Assembly: GCA_039545355.1 (NCBI GenBank)
Contig: BCJJ01000013.1
Span: forward strand, 853,980 to 917,979
Length of the DNA stretch: 64,000 bases
Direction of reading: 5' to 3'
Origin: Trichosporon coremiiforme
Lineage: Eukaryota; Basidiomycota; Tremellomycetes; Trichosporonales; Trichosporonaceae
Shown here: in pieces, positions 1-64,000 of the stretch
Numbering within the stretch: the stretch's first letter is position 1
How the letters are laid out: every line of letters begins with the position of its first letter
Position numbers and translations under genes: made by a program
Notes under the pieces: generated by a model
Seen by the model: only the letters and a program-made list of their open reading frames with translations
Told to the model about the DNA's origin: nothing
The model's database searches: none

Positions 1-729
1 AAAGAGGTGGGGAAGAGCGAGGCGGAAGACAATGCCTGAGGAGAGGAAGAGGAGGGATGTCGTCAATGCGTCCGGGACTGGAGGTTAGCTCAAGACGGCT
101 CGCTGAAGCTGGGGGAGATGGAGGGGACGTACGAGATCGAGCCAGGCGCCGGAGTTGCCACCGCGGTGGCATTCTGCTGACTGCGTCGGGTGCTTCAGGT
201 TGTTATGTGAGAATGGCGAAGACAATGAGTGCGAGCTTGTGAGCGCGAGGAAGGAAGAAGCATCGCTGATAACGTGACCACACCTGTCCCCGAGGAGATC
301 CGGACTAGTCTAGTGGCCCATTAGCGCTGTCTTGTGTCAACGGCGATGTCTAGCTCGCGGCCTTCCGAAGTACATACTCACAATCAGACTGTGGTATTTG
401 CGTTGGCGGGTCTGATGATCTAAATGTTCAGACAGGCGCCGTCGCCCACCTCCGCCTCCGCGTTCTCATGCAGGATGTGATGACGCAGTGATCGGCGGCA
501 ATCGAGTGGCGAGGGTCTCCCACGGGTGGCGCTCGACTTCCCTTGAGGGATAGTGATGCTCGACTTCTGTGCTTGCGGGCCCGGTTCGCTCAGACTACCG
601 ACTCATGACTGCAGGCCGAAATGGAGTCGTAAGGCTATCGGAGAGGAGTCGCGGATAGGACAGTCACGACTGTGCCGTTCCTGTTACGCGACTGATCGTC
701 TCACCTTCAGTCCAGCTTATCAGCGGGCG
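1..729. other. No supported gene
   Basis: I see no convincing coding region, RNA gene or rep­eat structure here. Short open frames on both strands have no recognisable protein character. The last part immediately precedes the decayed membrane-protein gene and may hold its old promoter or first exons. Confidence 0.5.
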
Positions 730-1656
730 ATGATCCAGTATCCGACCGACATCGCGATCCAGGGCATCGGTACGCTCCTCCCTCCTCTCCTGCTGACGAC
801 AGTCTTCCCCGAAGTGCGGAAACAGCTTCTCCCCGGCAACGCATGCTTCGCCTCCCCCGACGCCGTTTGGTTCACCAGTCTCCCAACCTGGCTGAACAAC
901 GTCCTCTGAACGCTATCCACGCTCTTCATCGCGATCTACCGCGCCCCCAATGTGTGACCCATGCTCGGGCTCTTCGGCAGCGTCTTCGTGCCCGCGACTG
1001 TCATGTGACGTATGACTCATCCCGCCCCTCGGCAAGGTCTGCACCGCTAGCCCGGCTGGGAAGTGTCTTTCTGATGCTCGCGCAGTTCGTCACAGGGGGC
1101 GTGGCGCTGCCGCTGTACTACTCGCTGTACTTGGCGACGACAGGGAGGGCAGACAGTTGTCCGAGACCGGAATACGCCTGGACGGCGATACTGTCCACTG
1201 TGCTCGGGATGTTAGGGCTATCTATCGTCAAGGACGAAACCAAGTGGAGCTACACCTCCGTTGCGGCTTGGCAGGCGTTTCCAGTGTATATGCTGCTGCT
1301 GAACGTGATCCTGCCGCCGCTGCTCCGGCGGGTAGTGGATCCGACATCACGGCCGAAGGCACCAGATCAAATCAGCACGATCGTGTCGTTGAGAGAGAAA
1401 TGCTGGCTTGCTCTTCGGTCCGACACCGATCAAGGACGCCCTCCTCCCGCCATTCAGGGGACAGAGCCTGGGCAAAGCGGGTCATGCGCTGTTCGCTGTC
1501 GATCTGGCGTTCGCTGGATTGACCATAGCGAGCATCGTAGTTCTCCGGTTACATTCCAGAGGGATCAGCCTGACCAAGGCCGCCGCGCTGGTGCTGACCA
1601 CCACAATGCTTCTCGGCCCGGGTGCCGCGCACGATGCTGCCCTGGGCATGGACTGA
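730..1656 (+). pseudogene. Decayed multi-pass membrane protein gene
   Basis: From the ATG at 730 the forward strand encodes strongly hydrophobic segments typical of a polytopic membrane protein, but the frame is broken. One frame carries TGA stops at 907-909, 955-957 and 1006-1008 while the residues between them still look like membrane helix (for example LFIAIYRAPN and LGLFGSVFVPA). The hydrophobic signal then moves to a second frame around 1057-1320 (LAQFVTGGVALPLYY, YAWTAILSTVLGMLGL, VYMLLLNVILPP) and to a third around 1408-1656. Tryptophan would suit at least the first two TGA positions, so TGG-to-TGA mutation is a simple explanation. No obvious set of introns restores the frame. I cannot name the family. 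It could instead be an intron-rich live gene that I failed to splice. Confidence 0.5.
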
Positions 1657-1766
1657 GCTGCAGTCTTGAAGGTAGAAGCATGCACGACCATAGAATAGCC
1701 TACTGATACAAGAACCCAACCCAATGTCCTAGAAATACTAAACGAATGACTAAATCTCCTCAAACC

Positions 1767-4049
1767 TCAGTTCGTGTGCCGGTGCGCCGAGTTCTCCCTC
1801 ACGTGCAACCTCTGAGCGCGGGGATCCTGGCTCCTAGCCCTTTGGGCGCGGGGCCGATCGCTCCATGCCGGATTGTAGAGCGGGGGATCCATCAGGTCTT
1901 CCTCAGTCACGGAACCAGCGTCTGTGGCCCGGGGCACGTCCTGCCAAGGCGCGGGACCGGACTGGCCACTGGGCACGCCGACGGCGCTGAGCGGGACGCT
2001 GACTGTGGACAGCGTGGAGAGGGTGCGCAAGGTGTCGCCTTGCCCGTGAGCTTGCAGGCCCCACGGGACAGAGGAGTTGGGCGTGTCCCCGCTGTGCCCT
2101 GTGCCGCAACTAGAGTCACTCTTCGGTTGGCTGTGGCCGGTGTCGCGGGTGTCTCTCGTATCGCGACGGTCGCTGCGATCGCGCGGGTCGCGGGTCGTCT
2201 CCGTTCTCTCCGTCCTCTCCGTGCGCTCAGTCCTTTCAGTCCTATGCGTCTCATGTGTCCCCCTCGTCCGCCTCGATCCCTTGGAGCTCTTACTCTTCTG
2301 AGACCCCCTCGTAACCAGGGGCCAGGGCACGCCTCCTCTCTTCTTGATACTAGCCTTGCGCTCGAGGTTGGCTCCGCCCATCGGCGCGCCGCCCGTGGCC
2401 GTGACCGTGTTCGCGCCCACGTCGCTGCCGCTGTTCACGGCTAGAGCGCTCTCACTGCGGAGACTTCCCGTGCCCCACGGCTCGTTGGGCTCATACCCGG
2501 CGAAGGGGTACGAGTGCTGCGAGTTCGAGTGCGAGTGTCGTGGCAGAGGCTCGTAAGCGCCACCGTACCCGTGCGGCGTGTACGAGTTCGACTTGATCGT
2601 GGCTGATTGCGGGGCTGTGGGGCCGGAGGCGTGCCGCGTCACTGGGCTACCGAAATAGGAGGTGACGTGCGAGTGCGGTCTAAGGTTAGCACTTGACTAT
2701 TGAGTGTGACTTACTCGTCCCGTCTTCGTCGGCGGCGGATGCAGCACCACAGCAGCAACAAGAGCAGAAGCAACCCGACGACTCCGCCAACGACACCACC
2801 AACAATCGCACCGACATTGGTCTTCTTCTTCTTAGGCGCCGAGTCGGCCCTGCCAGTGTCGCTCGACTTGTCGCTCTGGGCCGCTCCATCCTTGTCCGTT
2901 GCATTCTTCGCGTTCGGGTCGGGATACTCTCCGTCCCCGAGACCAGAGTAGAACGTGATGCTGTTAATGCCCGCAGCGGACTTCTCATCGAGCAGACTCG
3001 GGAACAGCGTCAGATTGTACTGCACCCTCGGGTCGAGGGAGCGGAACCACACGAGCTGGTCCTTGCCATACTCTGTATCCTTCGTGCTGACCGTCTGGGG
3101 CGCGTAGCCGTCGATTTTGACCTCCTCCTTGATCTGGAGCTCGCCAAAGGTCGGGCCCCGCGTCGCGTTCACCCCAATCCAACTGCTGTTCGAGGGAACA
3201 ACGACATGGAGGGACGCGCCCTTGGGCGCCACGGCGAATGTCGGCCCCTCGAGCCGGAATGGACCCCAGTCGCCCTGCACCGTGACGCTGAATGCGTACT
3301 CGTATGACAACGTCCAGTTCGCCCCTTTACCCTCCGGCGTATCCGGCGCGGCACCCGGGAGGGCGGTGCCGTTCTCAAACCGGAGAGCGCCACCGCGCGT
3401 ATCTAACGTGTAGTTGTTGAGCAGCGGCCAGGTCGTGACTTTCGCGTCGGCGATGGACTTGCTGCTCACGTCAGCTTGTTATCAAGGCACTGAGAACTCA
3501 CCCCTGCGACATGATGCCTGTCGTGACGACGACGCGCTCTATGGTCGGCTTGGCCTCAGGCGCCACTGGCTCTCCACCCGGTCCCTCGAGAAGTACCTCG
3601 ACGTTACTATACTCTCCCCCCGGGGTGCGCTTGAAGAACTCCAGATCCTCGATCTTTGCGAACAATCCGGGCTGATCAGACGCGGGCACTTCGACGTCGC
3701 TCTCGTCCCCGGCGTAGCGGAACTTGACTCTAGAGACGCCCTCGGGTTTTCCATAGATGTAGGCGGCCTTGACTCCTCCCGGCAGCCGGATGGTCGGATA
3801 CGGCGCTGACCCGTTCCGAATCAGCCCCGGCTGGCCGATACCGGGCGTGCCCGGCTCGGTGGCCGTGCCGTTGTGCAGGTTGCTGTACGTCGTTGACCAG
3901 GACGGGGGCCCGATGGCGACGGACGTGTCTGCGACAGCGAGGGTGAGATTGAACTCGACGTTGGGGGTCGGGATGTGCTCCTCGGCCCTCGCGAGATCCC
4001 CAAAGGCACCGAGGGTCAGCGCCAGCACCAGATGTCGGAGGCGCCGCAT
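1767..4049 (-). CDS. Type I membrane glycoprotein with PPxY tail (paralogue A)
   Basis: Three exons on the minus strand: 4049-3502, 3461-2715 and 2679-1767, giving 735 residues. Both introns are GT-AG with a GCTGAC or GCTAAC branch site, and the frame is continuous across both junctions. The ATG at 4049 begins a signal peptide (about residues 1-23, MRRLRHLVLALTLG core). A luminal or extracellular region with several N-x-S/T sites follows, then one transmembrane helix at about residues 405-427 (a GAIVGGVVGG core and a run of Leu) and a stop-transfer run of Arg. The tail of about 300 residues is hydrophilic, with TER and DTR repeats, and contains DPPLYNPAW, a PPxY motif known to bind WW domains such as those of Rsp5/Nedd4 ligases. 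It is paralogous to the gene at 7387-8899. The function is unknown; a cell-surface sensor or adhesin is only a guess. Confidence 0.85.
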
Positions 4050-5986
4050 CTTGCTCGGTTGACCGCTATCGGCGTCGGTGACGGTGTTGATGTGGTGAGC
4101 TCAAGCACTGGGAGGGATGTGGGAATGAGTCGGGTGCCAACATCACCCACACCTCGCGAGTGACGTTCCACAAGACAAGCAAGCCGGAGTGGGAACAAGT
4201 GGGAAGGAGGTGGACGGAAACGTCGGAGCGGGCCAAAAGAGTTGCACTCGAAACATGACAGGCTCGGCTGGTACACTCTTGCAAGCGCAAGCATCACTCT
4301 GTGTCTTCCTAGACTCGATGCTCTCCCAGCTAGTGCGAGCGCAACCCAGCGGACCATCACAGACACGAGCGATGAGAACTGTCTCGGTTCCCGGTGAACC
4401 TTATGCGCAGGCTCTGTACCTTGTTGCGCTTGTTGTCAGTTTGCTGTCGGGCCCACTACTCCTATCTCTCCGTCCTTGCGAGTCCTGGTGAGGTCAGCCG
4501 ACGGTTGCGTCTCTTCTATGACGGACAAGCAAGCCGTGCCTGGGCGCGATGAAACGGCGCTGAAACTCGTGACTTGGGTGTTCCGCCCTAGCCTCGCTCA
4601 GGTGCCCCTGGGGTAACAGGGGGGGCTCGAGGACGGCACAGAATAAGCTGCGCTCAGCAAACCTTATTGTTGCGTATACTGAGTGCGAGAAGGACTGGGA
4701 TGGGAGAGAAAAGGCTGCAGGGCGTCATACAGTGCTCGTCGAAGATGACAGCCTTGGAAACAACGGGACCTGGGTATGGGACGGAGTCATGGGTTACAAT
4801 CTGCAGCGTCACAAGACTGACGCGGAGACAGGAGGCCGCGGCAACGAGGGCTGTCAGACTCCGGATTCTGGGGTCCGCACTCCGTTCATGATATTTATTG
4901 TTCACATCGCAGAGGCTAGCATGAATGTGAGCATGCAGGGGTGTTAGCCGTATCAGCTGGGCGGGGAGTGTCAGTCTGGAGACCGCTATGTCTCACCACT
5001 GAGAGGACGAGGGGCTCCCCCCTTCAGTGTACCAGTGTATTGAGCATGCCAGAGGCACCCGTCATGAGCGTCGTACGTCTTCAACTGCACCGAGCCGTGG
5101 GACACGAGTTATGTCTACCTTTCTGCCCTTTCAGGCCAATCCCTAATTGCACGCAATCTCTTCGACCCGGAATGCGATGCATGCGGGTCGTACGGGCACA
5201 GAGCCGCTTGCTGGAACAGGGACTGCCGAGCCGCTCAGCACCGGTATGAGCGGTAGGTACGAGTGTACAGTGGGGAGTCTGCCAATGATTTGCGTGTTAA
5301 AAGGGAGTACGCAGAAGGTACCAGCGGCTCGGCGGGGCTCACTCAGCGGCTTAGGTGTGGGTCGACGTCGTACGCAGCATTGCCTGTTCCGACCATGTTC
5401 CCGATGGGCGGGAATGGCTCGCGCAAGGGTAGGAGGCGCCCAAACATACAGCAAGGACTAGGGACTGGGTAGCCGAAGTCGCGGCCCCCTGTACATTACA
5501 GCGGCTGGCTGCGGGTGCACGCTGTGCCGACATTACGAGTCGCACTACGGCGAAACCGAATGGGATTTTCTTCGCAAGTCCACCGCACTGGCGGAGAATC
5601 TATCTTCTATTGCGGCGTTGTTAGGTCCCCGATCGTCGCGCTGGGCTATTCGCAGCGTGGAGGGAGCGGAGATCTCGCCAAACGGACAGTGACCGCAGAG
5701 AATGGGACCCCCGGCTGGCTGGTCTTGTACAAGCGTATACATACAAACAATCTAGACTTGAGCATCTACTTTCACTGTCAGTAGCCCAAAGCGGCCTGGC
5801 CCGTTAGCTTTCTGATCGACGCTGAAGCTGCCTCGTACCCACGGTTCCCACTCGCTCGTTTGCCATATTCCCGCTACCGCTACCCCTTCATGCTTCTGTC
5901 GCGACCAGAAACAGAAAAGGCAGCTTCGAAGAGAACGAGATGCGAGCTGCACCGCTAGCCTCCGCTCCCTTGACTCAACCCCCCGC
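4050..5986. other. Intergenic, no supported gene
   Basis: This 1.9 kb stretch lies upstream of paralogue A and downstream of CTF8, both on the minus strand. Short open frames are present on both strands, but none has a plausible domain, signal peptide or splice pattern. I see no tRNA or long repeat. The part near 4050 probably includes the promoter of paralogue A. Confidence 0.5.
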
Positions 5987-6906
5987 TCACTCCGGCAGCT
6001 CCGTAGCGGCGACCAGCGGTTCCGGTCTGTATTGTCAGCTGAGCGCGTCACCTGTTAACTCACCGTAAACTGAACACAATCTTCTTGCGGACAACAGCGA
6101 CGACCTCATAGTGTCTAGCCCTTTCCCTCGGCGGGCGATTAGCCCTCCTGCGCTTCCTCTCCCTCTCCCTCCTCTCCTCTTCCCTCTCCTGGCGCGCCTC
6201 CTCATCTTCGTCCTCATCGTCACTCCCCAGTCGGCGAGGGAAACCCCACGCATCCATACCTCGTACAGGCGAGCTGAGGTCGGACGAGTACTCGGGACCT
6301 TGGCTCGAGGGCGCTGGGGGAGATGACGGGGGCAGGTCCCGGAGACCACGTTTCGGCGTTTCCATTTCGGGGAACAGGGGCGGGTCGTCTTCCTCCTCCT
6401 CGGCAGGTGCGGAGGAGTGGAGTTTGGGCTTCTTGGGAGCGATCGGGGAGGAGGTGAGAGCCTCGTGCTCAGCCTCGCGCTCTGCATCACTCTCCTCGTC
6501 CGCTGCGTCGCCTTCAATGTTCGCCTCGGTCGAGACCGCGCGCCGGATCACAGCATACGGCCGCGGAAGCGTCGCCATCTTGCCGTGCAAGAGATGGTGC
6601 TGGCCTATGTGCAAGGTGGGGTGGTCCTGTCGTCAGCTCTAGCGCCTGGGGCCATAGCTTGGAATTCCAGATCTCAGACTTCGCCAAAATCTCAAGATCG
6701 ACTCTGCCGGGTGGAACAGAGGGGCGAGGAAGGCCACTCACAGGTCGGTCCAGACCAAGTACACCGATGACGCTGTTCGCCGTGTCGCCCTCGACCTCGA
6801 TCTTGCCCTGGAGCTCGATGAGGACGAGGTCGCCACCGATCTTAGCCAGTGGGCCGGTGGGGTTGGACGTGAAGTGTTTCGGTTCGAGCGGGAGATGGAT
6901 ACGCAT
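5987..6906 (-). CDS. CTF8: Ctf8, subunit of the Ctf18-RFC clamp loader
   Basis: Three exons: 6906-6742, 6626-6064 and 6026-5987, 255 residues. The first intron joins GVLGLDRP to DHPTLHIGQHHLLHGK, reproducing the conserved Ctf8 core in which a GxLG segment is followed by the LxIGxHxLxGK motif and a PxAV strand. The last intron adds a short exon ending RPEPLV and a stop, which matches the RKK...RPxP C-terminus of the family. Ctf8 works with Dcc1 and Ctf18 to load PCNA and promote sister-chromatid cohesion in the nucleus. Between the core and the C-terminus there is a long acidic and Arg-rich insertion (about residues 85-235), which is probably disordered and makes the protein longer than the yeast one. 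Intron branch sites read GCTGAC in both cases. The gene lies between two paralogous membrane-protein genes on the same strand. Confidence 0.88.
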
Positions 6907-7386
6907 GGTGCTAAGTGTTGTTGTCGTTCGAGCTGTGAGCCTGTCGAAAGTCAAGAGCCCCCCGACGCGTCGCTTAAACCGACCCTGAGATCGTGATGCG
7001 CGGAGTCTTCGACCTCTCCGTTCGTGCTTCAATGTTACGTAAAATGATGGAGGCGAGTTTGTAAAGGTCACTTCTCCGCCTCATGACTTCTGAGTTCTGC
7101 AACATCGCCCCTGGAACAGCGACCAAAGCCCTGCACACGTCTGTTGGGCTTGGACGTACTTGTAGTGTCTCGACCTTAAACTAACTTGACACAGGCTGTT
7201 CCCGTCGAACGCCGTGGCACGGCGGCGTACTTCGCTCACTTCCGACTGACCTCCTCACTGCTCACCGTACCCGGCAGCAACTCCGCAGACCCGTGGGATG
7301 CAGACCTGTAATCGCATACCGTGGAGTATCGTAACTTATCATATCTAATGTCTTGGTGGCTTGCCTGTACAGCTCCTCGACGTCGC
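6907..7386. other. Intergenic region upstream of CTF8
   Basis: Holds the CTF8 promoter and the 3' flank of the membrane-protein paralogue B. I see no further gene or RNA feature. Confidence 0.6.
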
Positions 7387-8899
7387 TCACGCCTTCTTCG
7401 CAGCCAACGCCTCCATCGCCGAAGTTGTTTGGACGGCCGTAGAACTTGCTGCCGCGCTCCCTCCGCTACCTCCCTGCCAGGCGGGGTTATACAGTGGCGG
7501 GTCGAGTGTCTCACTCTCCGGACTAGGGGCGGCACCGCCATCCAGTGCCCGGGCACGGGTGCGCGGCGTCAACGGCTGCTGCGCGGCGGGCAGTGGGACC
7601 AACTTGCCCTTCTCATCAAACCCGTAGCCAGGGGGCAGAGTCGACCCACTGAAGGGCACGACGGGCGCGTCGTCGATTTCGAGCTTGGGCCGGCGCTCCC
7701 TGTCATCCTTCCTCTGTCTTCTACGGCGGAGGAGGAACCACGCCAGGCCCGTGAGGAGAGCCGCCCCCACAACACCGCCCACGACGCCGCCCACGATTGC
7801 CCCGATGTTTGTCTTCTTCCCGCCACCGTCCTTGTTCTCTCCAGCTTCGGGCGTGTTGTCCTTTCCACGGGCGGCACCATCAACGGCCGCCCCGCCATAG
7901 AAGGTGACGCTGTTCAGCGCAACACGCGACCCGGGAGATCAGAGTCGCTGACAGTCGCAATCGAAATGTTGTACTGCACCCTCGGGTCGAGGGAGCGGAA
8001 CCACAGCATTTCGTCGGGGACATAGTGCGTTTCGTACGTCGTCGGGTTCTCGGCGAAATATCCCTCAATCGCCGGCTTGGACGTAATCGAGATCTTGCCA
8101 AAGTCCGGGCCGCGCGTGACGTTGAGAGCGACCCAGGACGTGTTTGCCGGCACGGGCACGACGACGTAGGCGCTCAGTCCTGCTGCGGGCGAGACGGCGC
8201 CGTTGGACTGCTGTGACACGGAGCGCAGCGTCTCGTCCCCAAGCAATCCGGCGTAGGTCAGTGTCGTGTTCCACTTGCCCGTCGTTTCGCGCCAGGTGAA
8301 GCGCGAGCTGAGCGCGTTGTCCTCGACAAAACGCCAGGTCGTCACGTTCACGTCCTCGATGGACTTGCTGCGGCCGTCAGCTTACTCCGCGATAGCTGTA
8401 CTCACGCATCCGTCTCGATGCCCGTCGTGACGACAACCTGCTCCACGCTCGGCCCATCCGCCTTGAAGTACATCCACAGCGGGGCATAACTCCCCTCGAA
8501 TGCCTTGAACATCTCCAGCTCCGCATGCCCAATCAGTCCCTTGTTGGTCCCTTGTGCCGTATTCTTGGGCTGGGCACCGGCGAACTGGAACTGAATCTTG
8601 TTCTGGTTCATGCTGCCTGCTATACCGAGGTCGCCCCAGACGTACACTGCCTTGGCAGCCGCGACGAGGGACAGGTCCGGCTCCCCGTCGATAGCGACTA
8701 GGCGCGCTGAGCCCTCGGCGAGGGTGTCGTTCCCTTTGCCCAGCACGTTGTCGTAGGTCGTTGACCACTTTGACCACTTGCCCCGATTGTTCAGAGACGA
8801 GAGCGGGACTGAAACATTGAACTCGAGCGTCAGGTTCGGTACGCCTGCCAGTGCTGATGGGAGCGCCAAAGCCGCCCAGAGCAGTGGCAGCCGCAGCAT
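7387..8899 (-). CDS. Type I membrane glycoprotein, paralogue B, with a frameshift
   Basis: Exon 1 is 8899-8406 and exon 2 runs from 8367 to the stop at 7387. The single intron sits at the same place and phase as in paralogue A and both splice into a KSI...TTW segment. The ATG at 8899 starts a signal peptide (MLRLPLLWAALALPSALAG). The WFRSLDPRVQYN block is identical in both paralogues. About residue 310, near position 7930, the frame is lost by one base: the upstream frame ends at a TGA at 7914, while the homologous downstream frame (LNSVTFYGG, GAIVGGVVGG transmembrane helix, Arg run, tail) continues in another frame to 7387. The total length is one base short of a multiple of three. The tail ends with the shared DPPLYNPAW motif. 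A sequencing error in the CCCGGG run, or a real inactivating deletion, would both explain this. Confidence 0.75.
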
Positions 8900-9843
8900 G
8901 GTGTGAAGAATAGTTTGTATGGGTTGAAGGCAACGTCGACATCGCATCGCTCGTTATTATCTGGCTGTCTGGACACCAGGCAGCCGTTCTCACCGTTTGT
9001 GGACCAGACCTCGGCAGCTGCACCAGCCTGGCGGTAGGAGCGCTGGACCTCAAAGCGGATCATCTGATCCCCGCCGAGTGCGGAAAGAGGTCCACCGGTA
9101 GTGCACACTGGAGGTGCATGAAAGGTACAAGAGTTCCAGGCTTATCCCAAGTGTGTCCCGGGCCCGAAATGCACCCTAAATTACGTACAAAAAGGCTTGG
9201 TGCTCGAGTTCGGTCTGGCTGTATATGATGGCTGCATTGTTCCGCCGCTCGGGCCGCGACGCGGACCACGCCCTCTGCGCCTCCATGACGCCTCCGCCGA
9301 GCTCGCTCGTCGGGCCGCCTCGCTGGATCTCTCGTGGCGTCTGCCGAGACACGCCGAGAGCGACGAGACACATTCGTACAACGCCGGAGTCAGCCAGATA
9401 CGCCCCGAGAAACATCAGAGCCGTCCGAAGGCTGCATTCATCCCGTCACTTGAATTGCGGGCAAGTGAGGGAGACCGCATTCCGGAGCCGAAACTTTATA
9501 TCGAAATGAGGTCAACGGACATAGTCTTAGGATCTGCAGCTGCGTACCGTTTGTCCGGTTTGTCTAGCACTGAGATTAGGTGCGGCGCTGCCACCGCCGT
9601 GTCTTGTGACTCTTGGCTCTCGGCACAGACGGGTGAACACACTCCGTGCCCATGTAGACAGCAACGCACCATGCACTGTTGACATTGTCAGGCTTTGCCT
9701 AACGACTTTCCAAACCGAGGACCATGTCCAAGGTTCCTCCATTGAGTCCAGCCTCTACTCCGTCCACCCCAGCACGCGCCCGGAGTTCCGTCGCCCCTGC
9801 GGGGGCGGCGCCGAGTGCCGCGCCCTGCCGATCTCACGTGTCC
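8900..9843. other. Intergenic, one weak small-gene candidate
   Basis: Contains the promoter side of paralogue B and the low-confidence open frame listed at 9176-9415. Nothing else is recognisable before the tRNA-Thr gene. Confidence 0.5.
9176..9415 (-). CDS. Possible small membrane-associated protein, unknown
   Basis: An ATG at 9415 opens 79 codons with a hydrophobic N-terminus (MFLGAYLADSGVVRMCLVAL) followed by a charged region. The codons are plausible for this genome. Close to the stop there is a GTACGT that could be a splice donor, so the frame may continue into another exon downstream. I recognise no family. It may be chance, because the opposite strand is open over the same stretch. 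Confidence 0.25.
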   Translation of the reverse strand: MFLGAYLADSGVVRMCLVALGVSRQTPREIQRGGPTSELGGGVMEAQRAWSASRPERRNNAAIIYSQTELEHQAFLYVI

Positions 9844-9936
9844 GCCTTCTTAGTTCAGTGGCTAGAATTTTCCACTAGTAGTGTCTCCTCGAGATTTGCT
9901 ATGGAACGGTCACCCGTTCGATTCGGGTAGAAGGCA
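9844..9936 (+). tRNA. tRNA-Thr(AGT) with intron, copy 1
   Basis: Acceptor GCCTTCT pairs with AGAAGGC, discriminator A. The anticodon stem is TTCCA/TGGAA and the loop reads CTAGTA before the intron, giving anticodon AGT. The T arm is ACCCG-TTCGATT-CGGGT. A 20-nt intron follows position 37. Confidence 0.85.
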
Positions 9937-10937
9937 AAGCATAGCGGGGCGCCTCCTCCTCCCTTCGGAGGTTGAAGTACCCTGTGTTTTTTACTACTTC
10001 GTACGAGGCGATTGGCCCTTCGTGTGGAGGATGGCGGCATAACTGTCTCTCTCCTGTTAGTGGCAGGCACGATCGCCGGAGCCGGGTCGCCACTCGGACT
10101 AGCCTCTCCGCACATTATGCTGGCCGCGGCTCTTTACCGAGCGTGAGCGCTACGAAGGATCAACCTCGGCTTCCAAGCCCCCGGCACAGCAATCATGTTT
10201 GATATCAAGACGGATAATTTGCTCTGTACAGAGCTCACTGACATCATGACTTCCTCTCGACAAACCGGCCGGCCATCGATGGCCATAGCCACTCCTTCAG
10301 ACCCAGATGGCGATTGCGGGCTCCGTATCCTCAGTAAGGGTACGTTTGGAGCTGTGTACCACCACCCCGGTAGCTCGATCGTGTACAGGCAAGTCTTCGA
10401 TGCGTTCGGGGATAATAACCTTTTCGCCGAGTTCACTCAGTGGGCTACAGCATGACAAACGGGACTGATGATAGGTATGCGGAGCTGCACTTTGCTATCG
10501 GGCTTGCGTCCGAGAGCGACGCATTCTGAACCCCAAAGCCCCATGCTTACTGGCGTCCATCTGCAGACTAAGTTATCAGTCTCGAGTGTCGCCACCCTCT
10601 CATCGGTCACCACCCGGAACCGCCCTTCGAAAGGGCTAGCTTCACACGGCCCGCTTTCTCCTTCAACCTTGTGTCCCCGGCCCCACACAAGGTCTTCGAG
10701 GCGTACGTGTCACTCTTCGTCGCACTGCTACGTGCTGCCGCCCCACCCCATGAGTCAGGTTGGCACCCTCGCCTCGATTGACCAGTATGCGATCGAGGAG
10801 CAGAAGGAGGCGCGGCGAGCCCAGCCGCGGACGACTCCCTTGTCGTAGATGCAGCCACGAACCATAACGCTGCCTTCAGTTCTGTACGTTGGCTGCACCC
10901 ACAGAACACACAGAGAGGAAGAGTGACATCGTGTCTG
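9937..10937. other. Intergenic with a possible kinase-like fragment
   Basis: Between the two tRNA-Thr genes. A forward frame ending at 10455 (from about 10195) includes the phrase LSKGTFGAVYHHPGSSIVY, which resembles a protein-kinase glycine loop and the lysine strand after it. It stops after about 60 more bases and I cannot find the rest of a kinase, so it is at most a gene fragment. Nothing else is supported. Confidence 0.3.
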
Positions 10938-11047
10938 GCCTTCTTAGTTCAGTGGCTAGAATTTTCCACTAGTAGTTCGATCACGGCTCCTCAAGAGCAG
11001 TGTTCATTGCTATGGAACGGTCACCCGTTCGATTCGGGTAGAAGGCA
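10938..11047 (+). tRNA. tRNA-Thr(AGT) with intron, copy 2
   Basis: The mature part is identical to the copy at 9844, but the intron after position 37 is 37 nt and differs in sequence except for its last few bases. Anticodon AGT. Confidence 0.85.
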
Positions 11048-11491
11048 GCGCAGTACGGCCCCTTGAGCTCCTATGAACTCGAGGTGTCGCTTTTTGCAAC
11101 GGCCGGACGGGTGCGAGGGGTTTGCATATGAGTGCGAGGGCGGAGGGGGGCGGAACCTGAGTGGCTCGTCGAGGAGGGTTCGCGGCCCCTGGCCCGCTGC
11201 CCTGTGGGGATCACAGCGAGCTGATGGCCAAAGTGCCATGCTTCCATGCAATGCAGGAGCATGGGAAAGCTATGCGTGCAAACACAGAGCCATTGAAGCT
11301 GTATACAGAGTCTGACGGGCAGGTTTCTGTTCACCACATCACTTCGAGGACCTCACTCACTGGCGTATTACGTAAACTCGTCAACTCGGCAAGTCGGACG
11401 CCTCCACTCCGACCTGAGTCGGCTTCGACCGTCGATGTACCGACGTCCTCGGCTGACTAGTAGCTCTGCCCATCTTCTGCGCAACCGCGAC
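11048..11491. other. Intergenic upstream of the YCII gene
   Basis: Promoter region of the YCII-family gene; no other feature seen. Confidence 0.5.
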
Positions 11492-12122
11492 ATGCTCACC
11501 ACCCTTGCGCGCACTGCTACCTCTCGCTCTCTCGCTCGCTCGCTGCACACGACTTCCGCCCGCACCATGCCCCTCTACGTCTGTTACTGCCCCGACTACC
11601 CGGACAACCTCCAGACGAGGCTTAAGGCGCGCGAAGCCCACCTCGCTGCCGCGACTGAGGACAAGAAGACCGGTGCTTCTGGTGAGTCATTGCGAGGCGC
11701 GGACGCTGTCCTACTCCACTGCTGGCTGGTATATGCATGCCCTGTTCCCTGACTTGACTGCGGTAGCTCGTGCCCTGCCCCGTGCTCTGCGTGCAATGCG
11801 GTGACAGTGTCGTTGGACTCGGGGTCGGACGGTGGGGAAGGCGAAGGGAGAGCTGCGTAAGCGTGATCGACAGCTGACATCAGTCTTCGGCCGTGCGTTC
11901 CTGGACGACAAGACGTCGACGCACACCGAGAAGCAGCCGCATGCGGACCAGCTGTCCGGCATGGACGGGAGCGTCATGATCCTGCGCCAGCCCACGATCG
12001 AGGCGGCGTGGGACCGCATCAAGGCCGACGAGTACTGGAAGCAGGGCGTTTGGGACAAGGAGAAGGTCGTCGTGCGCGAGATCATTGGAGCGCCTGTTGA
12101 CGAGACTATCAAGATCCAGTAG
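11492..12122 (+). CDS. YCII-family protein, probably mitochondrial
   Basis: Two exons, 11492-11681 and 11884-12122, giving 142 residues. The 202-nt intron has donor GTGAGT, branch AGCTGAC and acceptor CATCAG. The first 25 residues (MLTTLARTATSRSLARSLHT and on) are rich in Arg, Ser and Leu with no acids, as expected of a mitochondrial presequence. A second in-frame Met before PLYVCYCPDY could give a cytosolic form. The mature part shows the YCII fold signature: a YxxDYPD start, a GSVMIL strand, then the EAAWDRIKADEYWKQGVWD helix near the C-terminus. YCII proteins are small dimeric ferredoxin-like proteins; the reaction of the fungal members is not established. It converges with the F-box-like gene, with about 105 bp between stops. 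Confidence 0.85.
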
Positions 12123-12227
12123 ACGTCCGCCGCAGGTGGTCTCAAATGGTGGATGGACAGGAAGGAACGACGGAAGAAGAAGGGTTAACAGGTCACCAAT
12201 GCATGTCTAAGCAATAAGGTTCTATGA

Positions 12228-13712
12228 TTATGGAGATCGCGCACCGGGGCGGACGGTCACGCCGCGCTCCCACGTTACGCTGTCGCCCTCGAGTCCCGCC
12301 AGGTTGTAGATATCGGCCTGACCCCATGGGCGGTCGCAGCACTCGCAGTCCCTCCCCTTGCTGGAATCGGTGTACGAGATTCTGGCCCGGATGGCAGCGA
12401 GGAGAGCGTCGTCGACACCCTCGCGCTGGGCCAGGAACTGCGCGAGACCCATGTCCACGTCCTCCTTGATCACGAATGCGGCCTCGGCCCACCCGACCCC
12501 ATTGCCAGCGTCCCACCACATGCCTGGCGTCAGCTGTTGCCTCAGCCCGCTGGTTCCGTAAGACTTACCACTGTCGTCCGCACCCTCCCTCTCTTGCAGG
12601 TACAGTCCGCCCTCGACGTTGACTGCCTCCCACCGTGTCCGTTCCAGCGTCTCCATGTGTCGTTCCCGACTCCCACTGGGAAACTTGCCCTTGACGGCGA
12701 GGGCAATCTGCCATGGCCGGATACTCCAGTCCGGACCGGGGAGGAGCGTCGCCTCATGTCCCCACAGCAGCTTGTACTTCTCCTTTTCCTTCTGCTTTCC
12801 CTTGGCTCCTTCCTCGATTTCATCCAGGCTCGGCCGCTCTTCGTCCGTACTCCGTCTCCGGGCGGGACTGGCGTATCCGCCCGGCGTATCGTCGCTCCGC
12901 GGCGTGACTGCTCCACTGTTGCTCCTCGAGCCGACACCGACAACGCCCGCGTTCCCAGCGGCCAGGGCAGCCTGTGTCCTCTCCCTCAGCAGACGGGCTT
13001 CCAGAGCCTGCTGCGCCAACACCTCCCGCAAGCTCATGTATCCCGGGTCGACGACGTGCGGCGCAAACTCGTACCGGTTGTCACAGTCGAGAGCAGGGGG
13101 AACCTGGAAGAGGACGTTGTGGAATGCAGCCGTAGCCAGAGGCCAGCGCTCAGCCAGCGCGTCGAGCCGCTTGCAGAGCGCGTACTGCCCCTGCGTGGCC
13201 AGTTCCTGGTGTCGCTTCCAGTCGTCCGAGGGGCAGAGGCGGAATGCGGCGCAAAAGGCTGTGGGTGAACTGTGTCGCGCGAGCAGCTCCAAGAGTAAGG
13301 GTAGAGGACACACGAGGTCGGTTGCGTATGCCGAGGGGGTCCAGAGCCGTAACTGGTCCAATGCGACGGGGCCGAGATTGAGAGACCCCAACCGCGGAAA
13401 GACCGAGACGTCGGCGTTTAGTTGTCGATGCAGCGGGTTCAGCGCCGAGTCGTCGGGTATCCAGGACACGGCCAAGTGTCGGACATGCCGGAGGCATCGG
13501 AGCCTCCTCTCCCTCGCCTCTCCCTCAGACGAGAGGTCGAGCACAGCGATCGCCTTTGGCGTGATCTCGAACCGGGCATAGAGCACGTCGTGCACTGCGT
13601 CGTATGCCCCGTGCGATGCGAGCGCCAGCGATGCCAATGTGCCCTGAGAGCCCGAGTCGAGGAGTTCCTCACCGACACGCCGGACGATGTCGAGGGGGAT
13701 CGGGTCGGGCAT
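12228..13712 (-). CDS. F-box-like protein, unknown substrate
   Basis: The open frame runs from ATG 13712 (context GCG ATG) to the stop at 12228, 494 residues if unspliced. Upstream in-frame codons have no ATG, so this start is preferred. Residues 1-55 resemble an F-box: PLDIVRRVGEEL followed by TLASLALASHGAYDAVHDVLY. The middle has Leu-rich stretches, then a low-complexity Ser/Arg and Lys/Glu segment. A conserved-looking C-terminal part has several Trp residues and a CECCDRPWG motif. A GTAAGT donor at 12568, a GCTGAC branch and a CAG acceptor ending at 12524 define a 45-nt intron with no in-frame stop. It is probably spliced out, giving 479 residues. F-box proteins recruit substrates to SCF ubiquitin ligases; the target is unknown. 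The similarity is weak outside the N-terminus. Confidence 0.75.
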   Translation of the reverse strand: MPDPIPLDIVRRVGEELLDSGSQGTLASLALASHGAYDAVHDVLYARFEITPKAIAVLDLSSEGEARERRLRCLRHVRHLAVSWIPDDSALNPLHRQLNADVSVFPRLGSLNLGPVALDQLRLWTPSAYATDLVCPLPLLLELLARHSSPTAFCAAFRLCPSDDWKRHQELATQGQYALCKRLDALAERWPLATAAFHNVLFQVPPALDCDNRYEFAPHVVDPGYMSLREVLAQQALEARLLRERTQAALAAGNAGVVGVGSRSNSGAVTPRSDDTPGGYASPARRRSTDEERPSLDEIEEGAKGKQKEKEKYKLLWGHEATLLPGPDWSIRPWQIALAVKGKFPSGSRERHMETLERTRWEAVNVEGGLYLQEREGADDSGKSYGTSGLRQQLTPGMWWDAGNGVGWAEAAFVIKEDVDMGLAQFLAQREGVDDALLAAIRARISYTDSSKGRDCECCDRPWGQADIYNLAGLEGDSVTWERGVTVRPGARSP

Positions 13713-14153
13713 CGCAACCAAGCAAGCGGAGTAGAGTAGTGGAATGGGTGGTGCTGAAATTCGAGAAGCGATCGGGGACGATGACGACTTGACGGACCTT
13801 CGGGCGGCGACATGTGCTCCAGGCACGGCTCCAACAACGGGTTCGGCAATCTAGCGATAAACGCGGCCCACGCTCGGAGGTGATCAAGTCCGCGCTCTTC
13901 TCGCATTTCCTCACACGACTCCATGGGTTGCTCAAAGTCAACCTGTCAATTCAAGCGATACCACAGCAAGTCAACGTTGAGCGCAGCAGAGGAGTACGGC
14001 AAGGAGGTGAAGTCGGATAGACCAGCCCGAGCTCACCTCCACCCGTCATTTGACCTTCCTCCACCCCAACCACCAACGACCATCCACGCACCTTCCTTCC
14101 TTTCCTCCAAGCCACAAAACAACCAAAAGAGTGCGCTTCTCAGCGTCCTTGTG
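13713..14153. other. Intergenic
   Basis: Promoter side of the F-box-like gene and the 3' flank of a tRNA-Asp gene on the minus strand. I see nothing else. Confidence 0.5.
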
Positions 14154-14239
14154 CTTCCCGTCGGAGAATCGAACTCCGATCTCCCGCGGTCAAGTTACGT
14201 AATGACAAGCGAGCATACTAGCCGTTATACGAACGGGAA
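14154..14239 (-). tRNA. tRNA-Asp(GTC) with 14-nt intron, copy 1
   Basis: Acceptor TTCCCGT/ACGGGAA with discriminator G, D arm GTAT, anticodon stem CTCGC/GCGGG, loop TTGTCA before the intron (anticodon GTC), T arm CGGAG-TTCGATT-CTCCG. Confidence 0.88.
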
Positions 14240-14792
14240 AGGACTTGATTGTCTATGGCCGAGGGCGCAGGCGTCCGGCGGCGCCTCGGGGCGTCCTCGG
14301 AGCTTCGAGGAGCTATGGGTGAGCTGGAGATAAACGAGAAAGAGAAGAGCTTGGTGGTGGCGAGTTGCGTGTGAGGCTGAGGCTAGGAGGAGGAAGGTTG
14401 CTGTCGAGGACGATCGCGAGGAGACCGCCGCGAGTGAGCCCCACCGGTGTACAATTGAGCACTCTTCGCCCGAGCTGCGCCCTCACAACCACGTCGACCA
14501 CGGACTACACCTGCACACATGCACACAGACCGCCGCACGGTGGAGGGAGGCAGGTGAAACACGGAACCAAACAACACAGTACGAGCGAGCTTCCACATCA
14601 TCCACACCCTCCCACTTTCACTCCTCTTTATCAGTCACCATCTCGTCACCATCGATACCTCTCGACTCACGACTCACCTCCTCTCAAGATTCAATGTTCG
14701 CCACCCGCTCGGTTTCCTTGCCCGTCTACCCTGTGGCGTTCTCGCCCCACCGCCGACGCCCGCGCCTTCCCCTTTCTCCGGTAGCTACCATC

Positions 14793-14899
14793 GGTCGCGT
14801 GGCCCAATGGCAAGGCGTCTGACTACGACCTCCGACTCCGAGCTCAGCTCGGGGACGCGAGTAATCAGGAGATTGCGGGTTCGATCCCCGTCGTGACCT
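14793..14899 (+). tRNA. tRNA-Arg(ACG) with 35-nt intron
   Basis: Acceptor GGTCGCG/CGTGACC, D arm GCCCAATGGCAAGGC, anticodon stem TCTGA/TCAGG with loop CTACGA before the intron (anticodon ACG), T arm GCGGG-TTCGATC-CCCGT. The 3' end is followed by a T run. Confidence 0.88.
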
Positions 14900-15334
14900 T
14901 TTGCGTGTGCGCGAGAGCGTGCAAAGCTTTTGGCTACGACTTGGCAGAGTTGAACAATCGAAGATAGGGCGGAGAAAGGTGTAAGAGGTACAGGTGTGAA
15001 TGCCACTTGGCCGTGGTGGAGGTGGAGAGGCATCTCTACCACCAAGATTTTTGACCCGCATGCCTCGACGGGCGACAGGCGTCTGCACAACTCAGGACAG
15101 ACGACCAGGGCCCTAAGCGTTGCCTGTTGCCGGAAGTGGAGCCTCCACGACTTCCCCTCGTCTACCATCGTTCCTCACTACCACTCCCTTGTCCACGCTC
15201 CACTTCCGCCATTAACTCTCGCTCTTGACATAGTATTGTTCTGAGCTGACTGCAGACGTACATAAGTAGCCTGCACGTGGCTCTCGCACCGCCGCCGGCG
15301 CCGGCGTCTGGCGCCCTCCGACGGCGTTCACATC

Positions 15335-15439
15335 GGTCGCGTGGCCCAATGGCAAGGCGTCTGACTACGACTCAGCATCGAGATCATCTCGGGGCAGGAG
15401 TACATCAGGAGATTGCGGGTTCGATCCCCGTCGTGACCT
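15335..15439 (+). tRNA. tRNA-Arg(ACG) with 33-nt intron
   Basis: Same mature sequence as the copy at 14793; intron of 33 nt after position 37. Confidence 0.88.
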
Positions 15440-15941
15440 TTTGCATGTCTACGGACGTACTGTGAAGCTTTTGGGGCTGGTCTGGGATGAAGAAGCGTTG
15501 GTGGAATGGGTGGGGAGGGCTGGGGGTGTGAGGTGCCACATTCAGATCGGCCGTGATCTGGGTGGGACTGGAGGGCGCAGTCGGTACGTCTGCGAGTACT
15601 TAGGCTTTCCTTGTGTCCATGGCCAGCCTCCGCTTCCCAATCTTTACGACGTCGTACGGGCCACTTCGGTTGAACATTCTTCAACATGGTGATGCGCGGC
15701 AGAGAAGACAAGGACTGACCGCCAACCGTATCTTGTTCACTCCCTCCCACGCATCTCTTCCAAAATAGCGGCTTCCTTACAGGTTCAGTATTCTGCGAGG
15801 ATCTCGACCTCTCCCACTCCCTTTGACGCGGTCAAACAGATGGCCTCAGCAGGAGAGCGTCGGAGGGGGTGGATCAAGGCATTTTCGATAGAATTACGGT
15901 GCGGGCGCTCATAACCGAGCATGGTTGAACAGTTTTCAACA

Positions 15942-16024
15942 GGTCGCGTGGCCCAATGGCAAGGCGTCTGACTACGATTTGCTAGTTTATCAGGAGATTG
16001 CGGGTTCGATCCCCGTCGTGACCT
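15942..16024 (+). tRNA. tRNA-Arg(ACG) with 11-nt intron
   Basis: Same mature sequence as the other tRNA-Arg copies, with the shortest intron of the set (11 nt). Confidence 0.88.
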
Positions 16025-16386
16025 TTTTGCTCTTGTTTCGGCTCCTCTTCGTTTTGTTTGCGCTAGCAAGTCATGGGAGGCAGCAAAAATCCCTGGGAGA
16101 GTCGGTATAGATAGAGACAAAGCAGTCTCCGATGCTGAGGCGTCAGCGATACAGGTGAGGACGGCGGTGTGGTATTTCACGAGACTTCACGAGGTCATTC
16201 GAGCGGTACATCAACGACGAGCTTCAGACCATCTAGAGTGCATGCAGAGTCCTTTGGTTTTCCTACAGAGTCGGTCGTCTCGTTTCCTTCGCAATGCAAG
16301 TTGTTGTATCTACTTCTACTTCCGTTCCTCACAGACTCAGTCACTTGGCGCACTCCTCATCCTCCGCTCCAAGCCCCGCGGCACGC

Positions 16387-19094
16387 CTAAAACTCGTGCT
16401 CGTACATACTCCTCCCCTGGCCGGCATACGAGTGCGCGTCATCGTACACCTGATCCCTCGCGGGACCGAGCATATCGTCGTACTGTCTCGCGTATCTTTC
16501 GAGTTCTGCGTCGCTGTACCCGGCGGGAATGTTGCCGGGGTGTCCCGTCGTGGGCGTCGCGGCCCCGGGGGGGAGGAACCCGCTGAAGTTGCTGCTGGTG
16601 CTCGCCTGTCTCACGTGGCGAGGCGGCAGGGGCGGGCTGTGGGGATGCATGGGCGGCGCAGCGCCGGGTGGGAGAGAGTATGCCTGCCCCGGCGAGGCGG
16701 TGAGGCCACTCGACCTCGCGCTGCGCTGCGACGAGATGCTCATGACGCTGAGCCGCTTGTCTGGTCCCCCGCTGGCACGTCTATTGCTGATCCCGGGCGC
16801 GCGCTCCGTGAACGATGGGGCGGTCCTATCGCCCATACTCAAGCTCGAGGCGTAACTGCCGCTCCGCTCGCGATGGGGGCGCGGTGCGTCGAACGCACTC
16901 CGGCCAGAGTCTCGCCCACTGTCAAAGGACATGACGCTCGCGCGGCGGGCGGCAATGGCGTCCTTCCGCGCCGTGTTCAGGAGATGGACCCATTCTGCTT
17001 TCGCCGAGGTCGAGGGAGCCTTGAGCCGGACCGTGTTCTTAGGCGAGCCGGGGATGAGGGCGAAGATGGTCTCGGGCCCAGTGGCAATAGAGAGGTCGAA
17101 GAGGGACATGGGCTGCGTGTCAGCTGTGCTGTCGGCGGAGAATAGCTGAAGCGACGAGATCTCGCCGCGCTTGCGCTCGACTCACCATGCGATACAGCCT
17201 CTCGTCCTCGATCAGGATCACGATATCGTTGCAGAGCACCATCTGCAGGCGGCGCCCGCTCTTCGCCTTGGCCACGGGTCCTTCCTTCAGGAGCTTGCGC
17301 GGACCCGGATAAGCCGTGGGGGCCGTCAGGTCGATGCGCCCCTCACCGCCGACCCAGAGCTGCTCCGAGAGCGTGCGCAGACGGTCCGTTGCCTCGGCCT
17401 CGCGCACCCGCTCGTTGACGCGAGTCACCATGTCCTGCGCAGTGTTGAGGGCGACCTCGAGCTGGGCGTGGTCCTGGTCTGGCTGTGTGTAATTCAGCAC
17501 CTGCCTCAGGAGCAGGGGATAGCGCGTCACGCGCTGCACTGGAATGTCAGCTGGACATCGCAGATCACTTAGCTTCGAGGGGGGGAGACTCACTAGGCTC
17601 CAGGAGGAAACTGGAAATATCCAGTCCCCTGACTGCTGGCTCGCCATTACGAATCTCGACAAGCTTGACGTCGAGTTCCGGCCTCTGTCGCCTCAACTGG
17701 ACCAGGAGCTGACGCGCATTCTCCTGGTTGAGGCAGTATGGGATGTAAACATCCAAATCCTTCAGATTCTCGACGAGAATATCAGCAATACTGTCAATGT
17801 ACAGCCGGCACTGTTTCTGCCTTTCCTCGAGCAGGGAGAGCAGGCGCGAGTTGAACATCATGATGTCCTCGATGTTGGCGAAGATGACACCGAGACTCTG
17901 CTCGTCCAGCACGTCTATGAGGCGCGCGTACCACACCCCCACGAGAAGTTGGACGTCGGCGACGTAAGACGCCTCGGTTGCGATTAGCTCAAAGAGGGCT
18001 TCTTGGCGCTTGCGTTCTTGCGGAGGCATGGTTTCGAGCACCGAGGCGTCGACGAGCGAAGACCACGTCTGCCCGAAACCTGACTCCTCTGCTTCTCCCT
18101 CCGGAGAAGCGGGTTTGGGAGCACTGATGGGACCGCTGATGGGCGCGCTGGAGACGGGACGAGAAATGACCGGCGCAGGCTTGGCCGGCTGGTGCACGGA
18201 TCCAGTGATACGAGAGATGAAGCCCGAGAAGCGCTGCGTCGCGCTCGGCGCCGGCGCGGTGGGGGTGGGCAGCGACACCTCCGTGTGCACCTTCGGCGCA
18301 GTGTTGGGCCGCGGGGCAGGCTTGCTCTTCGCCTCGGCCAGGAATGCCTCGTACCGCGCATATGCATCTTCGACCTCGATCGGTTCCTCTGCCTGTTCTC
18401 CTGTGGGGGTGTTGGACCCTGTGTCGTTCGCATGCAGCGCGCTCGGCTTGTGCGCGCGACTCGGGACTGCTGGGGCCTGTTTCCGACGCTGGGGGACGCC
18501 AGGCGGCTCACGCCTGATCTTGAGACCAGCCTTGGCGAGCTGTTTCTCCCGCTCGGCCTCGCGGCGCGCACGCTCTTCATCCTTCCGCTTGGCCTCCGTG
18601 CCGGGGTTAGTCGTGGGATCAGGGTCGGCGTCAGAGTCGTCCGCCTCGTCGTCGGACCAGAAGGAGAGCACGCTGTCGACTTCTGAGTCGGCCTCGTCCA
18701 CATCGTCCATTACGAAGATGCTGGATGAGCGGGAGCGGTTCGTGCGCACCGAGGCGGGGTAGGAGGCGTCACCGCCGCCGTTAGTAGGTACTGCGAGCGG
18801 GGCGATGTGCTGGGCATGCTGGGAAGGAGGGGCGCCGTTCCCGAGCCCATTCCCGTACTCAGCCTTCGTTGGTGAATAACTCAGGGCGCCCTCACGCCCA
18901 TCAGCGCGGTCCTCACCTCGACCCTGCTGGGCGTGCCGGGCGTCCGTGTCCAAGGCCTTAGATACCATAGTCGGAGGCTCCACGACGACGACGGGCTGCG
19001 GTGTAGATGTGCTGGCAGTGACCTTCTCCTTGTCTGTGTTGTGCGTCGTGATGGTCCGTTGGTATGATGGTCCGTTGGTATGAATTCGTTGCAT
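16387..19094 (-). CDS. RhoGEF with DH and PH domains
   Basis: Three exons: 19094-17594, 17538-17186 and 17112-16387, 859 residues. The introns are short GT-AG introns with AGCTGAC branch sites. The N-terminal 360 residues are low complexity, with acidic, Arg/Glu and Pro-rich parts. The DH domain starts near residue 367 (LFELIATEASYVADV) and crosses the first intron at the conserved LLEP-MQRVTRYPLLL helix. The PH domain follows at about residues 585-680 and includes VLCNDIVILI and the AKAEWVHLLNTA C-terminal helix. The C-terminal 190 residues are Ser/Arg-rich and probably phosphorylated. DH-PH proteins load GTP on Rho or Cdc42 at the cortex to direct actin and cell-wall growth; which GTPase is served here is unclear. 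An alternative in-frame ATG lies at 18968. The start is only 122 bp downstream of the Pan1-like gene's stop. Confidence 0.88.
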
Positions 19095-19095
19095 T

Positions 19096-19127
19096 GAGAA
19101 GAGAGAGAGAGAGAGAGAGAGTGAGAG
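19096..19127. repeat. GA dinucleotide tract
   Basis: A run of about twelve GA units on the plus strand lies just upstream of the RhoGEF start, so it forms a CT-rich leader on the coding strand. Confidence 0.85.
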
Positions 19128-19216
19128 AACAGAAAGAATGAAGAAATCATAAATATAATGTTTTAGCCTGTGATCACGGGAGTGTAAGAGAGAATCTCAA
19201 AGAAAAGAGGCCACGC

Positions 19217-22200
19217 CTACTCACCTATGAGCTCCACGTACGCCGCGGGCACGAGCAGCGCGCGGTCGCCCCGCTCCACCTTCCACCAGTCCGCGTCCGC
19301 GTCGTCGATGACCGTGAACTCGTCGCCGGCGTTGAGCGACAGCTCCTCCGGCCCGTTAGCCGGGTAGTCGTACAGCGCCCTGCCGGGCTTCTCGGTGAAC
19401 TCGGCGACGTAGCTGCTCGGCACCCAGCCGGCCTGGCCGGTCGGAAGCGTGCCGTACCACCACTGTCCGTCGGGGTCGCGCGCCGGGTTCGCGAGCAGGA
19501 TCGTGTTCTCCTCGAAGGGCACGTCGCCGTCGAACGAGCTCTGGTACGTGTACAGCGTGCGCACACGCAGCGAGCGGCTCAGGTCGATGTCGTCCATGCT
19601 GGGACCGTCGGAGACGGGCCCCTGGGCGGGAGACTGGGCAGCGGGGAACGAGCCACCGACTGGGGTCGCAAAGTTCTCCTCCTCGTTCTGCTCCTCGGTC
19701 GGGGGCAGAGTGACAGTCTCGCCGTACGACTGCGCCGGGTTCGAGGCGTCGGAAGCGAGGCCGGCGTACCAGTCGGTCGACTGACGGTGGTCGTGGCGGG
19801 GAACGAAGTCGTCCTCAGCGGGAGGAGCGGTAGGAGCAGCGACGGGAACGGAAGGAGGCGAAGGAGGAGGAACGGGGACAGAGGTTATGTGGTCCGGCAC
19901 GTCGTTGCCGCCAATGACAGCACCAGTGACAGCAGGGCCACTGCGGTCGACCGTCTCAGTCTTGCGCAGCCTGGCGCCGCCCTGGATCGACGACAGAAGC
20001 GCAGACATACCGCCACCAGTGGGGGCTCCACCGCCAAGCTTCTGCAAAGCAGCAGGGGGAGGAGCCTTGGGCGCAGGAGGAACGCCGTCGGTCGAGCCGG
20101 AACGCGAAGGGCCGCCGGTGATGTTGCCGAAGAGAGCCGAGGCGAGGCCGGCACGCTTGTCGCGCGAGTAGTCGTAATCGTCGTCACTGCTGTCCGAGTC
20201 GTCCTGCTCCTTCTCCTGGATGACGTCCCAATCATCGTCGGGAGGAGGAGCCGAGTTGACACGCGCAGGAGCGAATGTCGGTTGAGGGGGAGGGGGAGGA
20301 GGAGCGGGGGCGGGGCCGGGCGAGGGCTCACGGGCGACAGGCTCCGGAGTCTTCGGCGCAGGGGGGGCAGGAGGGGCGGGGGGGGGGGGAGGAGCAGCCG
20401 CCGGCGTGGAGGCAGGCGAGCCGCCCGAGGGAGGCGGACGGAAGAAGGGGTTGAATCCAGACGTGGGCTTCACCGGCGACACGGGGGCGTCACCAGACTG
20501 CTTGCGGTGGAACGGGTTGTGCGAGCCAGAGCCAGGAGCGGGGAGGCTGGGAGACGTAGGGACTTCGTGGGGCTGGGGCGTGGACGCAGACGAGCGAGCC
20601 TTGCGGGCAGCAAGCAGCTCCTCCTCCCTCCTCCTCTCCTCCTCCTCTTCCTCCTGCATGCGCTTCATACGTTCCCGCCTCTCAGCCATCTTCCTCTTGT
20701 GCTCCTCCTCCTTCCTGCGCAGCTCAGCCTCCTCGGGGTCCTCATCCTCAGGCGTGGAGACCTTAACGGCCGGAGGGGCCGGGGGAGCTGACGGGGCAGC
20801 GGCGCGGAGAGTAGGCGCCGGGGGCGGGGCCTTCGAGCGGGGAGCAGGCGGGGGCGGGCCGGGCTTCTTGGAAGGTTTCGGGGGCGGGGGAGCGTTAGCA
20901 GGGGGACCGGCGTCAGGAGCACCACCGCTAGCGCTGGCGATACGCTGACGACGAGCCTCCTCACGAGCTTTCTGCTCCTCGTCAGCCTTCTTGGCCTTCT
21001 CCTCAGCCTCCTGCTTCTCCTGGGCGAGGCGCGCCTCGGTGTCGTCAGCCGCAGACTCGTCAGCGGGACCAGTGTCGATACCAAGAGCACGCATACGCTC
21101 CTGGATACGGCGCTGGGCCTGCTCCTTGATCGAGAGCTTGGGCTTGGGCGAAGCAGCAGGCGGGGGAGGCGTCGGTGCAGCGGCGGGAGCCTCCTTTTTG
21201 GGTGCAGGCGCCGGCGAGACGGGACGCTTCGAGTCGCGGTCGTCGCGGCGATCGGAGCCGTTGCGATCCCTGTCGTCCCGGCGGTCGCGGGAGCTGTCAC
21301 GGCGGCGGTCATAGTCGCGGTCACGGTCACGATCCCGGCCGTAGTCGCGGTCCCGGTCGCGGTAGTCACGATCGCGCGACGAGTCACGACGGTAGCGGTC
21401 GCGAGACGAGTCGCGGCGTCGGTCGTAGTCGTAGTCGCGGTCGCGGCTGCGGTCCCTGCTCTTGTCGCGACGGTCGTAAGAGCCACGGAGCCAGTCCTCG
21501 CGGTCGCGGTCATCGAAGCGGCCGTGGGTCTCGTTTCGTCGATCGCGGGCGCGAGCACCGGCACGCTCCTCCATGCGCTTCTCGTCCTCCCGGCGCTTCT
21601 GCTTACGCTCCAGCTCGGGAAGCTTCTCGTGCATGAGGTACATCATCTCACGTTCAAGCTTGCGGCGCTCTTCGTCCTTCTCGTGCGTACGGCGGCCCTT
21701 CGAGACGTACTCCAGGTCCTCCTTGATACGGCGGACCTTGTATTTGATGTCCTCGATCTCCTCCTCGAGCTGCTCGTCCTCCTCGGTCTTACGGTCACGG
21801 TCCTTGCCCGCCTTGTCGAGCATGGTGGAGGTGTTCTCGAGCTGGCGACGCAGATCCGAGATCTCGGCGGACGGGTCCTCGCCCTCATAGCGCACCGCCT
21901 TGCGGTCGAGGTGTCGCGACGAGGAACGGTAGCCGCCAGAGGACGTGTCGTCGTGCTTGTAGACCTTGGCGTCCTTGGACTGGGGACCCGAGACACCGTA
22001 CACGGGCGATGCATCCTGGGAACGAGTGGTCTGCTCGTGCTTGAGGAGGTCCTTCATGAAGTTGACGGTCGTGTCGATGTCGCGCATCGACGCAGGCACG
22101 AGCTCGGGGGGCAGCTGGTCAGGGATGTGATTGCCGTGGAGCGCACGGTAGATGAGGCCCATGGCGACGTGGAACTCGGGCAGGTTGAGCTTTCCGCGGT

Positions 22201-23128
22201 TGTTCGAGTCGGCGAGGTTCCAAATCTTCATGAGGTCGTCCTGTCCGAGGCCGGACTGACCGAACACCTCGCGCGCCATGTCGCCAGTGAGGAAGCCGTC
22301 ACCCTTGGTGTCCCAAGCGCGGAAGATCTGGTCGTAGTCCTTCTTCTCCTGGCGAGAGAGCGCCCAGGGGATCTTGGGCGTGCTGACGCTGGGGTTCTGG
22401 ATGAGGCTCTGGAATGTCTGCTGCAGAGGCTGCTGCTGCTGGCCGCCGAACTGGGGCATACCGCCGGAGAAGGGCTGTGGAGATCAGCATGAGGTCACTT
22501 GTCACGTTGGCTTCGAGTAACTCACCTGCGACATGTTGCTGGGCATGAACGTCTGCATCATCGCCTGCAGACGTGGATCATGCACGCCGGTAGGCTGTGC
22601 GCGGAGGCCGCCCATGCCCGTCGGCTGGGACATGAGGCCGCCGCCGCCCATACCCATACCAGTCGGTTGCGACATCATCCCGCCCATGCCTGTCGGCTGA
22701 GACATGAGACCACCGCCTCCGCCCGGGAATCCGGTGGGCTGCGACGACAGGCCAGCCTGGAAGCTTCCCTGGCGCTGGGGACCGCCACCGAACGATCCCG
22801 GTGGCGGGGGAGCATTGAGGAAGGCGTACTGGTTGTTGCCGGAGCCGGAGTTGCTAGCACGGAGTCCGCCCATGCCGGTCGGAGCGGACGACATGCCACC
22901 CATGCCGCCCATGCCCATGCCCCCCATGCCCCCCATGGGCATGCCGGTCTGCTGCGCCTGCATACCAGGCATACCGGTCTGCATGGGGCGCTGCTGCTGG
23001 GCCTGTCCGAAACCGGTCGGCTGGGTCTGCATGAAGCTCGGCTGTTGCTGCTGTCCACCCATGCCGCCGGACTGGAATCCGCCGCCGTAGCCGAACTGCT
23101 GTTGCTGAGACCACTGATTTGGCTGCAT
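19217..23128 (-). CDS. PAN1: Pan1/intersectin-like endocytic actin regulator
   Basis: Two exons, 23128-22526 and 22474-19217, 1286 residues. Residues 1-200 are Gln/Gly/Met-rich with repeated QPTG motifs, as in fungal Pan1. One EH domain with an EF-hand (WDTKGDGFLTGD) lies at about 236-316. A long coiled coil follows (about 400-510), then an Arg/Asp repeat tract, Lys/Glu coiled segments and Pro-rich stretches. A WH2-like actin-binding motif (SALLSSIQ...LRKTE) lies before two C-terminal SH3 domains (TLYTYQSSFDGDVPFEEN with WWYGTL, and ALYDYPANGPEELSL with DWWKVERG). Pan1 activates Arp2/3 at clathrin-coated pits. Yeast Pan1 has two EH domains and no SH3; this protein has one visible EH and two SH3s. 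A donor at 19224 and acceptor at 19168 could replace the final Glu, ending the protein at 19163. Confidence 0.88.
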
Positions 23129-26100
23129 CGTGTCGGGTGCGCGATGCGCGATGCCAGTGGTGTGGTGGTCGGAAAGGGGTTACAAAGGAAAGAAGGAGAT
23201 AAAGGTTGGAGGAAGAGAAGATGCTGTGCGGTGACGCTGTGATGGAGTCCTACCTGCGAGCACTGGCACACTCGGAGGCGTCTGGGTGAGGGATGACGAG
23301 GAGCCTGGGGTGGAGACCTCGCGCTCCAGCAATGCCATTGGCTGCAGACCTAGAACGGATCATTTCAGGGCGCAGTGCACGCGACGATCGCATGTTGGAG
23401 ACTGCGGCGTGGTGCGATCAATCACGTGATTTACTGAACCGGGAAATACTCCCGCTTGTGCACGTGACTGAGTTTGGTCGCGTGGCTACCGCTTCTGGAC
23501 GCCCCACCGTGGGAATGTTAGGTGATATCCGTTGAGGCACGAGCGTCGTCAGTCAGATCTCGGAGGTCCCGTTGGAGGCGGCTAAGTGAGCGCCTAGTCT
23601 CCGATCGATACTGAGCTTACTAACAACTTTCGGCGAGGACGGGGCCGGTGGGTATAGATCACTCTAAAGTGGGCAGAGAGAAGTGCAGATCTCACGACGA
23701 TCGCCAGACCGATTCCAGATCTGTGCGTGCGGCTAAGCGATAGTTATAAAAAGAAGTCCGAAGTGGAACGGACTGCTGGATAGAAGTGTGTGTCGGAAAG
23801 TGATCCGAGAAAGACGTCAGGACGCTGATGCCCAACGTAGTTCGACAGGCTGCAATGTCATTGCGGCATCCGACTGCCTTGGCCCCAGAGCAACGCCAGC
23901 CTGGTCCGCCGGCGGAGACGGGATTGTGCAAAGGATGTCCAGTAGGGCGGCGGACGTCTGCGGTCGAAGGTGACGCGGCGACGGACAATCTCCTCTTCTG
24001 AAAGTGTTCGGTGTTGCCAAAGGACCACCGGGATACCATCAGAGGAAGGCCGGTGTACCGGTGTGGGACCGGTGGGCCGTCTGTGCCGCCGGCAGATTGG
24101 GCGCCGCAGCGAGCAGCGAACAGCGTCCGGTTTAGGCTTGGCGAGTTAGGCGTTCGCTTTAGATCATTGGGTAAGGTGAGGCACGGAGGGAGGGCCTCGG
24201 CGCTCGGTGTGGAGGGCCAGGGCGAAGTGACGGAGAGGGAGACGCTGCCCGCCTGGTCCGAAGGATCCGGAGCTCAGGGTGGGAGTTCGCCATCGTCCGC
24301 AATCCGGGTACCCGGGCCGGCTCCGGTGGTATATCTGCAAGCTGACTCGAGGATGTGGTAGGAGCGAGGGCAGATCTGATGAGGCTGCTTGATCCGAGGG
24401 ATGGCATAATATCCAGGTTACGAGGGTCCTGCATGAGCATTGAAGGCACCGCATGTGGACTAGAATAGATGCTCCGGGTCAAGCTGATGTTGAGAGCCGA
24501 CACGTTCGTCGCTGTGTGGTTGGACGTGGACGATACTGATGACGATGGCCAAGAGCGCGAAGAGCGAGGAGGCACGCCGAAAGGATTCGGGGCCGCATGG
24601 GGTTCGACACTAGTGTGAAGAGGCGTCCGGCGGCAATGGCGGCCGGTTCAGGGACTGACACCAGGGTTTAGCCAGACCTCCTTAAGGGCTTGCGAGAAAG
24701 GCATGCCAGATGTCAGACGGCCAAACGGCGGGCGGTGCGTGAAGGCAGAGAAGTGCAATGCGCGCGTGAGTGAGACCGTCGGCGGCACTCAGGTAGTGCA
24801 GTGTGCAAGCGTGTGCCATCTCTGAGTCGAGAGTCGTGCGATGAGATGAAAGCGGGACTGTTCATGCCGCTCACGGCCAGTCAAGTATCAGATAATATCA
24901 GATAGAAACCAGGAACTGCACTGACCCTGCGTCTTCCACTAGCGTTCTTTGCCAATCCTTAATCGGATTCGGACTCATTCTGATCAAGTGGCGGCCTGGG
25001 TGGGTTAGCCGATCCCAACTCCCATTCCTTTGCCTTTCCACATTTGCCAAACCACCCTCGTTCCGCCCATTGCGGGCAAGCACATTGGACCCCCGCTGCC
25101 AAATGCAGATCGTCCGAGGTCAAATCATTCACTCCCAAACTTACTCCATGTGGGTCCGCAAGTGCGAATGACGATGAGGGTGACACTCCCGCCGGCGGCA
25201 GACTATGCTCCGTTGAGATGTCGTGAGGGAAGTCTTCCTCTCCTCGAATGCATTTCGATGACGACCTTGAGCATTTGTGCCCCATGAGGGACGGTTTGAG
25301 ATGGGGAGCCTCGGCTTTGGTTTCGGCGTGGCCTCGGCCTCGGCGTCACCTGGCATGCCGAGAGAGACGGTGACGGCCGATGCAATGCCGAGAGCGAAAG
25401 ACGGGAGGGTGAGCACCAGCATCTGAACGACGGTGGGCGAATGCCAGCATCCGCCGGAACCGCCGGGAACGGCTGGATAATATTGTGCCTAAACATGGGA
25501 AGAACAAACCTTGGCTCGAAACGAAGGCGGGGGAACAGAGGCGAGGCGCGAAACGCATCAGTTGGCCCAAGAGCGCCAGTACGAGATCCATCCTAGATCC
25601 ATCTGAGATGTACAGGACATGGTGGGGAGACACAGCACAGCTTGCTGAATACAGCGAAGACGGAGGGAAGGCGCGTAGTAGGATGTTTGCTGCGGATGAG
25701 TCGTGTGCGGTTACGTGGTGTGCCACGCAGAGGGGTCCAGGGCCAATGAGGCCAGAGCGTTGCGGCATGAGGCATTAAAATTAGCTGCAGGCGTGCAGCA
25801 TGCACAGGGATCGTGCGATCACATGTGCAGGCGACCTTGCGCATCGACCGCGAGCTTCAGACATTCTCCCAAGGCTTGCGCGGAGAAGAATCGGTGCCAT
25901 CAAGCATCACGCACGGAGCTTGCAGCACTGTCCACTGCCCTCGGTATCCTAAGTCCTCTCCTCTTGCGGCTCACGGCATCAAGGCTCGCAGGATTACGCC
26001 GAGCCCTGCATTCGCTCTGTCCTGATCCGACATGGCTTAGCAGCCTCGCATTCAGCTGCACGTTCGCGTTCGCACCTCAACCCCCACCCTCCCAATCAAC

Positions 26101-27260
26101 CCTCACACCCTCTGAGTGGTGTTTTACCTCTGTCTCCCGCCTTCGAGCTCTCACACTCATCGTCAAACCCCAGCGGTCCTCGGATGTTGGGGCGGAGCAG
26201 AGTTTAACGAGGGATCCGAAGTCACACGTCCACCCTTCGGAACGGGAGCCTGACACGGGAGTGCCCAGAGAGGTGAGAGATGAGAGCGATTGCATTGGTG
26301 TAAGAAAGTGAGCAGTTGGGTTGGTGGGGAGATTGAGTGGCCCTCCGTAGTTAAAAGTGTGTGGGAGAGTAGGAGAGAAGGTGTCGTGGTTCCGCGGGAC
26401 CCGGCAGATCATGTCGAAGAAAGGCGGCCGAGTGCCCAGTGGAGTATGGCACGCCCTTCGCTCACCTGTGTGCCGGTCGCTGGTCGGGATGTCCGATGGC
26501 GGTGGTTGAGGTACGGTGGTGCATCTGAGCAGAGGGACTAGGAGGCTACGGTGCGTGTCTGGCATGACTCATCAAGAGGGGGGACACGGGCCCTGAGCCG
26601 ACCGAAGCGACTGCCCTGGGGGGCCGGCCCTGGCAGCCTGGCGCCTGGATTGGGGACCCTGAACTCGAGACAAGCCAAGGCTGGCTCAGGCTTGCGGCGC
26701 CAAGGCATGCTCTGCCACAGCCGTGGGCGTGGGCGAAAATACACCCTCACCCAGCCAGGTCAGCCAGGTCAGCCAGGTCAGCCAGGTCAGCCAGGACGGA
26801 AATGTAACACCCAAATCAGATATTAAGCCAACCTCTTGTTGACCTCCACCCTGCTTGCCCCCAGAACCCGACCACCCAGACATCACTCGATGGTCCGTCG
26901 ACACCGAGACCACAAAGATCTACTCCGTCCCCGTCGCCGCACCTCCTCCCGCGACCGACCTCTCCCTCACACTCCATAACACACCCTCGTTATTTATACA
27001 CACCTCTTCCTCGGCCCAGCCCGCAAGACACCGCCCGCGTCACCTCAACTAGTCGCCGCCACCATCGCCGCACCTTTCCCAGCCAGGCCGACAACTACAA
27101 CAAAATCCCCGCCAACCAGCTACTCCAGTCCGACCCAAGCCAGGACATCAGGACTCTGGACCTTACGCTCGCGAGCTTCCCAGGCAGTCCCCTGTGCCCA
27201 AACACCGTGACGTCTATCGAGAGCGCCTATCTTGCGCAGCCGTTATCGCACTTGCCCGCA
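23129..27260. other. Large gene-poor stretch
   Basis: About 4 kb with no protein gene I can support. Its right part (from about 26808) is open in the frame that leads into the Zn2Cys6 gene. A 9-bp tandem repeat lies at 26752-26796 and an A/T-rich TATA-like element (TATTTATACA) at about 26990. A minus-strand frame from ATG 25422 starts with a signal-peptide-like sequence (MLVLTLPSFALGIASAVTVS) and reaches a GTAAGT donor near 25150. I could not find a convincing second exon. Confidence 0.45.
26752..26796. repeat. 9-bp tandem repeat, five units
   Basis: Four perfect units of CAGCCAGGT followed by a fifth that differs in its last base. It lies upstream of the Zn2Cys6 gene. Confidence 0.9.
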
Positions 27261-29520
27261 ATGAACGGTGTGACTGGCGGCATTCCAAAACCTCCCGCGT
27301 AAGTATGCCACAGTGGGTGGGCCATCCTTGCCTTCCTCGTCCGCATTCACCCGCCCACATCAGAACGAGTCAACTGACAGCGTCACAGTAAGGTCTCCTG
27401 CCTTGCGTGCAGAGCCGCAAAGGTGAGTCTCGGAAGTTATTTCCGTGGTTGCGGAGGCCCGCATTCATGCTGACGTCGCCCAGCGGAAATGTCTGACCCC
27501 TGACGCCTTCACCGTATGCAAGCGCTGCATCGACAACAACCTGCAGTGCGAGTACAAGAAGCACCGTCGCGGCAGGCGGAAAAAGGATGCGTCCGGAGCT
27601 CCCATCGACACCGACATCAGCGGCAGGCTCGTTGGATCCATCGGCTCCCGTCCCACCCCCCGGGTGTCGAGTGGCACCACCCGTCAATTCCACGACCATG
27701 ACTCGACCCGTCACAGCTCCAACAGCCCTTACGGCCGAGACCTCGACCATGAGCTCGAGCCGTACCGCCACTCTCCTTCGGTCACAACGACGACGGTGAC
27801 ACCCATCGCCATGACGGAGGAGCAAGCTATGAGCACGCAGCATGGCATTCAGTTCTCTCACGTGGTACCTCTACAGGGGGAGCACCCAGCCTACAACATG
27901 CCTCCCCCGAACCTCACTGCGACCCCTACCCTTCATGCAAACATCTCGCAAGAGTTTTGCCCGGACCCCGTCATGAGCGGTCTGATCAGCGAGAGCGATG
28001 CGTTTGAGATGTTCGAATTGTAAGTGTCTTCCTCGCTCTTACGTATTCGGTAGTCCCCATCAACTGACGTCAGCTACTTTGGACACGTCAACGTGACCGT
28101 CGCGGTCCTCGACCCCGTGCTGCACACTGCGACCTTTTGTCGCGAAAAGTCGCCCCTGCTGTTCACCGCCGTCCTGACTGTCACTGCAAAAATTCTTAAG
28201 CCCAAAGCCTACTCGTCCTGTCTCCTGATCGCAAACAAGCTCGTCGGGCAGGCAGTCGAGTACGGTGTGTCCACGATCGAGATCGTGCAGGCGCTGATCA
28301 TCCTGCAGCACTGGAAGAAGGCGGATGACGGCAGCAGCTGGCGCAAGCTCGGCTATGCGATTCGCATGGCGCAGGAGCTCCGTCTCAATCACCGTGCGCC
28401 TCGTCCTTTGCCGGCGAATGAAAAGCTGGCGCGCCAGGTCTTGAACAGGGAGCGCTGCTGGCTGAACCTGGTCGTCGCTGACTATCACCTGGCCATGCAC
28501 CACTCGCTGCCTCGGATGTTGAACAACGACGACCTTGAGGACCCCTACGAGTGGCAGATTGACCATCCGCACCTCCCCGTGCCTGGCGACCATCTGTTCG
28601 CTCCGTGGATCACCTTCTCCCGTCTGTGCCGCCTCTACGCGGACATGCTGGCGAGCATGTCTGGGAGCCATGCCAATCTTCGCAGCCTTCACTGGCTCGA
28701 GATGGAGTGGAAGAGGTGGCACAAGCGCTGGCTCGAGCGTGACTGCGACTTCCTTCCTCAGCAGATCGCCATGATCAAGATGTGCTCTGCGCTTCTGCAC
28801 TTCCACATCTGCGAGTACCGTCTTCTGTTCTGCGCCCGGTACCAGGCGAAGAGCGATGGTGACGCTGTCGACACTACGCAGCCTAACAGTCTGTCGTATG
28901 CGTTCGCTCAGTGCAGTGACTCTTCGCTCGGGGTCCTCGAGGTGTTCGAGAACGACTTTGTGCGCCATGGGTACCTCCCGTTTTGCTTCAACCTCGCCTG
29001 GGTTGCGACAGCGATCGCCTCGGTGTGGCTCGTCAAGAATATCTCTAGCATGGATCAGGTCGACCGCGTGCGCATCATCCGCGTTCTGAAGCAGGCCGAG
29101 GAGAGCACGGCTAATGCTTCGCTGTCCTCGGACGACATGGCGGCGTACACGCATCGCCTTCTGAAGCACTTGCTTGGCACCATCAAGCCCGAATGGCATC
29201 TGCAGGCTTCGCAGCCCGGCAGCGCGCTCAACATTTCTCCTCCGGGCGTCAACCTGCAGCTGGCGTCGTCGCCGGGTCACATGTGGACCATGCCGAGCAC
29301 AACACAGATGATCCAGGACAACCTGTGGAATCCGTCCAACCCTAGCACAAACCCGTTCGAGGACTACCAGACGCAGCTGCAGCAGACGAACAGCAACGAC
29401 TCTTTGGCGCAGGCCTCGATCCACGCCGGCGGGCACGGGAACGAGATGGCAAACTTCCCGACCGACATGCTCTTCCCCGCCGCCGACGACGACATCTGGA
29501 AGCTCCTCTTCCCTCTTTAA
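27261..29520 (+). CDS. Zn2Cys6 transcription factor A
   Basis: Exons 27261-27298, 27389-27422, 27484-28019 and 28074-29520; 684 residues from the ATG at 27261. Two small introns fall just before and inside the zinc cluster. After splicing it reads C-x2-C-x6-C-x8-C-x2-C-x6-C (CLACRAAKRKC then CKRCIDNNLQC), followed by a basic HRRGRRKK linker. The C-terminal two thirds match the fungal-specific regulatory region (for example RKLGYAIRMAQELRLN and RCWLNLVVADYHLAM). It should bind CGG-type DNA sites in the nucleus; the target pathway is unknown. The start is uncertain: the first-exon frame stays open and protein-like back to about 26808 but has no ATG, so an upstream exon or a non-AUG start is possible. 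No neighbour clearly suggests its regulon. Confidence 0.85.
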
Positions 29521-31553
29521 TCACCACGATCATTTTACCTTAGTCAGATTTAAATACCAGCCAACCTCTTACCGTATACCCCAACCACACACAGGCTTTA
29601 GGCCGGCTCTGGAGTCGAGAAAAGCGAACAAAGTAGCAAAGTGTATCCTCCTGTAGCCCTAGTATAATCCATAGACTCGGAAGCTCAGCGAAAATTAAAA
29701 TGTACGAGTGTAATGAGGTGAAATGTGCGGGTGCAGCGAGCACCCCTGCAGTGTGAACCGTGAGCTCTGCCACTGCCAGTCTCGTGAGAACCGAGGGTGG
29801 TGGTAGGAAGTGGCAGAGGGACGTCAGCCGCAGTCAGCGCAGTCAAAGGCCTCTGGCGAGGCCCTCCATTCCTCATCCCAGATCGACTCGCAGTTCGGTT
29901 CATCGTCCGGTTCACCCGGGCCAAGCCAGAGTTTGCCCACGTTTGTGGCACCCCTCACAGTTAGCGCCTACAGGCCGAAGGTCACAAAGGGTACGCCGAG
30001 GGTGCGCGGAGTGCAGATGGGGGGCACGGACACACGATGCACCGCCGGCCCCAACCTGCCGTCCCTGTCAGGGGCCACAGTGGCGTCAGACTCGTGTGGC
30101 GTGTGGCGTCGAGCAGGAGAATCGCGAGGCGTCGCTCGGCGTTGCTGGGGCGTCGCCCCGTACCTGTCCACCTGTGCGGAAGTGCATTACCGGTGCGTCA
30201 GGGCGGGATTCCGGGACACCCCTGTACTGGCGTTCGGCACACACGGCGCACGGCGCAACGCATGTACACACGTTGACTTTGCGCCGCGCGGGCTGACTTT
30301 GCATGTCCGCGACAACAGAGAGTGGTGAATCACAAGTGGCTCGGCCCTCGGCCCCGACGTCTTCGGGGCTGGCCCGAAGTCAAGGACGACAGAGGGTTTG
30401 CGGACTGGCTGGGGTCCGTTGACACAGAGAGGCAGTGTCTGCCGTGCCGATCAACAGCGACGGGGGGCGGGAACATCGCCGCTCTACAGCAAAAGCCTCC
30501 CAGAAAAGATGCAGGACCAGACACCGGCATTCAAATCAGCATTGTCGAATTTTACCGTGCTGCAAAACTCCAAATTTGACCGTAATGACACCCAGTATCG
30601 AAATTTGACCGATCGCGCCATACCCAAACGATTCCAACACTGGAACCATCTCCCTAGCGCGAAAGCAGCCTGAAACGGCGCCCGTTGCTCTCACGGGAGT
30701 TGACAGGTTGCCCGAAGCAGGTATGAAGCAGAAAGAACGTAATAGACGCAGGGTGAGCAGGGTGCCCCGGTATCGGCGTTCTAGCCTTCTCCTCTTCCGC
30801 CGGAAAAGATGGTCAGATCTTCAGATCTCAGTCCCGTCGGTCCTGCCGGGTTCTGAAACAGTCGTATGACGTTGCGGAGAGCCGCCGGCTGCCGAAGGCT
30901 CCCGCAGGCGCAGCACATAGCGAGAAGCAGGGTCCCCCACCCTCGGACCATCCTCGGAGCTACTATGTTGCCCGCCCTCGCCCAGCCTTCGTCCAGCCTT
31001 TCGGACAGTCACGCTCGGATCTGGGGGTCCATTCTTCCAGCGTTGCCCCCACTCAATGAACCCGTACACTCCCTGTACACCCGATCGAAGGGATGGCCTC
31101 TGTTTCTCTGGAGGTTCTCGCGCTTCTTTGGAATTGACCGATACTGTCCTTTGGCATATTGGAAAACCGAGCTCGAACCCCGCCCTCGATTCGAAAACGC
31201 TCAACGCCACTCGGTGTCTAGCTCTTCCTCTTGTCTCGGAGTTGAACGCCGCACTCGAGACATGCCGCACTCGAGCAGTGGACGGCGCCTGGGTCTGCAG
31301 TCGCACGAGCCAATTTCTATTCTTAGTCCTCTGCTCCATACCCAAGCTGACCCACGATGCTCCGTGCTGCGGCTGACTGTTTGCCGAAGGGTGAAGCGCG
31401 CATGCGTGCAAAATACAGAAAACTGTCTGCTCATCGCCACATCCGCTAGCTTACCACACCATCACCCAAGGGCCTACCTCCAAGCCTCAGACCACCACCG
31501 ACAACCTCCCCAAGGTCGCCTGGAGCTGCATGAGGCTTGGGAGGAGCACAAAA
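29521..31553. other. Intergenic, no supported gene
   Basis: Two kilobases between the Zn2Cys6 gene and the tRNA district. Overlapping open frames exist on both strands but none looks like protein, and the longest runs through a tRNA gene. I see no RNA gene. Confidence 0.5.
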
Positions 31554-31637
31554 AGGTCACGACGGGGATCGAACCCGCAATCTCCTGATGAACGAAGGAA
31601 ATCGTAGTCAGACGCCTTGCCATTGGGCCACGCGACC
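31554..31637 (-). tRNA. tRNA-Arg(ACG) with 12-nt intron
   Basis: Minus-strand copy with the common mature sequence; 12-nt intron. Confidence 0.88.
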
Positions 31638-32058
31638 GATGGTGATGACGCCGAAGGGCATAACGGGGCGGGCTCGGCGCCGGGGCGCGGGCACGCGGGC
31701 TCTATGAGGGGCGGCCACTGGTGGGGTCTGTGTCTGCGGTGAGTGTTGACCCTGTGGACCGCGAAGGGGACCGAGATGAGTGTCATCTGAGTCGACCGGA
31801 AGGACGGAGAAGGATCACCACTGGAGCTGGCGGATGGGCAAGACGGAGCCTTCCACGCCTGACGCAACGACGCCCAACGCACCCGCGCCCTAGTGCTTCC
31901 CCGGAAGCAGATTACGCTAAGGGTCTACACAGATCGCACACTATCTCCCGCAAAGATGCAAGTGGCACCCGACAACCACCTCACTCCATCTATCAATCTC
32001 CCCTCCCTCTCCGTCTTCCAGGCGTCCAAAAGCTCAGAACGTCTCCAGACACTCCAAA

Positions 32059-32166
32059 AGGTCACGACGGGGATCGAACCCGCAATCTCCTGATTACTCC
32101 TGGCCCCGCAAAGAACTGCGGAGTGAGAGATCGTAGTCAGACGCCTTGCCATTGGGCCACGCGACC
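32059..32166 (-). tRNA. tRNA-Arg(ACG) with 36-nt intron
   Basis: Common mature sequence; 36-nt intron, the longest of the set. Confidence 0.88.
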
Positions 32167-32572
32167 GATGGTGACAGCCCCGATGGGGTGGAGGCGGCGG
32201 GGTCGGGGCCGGTGCGAGCGGGGGTGCGATCATGAGACATCCCGGGTGACTGAGCCTTCCACTGAGGTTTGTCGTGTGCAGAGAAGTTGGAGCGGAAGGT
32301 GTGGGATTGTCCGAGGTCGAGGTGTAAAAGGTTACGAGCAGAAGCTTGTCGGGATACGCGTTGAACACTGAGGCGCTGAACCCGGATATAGATGAAGGCA
32401 TAGCCGGAACCAAGCGCCCTCACGGCGACGCAGACCACCGTACTTGGCCGTCTGGAACCACCATCCCCGGCCTTGTGGCACATGTCCAAACACCCCATCT
32501 TCCTCGTCCGCACGCTTCTAACCTCCATCTCACTAACTCCCAAAAGCTTCAGCACGTCCGCAGACAGCCAAA

Positions 32573-32677
32573 AGGTCACGACGGGGATCGAACCCGCAAT
32601 CTCCTGATTACTGTGGGCCCCGGGATGAGCTCGAGACGGAGTCGTAGTCAGACGCCTTGCCATTGGGCCACGCGACC
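32573..32677 (-). tRNA. tRNA-Arg(ACG) with 33-nt intron
   Basis: Common mature sequence; 33-nt intron unlike those of the other 33-nt copies. Confidence 0.88.
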
Positions 32678-32993
32678 GATGGGGGAGGGCCGTGTACCCA
32701 GAGCCACGCCGACGGCGCCGCCGGTGCGAAACCCTTCCGCTGGCGGCCTACCCACAGCCATAGGATGGGATGGAGCCAAAGACGACGGAGTGAAGCGATC
32801 GTCTCTTCCTTCGCCGTCATGACCAGGAGCGTCTCCCCCAGGTCACTCTTCCACTCCGATGTTTTGTCCCCCCATCGCACGCACAGGACCCCGCCCGACC
32901 CTGTGGCAATCTACCTGCCCTTTCTCCATGCTCTGAAACGGCATCCCGGCGCAACCGGACGCGTGTGGACGCCGCAGGAGGTGGATGTGCTCC

Positions 32994-33079
32994 TTCCTGT
33001 TCGTATAACGGCTAGTATGCTCGCTTGTCATTACGTAACTTGACCGCGGGAGATCGGAGTTCGATTCTCCGACAGGAAG
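32994..33079 (+). tRNA. tRNA-Asp(GTC), copy 2, variant acceptor stem
   Basis: Same as the copy at 14154 including the 14-nt intron, but the acceptor is TTCCTGT/ACAGGAA. One C-G pair has become T-A, with both sides changed. Confidence 0.88.
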
Positions 33080-33464
33080 CACAAGCAGCGCTTCAGAGCT
33101 CTGTCTTTTGGTGTTTTACCGGGCTGAAGGTGACGGAGGGGGAATGGAGCCAATGAGCGAAGCTGGGCACGAAGTTGACCCCCTGTCCCGCGCCGATGGC
33201 TCGTCTGATCTCCGCGAACACGATCCGGCGTATGAGCGTCTTCTACATGCACCGCAGCCATAAAAGGGTACTCTCGGATGCTCCGAGCGTGCTGAAGGAA
33301 TCGGAAACCAACTGACCGGGGAAAAGGGAGAAAATTCAGGACGGCGCCACCCTCACCTGCTGATCACTCAACATCACCGTTTCACTCTTCCCTCCCCTCA
33401 CGAGTCTTCCAACTGCCCCTTCTTCCTCTCCGACACCACTGGAGCAGCCTGTGCACGTTCAAAA

Positions 33465-33569
33465 AGGTCACGACGGGGATCGAACCCGCAATCTCCTGAT
33501 GTACCGCAGCTCCGAGATGACCTCGGTGCTCAGTCGTAGTCAGACGCCTTGCCATTGGGCCACGCGACC
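33465..33569 (-). tRNA. tRNA-Arg(ACG) with 33-nt intron, twin copy 1
   Basis: Common mature sequence. The whole 105-bp gene, intron included, is identical to the copy at 35023-35127. Confidence 0.88.
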
Positions 33570-33951
33570 AATGAGGGAGTACCGGAAGGACAAGGCCACG
33601 CCGGCGGCGGCGCTAGTGCGAGCCGCCCACGGGGTGTGGGTGGTGGACCAGGCACCAATGGCAGCAAACGGCGCAGCTGTGACGGTTACGTACAAGTGGA
33701 AGGCATTCACCGGAATCTCGCATGTCGACTGCACGACGCCCGAAACAATGATCGTCACTGTTCTCAGCGTGTCTGTCACTGTGCTCGCAGCAAGGGCACA
33801 CCCATCGCCCGTCGATCACACACTAGCGCGCTGTGGCACTGAGGCGCTCACATCAGCACTCACCATTTCCGCCAACTTCTCACGACGCCGTGAACTCGCT
33901 CCCGGGGCTCTTCGGGGCACCGAACACGATGCTGACGTGAAGAACACGCGT

Positions 33952-34050
33952 GCATCAATGGTGTAGTCGCTATCATACTTCCTTCGGGTTCTTAAGATCC
34001 GGATGAATCATCCTTGGAAGTGGTCCCGGGTTCAAATCCCGGTTGGTGCC
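33952..34050 (+). tRNA. tRNA-Pro(CGG) with 26-nt intron
   Basis: Acceptor GCATCAA/TTGGTGC with one T-G wobble, discriminator C as usual for eukaryotic tRNA-Pro. Anticodon stem CTTCC/GGAAG and loop TTCGGG before the intron give anticodon CGG. T arm CCGGG-TTCAAAT-CCCGG. A TCTTTT run follows. Confidence 0.78.
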
Positions 34051-34532
34051 TCTTTTGCTGTCCAGGAGGGCAAAATACGGTGCGGTAACAGCGTTCAGTG
34101 CTGCTGGGAGTTGTGAGAGTCAGCTGGAGATAGCTGGGCACATCAGAATGAACCTTGAGGGGAGAGCGAGAGAATGGCCGGCGAGTGCGCGAGCTAGCGC
34201 GTCCGGGGTGTCTGTATCAGGATTAAGCTTCATTCATGCTGTACTTTACGTGTGAGAGGGTAGCAGGGTGTCTCACCCTTCGTATTGAACAATGTGAACG
34301 GTGGCATATGGTCAGCGATCGCCTTCGGCGTATGACCGCTTGTTTCTGTACCTGTAATGGTGGGCGGAGGCTCTGCTCGAACATACTAGAGGCCAGTGCC
34401 CCGCTCTGGACAGTTAGGGGCATACTGCACTCAGCATTAGCCTTTCCGTCCTCTCCTTCCCCACGCTGCGGCCAGACTCCGGCATCGGCGCCGCCGAACG
34501 CGAGCCCGAATCACGGACTACCGTCGTGCCTC

Positions 34533-34612
34533 TTCCCGTTCGTATAACGGCTAGTATGCTCGCTTGTCATGACAGACCGCGGGAGATCGGAGTTCGATTC
34601 TCCGACGGGAAG
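34533..34612 (+). tRNA. tRNA-Asp(GTC) with 8-nt intron, copy 3
   Basis: Mature sequence as in the copy at 14154, but the intron is shortened to 8 nt. Confidence 0.88.
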
Positions 34613-35022
34613 GACGAGGACGCAGAAAAGCGTCATCTTTTGGCTTTTCTGGGAGCCGGAACGCAGCAGAGTCAGTCGTGCTGACGGGCGTGGTGGAGGC
34701 TGGGATGGCGTCGGTGGAGGCTGCGAGATGTTTAGGGAGTGCGCTTGCTCCAAAGATAGGACCACAGCTGATAATTGCGAGACAAGCGGTCCTGCAGCTA
34801 ATCATGCTGATATAGGCTCCTAATTCTGGCCGCAGACGGCTTTCAAGAGGCGGTAGACGGCACCACGGGCTTGTGCTGAAAACCGGTAAAAATTCTCCTT
34901 GGTGCCACACTCACGCCTAGCCCCTTCCTACGCCCTCCGCTTCGCTTCTCCACTCCCCACGCCCTCTCCAACTCGTCTTCCACGCTCCAGAACACCCCCC
35001 GAGCATGCATACACCTCCAAAA

Positions 35023-35127
35023 AGGTCACGACGGGGATCGAACCCGCAATCTCCTGATGTACCGCAGCTCCGAGATGACCTCGGTGCTCAGTCGTAGTCA
35101 GACGCCTTGCCATTGGGCCACGCGACC
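35023..35127 (-). tRNA. tRNA-Arg(ACG) with 33-nt intron, twin copy 2
   Basis: Identical to 33465-33569 across the entire gene including the intron. Confidence 0.88.
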
Positions 35128-35408
35128 TGTGTTGGGATCAGAGACGAATGTTGCCCTATCGACGATGTCAACAGTGGCTCGTCTATGATGCGATTGAAAA
35201 GTGAACTAGAGATGAAGATTCATACACGCTCTGCAGCGTCTTCTTATATCTACATGTAGTTCGAGAACAATAGGCGGTGCACAGGCCACCTGGGAAGCGC
35301 CGAGAGCGTTGAGGACGGCGCTGAATAAGCGCCGAGTGACGAGAACAAAAGAGAGCGTCGCCGAGCGGTGCCGAGCGGTGCTCTATTGTCAGCACCGAGG
35401 CCATCGGG

Positions 35409-37417
35409 TTATAAGCGTGGTTTCCACGTGTATCCCAACAGACCTGTTGATAAATGTCGGGCGCAGCCTGGCCAGATCGGGTCGCCGGGGAATGGAGTGT
35501 GAGACCCGCTTTCGTTTCTACCGTCAAATGTCCCCCTGTCTGTTAGCTCTTGAGCGATGGAACTACAGCACACCTTGCGATCCTACTCCCTTTCAAATGG
35601 TAGCCCATTGTCTTCGGATCGCGGGACTGGGTTCAGCTGGGATAACGCCATCACAGCTTACATCGTGCAGCATGGACTGGCCGCTTCTCGGGCGAGGGCG
35701 GTGGCGAGGACAACACATAAGGTCTGTCTGTAAGCTTGAGCACTGCCACTATTCAGCTCACATAGACAACTCTTCCCATAGCTCGTCTGGTCGTCTGAGC
35801 CGGACTGGAGGCCGATGCACGCACCACGCGGAGATGCGACGGCTAGCACTCCTGCATGGAGCTCTGACTGTCAGCTTCTTCCAGGGGCGGAGTTCAACGT
35901 ACCTCTGCCCGCCGCTCGTTGAGTGAGCATATAGGAGACCTGCTAGTCAGCACAAGAACAACCGCTCAGTCAGCCGACCTCGAATCTTCGCGTTCGACTC
36001 TGGTTGAGACAGCCGTTCTCTGGCGGTTAGCTCGCTGCACCAATTCGCAAAGTTACACACACGATGGTGTCTTCCATTACATACCCAATGAGGTTTGGAT
36101 ATTAGCTCAAGGCAAAGCGTTTCTAGCTCGCTGTCAACTGACCGCTTATAGAAGTGGGACCTCGTCGGAAAGTGCTGTGATGCCCAAAGAGGCTGCTCGT
36201 CAGCTTAACCGAATGCAAAGAGACCCCAGCTCACCTTTCGTATGTGGCCCGTTTCACCTCCATTCCGCAGATTGACTGCTGTTAGCTACCATTTATGCGT
36301 GGAACCGAGCCCTCACGTGTTGCTCCTGCTCATCAGTTCAACTGGCGGAGACTCATGTTGACCATCTACTGGTCAGCTCGCCCGAGTCTCCAGTAGCTAA
36401 CCCACCTCCTCCCCGCGAAGCAAGTGTACCGCTGTCGTCAGCTTTGGTCGTAGCCACCATACCTACCGTCTTCATCATCATTCCAGTTCAAAGGGTCGTC
36501 GCAAGACTGCCCGCCTGTTGTGCTGTCACACTGTGAACTGCTGACTGAGAGTCAGGCGCAGTCCAGTGGCCTGGTAGCTCACCTGCCTCAGCACCTCGGC
36601 CGCGTAACCACCAAGCTCCGAGTCTGGTGTCAGCTACAGGTGACGCGCCTCCAGCTGCCGCCATCAACCTGGCTCCCACCACCTACCCTTTCGCAGGGGG
36701 ACATCGCGGAAGGTACTCGAGTCACGCGCAAAGCCAGCTCCGCCCTTACGTCAGCTCTGGGTACAGGCGCCGTGAGCTCACGAATATCGAGGCTGTGGGC
36801 TGTACAATGGGACGAGCCGAGAGCTGGTGTCAGCTACTAGACGGAGCCGCCAGCTAAAGTTGTTTGATCGTGCGCGACAGCGCTTGCATACCGTACACCT
36901 CTTCGCGCGGGAGAGGGCCGGATGATGAAGGAGGCGCTGGGTATCTGCCCTGTTATCATCCGGGAAGCAGCATTCTCACGCAGCATACTGACCGGAGCGT
37001 GATGCAACTGACCAACGATGTATGTTTGAGTGCTGGCATTAGCTATGCTCCAGAAGACATCGCAGCCTGGAGGCCACTTCTCTGGTTGCACGTACGACGA
37101 GCGTATGCTTGGTGCAGATCCACGTGGTCGGCCTGATGGAGTCTGTGGATCAGCTGCAGTGAAGCGTGGACAGCAGCTGGCGGTGATATGATGAACGTAA
37201 CCTCGGGCACTACTGTCAGCTAAGCGCCCACGGTTTGTAGCTACCTGGCTCGTCGCCACATACGGGTTGGTTGACAGTGCTAGATGCTGGAAAGTTCAGA
37301 GGAAGGAAGGCAGTCAGCGAGTTGACGTGTCAGCGTTTTAGCATCGATGACCGTAGCGGCATCAGAGTCGTTGCGCCCCATTGGGACAAGGATGTATCCA
37401 GAAACCCTTCGTTGCAT
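35409..37417 (-). CDS. Cryptic gene of about 21 micro-exons, unknown protein
   Basis: My splice model on the minus strand is 37417-37327, 37286-37245, 37209-37202, 37142-37096, 37032-36993, 36949-36899, 36823-36782, 36744-36687, 36623-36583, 36530-36463, 36431-36406, 36368-36317, 36275-36258, 36192-36161, 36122-36085, 36019-35979, 35939-35903, 35867-35825, 35742-35662, 35626-35587 and 35535-35409. It gives 340 residues with no internal stop. Exons are 8-127 nt, introns 31-82 nt. The firm evidence is a series of about sixteen branch sites (AGCTGAC, GCTAAC, AGCTGAA), each followed within about 15 nt by an AG, all on this strand. The protein is Ser/Pro/Arg-rich and probably disordered, with phrases such as DDPLNWNDDEDG and VLSSPPPSPEKRP; I recognise no domain. 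Exons 5-12 are best supported. The first exon (donor GTCAAC), the exon at 35867-35825 and the 3' end are weaker. It lies 115 bp downstream of the amine oxidase stop. Confidence 0.6.
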
Positions 37418-37531
37418 GTTCGTAGTTACAAACTAAACTTCTGTTCTCTTACACTGGCTCTAAGCGCCTTTTCGCCTTGCTTCGCCTCGCTTCGCCTCTT
37501 GATTACAAGATCGCCGACTGGTCCGCTCCAC

Positions 37532-39694
37532 TTAAAGCTTGCAGCAAGCCTTGTCCTTGCCCTCGTTGACGGGGGCGTTGTCCTCGATCTCCTCGCTGGC
37601 GACCTTGAACAGGGTGCTCTGGTTGAACGCCTGCGTGGAAGGGGGCACGTCGATGGCGGGGCTGCGGTGGAAGAAGTCGAACGGCTTGAGCGAGACCATG
37701 TGCGTCTCGACCGGCATGACGGGGTAGTCCTCGACACGGGGGTTGTGCGTGAGGCCGAGGGTGTGCCAGACGACAATGTCCTCGTTGTCCGTCTTGTCGC
37801 CGCGGCCAACAAAGGTGCGCATGCCCTTGGCGTTGCCGTACGACTGGTTCGTGTACTTGCCCGCGGCGTAGTACTCGCCGTCCTGGTACTTGGTGACGTA
37901 GACGTGGTGCTCGCCAAACTCGGCGCGCGCGTACTGCACACTGTCGGGGTGGGCGAGCATGAGCTGGCTCGCGGCGGGGACGAGCTTGTAGCCGACCGGC
38001 TTGCCCGAGACAGGGTTCTTGACGTTGGGGTTCACGATCTTGAACACGCGGTTCTTGTGCGGCGCGGCGTCGGCACCGCCAGAGCGCGTGATGGGCGTCT
38101 TCTCGACAGTGTAGCCGACACCCCACTTGTTGTTCTCGGGCGGGTTCTTGGCGTCGAACGGCATCGGGACCGAGTCCTCCTGAACGACCGTGTTGTTGTG
38201 GCCGTCAATGGCCGGGTCAATACGGATCGAGAACAGGTGCTGGTGGTTGGTGCCGAGGACACCGCGGGAGACGACGTTGCCGTAGGGCGAGAGCTCGCCG
38301 GGGAGGATGGCGGCGGTCGAGAGGATACCGGTGGCGCGGATCTCGAGGTGGATGGCGGCGGCCTGGTCGAAGCGCCAGTTGAAGATGTACTCGTAGTTGG
38401 CGACGGTGAGGATCGTCTGCAGGATGAGGACACGAGAGCGCGTGACGGCGGGGCGGCCGGTGCGGTAGTTGGTGTGCTTCCATCCGATACCGTCGTCCTG
38501 CTCGTGGATGCAGACAACGCCCTGCAGCGTCGCGGGGTCGCCCTTGACGTCGAGGTGGTCAAAGTCGAGGTAGTGGATCTCGCCCAGGCAGTCGCATCCG
38601 AGCTTGAGCTCGTTGGCGGTAAGACCCGCACCGACGTCTCCGAGGTCGAACGCCTGCTTGCGGTGGAAGGGGGCACGGGGGTCGCCGTAGGGAACAGTCA
38701 TGTCCGAGACGGAGAGACGGTGGAAGGTCTTGCGGCCGTCGTAGCGGATGTCGGAAAGAACGAGACCCTCGCGGTAGTTGAAGCCGATGTGCATGCTCCA
38801 CTTCTGCCAGCGGAGGACACGGCCCTCGAGCGAGAACGAGGCACCCTCGGGCTGGATGACGCGGTAGGGGCGCAGGTCCTGGCGGAGCTGCGTGCCAGAC
38901 TCGACGAGGAGCTCGGGGTCGTACTCGTTGCTCTCGTACAGGTGCCAGGGGAACGGCTCCTTGAGGTCGAGGAAGGTCTTCTCGCCGGTACCGAAGATGG
39001 GGGTCCAGTCGATGCGGACGAGGGAGAAGTCGTCCGAGCTCATGACGGGGACGAGGGGAAGGGGGGCAGAGTAGTGGCACGAGTCGGGGTTACCGTTCGT
39101 GTTGGCGTAGACCATGAAGGGGGTGTAGCGGTTCTTGCGCTCAAAGTCGTCGGCGCCGTAGATCCATCCGTCGGCGACAACCTTCCAGTGCTTCGGGAGG
39201 CCGAGCTTCTCAATGGCGGCAAGGAACTCGGGGTGCTTCAGGAGAGCCTCCTCGGCGGCGAGCATCTCGGCCATGTCGGGGGGAACGTGGAGGTCGGTGG
39301 GGCACTGGACAGCGCGCTCGACCTTGGCCTCGCCGTCGAGCGAGACGTAGAACTCGAACCACGACGTCGAGTCCGGGCGCTTGACACCGGCAAGACACTC
39401 GGCGCGCCTCGGAAGGCGCTGGACGGGAAGGCCCTGGTGCCATCGGTCGAGCCAGGGGGCAAGGACAGCCTTCGGCGGGTCGATGAGCTGGATGCTCTTG
39501 AACCAGAAACGGTGCTCGCCCTTCTCCTGGGCGTCGACAAACTGCTTGATAGCGTGGGTAGCGGCGCGGACTTCATCCCTCGACAGCGGGTCGAGGGGGT
39601 GGTAGCCCTGGGTGGAGCGCGCGGCCTGGGGGCCGCCGGCTCCGCTGATCGACAGTCCGGCCGTCGCGGCGGACAGAGAGGCGCTCTTCGACAT
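37532..39694 (-). CDS. Peroxisomal copper amine oxidase
   Basis: A single exon of 720 residues from ATG 39694. It oxidatively deaminates primary amines to aldehyde, ammonia and hydrogen peroxide. The catalytic domain has the TPQ cofactor motif T-x-x-N-Y-E-Y with the modified tyrosine at about residue 434. The catalytic base is probably Asp350 in AFDLGD, and the three copper ligands are His484 and His486 (NHQH) and His650 (GLTHNP). The length fits fungal copper amine oxidases. The protein ends in Cys-Lys-Leu, which fits the PTS1 rule and suggests peroxisomal import, as for yeast amine oxidases used in nitrogen assimilation. The unusual pair of Cys just before the end is worth noting. The next gene on this strand is the micro-exon gene; upstream is a Zn2Cys6 regulator, but a regulatory link is only conjecture. 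Confidence 0.95.
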   Translation of the reverse strand: MSKSASLSAATAGLSISGAGGPQAARSTQGYHPLDPLSRDEVRAATHAIKQFVDAQEKGEHRFWFKSIQLIDPPKAVLAPWLDRWHQGLPVQRLPRRAECLAGVKRPDSTSWFEFYVSLDGEAKVERAVQCPTDLHVPPDMAEMLAAEEALLKHPEFLAAIEKLGLPKHWKVVADGWIYGADDFERKNRYTPFMVYANTNGNPDSCHYSAPLPLVPVMSSDDFSLVRIDWTPIFGTGEKTFLDLKEPFPWHLYESNEYDPELLVESGTQLRQDLRPYRVIQPEGASFSLEGRVLRWQKWSMHIGFNYREGLVLSDIRYDGRKTFHRLSVSDMTVPYGDPRAPFHRKQAFDLGDVGAGLTANELKLGCDCLGEIHYLDFDHLDVKGDPATLQGVVCIHEQDDGIGWKHTNYRTGRPAVTRSRVLILQTILTVANYEYIFNWRFDQAAAIHLEIRATGILSTAAILPGELSPYGNVVSRGVLGTNHQHLFSIRIDPAIDGHNNTVVQEDSVPMPFDAKNPPENNKWGVGYTVEKTPITRSGGADAAPHKNRVFKIVNPNVKNPVSGKPVGYKLVPAASQLMLAHPDSVQYARAEFGEHHVYVTKYQDGEYYAAGKYTNQSYGNAKGMRTFVGRGDKTDNEDIVVWHTLGLTHNPRVEDYPVMPVETHMVSLKPFDFFHRSPAIDVPPSTQAFNQSTLFKVASEEIEDNAPVNEGKDKACCKL

Positions 39695-40715
39695 GGTGTG
39701 TTCGCTAAGTGGTGGTGGTGGTGAAGAGAGCGAATGTGGAGAAAACGTAAGAGCGGTGCGGGGCTCGGTCTTATGTATGTTTTTCGCACCGGTGTGGGGG
39801 GCTGTCTCGGGTGGTCACCTGGCGATGCGATCTGAGTGGGCAAGCCGAGGAACGAAAGCTTGCGAAGCCGGACCCGTCATGTGGGCATGTGGTGCGGGGA
39901 CGTAAGGGACGGTGGGGGCGATCAAAAACCGATTGCGCAAAACCCGAGCTTCAGGCGGAGGTTGATTGGTGCCCGTTCGACTTATCGATGGAGCGAGCTG
40001 GTTGGAGGCCTAGGCGTGCGAGGCCAGCAGGCAGATGCGTGCGCTTAGCCTCGTATCACGCGAGCCTTTGAGAATCTGCCAGGCGGGATAGACGAGAGCC
40101 GCGTATCAGAAGCCGTCATCATGGATGTCCCGAGGTACTACCGTTGCTTCCGGGGGTGCGAAGGTTCGTCCGCTGGCACGGATGCGTCGCCGTGTGCGCC
40201 GGGCACTGGCTTCACGCTCTGGAGCCGCGATAACCGCGATCTGACACGTTCACCTGCGAAGCCTGCCATGTATTCTGAGCGCTCCACCCTACGCATCCCC
40301 CGCCCTCGCAGGGTTCGCCCCCAATCATGATACGGCATTCCACTCGGCGTCACCCGACGACGGACCTCGGCTGACCCTAAGTTCGCCTCATCCGAACTTC
40401 GCCTCGGAGCTCGCGAGTCACGTGCAGTGCTCTCAGTGGTGGAGAGCGAGCAGACACTCCGCTTCGTTCGCATCACCCGAGCTCGCAAGCATATCTCCCA
40501 TCGCCTGGCCTGCTATCGCTGTGCGATACCGGCTGTACCGACTAGATACTGACCCGTGAGTTGGTGCTGGTCCTGTTTGGTTGCCGCAACTGGGGCCGCG
40601 GGGGCGGAATCGGAAAATGGTTCACCGAGATCAGACATGGTCAATTGCCAGCTCGAAGTCTAATCGGTACATCGCTATCTTGTATCTTACAATCTCTCTA
40701 TGCCTATCATTGTGA
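39695..40715. other. Intergenic, amine oxidase promoter
   Basis: One kilobase between the amine oxidase start and the stop of Zn2Cys6 factor B. I see no gene, tRNA or repeat. Confidence 0.6.
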
Positions 40716-42694
40716 CTACCCTATGATCGCTGGGCGACCAATCTCAATTGCAACCTCACGCCAGTTCGAGCTCTCGTCGTCGTAGCCCTGGTCGATACGC
40801 TTCCACATCTCCTCGATGATCTCGCGCGACACCTCGAGCTCGTGACAGCACTGGTACGCAAATGTCTTCATGACACCGCGGGCGACGTTGCGCTTGTCCA
40901 GATCCAGCAGCACCGAACACGCGACGATCAGACTCCAGTTCAGGAACTCGACCTTGTCGCCGACTTCGATACACAGCTCGAGGATCGCCGACGCACTCGA
41001 CTGTACATCGGCGTCGTCGCGCCCGCGTTTCTGCATATCGCGGAGCAGAATGATCTGCATACCATGCCAGAGCGTCATCGAGCCGATCATCGTGCGCGGC
41101 GCCATGTAACGAGCAGGAGCCTCTGAGCGCCACGTGGACATCTCGACCTGAACGTTGGTGAGCTGGCGCGAGAGCTCCATACGCTCCATCGCAGCCGGGC
41201 TGTGCAGCGACACGGCGGGATCAAGTTCGTTCAGCGGTCGGTAGTGCGCCTCGAACTTGCGCCAGCGCGAGTACAGCGTCAGGACTGTAGCGGACAAACG
41301 AACCATGGACCGGTCGAACCCGACCAATGACTCCAGACTCTCCCACTGCGGTCAGCCACAAACGCCTCAATGAGCTCCAGGCCCCCAAGCCACTCACCTC
41401 CTTATCCGTCGAGCCTGTTGTTCCGAGAAGCTCCCACCACGACGAATCCTGGTCGAGGACTGTGGGCGGGTCGCCTGTCGAGAAGCACGAGAGAAGGTCG
41501 TGCATGACTGCATGCTCGATAAGGTAACGGCGCGCGGGCGGCGGAGGCTTGATACCATCCAAGAACGCATCGACGCCTCGTCGGCTATACTGACGCCAGT
41601 CGCGCCCAAAGAGCAGATTCCCGGCGCCACCACGGTGTGCGATAGCCGCCTTGGCGTAGCGCAGTGGTTCACGCCAGGAGACGCTTGCGGCCAGGATCTG
41701 TTGTCAGCTGCGGGATAACGCGAAAGAACTTACATCATTGTCCACGATCATGAGACTTGCCGCGAGGAAGGCGTCGTGCCCCAGCTCGCCGGGGGTTCTG
41801 CGGGCTTGTCGCAGCAAGCCAAGTGCGGTGTGCCTATAGCGCTTCGAAAGTTCGAGTGTGCGTTCCGCCTCGTTCGAGCGGGCCGCGGCTTCGAAGAAAC
41901 TCAAGTGCGTCGCTCCGATGGCAAGCACCGAGTACTTGAGGGCGCTTACGCTCAATGGCGCTTCTCCAGAAGGGAACAGGAACATCGGAGCAAGGTGCTC
42001 GATCCAGGGATTGTGGTCCTCGTCGATGACCGTGATGCTGAGTGCGTAGCTGAACGCATGGGCAAGACACCTCAGGTCCTCGGGTTCGGGGAAGGCGTGG
42101 CTGAGGAACTCTGGAGGAGAGATGTTGGGGTTGTTGAAGTAGTTGCCCATCTTTGTCTTGCGGAAGAGAGCATGCACCATTTCCAGCGGCTGTACAGAGT
42201 CGAGCAAGCGTCTGCGGTCGGCGCGCGGAGGAAGGTGAATCGACGAGTTACGGAACGGCCCTTGGTCGTGTGAAGGACCTGCTTGACCGAGCTGGTCAAT
42301 CTGGTTCAGCGGCGGGGAAGGTGTCTGGCGCGGAGGAAGGAAGTTATCCTGATACGCAGCAGCCGTCGCGGCCATGTTGGAAGGGCGGTTGTGCCTGCTG
42401 CCGAGGGCAGCATCGACTGCCTTCGGATCAAACGCCTTCTTGACGGGATAGACGCATTGCGCCGAGTAGTTGATACAGCGGCGACATTCTGGTCGTTCTG
42501 ACGCTGTCAGCTGGTGTTCATTTGGCAGTTAGCTTACCAAGGTCGCACTTGATGCGGCGTGCACGACAGACAAGGCATCCGTTCCTGGAGCGAGTTCGCT
42601 TCGGAGGTGGTGCGGAGCTCGAGCTGGCCTGGTTGTTTTCGGATGCAAGCTCCAGGTCGCGCTTTGGCGGAGAGGTTGGTGAGGTGGAGGACAT
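40716..42694 (-). CDS. Zn2Cys6 transcription factor B
   Basis: Four exons: 42694-42538, 42497-41734, 41697-41398 and 41345-40716, 616 residues. All introns have GTAAG or GTGAGT donors and a CTGAC branch. The zinc cluster spans the first intron and reads C-x2-C-x6-C-x6-C-x2-C-x6-C (CLVCRARRIKC then CRRCINYSAQC), preceded by a basic RTRSRNG. The rest has the helical pattern of the fungal regulatory domain, with phrases such as LLRQARRTPGELGHDAFLAA and MIGSMTLWHGMQIILLRDMQ. It should be a nuclear DNA-binding regulator of unknown pathway. The ATG at 42694 is the first in frame after the upstream region and gives a short Ser/Pro leader. It sits upstream of the amine oxidase gene on the same strand. 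Confidence 0.88.
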
Positions 42695-43802
42695 GGGATG
42701 GTGAGTGGGGACCAGGTGGCCAAGAGGCGATTGTAGCGAGATAGTGGTCGAGGACAAGTCGAAAAGAGAGGATGCTGATCAAAAGTCGGGGCGCCAGAAG
42801 TCGGTCAGGGGACGAGTGGAGGCCAAGGAGCAAGTACGAGCAGTCCTAGACGTCACTAGAGGCCTCGAAGCGCGGTCTGTGCACCAGAAATGGAAGCAGG
42901 AGCCTAGGACCAAGCTTCGCTCTATGGCCACCCCCGCCCAGACACCCGTTGCCCCACCCAATGGCCCCGCTTGTGACTTGCCCGAACCGCGTGAGTGGAG
43001 GGCTCGGCCTCGGTTCACTCGCCTAAATTGGCTGTTGCCGGCGTCTAATTCACGTCTTCCCTGCGTCTGCACCCTCGGTTCCTCGGACCATCTATCCCTC
43101 CCATTCGATCATCCATGCGTTTCACATCGTCCATTTGACCTTTTCTGCCATCGTTGCCAACGTCCTCGTCCCGCCGAACGCGGCCGCGCGACTGACTGGT
43201 GCACGTCAAGCCTCTTCCTGACAACTCGGCGCCAGCCCTCTCAGCCATTTGCGTCCGAATTACCGATCCTGCTCTGTCGTCGATGCAAAGGTCAAAGGAT
43301 GCTGCAGATGTCGAGCTGCATTCGTTTTCTACCTGCCAACCAGGACTCTCTACGTCAACCTTGGCTTGGTCATCCGTCACGCGTCCTACCACAACGGATC
43401 CATGGTTTAGCCGCCGCAGGTTAGCTGCTGGAGCGCATCAACAACGACAGTGGAGCTGTGGAGCACAACACACCACTGGAAACGTTGGGCGTCGTCTGCG
43501 ACGTGAGCGACTCGTTTTCCTTCGCCATACATCGGTCCGCACCGCTTCCGGTCGCCGGGCCACGACCTCACGTACCTAAATACCTCACATGCCTCACACT
43601 ACTTATCTCGAATGGCTCAAAATGGAGCTGACTCAAAGTGCTCGGAGCACTGACACGCTTCGCTGCGAGGCGCTGAAACAGGGACCGGTGGAACAATGCC
43701 GAGGCACAGACAAGAAACAACCAGCTAACCGGCGCGTGATGCTGAGGGGCGTCAACGCCCAGCTTGGTTCCGCATATCTGCATGCATCTGCATGACGTTC
43801 GT
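42695..43802. other. Upstream region of factor B, unresolved
   Basis: Open frames occur on both strands (for example 43199-43579 forward, 43045-43392 reverse) and some look mildly protein-like, but I cannot join them into a gene. It may contain the continuation of the candidate at 43803-44118. Confidence 0.35.
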
Positions 43803-44118
43803 CTAAGCCCTTAGCTGGCCCAGCTGCGCCTTCCTCACCTTCCTCATTGCCATCCTCGTCAACCGCCTCCTGTGTAATCCTCTCATATCCTGTCTGTCTC
43901 TCAGTTCCTCTTCATTCACCTTCCTGTGCTTCAACGACTTCGTGCGGATCGTCAACGCTGGGTAGGCCCCTGTCGCAAGTTCGCCAGCTGACAGCCAGGT
44001 CAGCTTCCTTGGCACGGGGGATTGCAGTTGTTGAAGCATTGACATCAGAGACACCTTCACTTATCAATGCTCGGCAAAGCGTGACCGGCGTGTCCTCTTC
44101 TACGTCAGACATCACCAT
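43803..44118 (-). CDS. Candidate intron-containing gene, partial, unknown
   Basis: From an ATG at 44118 the minus strand reads an acidic protein (MVMSDVEEDTPVTLCRALIS). It can be spliced through GTGTCT...CTGTCAG into SWRTCDRGLPSVDDPHEVV, and through a 30-nt GTGAAT...GACAG intron into YERITQEAVDEDGNEEGEEG. AGCTGAC and TTGAC branch-like sites lie on this strand. An upstream acceptor (TTGACCCTGTCAG) directly precedes the ATG, so the real start may be further up, and I could not fix the 3' end. The plus strand is also open here and has its own GTGAGT at 44185, so this is a weak call. Confidence 0.3.
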
Positions 44119-44356
44119 TCGTTCTGACAGGGTCAAGACAACCGAGCTCTTCTCAACACCACAACTCCCCTTGCCAAAGTGAAAGGTGAGTGTACCTTCC
44201 TTAATCGCAATTACACATCAACCACGCCTGCTCGATGCCCCTCCTGTCGTTGTGGGTCCGAAAGAACATCGAGCATCGTCCCGCCTCTTCGCAATCGAGG
44301 TCGACGAGGGCTAGGGCTCAGGTACATGGTCATACTGCCGATTACAACTTTCAACC

Positions 44357-44440
44357 GGTCGCGTGGCCCAATGGCAAGGCGTCTGACTACGATTTTCGGA
44401 GTTTATCAGGAGATTGCGGGTTCGATCCCCGTCGTGACCT
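44357..44440 (+). tRNA. tRNA-Arg(ACG) with 12-nt intron
   Basis: Common mature sequence; 12-nt intron different from the 12-nt intron at 31554. Confidence 0.88.
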
Positions 44441-44784
44441 TTTTGCGCTGTTTTTGGCTTCGAGCGCGTCCAATTTCAAGGTGGTGAGAAATTTGGAAAC
44501 GGGAGAACGACTCAGAACGGTGAGCGTCGTGGATTCCCTATATTATCAGCAGTGTGATAAGCGTCGGAGGCATTTTAGCTCCACGCTACGCCCTTATCTG
44601 CAACCCGATCTCAATCCGCCCGATCACTCATCAGTATCACTCCTGCCCTTACTTCATCTGGTATCTGCATCGTCAAGCGCTTCCTTCTGCTATGCTCACA
44701 GCAGGTCTCCCCTTCGATGGCTGCCAAGTGCGCTCGCACCCGGGCGGGCGGTGGCGTGTCCCACCGCTGTGCACAGTTTTCATC
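44441..44784. other. Spacer between tRNA-Arg genes
   Basis: No gene seen. Confidence 0.5.
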
Positions 44785-44891
44785 GGTCGCGTGGCCCAAT
44801 GGCAAGGCGTCTGACTACGACTCGATACTTGAGATCGTCACGGGTATTCAAGTATATCAGGAGATTGCGGGTTCGATCCCCGTCGTGACCT
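44785..44891 (+). tRNA. tRNA-Arg(ACG) with 35-nt intron
   Basis: Common mature sequence; 35-nt intron. It is the last of the ten tRNA-Arg(ACG) genes in the window. Confidence 0.88.
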
Positions 44892-45785
44892 TTTTGGTGC
44901 TGTGCGTGATGCATGAGGTTCGGAAGTCTATGGGGGACACGAGGACGAGTTGGTTTCGTGAGGTCGGAACCGGCGGATGATGGAGTGTGGCACTGACTCC
45001 GTGATTTTTTTGTGTTTCAGACCGCGCCTGATCTTGTCATGTAGGGGATAGTTCACGGTCTCGTGCAATGCGTGGGGGCCGACTGACGTTCTCAGACAAG
45101 ATCTGTTGGGAGTGTGTTCGGCGTCGCGGAGCAGAGATGGCGTGCGATGCGACGTGTGTGCAAGACGACTCATAGGTCCGATGCTGTCGGATGTGGGAAG
45201 ATCCTGTGTGTGGACCAGTCGACTGTCAGCGTTCGACCAAGCTCATTCAGCAACGAAGGGTACGATATGCTCATGTACAACAGAAGCTCCTTCGTACGAA
45301 ACCGTTCTGGTATCACTGACTGATCGGTTACTGACGGAACTCGAGCCCAGTGAGAACAATTGAAGACATCGGATCGGCCAGCGACGCAAGGCTGGCATTG
45401 TCGGCAGCTCACCACACCGCCATCAGTGTGCTGATGCGCTACCTTTGTCCCTGGCATCTCGCCTCGTCGTCGCAACCTCGACACCTACACTCTCCAAATG
45501 TGCACTCGACTTGTCTGTCCACCCCTTCCCTGTCACCTCGCCTTCCCACGGCTCGCAGCGTGGACGGCGCAGCATGCGCTGAGGGACGAGGTATAGAGCT
45601 GGGGTGGACGTTCTTCTCTTCATCAACATCATTCACTCTCCGCTGACATCGACAACGCCGTCACAGTCAAGTATTCACTAATCACTTCGATCATTAACCT
45701 TCAACAAGCGCTGCTCAAGCTCCCCGAGCTCTGAGCTTCACCTCGATCACTTCGATCGGCCCCCTCTCCCCTCAACTCGCCAGCC
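44892..45785. other. Intergenic
   Basis: No supported gene. The last 100 bp, with CACCTCGATCACTTCGATCGG-like direct repeats, lead into the coding relic. Confidence 0.5.
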
Positions 45786-48700
45786 ATGAGCACGCCTCGC
45801 CGGCTGGCCAAGATGCCGCAGCGCAAGCCCCGGCTTGCTGCAAAGGCGAAGGCTTCTCCTGCCGCGCCTACTATCACCCCCGCCACGGCCACGGTCTCCT
45901 CGACCGTCTCGTTCGCGCAAGTTCTAGACGCATAGCAAGCCATGCAGTTCGCGCGCCAGATGGACATGGACGGCAACGACGACTACATCAGTTTGAAGGC
46001 GTTCATGAAGGAAGCCATGGACGAGGTCGACGCTGCCGCCGGTCCCAGCAGAACGAGCGGGACTTCGGCTCCACTTCTGAATCCCGACACGTCTGACACG
46101 GCTCGGGACGACGATATGGAGTTCTGCTCCCCCTCAGACGACGAGGTCACGTTCCAGCCCGCCGCTCAAGCTTCGTCCTCTGTCCTCGACGCGCTCCAGG
46201 AGCACTCTGGGGGCGAGGAGGAGATAGAGTACCGCGGCGACTGCGACGCCTTCGAGGACTTCGACTACGGCATTGGGAACGAGAGGAACCACGAGGGCGC
46301 AAACGTCGACACCTCACGGTACGACTACACCGACTCGGAGGTCGACGCCGACGAGGACCAGGACGAGCCCCGGCCCGAGCCTGAGCCCGAGGCCGCCAAG
46401 GCCCCTCCCCTGCCGCCTGGCATGCCCCCGCCTCCGCCCCCGTCGCGCTCGATGCCGCCGCCGCCCGCGCCCTCGCCTGTGTGCAGCACCCCTGGATCTT
46501 CCGTTCTTCCTCCCCTCACACACTACTGGTCCCCAGCTCCCGCCCCCTTCCCCGTCTACACTGGAAACCGCCACTCGCCCGCACCCGCCGTCTTCCCGCC
46601 CTACACTGGAAACTATCACTCGCCTGCTCCTGCTGTCTTCCCCGCCGCCGCACGCCCGCGTACTCCCCCCGCACCTGTTCAGCCTGCGAGCACTCCTACG
46701 TGGTCGACAAAGCGATCGACGCTACTAAGCCAGCCAACGCAGACATCGATCTACTCGCCGCAATCCAAGCCAAGGTCACGGCCGCGTTCATGGACACGCT
46801 TGTCGAGAAGTTCGCCGGCTTCGGCGTCACTGACAAGAGCGACAACAGTGTTGCCGAGTCCACTGCAGCCGACGAGTTCACCTGCACTTCCACCAAGCCT
46901 ACCGCCCCTGTTCACACCGAGCCCCGTCCCGCCATTAGGGTCGACCACAGTGCCGACGCGGACTCCGCAGCCGTCAAAGAGACCGAGGAAGAGCCCGACT
47001 CAAAGGAGTCATCCGAGGAGACCACGTCAGAGGTGGAGGAGTCAACCAAGCCCGTCATCTTCGAAGCGCAGGCCGCCAGCCTCCGCGCCCGGTTCTTGAA
47101 GTGGGTTCCGAAGCCCGCCGAGTCTAGCGTCTCCGAGGAGAAGCCGGCTGAACAGAATCCCGAGGAGCAGCCGGAGTCCAAGGAGCAGCCGGAGCTCCAT
47201 GAGTGGCACGAGCCCGAGGAGAAGGCTCCATTTGGGGAAGAGCAGAACCAAGAGAGGGAGAAGTCGGAGGAGAACTCGGAGGATGAGGCCGCGGTCGTGA
47301 GCCCGCCCGCTATCTCTGAGACCGCCGCAGCTAACTTCCGCGCGCGCTTCTTGAAGTGGGCTCCCAAGCGGGCTGAGTCTACCGTCTCCGAGGAAGCGCA
47401 GGGACAGCAGCCTGAGCAGCAGGAGTCACCTTACGAGGAGCGGGAGCCGCAGGAAGAGACCGTGCGCGAGGAGACCGTTCAGTAGGCCGCAGTCACCAGG
47501 TCCAAGGACGCCACCGCCCTCCTCGCCCGCTCCCAGGAGAGCCAGGAGGGGAGCCTCGGAGCAAGCTGGGTCTGATGCGGAGGCACAGGCTCCGCCGGAG
47601 CCCGAGAAGGATGTCTCAGTGGAGGAGCCTGAGTCCGAGAACAATGCCGCCAGCTGCGACGTCGCCATGCCCAAGCTCCTCGCTCGTTTCCAGAAGTGGA
47701 ACATGAAGTGTGCCAAGACCGGTGTCTCTGGGTCTGCGACCCCAATTGCCCCGCTTCGCGACCGCTACAGGAACTGGCCCAGGAAGCCAGGCAGCCCCAG
47801 TGTCTCCGAGGAGAGGCAGAGCCAGCATTTACTCGTAGTAGAGGGATCGTTGGCCGCTGTGCAGGAGAGCACTACCGCCATCTCCGCAATCTTCGACGCC
47901 ATCTCTGCACTCCCCGCCACCGACCTTGAGGAGAAGCCAGTGCCGGCCGCTAGCGAAGTCACGGAGACAGCCGTGACCAATCTCCGCCCGAAGTTCCGTG
48001 CACCGGGAATGAGGGTAGCCCAGACTGGCAGATCCGACAGCACGACTGCGGACGCTACGACGGGCACGAGCTCTGAGGACCGGCACGCCTTGACCGAGCA
48101 GAACTCAGAGGCAGATGCTCGCGCCGTAGCCTACGGCGCTTATGGCGTCTCGACCGATTCCGACTCGGAGGCGGACAACGACGAGTACGTGACCGCGTGG
48201 GAGGGAACCGACACCGGCTCGGAGTACTCGGTCGAAAGCGACGCCAGTGGGTACTTGACAGCCGATGACGCGATGACGGCACCAACTGGGGCAGCTTCTA
48301 TACCCGAAGGGGTCTCAGCCCTCCGTACTACCTGGAGGACGCCAAGGGCGTCAAGCACTACAAGGTTGAGGAGGAGGGGGAGAGGAAGAAGAGGGGGAGG
48401 AGGAGGTTGAGAGGCAGCAGAGTCACGAGCGGACTGTGACGTCGGAGGAGAACATGAGCCCCGCGGGGCCAACCCTCGAATCGCCGCCGACCAGAAGGCC
48501 TCTGCCACCCGCGTCTGAGGGACTCGACGGTGAGGAAGTCGCGCAGCTGCAGGATGTGTGCACCGCAGACTGGCGCGCCGACTGCCGTCGGAGTAGTAGG
48601 TTGGAGAACCTGGTCTCGGGCTCGGTCGGAGAGAACTCGTCCGGCACCCTCATCAAGGTGCAGAGCCCGGAGCTCTCGCATCCGGCGAACTGGTACGTAA

Positions 48701-48980
48701 ACTATCTCCTACCAACAATGCTGACCACGCCAGCCCGGAACAGGCTTCGGAGAAGGAGCCCGAGAGTGTCTCCACCAACGTGGAGTCGTCCTCCGAGACC
48801 ATGCTCGTGGACGAGGACCTCATGGTCGAAGTGGAGGAGGAACAGGGGGTCCTCGTCGGGGATGCGATGGACGTAGACGACGAGGATGAGACTCCGGACG
48901 AGGACGCGATGGACGTCGACGGTGAGATCGAGCCAAGGCGCGGCATCCAGCTCGACCCCCGTCTCGTCGCCCTTCTCTAG
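45786..48980 (+). pseudogene. Broken acidic repeat protein gene
   Basis: ATG 45786 opens a frame with an in-frame TAG at 45933, after which the same frame continues with clear protein character (DMDGNDDYISLKAFMKEAMD) into a Pro-rich tract of PAPAVFP and PPYTGN repeats. The coding signal then moves to another frame near 46640-46700, to a third after a TAG at 47483, and again near 48420 and 48780. Across these frames one repeat recurs: ARFLKWVPKPAES-VSEE, ARFLKWAPKRAES-VSEE, ARFQKWNMKCAKT-VSG and weaker copies. Most of the protein is Glu/Asp-rich. I recognise no known family. Several breaks in one tract point to a pseudogene. Some could be hidden introns; the TAG at 45933, for example, lies in a possible 43-nt GT-AG segment. 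Confidence 0.55.
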
Positions 48981-50307
48981 CCGGGTGCGGCTCCCGCGCT
49001 TGTCTTGGCCCAGCACCTGCCCAAGACCACGCGGGGTCGCCACCATCCCTACGGGGGACGGAGGGCCGCGAAACACGTCGCAGTCCAGAGGCCCCTCAGC
49101 CTCCCCTTGGCGCCGACCGAGAGCGGCTTTTTTGCTGGCCTCACTCTACAGGCTCTGAAGCTCACCACCGCCATGAACAAGAAGGTGGCGAGGACGACGC
49201 GCAGACTCAGGCGCACATCGCAGCCTAAGCCCATGCCCGCAACGTTCCTGGCGTAGCTACGCTGCGCTGCCTCACGAGGAGGAGTACCGAAGTTGCGGTC
49301 TCGAAGACCTGACCGAGGAGGATAACGATACCTCCGGCCGGGCTACTTTACTGTATCAACAACAACACCTGTATCAACAGCTTTATCTTTATCTACAACA
49401 TCGACTGTATCAGGTTTTAAACGACAATTCTAGCGAGCACATCATACCGAACGAGAGGAACTGCCAACGACAAGAGCCCGATTACGATCAAAGAGCCCGC
49501 TATAGAAGGAGAAGACTGCACAAACGATACGACATAAGCGAAGAACACCACCAGACCGACTCCCCATTACTCGAACACGAAATACATTGCCGATATAACT
49601 AGAGCAGGACAGCGCAAATGAACATCATGATTTACGCCAGCAACAACACCGATTTGAGCAGAACCTGAGCGAGAACGAACGAAAGATGTGCGCGGACCTG
49701 CACTACAACACGAACAGCAGCTTCCGCGAGACCAAGATCTATGCCAGAGCCCCACTACGCACACGAACAGCACTTCGGACGCGGAAACGATCATTGGAGG
49801 CGCAGACTTGCGAAACAAGTTGGACTAGTACGAGAGCATAATGCGGACCAGAGCCAGGCGCCAGAACCATGCACCAGAACTACGCGCCGAGACTTCACAC
49901 GGAAGCCCGAGATCATGATCCAGAACCAGCCCCGCCGAGACCTAGGACGCCGCCACCGCAGACACAGCCCGAAGCCGCACCACCTAGGACAGCGTCATTA
50001 TTCCGCACGTAGGAACAGATTCAGTCATAGAGCAAAAACATTACAATGCATCTCTTCACCATCCGCGCACCTCAAGTCAGCAACCTTGTCTCCTGCTGCA
50101 TTGCCACAGTCTGCCGCCACCACAGGCACAGGGCCTGAGTGAGCCGGCGATATATCCGCAAATGCCGCTGGGCGAAACTGCAGATTTGATTCCGCTTTGC
50201 GGGGCTGATTTGGTTCCGTCGTGTGGGGTATGTCGAAATCCAAACTGTCTACGAGATGCATCTCTTACACCTCAACCCACACCACCACCACCAAAAAAAC
50301 AGACAAA
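48981..50307 (+). pseudogene. ATG-less Gln/Glu/Arg-rich coding remnants
   Basis: Downstream of the acidic repeat relic, long stop-free frames lack ATG starts and keep strong protein character. One at 49273-49602 (open further upstream) is rich in Gln, Tyr and Leu and then Arg and Glu. The next, at 49602-49841 in another frame, reads EQDSANEHHDLRQQQHRFEQ. A third in yet another frame runs 49741-50142. They look like consecutive pieces of one decayed gene, perhaps the same as the relic before it. The final 160 bp, CA-rich with a run of ACC just before the ATG, are the RACK1 promoter and leader. Confidence 0.4.
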
Positions 50308-51662
50308 ATGGGCGAGCCTCTCGTTTTCAAGGGATCCCTTGCCGGCCACGCCGGCTGGGTTACTGCCATCGCTACCTCCAGCGAGAACCCCGACATGATC
50401 CTCACCGCTTCGCGTGGTACGTAGATGAAAAACGGCGTCGGAAAACTCGCAGAGCGAATTTTTCGAGCGGTGAAGGAACGACCCGCTGACATCTCCCAGA
50501 CAAGACCATCATCGTCTGGCAGCTCACCCGCGACGAGTCTTCTTTCGGTTTCCCCAAGAAGATCCTCCACGGCCACAACCACTTCGTCTCTGACGTCGTC
50601 ATCTCGTCGGACGGCCAGTTCGCCCTCTCGTCCTCGTGGGACAAGACCCTCCGTCTCTGGGACCTGAACACCGGCCTTACCACCCGCAAGTTCGTCGGCC
50701 ACACCGGTGACGTCCTCTCGTGAGTATCTTCTGCTGGAATGGACAGGCTCCGCGGGCTAGGCGGCGAGCTGCATGGGATTCTGAACCCCTTTGGTGGACT
50801 TGAAGCAAAATTCTGCGCTGCTCTGCTGCCATTGGCTCTCCGCACCTGGCCAGCAGTTTCGTCGAAATCTGCGAGCTTTCAGCTGACCAACAGGGTTTCG
50901 TTCTCCGCCGACAACCGTCAGATCGTCTCGGCCTCGCGTGACCGCACCATCAAGCTCTGGAACACCCTCGGCGAGTGCAAGTTCAACATCGTTGACGACG
51001 GCCACTCCGAGTGGGTCTCGTGCGTCCGCTTCTCGCCCAACCCCGTCATCCCCGTCATCGTTTCGGCCGGCTGGGACAAGGTCGTCAAGGTGAGTACCTG
51101 CAATGGTTGGGAAATGATGATTTGTAATATATTTGCTACTTCAGAGGGCTTGCCCGATGAGACAACACTATCCACCAAGATCTCTGATCCCCCATTGAAA
51201 CCAGCTTTTTCTTTCATGAGGAATGGCAGCTGACGGAAACAGGTCTGGGAGCTCTCCAAGTGCAAGCTTAAGACCAACCACTACGGCCACACCGGCTACA
51301 TCAACACCCTCGCCGTCTCCCCCGACGGATCCCTCGCCGCTTCCGGTGGCAAGGACGGCATTGTCATGCTCTGGGACCTCAACGAGGGCAAGCACCTCTA
51401 CTCCCTTGAGGCCGGTGACATCGTCAACTCGCTTGTCTTCTCGCCCAACCGCTACTGGCTCTGTGCCGCCACCGCCTCGTCGATCAAGATCTTCGACCTC
51501 GAGTCCAAGTCGATCGTCGACGACCTCAAGCCCGACTTCAACGAGCTCTCCGAGAAGGCCCGCAAGCCCGAGTGCGCTTCGCTCGCCTGGTCCGCCGACG
51601 GCCAGACCCTCTTCGGTGGTTACACCGACAACCTCATCCGCGTCTGGGCCGTTACCGTCTAA
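50308..51662 (+). CDS. RACK1: RACK1 (Asc1/Gib2-type) ribosomal WD40 protein
   Basis: Exons 50308-50416, 50500-50719, 50894-51089 and 51243-51662, 314 residues, the usual RACK1 length. Seven WD repeats are visible, with GH...WD spacing, starting [14 protein letters not shown] and ending [10 protein letters not shown]. Conserved RACK1 phrases include [26 protein letters not shown] and the SASGGKDG-like [17 protein letters not shown]1 binds the head of the 40S ribosome and scaffolds kinases and G-protein signals; the Cryptococcus orthologue Gib2 acts as a G-beta-like protein. The ATG context (AAAATGG) is good. Codons are strongly C-ending, as expected for a highly expressed gene. The third intron (51090-51242) contains a C/D snoRNA. 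Confidence 0.97.
51108..51192 (+). ncRNA. SNORD24: U24-type C/D box snoRNA in RACK1 intron 3
   Basis: Inside the 153-nt third intron of RACK1 there is a C box ATGATGA at 51114-51120 and a D box CTGA at 51184-51187, with GGGA and TCCC able to form the terminal stem. Two guide segments match U24 as I know it: ATATTTGCTA after the C box and CCACCAAGATC just before the D box. An internal CGATGAG resembles a C' box. In budding yeast U24 (snR24) lies in the intron of ASC1, the RACK1 gene, and guides 2'-O-methylation of 25S rRNA. The same host-guest pairing here supports the call. Confidence 0.85.
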
Positions 51663-52153
51663 GACGTTAATCTGTAGTCATGCAGAGTTTGTGGTGGATA
51701 GACACTTGTTTTGGCAGGGGCAGTTTGGGCACCCCGAGCGACGCACTAGGCAGCAGTCGCTATGTATGAACACTCATCATCAGCACCAGTCCGAGATCAG
51801 CAGTCAGAAAAAATGCGAGAGGGAGGCTAATGCGGAGCGTGAGAGCAGTGTCTCTCACTATCTCACTGAAAGCCAAGCCCTCCGTGTATGAGACTGTGCC
51901 TGTGCCTCAATGCTCATCTGCATCTCCGCACATGCTTGTGCTTCTGCTCTAATCACGGCTGCTAGTCGCAGCAAAGCAGTCACTCGGTTTGGATTGCAGA
52001 AGTTGAGAGCATCTTGCTGATAATAAAATTGCTTCCGCTCGTTCAGATATCCGGCGGCAGGCGGCGAAGTGGAGGTCACTGAGATTTTGGCCACCTGAGC
52101 TCACAAGACACCGGCAGTGTCAACATCCACCACCGCGACGACGAGAAACCGAC
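51663..52153. other. Intergenic between RACK1 and the CCDC137 homologue
   Basis: RACK1 3' flank and promoter of the next gene. No further feature seen. Confidence 0.6.
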
Positions 52154-53291
52154 ATGCCTCACAAGCGTGAGTACCACAAACAAGGTGTTATGTTTCCTAT
52201 CTGACCTCGGCAGGAGCGAAGAAGTCTGTGCGTGACGAGACGCGGAGTAAGAAGTAAGTGTGCTCGGCTGTCCTACCTTCCCTCGAACGATCTTCCAGGT
52301 GCCGCTTCCGCCGATCTCACAGCGCCCCTCAGCCGACAGCGTGGAAGCGTGCTCTGTCGCTCTGCTCTGTGATACACCCGCAGAAGGGAGGAGACGGAGA
52401 GAAATCAGCTGCATACTCTCGACTGGTCAGCTGACATTCAGGGGCTACAACCTTGCGCCCGGGTCCATGAAGGACGACACGCCGAAGGGTGCTCTTCGTA
52501 TTCTGAACGCGGCCAAGGTCCAAGCGGCTTTCAGAAAGCAGGGCCGTGTGACCTCGGAGGACACGGGCGAGCATACCTTGAAGCGAAAGCGTGGGGAGGA
52601 GAAGAAGACCGCCAAATCCTCTTCTTCCACCGAGACGAAGGAGCCCGCGAAGATTCGGACGGAGGCGGACAAGGAGGCAGCCAAGGCCGAGAAGGCAGCC
52701 AAGGCCATGGGCGAGGACGACGGCAAGAAGAAGAGAGGCGGCAAGCCCGAGATCCCCAAGATCGGCCCCAACGAGACGCTGGGCGAGTATAACCGCCGCG
52801 TCGAGGCGCTGATGCGCGGGAGCGTCAACAAGGCGATCAAGTCTGCCGAGGCGCTGAAGGGGCAGCAGATCCAGGCGCTGAAGGCCGAGAAGGCCGCCCG
52901 TCGTGCTGCAGCTCAGGCCGGCCTGCCGCCTCCCAAGCCCGGGTCCAGCTTCTCCGCCAACCCCCTTCCCGCCGGCAAGAAGGAGCCATCACCCTCCCCC
53001 GAGCCCGAGGAGCGCACGTTCGCCGAGGCGCCGCAGCGCCGCCGTCTCAACGACATCGCGCTCGCGCCTCCGCAGCTGCCCAAGATGCGTCAGGCGAAGA
53101 AGGCGCCGAGCGAAATTGGCAGCAAGATCCCCCTCAACGCCGGTCAGAAGCGTATCATGGAGGAGGAGCGTGAGAGGGTTATCAAGATGTACCGCGACAT
53201 GAAGGCGAAGAAGGAGCAGGAGAAGGCGGCCGAGAAGGAGGAGAAGGAGGCCGAGAAGAGGAAGAAGAAGAAGGCGCGCAAGAGCCAGTAG
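52154..53291 (+). CDS. CCDC137: CCDC137 homologue, nucleolar Lys-rich protein
   Basis: Exons 52154-52166, 52214-52253 and 52442-53291, 300 residues. The first exon codes only MPHK and one base. The order of features matches animal CCDC137: a basic N-terminus (MPHKRAKKSVR), an IPKxGxxExxxxYxRRxE helix (here IPKIGPNETLGEYNRRVE), a proline and leucine segment (ALAPPQLPKMRQ), and near the C-terminus a GQKRIMEEERERVIKMYRDMK helix followed by a Lys/Glu tail. Human CCDC137 is nucleolar and can hold retinoic acid receptor there; a role in ribosome biogenesis is likely in a fungus, which lacks that receptor. The gene converges with EGD1. Confidence 0.8.
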
Positions 53292-53699
53292 ACGCGGAGT
53301 CATTGTTGTAATCATATCATTTAGATGGCATCTCATACCATGTTCAAAACTGGCGCTAACGAGATTTCGTGTAGCCGCCGTTCCGCACGTCCAGCGTTGG
53401 AACAAGCATCAAGGATACAGTGGGACGCCCCGATCCCCCATCTTCTATCAATCTGCTGCAGCGCAGGCCGTGTCACCTCCTGGACCATCAGAAGCGCCCG
53501 TCAGTGACATCCGCAACGCCCAGGAACAGCTGGATTGCCTATCACGGCTTAGGGGTGTCACGGATCCTTTGGGGTGATCCGCAATCTCATGTATTCGCGT
53601 GTAGATTGTGATCTCGTGTAACACGGCTTCATATGATACGTGATACAAATAAAATGCTGCTAGCAACCCTCGACGCGACGACTATTGTACGACGTTTGT
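53292..53699. other. Convergent 3' flanks
   Basis: Between the CCDC137 homologue and EGD1 stops; AT-richer 3' sequences and no gene. Confidence 0.6.
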
Positions 53700-54370
53700 T
53701 TACTCGAGCTGGTCGAGGTCGGCCTTCTTGTCGTCCTTCTTGTCGGCCTCGTCGAAGTTCTCGACGAGGTCGGGGATCTCGTCGTCGACCTCACCGTCCT
53801 TCTTCTCGCCACCGGCCTGCTGGTTGAGCTGGGCCTGGCGGGCGGTCAGGGACTGGTAGGACTCGGCGAGACGGCGGAGGTTAGCCAGCGAGTCAGGGCC
53901 GAGCTGGTTGAGGATACCGGGGACGAGCTCGGTGAGCTCCTTGTTCTGGCCGGGGCCGTAGATGGCGAGGGTGTTGGAGGGGAGGGCAGCCTGGACGGCG
54001 ACCTTGGGGGCACCGAAGTGGAGAACGTTGCCGTCCTCCTTGAACATGTTGACCTCCTCAACGCCAGCGATGGGGGTGACGCCGAGCTTCTTGAGAGCAG
54101 CCTGGAGCTTGCGGTCGTCGCCCTGGGTAGCGGTCACCGACTTCTTGACCTGCTTACGGCGGGGAGTACCCTTGCCGCCTGTTTGTGTTGATAGCCGATG
54201 GACAGGACGTGATGAAACGTAAAAGTCGTCAGGCGATCATTGCGGGAATGGGTGGGAGCACGAGCAAGTCAAAGAACGAATGTCAGTGGACGGTCCTTCT
54301 CAACAACAAGTCACGCGAACGCACCAATGCGGACCTGAGCCTGGAGCTTAGCGAGCTTCTCCTTGTCCAT
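53700..54370 (-). CDS. EGD1: Nascent polypeptide-associated complex beta subunit
   Basis: Two exons, 54370-54325 and 54178-53700, 174 residues. The first exon codes [15 protein letters not shown], the ribosome-binding start typical of NAC-beta, and the second begins with [13 protein letters not shown], containing the RRKxxKK ribosome-contact motif. The NAC domain follows ([47 protein letters not shown]). The acidic tail ends LDQLE. EGD1 dimerises with the alpha subunit and shields nascent chains at the ribosome exit. The 146-nt intron has donor GTGCGT. It is divergently arranged with the securin-like gene across a 950-bp interval. Confidence 0.96.
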
Positions 54371-55318
54371 GATGATTAGTGGCGGCTGTAAGGTCGAAGG
54401 CGTGTGCGGGTGGTTGAAGGAAGGCGGTTGACAGATGACGTTGTGAGATTCCGGGGCCGGTTCAAGTGAGACCAGCAGGCACACGACGATCCGTCCGGAA
54501 GACCAAGATATCGAACATCAGATTCCCAGCGCGCACGTTCAGTTACGAGTCGTCGAAAAAAGTCGCGAGGTCATACGTCCGAGGTAGTGACAGGCCAAGC
54601 GTCGCGAGATGGAATACGTTCGAAGGTCACGCGAATACAAGTTCGTTTCATTGCAAGATCGGTTCAAGGAAGCACAGCGTCAGCATACCACAACTCGGTT
54701 GTTGCACCGGAGCCCGGGAAAATCGTCGCGCGCAGCCGGGGCTGATGGTCCGTCGATCCGGTGGGTGTCCGTTGTGCCGTGTCCGACTTACAGCGGGTCC
54801 GTTTTGATGGTGAGGGGAGGAGAGAGAGTGGTGGGTGGCTTGGGTTGAGCGACTTGGGCTTGGCTGCTGTCGAGTGTGGGCTGGCTGGGCTGGCACGCTG
54901 GCTGGCCGCTGGCTCCGCGCGCAGTGTCGCGAGCTCATTGGAGATCCCCGTCACCTGTTCACGGCAATATCGCCGACCACGTGGATGTGGCACTAGCGCG
55001 CTTGATTTCCCTCTCAACCACACTACCGTACCTGCCCGATCGAGCGCCCAGCGTCAACAACAACATTATTCTCTCATGCATCTGCTCTCTGCTTCTTACC
55101 ATCATTCCCTCCTTCCTTTCTTCTCTACTCAACTCTACTCCCACCACTAGTATCAAGCAACCTCGCCTCCTCCTGTCACCCCCACTGCTTGCCTCACCCT
55201 CTTGTCTTCTTGCGCGCACCCCCCTCATTCTCCTGCCTTGCCGGTCCATCCGACTGGAACCGCCTTCCCTTGACGTCCGGCAACGGGGCCAATCGGTCAC
55301 CTTCAACAACACGCCACC
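54371..55318. promoter_or_regulatory. Divergent promoter region of EGD1 and the securin-like gene
   Basis: No gene seen. The right half (about 55070-55310) is a strongly CT-rich tract on the plus strand leading to the ATG, as is common in fungal promoters and leaders. Confidence 0.5.
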
Positions 55319-57421
55319 ATGTTTATGCCCCAGTCCCAGCCGCACCACAGCCGCTCCTACGGCGCACCCTCGACCGTCCGTCGACGTGGTGACAAGGAGA
55401 ATGCAGGTGCATTGCCGTCCAAGACCCCGAGTCGTAATGCGCTTAAGCAGGTCGCTGGACCTTCAACCGGACGCATGCTTGGGAAGGCGACCATTGACCG
55501 AAACATTCTTGCGCCGAAAAGCGATGCCCCGCCTCCCAACGACGACATCAAGCCTAAGCGGCTGTTCGCAAACGTCCAGCCCCCCGCTTCGACTACGCGA
55601 CCAGTGAAACCTCGATCCGTCAAAACACCCGCTCATGCTAAGACCCCTGCCCCTTACCGTGATGTTGAGCCAGAGCCGCAGCCAACTCCTCTTCCCAGCG
55701 CCCAACGTACGCGTCGCCGATCCCGTAATTCGTTAGTCCGGACACCCGAACACCACTGGGATCAGGAACTGTCGTTGGACTCAATCGCAGAGGTTGAGCT
55801 TGAACCGGCACCCACTCCGACAGTCGAGTCCGACTACGAGCTCGAGTACGCACCTTCGCCTGTCAAAGAGATGCCCTACGTCCCGGAGTGGGCCGACAGC
55901 ATCCCCGACCCTATCGAGACGATGACAAAGCTCGGCAACATGCGCCCCATGCTCTTCACCACGGCTCCCAGTCCACCTAAGGCCATCCAACCCGTTCCGA
56001 TGCCGACATTGGAGCTGTGCGACGACGACGAGATTGAGGAACCGATGCTTCGCAAGGTGAAACCCGCTGCAGTTGCTCCCAAGCCCAAGGTTGCTCCGGC
56101 TGCGAAGCCTGTTAGCCGGACACCGGGTATTCGGGGACAGAATGGCGCTGCCCGGTCTGGCGCTGCTGTTGCTCGACCCGCGGCTCGCGCTCCGACTACC
56201 ACTCGCCCTGCTGTGACGAAGCCTGCTTCCAGCCTGGCGACCCGCCCGGCGGTGTCAAAGCCTGCCTCTGGTTCGTCAGCGGCTCGCCCTCTGGTTACGA
56301 AGGCCGCTCTTGTCCGATCAGGTGTCGCCGCTAAGCCTGCTACGGCCATTCGCTCGGCACCGCTCGGAGCTGCTCGTTCTGTCGCTACTTCTCGTCCCGC
56401 CACCGCCACCTCTCGCACCGCGTCGGTTCCGCTCAAGTCTGGTGTCCGCGGCGTTCTCTCGAAGACTGAGACGCGCCCTACTGCCTCGCGTCCCGCTCCT
56501 GCTTCGACTGTCCGCAAGCCCGCCACGGCACCTTTGACATCGAAGCCCTCCGTCCGCCCCGGTGTCAAGCCTGTTACCGCAACCCGCCCAGCTCTTGCCT
56601 CAAAGCCTGTTGCACGCACTGCCGCCTCGGCTCCTGCCAAGAAGCCTGCCCCTGCTGCCACTCCCTCTTCGCCTGTCCCCGAGTTTGCCGACATGGAGAT
56701 GAACTTTGGGGTGCTCGACCTCGACTTTGACGAGTTAGAGCCTAAGGTTCAGACGCCGCCAGCTGTCGACCTCGGTTCTGAGCTGATCGATCTGTCCCTT
56801 CCTGCGGCTGAGCCCGAACAGGCTTTCAAGCCGGAAGAAGCGGTACCTGTCCCCTCTTACGTGGCTCAGCCCATCGCTTCGCCCGACATTGTAAAGCCTG
56901 CCACCGTTGAGGCAGTCACTGCTCAGCCCGCCGTTCAGGAGACGGTTGAGGCCGTTGCCGACCAGACTGTCGTTGCGCAGCTGAGCGAGATCCAGGCTCC
57001 GGTTGAGGTCGCTGAGTTTGCTGAGCCCGTAGCCGTTGAGGAGCCCGCTGCAGTCGATGAGCCCGTCGCCGTTGAGGAACCCGGCACGACCGAGCAGTCC
57101 GTCGGTCAGCCCATGGAGTTTGTCGCACAGCCCGAAGAGTCTGCTGTTCAGCCCGAGGAGTCTGCTGTTCAGCCTGAAGAGTCTGTTGCTCAGCCCGAAG
57201 AGTCCATCGCTCAGCCCGAGGAGCAGCTGGTCACCGGGCGCGTCACCACTCACACCCTTGTGAGCGACGACTTCGAGGCTGTTGACCCCGCTCTCGCTCC
57301 CGCAATTCCCTCCTCGAATCTCGCCTTTGACACCATCCCCGAGGAGATGGAGCAGGAGCTCGACCTCGACATGAACGCGCTCGACATCAGCGAGGACATG
57401 AGCCTGGAGTCTATCCATTAG
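55319..57421 (+). CDS. KEN-box protein, securin-like candidate
   Basis: Single exon, 700 residues, with a very good start context (GCCACCATG). The N-terminus carries a KEN box at residues 26-28 and an RxxL minimal D-box (SRNALKQV) a dozen residues later. This is the arrangement of APC/C degrons in securin, which is destroyed at anaphase to free separase. A middle acidic part (DDDEIEEP), a long Ala/Pro/Thr/Arg-rich repeat region (about 250-450) and a C-terminal acidic part (FGVLDLDFDELE, then QPEES repeats) follow. The protein is much longer than yeast or human securin and appears disordered throughout. Another APC/C substrate or a microtubule-associated protein is equally possible, because securins are too divergent to identify by eye. 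It converges with the Caprin-like gene, with stops 312 bp apart. Confidence 0.85.
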   Translation: MFMPQSQPHHSRSYGAPSTVRRRGDKENAGALPSKTPSRNALKQVAGPSTGRMLGKATIDRNILAPKSDAPPPNDDIKPKRLFANVQPPASTTRPVKPRSVKTPAHAKTPAPYRDVEPEPQPTPLPSAQRTRRRSRNSLVRTPEHHWDQELSLDSIAEVELEPAPTPTVESDYELEYAPSPVKEMPYVPEWADSIPDPIETMTKLGNMRPMLFTTAPSPPKAIQPVPMPTLELCDDDEIEEPMLRKVKPAAVAPKPKVAPAAKPVSRTPGIRGQNGAARSGAAVARPAARAPTTTRPAVTKPASSLATRPAVSKPASGSSAARPLVTKAALVRSGVAAKPATAIRSAPLGAARSVATSRPATATSRTASVPLKSGVRGVLSKTETRPTASRPAPASTVRKPATAPLTSKPSVRPGVKPVTATRPALASKPVARTAASAPAKKPAPAATPSSPVPEFADMEMNFGVLDLDFDELEPKVQTPPAVDLGSELIDLSLPAAEPEQAFKPEEAVPVPSYVAQPIASPDIVKPATVEAVTAQPAVQETVEAVADQTVVAQLSEIQAPVEVAEFAEPVAVEEPAAVDEPVAVEEPGTTEQSVGQPMEFVAQPEESAVQPEESAVQPEESVAQPEESIAQPEEQLVTGRVTTHTLVSDDFEAVDPALAPAIPSSNLAFDTIPEEMEQELDLDMNALDISEDMSLESIH

Positions 57422-57733
57422 CTGCTAGCCATAGTCACGGCATCATTTTCATCAGCGTCCCCTAACCTCGCCACATATCATCATCTAGCGTCACCACCTT
57501 CACCTGTTGTAATGTCTCTCTTGTAAAGGATACTCCATGTCCATTGTCTGCACTGTTTTTTATAACTTCCCACGATGATGATGCAGCCGGTGTCTCGGCT
57601 CCATCGCAACACTTGGCGACTCCAAAAGACATTTTGTAACTAAATATGCATTGGATCCCATGCTGAACGATACCCTGCCATCTCACTGGACTCTGCTCTG
57701 CTCTGCTCCCTGCTTGCGTTATTGATGGCTAGT
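57422..57733. other. Convergent 3' flanks
   Basis: Between the securin-like and Caprin-like stop codons; no feature seen. Confidence 0.6.
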
Positions 57734-59427
57734 TTAAAAGATGGGGGCGCTAGACGGGGCCGAGGGCTGCGTCTGCTTGTAGATGCTAGGCTTGGGCTTG
57801 GGCTGTTGCTGCTCCTTGTCGCCCTCCTTCTGCTGGCGGGGCTTGCCCTGGCCACCGTTGCCGTTCTCCTTGCCCGCTCCGCCCTGGCGCCCGTTACCGG
57901 CGGCAAGACGTCCGCCCCGTCCCCGGTTTCCGGTGGGCTTAGGCTGGCGCGTCTTCGGCTTCTGGACCTGGAACCCGTCCTCGTCGGGGCCGCTGGGAGC
58001 CTCCTTGCTCTCCTTGGGCTCCTTCTTGGGTCGCGGGCGGTTCTGGCGCTGCTGCTTGCCGTCGCCGCCGTTCTCCTTCTTCCTCTGCTGCTGCTTGCCC
58101 TCGCCCTTCTGCTGGCCGTTCTTCTGCTGCTGACCGTCGGTGCCAGAAGCAGCAGCGCCGTTCTCCTTCTTGGCACCGTGGGGCTTGCGCTTCCTAGGCG
58201 CGCGCTTGCGGCCCTCGCCGGTGCTGCTTGCGGGCGTGTCGGCTCCGAGACGCACGGCCTCGAGCGCGTCGGCGGTAGAGTTGATCTCCGGCGTCGCGGC
58301 CGCGCCCGTCGAGAAAGCCTCCTGCATGCGCGCCGCGGCGGCCTCGTCGTCCTCTGCGCCCTCGGCTGCCGTCCAGTCAAAGCCGGTCTGCTCATTCACC
58401 TGCGTGTCAGCTTGACCCCTGGTCATGTCGAAGACGAGGCAGAGTACTTGAGAACGGAGGGAGGTTTGGGGTGGGGTGGAGACTCACGGGAACGCTTCCG
58501 GGGACAGAGGCAGGCTCGACGACGACAAAGTCGGTCTCGACCGTGTCGGGGATCGCGAGCTCGTCCTCCTGGAGGAAGTTGAGCGTCGTGCGGCCCAGGC
58601 TGACGGGCGCCTCAAGCGTGACCTGGACCGCGGGGTCTTCGACGGGCTCCATCGGCGTCTCGGGCACCTCGACCTCGGGCTGGGCGAGCAGGACCAGGAG
58701 CTCGTGCACGCGCGCGTCTGCTGTCAGCTCACGACTCTGTTCCATGAAGCTGAAAACGACTCACCCTCCTCGTCCTCCTCGTTGGGTCCCGTGGCCAGTC
58801 CACCCAGGACGTTCTGCGCCGCCTCCCCGCCCTCAATGATATCCTCATACATGCGCGCGACCCTCAGGATGTCGGTCGCGAGCACGGCATCGGCCATACG
58901 GGGCGGGAGGTCGAGGGGCGCGAAAGTGAGTTCTTGCTCTGCGACGCTGGCAGGGCGCAGGAGTGAGTGGAGGGAGAGGAACCCGCCGAGGCGGCCCGCG
59001 AGCGCGAGCTGAGCCTCGGCGACCCGCTCGGCGACACGGGACTCAAAGTCCCGCTCGGCCGCCTCGCGCAGCTCCCTCTGCTTGGCCGCTGCGATCAGCT
59101 CGGCCTCCTCGACCGACCGCATCAGGTCCTCGAGCTCGCGGATCGAGCCCTCCAGCACGGGCAGGTTTGCGACGGCGCCCTGCTGGTCGGCGTTGAGGGA
59201 GGAGGGGTCCTGAGCCGCGTAGCCGCGGACTCGTTGCTGGCATGTCAGCTACTGACCACGAAACGCAGCTGCCACCTCCGTTTCGATAAGAGCGGAAGGA
59301 GGGGTGATTGTTGTGTGTTGTTACTCACAACCTTCTTGTTCAGAGGCCGGAGACGCTTCGCGATGAGCTCCTCGACGGGCCCGCGCTCGGGTCGTTCCGT
59401 GTTGACGGGGGCGCGCTCCTTGTCCAT
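57734..59427 (-). CDS. Caprin-like RNA-associated protein
   Basis: Four exons: 59427-59329, 59236-58765, 58717-58488 and 58399-57734, 488 residues; introns with TAGCTGAC-type branch sites. Residues 20-80 (LIAKRLRPLNKKVQR, then LNADQQGAVANLPVLEG) resemble the start of the Caprin homology region, in which a KKxxKL segment is followed by LNxDQxxAVxxxxEV. Helical Glu/Ala-rich sequence continues to about residue 190. A TPMEPVEDPAVQVTLE-type acidic linker and an NEQTGFDWTAAE segment precede a long C-terminal low-complexity region of Lys, Gln, Gly and Arg with RGRGG. Caprins are cytoplasmic mRNA-binding proteins of stress granules; that role is inferred here from a moderate match, and the gene could be another RNA-associated protein with a similar start. 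Confidence 0.8.
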
Positions 59428-60140
59428 TGTGATGTGTTGTTTCGATGAGGTCAGAGGTCAGACGAGCTCTTAGCACTTAGTCGCTCACTCGCTCGTCGCC
59501 GAGTCAGGCTGAGGACAGTCAAGCAAGCAAAGGACGTCACTGTCTGGGGCTCCGGGCTATAACGCCGCGGAGTGAGCCACGTGACTGGGCCGTGTGGCGA
59601 TGGGCTGGTCGTTTGACTGCGCCTTTGCAGAGGTATGCATGCGAAGGGGGGATATTGAAGAGGGAGCATGCATGGGAGAGAGGGAGGGAAGGCCGCTGGT
59701 AACCCGGGGATATCCTAGATCATGTGGAAGAGCAAATGATGAAGTGGTAAGGAACGTTCTCCGAGAGTACGTGCGGGTTCCCCGGTCCACTGGCGGTCCA
59801 GTAGTCCGCGATGAACAACAGCGCCGCACCCGCACTTTCGCACTTTCGAGGAGTACGTTCCACCTCAATTACAGTGCGCATAGGGAGCTGCTCTGTTTTA
59901 GTTCGTGTGCGCTTTGCGGGGCCAGTGGGTTACAACTATCCATTGTCCAGGCGTTTTCGGGAAACCATCGCAAGCTAGGCTAGATCAACTGGGCGTGGGC
60001 GAGTATGCGTAGCCATCATCAGCAACTCTTGAGACGAGCTAGAGGCACTGACAGCTGCATCCGAGAACCGGGAGTACGAACCAAACCGATGCTTTTCATC
60101 TGACAAGTTACAACCAAACACACTACCTATGCTATGCCGC
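59428..60140. other. Intergenic
   Basis: Caprin-like promoter and thiolase 3' flank. No gene seen. Confidence 0.6.
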
Positions 60141-61466
60141 TCAGAGCTTCGAGTTTCCGCCATTGATCTCGAACAGACCCGCGACGCCGAATCCAGTCCC
60201 GGCGCACATGGAAGTGACGAGCAGGCCGCCTCCGCGCTTCTGCAGCTCGGCGGCTCCAGTCGCGACCTGCCTTGCGCCTGTGGCGCCAAGCGGGTGTCCG
60301 AGGGCAATAGCGCCTCCGTTCGGGTTGAGGCGGTCCATCTTGAGCCCAATCTCCTTGGCGCAGTGCAGGGCCTGGCCGGCGAACGCCTCGTTGATCTCAA
60401 ACACGTCAATGTCGTCTGGCGTAAGGCCCGTCTTCTGCAGCAGCTTCGGGACAGCCACGGCGGGGCCGACACCCATGATGCGTGGCGGGACGCCGGCAGA
60501 AAGCACCTTGACGACCTTGCCGATGATGGGGAGGCCGAGCTTGTCGGCCGCACTGCGGCGGGCGAGGATGACGGCCGCGGCGCCGTCGGTGATCTGCGAC
60601 GCGTTGCCGGCGTGCGTGGTTCCGTTCTCCTTGAAACTGGGCTTGAGGCCGCCCAGGCTCTCCGCCGTGGTGCCGTACCGGATGCCGTCGTCGGTCGAGA
60701 TGGTCACGCCCTCGATGGACACGGGGATGATCTCGGCCTCAAACTTGCCCGCCTTCTGCGCCTTCTCTGCCTTCTGGTACGATTGCGCCGCAAACTCGTC
60801 GAGCTCCTTGCGGCCGAGCCCGTTCTCCTCGGCAACGTTCTCGTTCGTCAGGCCCATGGGGATCAGGCAGTCACTGGCCAGCTGGTGCGAAGCGACGACC
60901 TCGGAGTGCGGGTGGTCGAGCGGCTTCGGGACGTAGTGGTGCGTCATGCTCTCGCATCCGGCAGCGATGCCGATGTCAATGTCGCCCTGCCTGATCTCGT
61001 TCGAGATGGTCCAGATCGCCTGCAGCGAGGAGGAGCACTGGCGGTTGCACGTCGACACGGACGAGGTGTACGGGATGCCGGCGGCGAGGGCGGCCATGCG
61101 GCTGATGGATGCGCCGCCGCGGGGCGTGCGCACCGTTCCGACGCAGACGTCCTCGATCAGGTTCGGGTCCACCTTGCCCGCCTTCATGGTGGCTGAGAGG
61201 ACCTGGGACAGCATGTCCTCGTAGCGCGCCTTGGCGAGGCCGCCCTTCTTCGCCTTGGTCATCGGGGTGCGCTTGGCCGCGACTGTAGGTTAGCGGAGAT
61301 CGCGGAGCGTAGTGTAGCGAGTGAGGGACAGCGCAGCGCCCGTCGTGTAGCGCAGCGAGCGGAGCAGGCGCCGGCGTCTGGCAGCGGTCCAGAGCTCCGA
61401 GTGCGCATCACACGTACCAATGACGACGTCGTCGGGCGAATCGCGCATAATCTCAGCCTTGCCCAT
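60141..61466 (-). CDS. POT1: Peroxisomal 3-ketoacyl-CoA thiolase with PTS1
   Basis: Two exons, 61466-61418 and 61282-60141, 396 residues. The intron joins DDVVI to VAAKRTPMTKAKKGG, the conserved thiolase start. It cleaves 3-ketoacyl-CoA with CoA in the last step of beta-oxidation. The nucleophilic Cys lies in STCNRQCSSSLQA, the NEAFA and GGAIALGHPLGATGAR blocks carry the active-site Asn and His, and the second Cys is in MCAGTGFG. The protein ends in Ser-Lys-Leu, a canonical PTS1, while the short N-terminus (MGKAEIMRDSPDD) lacks the PTS2 nonapeptide found in most fungal and animal peroxisomal thiolases. It is therefore probably peroxisomal through Pex5. The 135-nt intron contains GC-rich direct and inverted CGCTxCGC-like repeats. 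A full-length open frame on the opposite strand is a shadow. Confidence 0.95.
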
Positions 61467-62478
61467 GGTGATTGCTCCTTGCTGTTTCGTTCAGATGGTA
61501 AAGAGTGGAAGAGAAGCTCTTTGGTCTCAAGTTGGGTCCAGCCCATATATCAAGCGACACCGCGCGCCGCGGTCCGGGAAACGTAGTGCGGAGGCCAAGG
61601 GGTCCCGGATATGACCGACCTTGCTGGACCGAATGCCGGTCTCGAGTTCTCCACCGTGGGGGCAGTATGGGGCGGTCATCGCCGCTGGCGTATCATTAGC
61701 CGTTTCCTAATGAGCTGCTTGCCGGGGAAGGGGGAGGGATTAGAAGTCGATTAGGATTTTGTTTACCGAGTCATGTCGGAGCTGAGGAGTGTGTACGGAG
61801 ACAGCGCACGTCGGTATGTTGGCGCTACATGCCGCAAACACGATCGCTCGGCCGCGGGGTACGGCTTCACTCTCTACGGATGCGCTACGGAGTGCCTTCC
61901 AGTGTTCGAGTCTCACAGCTCTTGCCGCCGGCGTCAACGTTGATGCGGCTCTGCGGCATCGACCACCACGTGCCCGCACACCATTGATACGCCGCCGCGC
62001 CGTCTTATCAGCCCATGTTCATGCCGAGACCAGACACGCGAGACATGTCACCTTGCATCCTCCACATCCCGCCTCCAGCCGCTGGCGGTGCCAAGCAACT
62101 CGGATCTTGCCCAATGTCCGGCGCACGGGCCGCCATCTTCTCTCCCCAATTTCATGCGGCAGCTAACGTTGCTCCGCCTCACAGAAATCGCAACTTCGCT
62201 CTCGACGCCAGCGCGCCTCGGGATACGTGTCTATGACCCAAATCCATATCGATTCTAACTAACATACAATCTCCTCGCAGGGGGCGAGGTCTATGCGAGT
62301 TTCTTTTACTGTGTGTTCCAGCACGAGTCCGAAGGGTCCGGTTGCGGTGGATACCGGCCACATCGGGACGTGAGGGGCACGAAGGGGGTAGCGAGGAGCT
62401 GCGAGACTGCGTACCGCTCGTCGCAGTCGCAGCTCGCAGCTCGCTCGCTCACGCCTTGCTGCGCTCGGCCTTCGCGCC
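61467..62478. other. Thiolase promoter and aminotransferase 3' flank
   Basis: One kilobase without a supported gene. Just after the aminotransferase stop, 62395-62478 is a dense low-complexity stretch of CTCGCAGC-like repeats. Confidence 0.55.
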
Positions 62479-63762
62479 TTAGAGCTTGGCGTCGTTGGCG
62501 ACGACGGCCCAGGGGTGCTCGATCTCGCCCTGCTGGATCGCCGACATGCGGTCGAGGACGGCCTTGGCAATGTCGCCCATGCCCTGTCCGGGGGGACCGC
62601 AGGGGATCTCAATGTCGCGGCCCTCGTAGCCAATCTTGTCAACAGCGGAGACGACGGCAGCAGTTCCAGTTCCAAACACCTCGACGAGGGTTCCGGCCTT
62701 CTCGGCGTCGACCAGGTCCTGCATGACGAGCTTGCGCTCGCTGACCTCGAGCTTCTCGGGGAGGCCGGGGATGCGCGTCTTGCCCGAGGCGTGGTCGCGG
62801 GCGAGCGCCAGGGTCGAGTCACGGGTCACACCGGGGAGGACAATGTCCTTCAGCGGCGGGGTGACGAGCTCGACAGTGCCATCCGGCTTCTTGAAGGCGA
62901 CAAAGAGGTTCATGGTGCCGACCTCGGTGAGCTCGTGCTCCGGGCCCAGGAGCCAGAGGTTCTGGCTGTATCCGCGCTTGGCGGCCTCGGCCTGGGGGAC
63001 AATGCCGGGGGCGTAGTTGGCGCCGAGCTTGTAGCCTCCCGTTCCGCCCGGGGCGGCACGGACAAACTCGGTCGTCGCGTACAGCTGCACGGGCTTGAAG
63101 CCCGAGGCGTAGTAGGGGCCGACGGGGGAGCAGATGACGAAGAGCAGCGCGTCGGACGAGGGGCCGACGCCGAGCGCCTCCTGCGTGCCGATCATCGTCG
63201 GGCGGAGGTACAGGCTGTAGCCCTTCTCCGAGGGGATCCACTTCTCATCAAGCATGACGAGCTTCTTGATCAGCTCGATGAGCTCCTCCCCGTCGAAAGT
63301 GGGGAGGGCGATACGCGCAGCCGACTTGTTCATGCGCGCCATGTTCATGTCGGGGCGGAACATGCGGACAGTGCCGTCCTCCGACTTGTACGCCTTGAGG
63401 CCCTCGAAGAGCGAGAAGGCGTAGTGGAACACGGTCGAGGAGGGGTCGAGCGACAGAGGCTGGTAAGGCTTGATCTCGGGCTTGCCCCAGCCCTTCTCGC
63501 TGTTCCACGGGATCGTGAGCATGTGGTCCGTGAAGGTGTGGCCGAAGACGAGCTGCGACGCGGGGGGCATCGTCTTGGGCGTCGTCGTGCGCTCGATCGT
63601 GGCGATCGACGAGTCGAGTCCGGGCTTGCGGGTGCTCTCGCCAGTGAAGGCGTCGGTCGTCTTGAAGCGCATCGCGGGGGCGAGGCGGGCGGGGCGCGGG
63701 AGGGCGGCACGCGACACACGGGTCGAGGCGCGCAGGGCGCGCGAGACAGAGTTCGACAGCAT
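62479..63762 (-). CDS. BAT1: Branched-chain amino-acid aminotransferase, mitochondrial
   Basis: Single coding exon of 427 residues from ATG 63762. It is a PLP-dependent class IV enzyme that interconverts Leu, Ile and Val with their 2-oxo acids. Seen in the sequence: FHYAFSLFEGLKAYK and RMFRPDMNMARMNKSAARIALP in the N-terminal half, LYLRPTMIGT, and the PLP lysine in GGYKLGANYAP. The C-terminal half has EVFGTGTAAVVSAV, which helps bind the phosphate. The first 40 residues (MLSNSVSRALRASTRVSRAA and on) are Arg/Ser/Ala-rich without acids, so mitochondrial import is likely. The preceding frame is open but has no ATG. A 5'-UTR intron is likely, with donor at 63879, a pyrimidine tract, and acceptor at 63768 only five bases before the ATG. 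Confidence 0.95.
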   Translation of the reverse strand: MLSNSVSRALRASTRVSRAALPRPARLAPAMRFKTTDAFTGESTRKPGLDSSIATIERTTTPKTMPPASQLVFGHTFTDHMLTIPWNSEKGWGKPEIKPYQPLSLDPSSTVFHYAFSLFEGLKAYKSEDGTVRMFRPDMNMARMNKSAARIALPTFDGEELIELIKKLVMLDEKWIPSEKGYSLYLRPTMIGTQEALGVGPSSDALLFVICSPVGPYYASGFKPVQLYATTEFVRAAPGGTGGYKLGANYAPGIVPQAEAAKRGYSQNLWLLGPEHELTEVGTMNLFVAFKKPDGTVELVTPPLKDIVLPGVTRDSTLALARDHASGKTRIPGLPEKLEVSERKLVMQDLVDAEKAGTLVEVFGTGTAAVVSAVDKIGYEGRDIEIPCGPPGQGMGDIAKAVLDRMSAIQQGEIEHPWAVVANDAKL

Positions 63763-64000
63763 TCTTGCTGGAAACAGGGAGGAGAGTGGGGAGAGGAGAA
63801 GAGTGTGGGGAAGAGGAGGAGAGGACACAACAATAAATCAGTAGCGGTGGAAAAGCCAGTCGAGTCGGTCTGAACTCACCCACCGTACGCTGGCCCGTGT
63901 TCGCACACCGCACAGGCTATCAGCGGCTTTGGCCTGGTGGGCTACTCTGCGGTCGCATGCCGCTCTGTCGTTGGTCTGGCATCCCTCGCTCCAACCTCCA
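63763..64000. promoter_or_regulatory. 5' leader and promoter of the aminotransferase gene
   Basis: Contains the probable 112-nt 5'-UTR intron (63879-63768 on the minus strand), with a GTGAGT donor and a long pyrimidine tract before TTTCCAG. The window ends in the promoter. Confidence 0.6.

Follow-up and report, generated by a model that had tools for sequence, protein, structure and literature searches.

What does a stretch of DNA produce when one of its strands is crowded with intron signals and the pieces between them yield no convincing protein? We asked this of positions 35409 to 37417 in a 64-kb window of the Trichosporon coremiiforme genome ("the window" is the whole 64-kb stretch that was analyzed, positions 853980 to 917979 of contig C13 in a 42-Mb genome of 134 contigs). 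The initial annotation had read the interval as a hidden minus-strand gene encoding a protein. Part of that proposal is upheld here: an intron-dense transcription unit is supported by the intron grammar, by strand asymmetry, and by conservation of splice signals in a second copy on contig C15, whereas a protein-coding role is not supported, given the lack of codon bias, the changes seen in the C15 copy, and the lack of a Pfam match for one spliced translation.

We place the predicted spliced noncoding transcription unit, hereafter the micro-exon locus, at 35441 to 37430 on the minus strand, with uncertain ends, on the basis of a 16-intron parse and of homology along its length to C15 (L006, positions 4571 to 6455). 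The neighboring gene upstream, also on the minus strand, encodes a copper amine oxidase (37532 to 39694; Pfam PF01179, E = 1e-161). On the downstream side lies a 311-bp dispersed repeat (35130 to 35440, no strand assigned) that, judged by its ends and its copies, has the appearance of a solo LTR. It starts with TGTTGGGAT, ends with ATCCCAACA, bears a GACCTG duplication at both flanks, and has copies on C13 (715k) and C34 (65k) at 96 to 98% identity, along with a shorter 90% match on C53 (68k). The first bases of the interval as initially drawn, 35409 to 35440, fall inside this repeat and outside the locus. Two bases separate the repeat from a tRNA gene, at the 5' end of the latter. The window holds 11 Rfam tRNA matches in three clusters (14793 to 16024, 31554 to 35127, and 44357 to 44891), several of them close copies of one another, and 8 of the 11 measure 99 to 108 nt and so probably contain introns. 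ARAGORN, run in its bacterial setting, reported three tRNAs in the window, one of which (34532 to 34613) is absent from the Rfam list. A match to the SNORD24 family at 51109 to 51191 on the plus strand scored just above the gathering score (46.5 versus 41).

Much of the window has a reversed syntenic copy at positions 803000 to 882999 of C15, in blocks of ~72 to 90% identity, and in this comparison no match passing the cut covered the part of the window at ~16 to 31.5 kb. Such a copy suggests that the genome may be that of a hybrid or may carry an old duplicate.

The intron grammar of the micro-exon locus is pronounced and one-stranded. AGCT occurs 32 times in 35409 to 37417 and 335 times in the entire 64-kb window, a rate at which ~10.5 would be expected in the interval. 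The minus strand has eight AGCTGAC and the plus strand none, and the CTRAC counts are 16 and 6, respectively. The initial annotation was right about the AGCT excess and about the lack of AGCTGAC on the other strand. It went too far in assigning nearly every AGCT to AGCTGAC or GCTAAC, as the minus strand has 8 AGCTGAC and 3 AGCTAAC, or 11 of the 32. With a strict pattern (donor GTRNG, branch CTRAC, AG nearby, length of 30 to 75 nt), 12 introns were found on the minus strand of 35441 to 37420 and none on the plus strand. A set of 1,000 first-order Markov sequences gave a mean of 0.87 and a maximum of 5, and other 2-kb windows gave at most 4, so that the excess is real and confined to one strand.

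A parse with weight matrices, trained on 196 seed introns from the DNA examined, gave 16 introns of 33 to 68 nt, from 37263 down to 35536, with a score of 236.9. Scores did not exceed 47.0 in first-order shuffles (n = 200), 56.2 in second-order shuffles (n = 200), or 107.9 in other windows of the same length (n = 268); the plus strand of the locus scored 27.6. Matrices built from 187 introns, leaving out both copies of the locus, returned 234.6. Interior exons in this parse are 30 to 141 nt long, with a median of 53 nt, and exons of 8, 18, and 26 nt, as initially claimed, do not appear in it. The introns have a median score of 21.7, compared with 17.2 for 35 introns with coding flanks, although the matrices were partly trained on array introns and the coding-flanked set is small and includes pairs from both copies as well as some dubious calls. 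On this sequence evidence, the micro-exon locus is predicted to carry spliceosomal introns, each with a donor, a branch site, and an acceptor. The same parse of the C15 copy gives a weaker result, with 12 introns and a score of 154; the three strict-pattern introns of that copy lie inside its own Markov range (mean of 0.87, maximum of 5).

The 16 predicted introns, all on the minus strand, are given here from 5' to 3' with their relation to the introns predicted on C15. Intron 1 (37210 to 37263; 54 nt, GTATGT..AGCTGACAGTAG, or 51 nt with the first AG; score 17.6) has no intron at the corresponding place in the C15 parse. In intron 2 (37033 to 37095; 63 nt; score 12.8), the donor GTACGT and the branch site both align with those of a C15 intron. 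The next three are unmatched on C15: intron 3 (36824 to 36891; 68 nt; alternative donor at 36896; score 22.1), intron 4 (36745 to 36781; 37 nt; score 25.5), and intron 5 (36624 to 36686; 63 nt; alternative donor at 36679; score 18.8). The branch site, but not the donor, aligns with that of a C15 intron in intron 6 (36545 to 36582; 38 nt; score 20.7) and intron 7 (36432 to 36466; 35 nt; score 20.5). Donor and branch site both align in intron 8 (36369 to 36401; 33 nt; alternative donor at 36405; score 22.0), intron 9 (36276 to 36316; 41 nt; score 17.5), which sits within the sole inner stretch of the locus detected by blastn (78%), intron 10 (36193 to 36234; 42 nt; score 27.6), and intron 11 (36020 to 36060; 41 nt; alternative donors at 36062 and 36084; score 21.3). 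Intron 12 (35940 to 35978; 39 nt; score 12.3) is weak and has no intron at its place in the C15 parse. Both signals align again in intron 13 (35864 to 35902; 39 nt, or 35 nt with the first AG; score 23.8) and intron 14 (35724 to 35761; 38 nt; score 22.1), and intron 15 (35627 to 35661; 35 nt; score 24.1) and intron 16 (35536 to 35573; 38 nt; score 24.1) are unmatched. For introns 1, 3, 5, 8, 11, and 13, the strict-pattern search adds to the weight-matrix parse. In all, 9 of the 16 have a C15 intron at the aligned branch site, 7 of these 9 also with an aligned GT donor, and the other 7 lack a predicted C15 partner.

Could the exons, once joined, encode a fast-evolving protein, as the initial annotation supposed? 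The 340 stop-free codons that it reported were not recovered: the longest open run after splicing of the best parse covers 129 of 341 codons, against a shuffle mean of 118. Tests that trade stops against splice-site quality did give a hint of an open frame, and this is the local evidence in favor of a coding gene. None of 40 shuffles was as good as the locus in the first soft-stop test, and over the 16-intron span a stop-trading dynamic program gave a cost of 20.3, compared with a mean of 52 for exon-shuffled controls, of which 8 of 480 were as low. A parse made to favor the frame over 35441 to 37429 nonetheless runs into stops, four of them with the penalty set to 10 and two with it set to 100, and it swaps the donor of intron 9 for a poor one, whereas the original donor aligns with the donor of a C15 intron. 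The hint was not upheld by codon usage or by the C15 comparison. Codon usage of the 15 interior exons is at background (z = 0.1, after training on 27 open reading frames from the region and the C15 copy). In this version the amine oxidase, used as a control, was part of the training set. A held-out version, for which both copies of that gene were removed to leave 25 frames, had the same outcome, with z = 0.14 for the micro-exon locus and 13.6 to 17.8 for amine oxidase sequence divided into pieces of matching length (10 trials). Neither one spliced translation nor either of two unspliced frames had a Pfam match above the cutoff, the best match below it being SapA (E = 0.5) for a plus-strand frame. 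Exon lengths leave remainders of 0, 1, and 2 upon division by three in 7, 3, and 5 of 15 cases, and so are not mostly multiples of three.

Comparison with C15 largely refutes the coding proposal. The amine oxidase is 93% identical to its counterpart on C15 and free of indels; its changes number 18 at the first codon position, 13 at the second, and 114 at the third. The micro-exon locus has diverged far more between the two contigs, yet it is homologous over its whole length, with an alignment score of 399 versus 9.6 ± 19 for 20 shuffles. Its exon mismatches are spread over spliced positions as 85, 90, and 88, with no codon periodicity and no third-position excess, and the 111 indels in exons include 27 whose length is a multiple of three. 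The micro-exon locus shows no conserved coding capacity. Taking the open run, the soft-stop shuffles, the per-exon codon usage, and the C15 comparison together, we rejected the protein-coding reading, which we hold to be very improbable.

What has been kept between the two syntenic copies is the splice signals. Identical bases make up 73% of all positions in splice signals, 58% in exons, and 54% in intron interiors, so that exons evolve like introns. When the signal labels were rolled along the locus, identity averaged 0.581 and reached at most 0.692, below the observed 0.733; starting from the introns predicted on C15, signal identity was 0.817, compared with 0.629 ± 0.039 for rolled placements, none of which reached 0.817. 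These values may be somewhat inflated, as the aligner may favor matches between AGCT motifs. Exon conservation in a sister sequence had been set beforehand as a check on the gene; with C15 as that sequence, the exons fail it and the splice signals prove to be the better-conserved part.

The same comparison bears on the possibility that this is a decayed multi-exon protein gene in which old splice sites are still visible. Some introns are missing or weak in the C15 copy, and the locus is sparser than the intron arrays described below, both of which would fit decay. Decay should, however, erode signals and exons alike, whereas here the signals are better conserved; codon usage, moreover, is at background and not just lowered. 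We regard this alternative as unlikely.

Our main reading, to which we assign a probability of about 65%, is that the micro-exon locus is a noncoding RNA gene of ~17 short exons split by ~16 mini-introns, a looser relative of intron arrays found elsewhere in the genome. From its sequence we infer that the locus is transcribed and spliced from the minus strand and that the property under selection is probably splicing itself.

Denser intron arrays do occur elsewhere, with examples on C1, C5, C8, and C11. The pattern AGCTGACNNCAG is found 4,315 times genome-wide and its reversed control 155 times, which marks it as the normal branch and acceptor signal of this genome. Three AGCTRAC motifs in a row, spaced 40 to 70 nt apart, occur 163 times genome-wide (control, 2), and AGCTGAC-only triplets at tighter spacing 37 times (control, 0). 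Among the matches listed, the first 100 of the 163 places, there are 41 loci, and 15 loci have at least 3 places listed. An AGCTRAC triplet is absent from the window as well as from the C15 strip and L006, and the micro-exon locus has one close pair. As self-comparison also gave no internal repeats (0 hits) in the locus, its kinship with the arrays is one of style; it is like them in coding status too, and it is the sparser form. The C15 copy likewise has no internal repeats.

Ten loci were taken for branch-site clusters (L026 to L028 and L059 to L065). Because they were selected by the branch-site motif, their intron density is partly a matter of choice; the coding tests do not depend on how the loci were picked. 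Clusters with 14 or more predicted introns were found in L026 (39), L059 (31), L060 (44), L061 (28), L062 (28), L063 (17), L064 (16), and L065 (14), with one cluster of 7 in L028 and none of 6 or more in L027. Extra clusters of 6 introns, 232 nt from the main one in L059, and of 9 introns, 182 nt from that in L060, bring these two to 37 and 53. Six arrays have 17 to 53 predicted introns, with many exons of 5 to 30 nt and no clear coding signal. Eight clusters pooled (the micro-exon locus, L026, L059 to L063, and L065; L064 was excluded) comprise 217 introns and 209 exons, the latter with a median of 28 nt and 45 of them no longer than 15 nt. The exon lengths of L059 leave remainders of 0, 1, and 2 in 3, 14, and 13 of 30 cases.

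Some of the loci found by the scan may nevertheless be coding, given the good results of L064, L065, and L061 in the stop-cost test: shuffles as good numbered 1, 2, and 4 of 40, respectively, next to 0 for the micro-exon locus and 6 to 36 for the other nine clusters. Codon z values across clusters range from −0.7 to 2.3, and the highest belongs to L064. This 16-intron cluster (C9, 938500 to 942000) is open in 219 of 249 spliced codons and is the only one of 13 clusters whose openness lies above all 200 shuffles; its codon bias is weak (z = 2.3), and it is possibly a coding member. Its openness is a further point in favor of the coding reading of the micro-exon locus.

Self-comparison revealed internal repeats ~250 nt apart in L026 (2 hits), ~170 nt apart in L059 (6 hits), and ~200 nt apart in L061 (7 hits), mostly at ~70% identity, as well as two hits in L064 and one in L065; none were seen in L060, L062, L063, or three shuffled controls. 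The tandem multi-exon repeats of L026, L059, and L061 indicate that tandem duplication, taking in several exon-intron units, enlarged some of the arrays. Genome searches with the whole of L060 and of L026 matched only themselves, which confines the conservation test to the micro-exon locus.

A second regularity concerns the sequence upstream of the branch site. Among 281 AGCTRAC sites followed by AG in the DNA examined, 170 have another AGCT 15 to 20 nt upstream. The share is 105 of 157 for array sites and 65 of 124 for the others, and at 5 to 13 nt there are only 4 and 4. In array introns, a further AGCT precedes that of the branch site in 160 of 217 cases, compared with 25 when the interior is shuffled. 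The spacing is mostly 15 to 20 nt whether the upstream AGCT lies inside the donor (GTGAGCT, in introns of ~37 nt) or deeper in the intron (L060 and L061, median of 47 nt). Counted over 190 kb, there is ~1 pair per spacing at 4 to 13 nt (8 at 3 nt), a peak of 49 at 18 nt, and 0 to 5 past 22 nt. Where the branch site contains AGCT, the pair is present in 7 of 14 introns of the micro-exon locus and in 6 of 18 coding-flanked introns. The paired AGCT signal is not special to arrays.

The tight spacing, mostly 15 to 20 nt between the two motifs, could also be taken to mean that the locus is an untranscribed array of DNA motifs, with AGCT paired about two helical turns apart and only a resemblance to introns. 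We find this hardly credible, since donor, branch site, and acceptor follow one another in order, on one strand and at intron-like lengths, and since the same pair occurs in the coding-flanked introns counted above.

How might the pair be read? Pairing of the two motifs as an AGCU-AGCU hairpin in the RNA has some support. The mean pairing probability is 0.67, versus 0.54 with the interior shuffled (115 introns), and in a small local set the wobble-compatible variants AGTT (13) and GGCT (11) outnumber the incompatible AACT (7) and AGCC (4). Genome-wide at this spacing, CAGCT occurs 1,781 times (control, 125) and TAGCT 575 times (control, 51) before AGCTGAC, and 722 (control, 34) and 316 (control, 28) times, respectively, before AGCTAAC; the shift in the C-to-T ratio (odds ratio of ~1.36) is in the direction that pairing predicts. 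C is nevertheless still preferred before AGCTAAC, and one-letter variants stay near their controls genome-wide, and the wobble-compatible CGGCT (131; control, 120) does not exceed the incompatible CAGCC (159; control, 113). As a G-U-compatible change is not tolerated, we rejected a simple hairpin as the main cause. The exact AGCT tetramer seems to be required, which suggests contact of the upstream AGCT by a protein or snRNA; this is our preferred reading, as it fits better than the hairpin.

These observations invite a broader proposal, which we put forward tentatively and consider rather doubtful as a whole. The arrays would form a class of genes not described before, whose product would be splicing itself or the introns that it removes; dozens of mini-introns would be separated by exons that are mere spacers, and some members would grow by tandem duplication. 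A two-part element (AGCT, 15 to 20 nt, AGCTRAC) would tighten recognition of the branch site enough for exons of 5 to 30 nt to be handled, and the micro-exon locus would be a sparse member. Since the element is found at about half of the non-array AGCTRAC sites examined, it may be a lineage-specific splicing signal, recognized by a protein or snRNA without a known role of this kind.

It has also to be asked whether the introns might be there in order to splice poorly. Stalled spliceosomes have been described as a signal for RNA interference in Cryptococcus, and a silencing or decoy locus could stall spliceosomes on poorly spliced introns, feed small RNAs, or sequester splicing factors. The tRNA genes and the LTR-like repeat that adjoin the micro-exon locus would suit such a role. 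The repeat, however, was looked for next to the C15 copy and not found there, and the introns score well (21.7 versus 17.2, with matrices partly trained on arrays), which suggests efficient splicing. We consider this explanation distinctly unlikely.

Several known systems resemble the noncoding, spliced unit that we favor. Schistosome micro-exon genes, which encode secreted proteins from exons that are mostly multiples of three, have in common with it runs of short exons and fast evolution, but the micro-exon locus and the arrays lack both the multiple-of-three bias and a coding signal. Introner-like elements of fungi likewise crowd many introns of similar size into one genome and are recognizable as copies of one another, whereas the array introns have mainly their signals and spacing in common, although L026, L059, and L061 hold internal repeats. 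We rejected the introner reading on the zero self hits of the micro-exon locus, L060, L062, and L063 and on the genome-wide searches in which L060 and L026 matched only themselves. A snoRNA host gene was also considered and rejected: no Rfam family was matched at gathering score in the micro-exon locus, its C15 copy, or the six arrays, and the introns of the locus are 33 to 68 nt long.

The closest parallels come from Cryptococcus neoformans. One report describes 1,197 miscRNAs in this basidiomycete yeast, 765 of them with spliced introns and 1,434 introns in total, and exons in the genome as short as 1 bp (Janbon et al. 2014, PMC3990503). Like our predicted unit, these transcripts can be spliced, have small introns, and show no obvious coding capacity; unlike it, they have just over one intron each, in contrast to the 16 predicted in the micro-exon locus and the 17 to 53 in the six arrays, which are known here from sequence. 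In further work on Cryptococcus, most of the genes tested accumulated far less RNA once their introns were removed, and the effect of introns is cumulative (Goebels et al. 2013, PMC3744415); introns probably promote export and avoidance of nuclear decay, with intronless versions being degraded (PMC5851062). In these sources, intron-dependent expression is demonstrated for mRNAs, and we extend it to a noncoding locus by inference and across genera. If the analogy holds, the survival of a long RNA without a reading frame would depend on a succession of introns, and holding RNA stability through splicing would place selection on the signals and not on the exons. Arrays could then expand through tandem duplication of exon-intron units. 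As for the spliced RNA, our guess is that it may act within the nucleus, or in cis beside its neighbors.

Our search of an open-access library turned up neither a report of noncoding loci with mini-introns arrayed by the dozen nor one of a paired AGCT intron signal. Gene finders that depend on coding potential are blind to such loci, and intron-dense noncoding genes may therefore be absent from fungal annotations. If these loci are spliced, they would serve as a natural experiment on how small exons can get and would separate the function of splicing from that of the spliced sequence. As an extra intron signal, the AGCT pair with its fixed spacing is a candidate that can be put to the test, and it could explain how tiny exons are handled.
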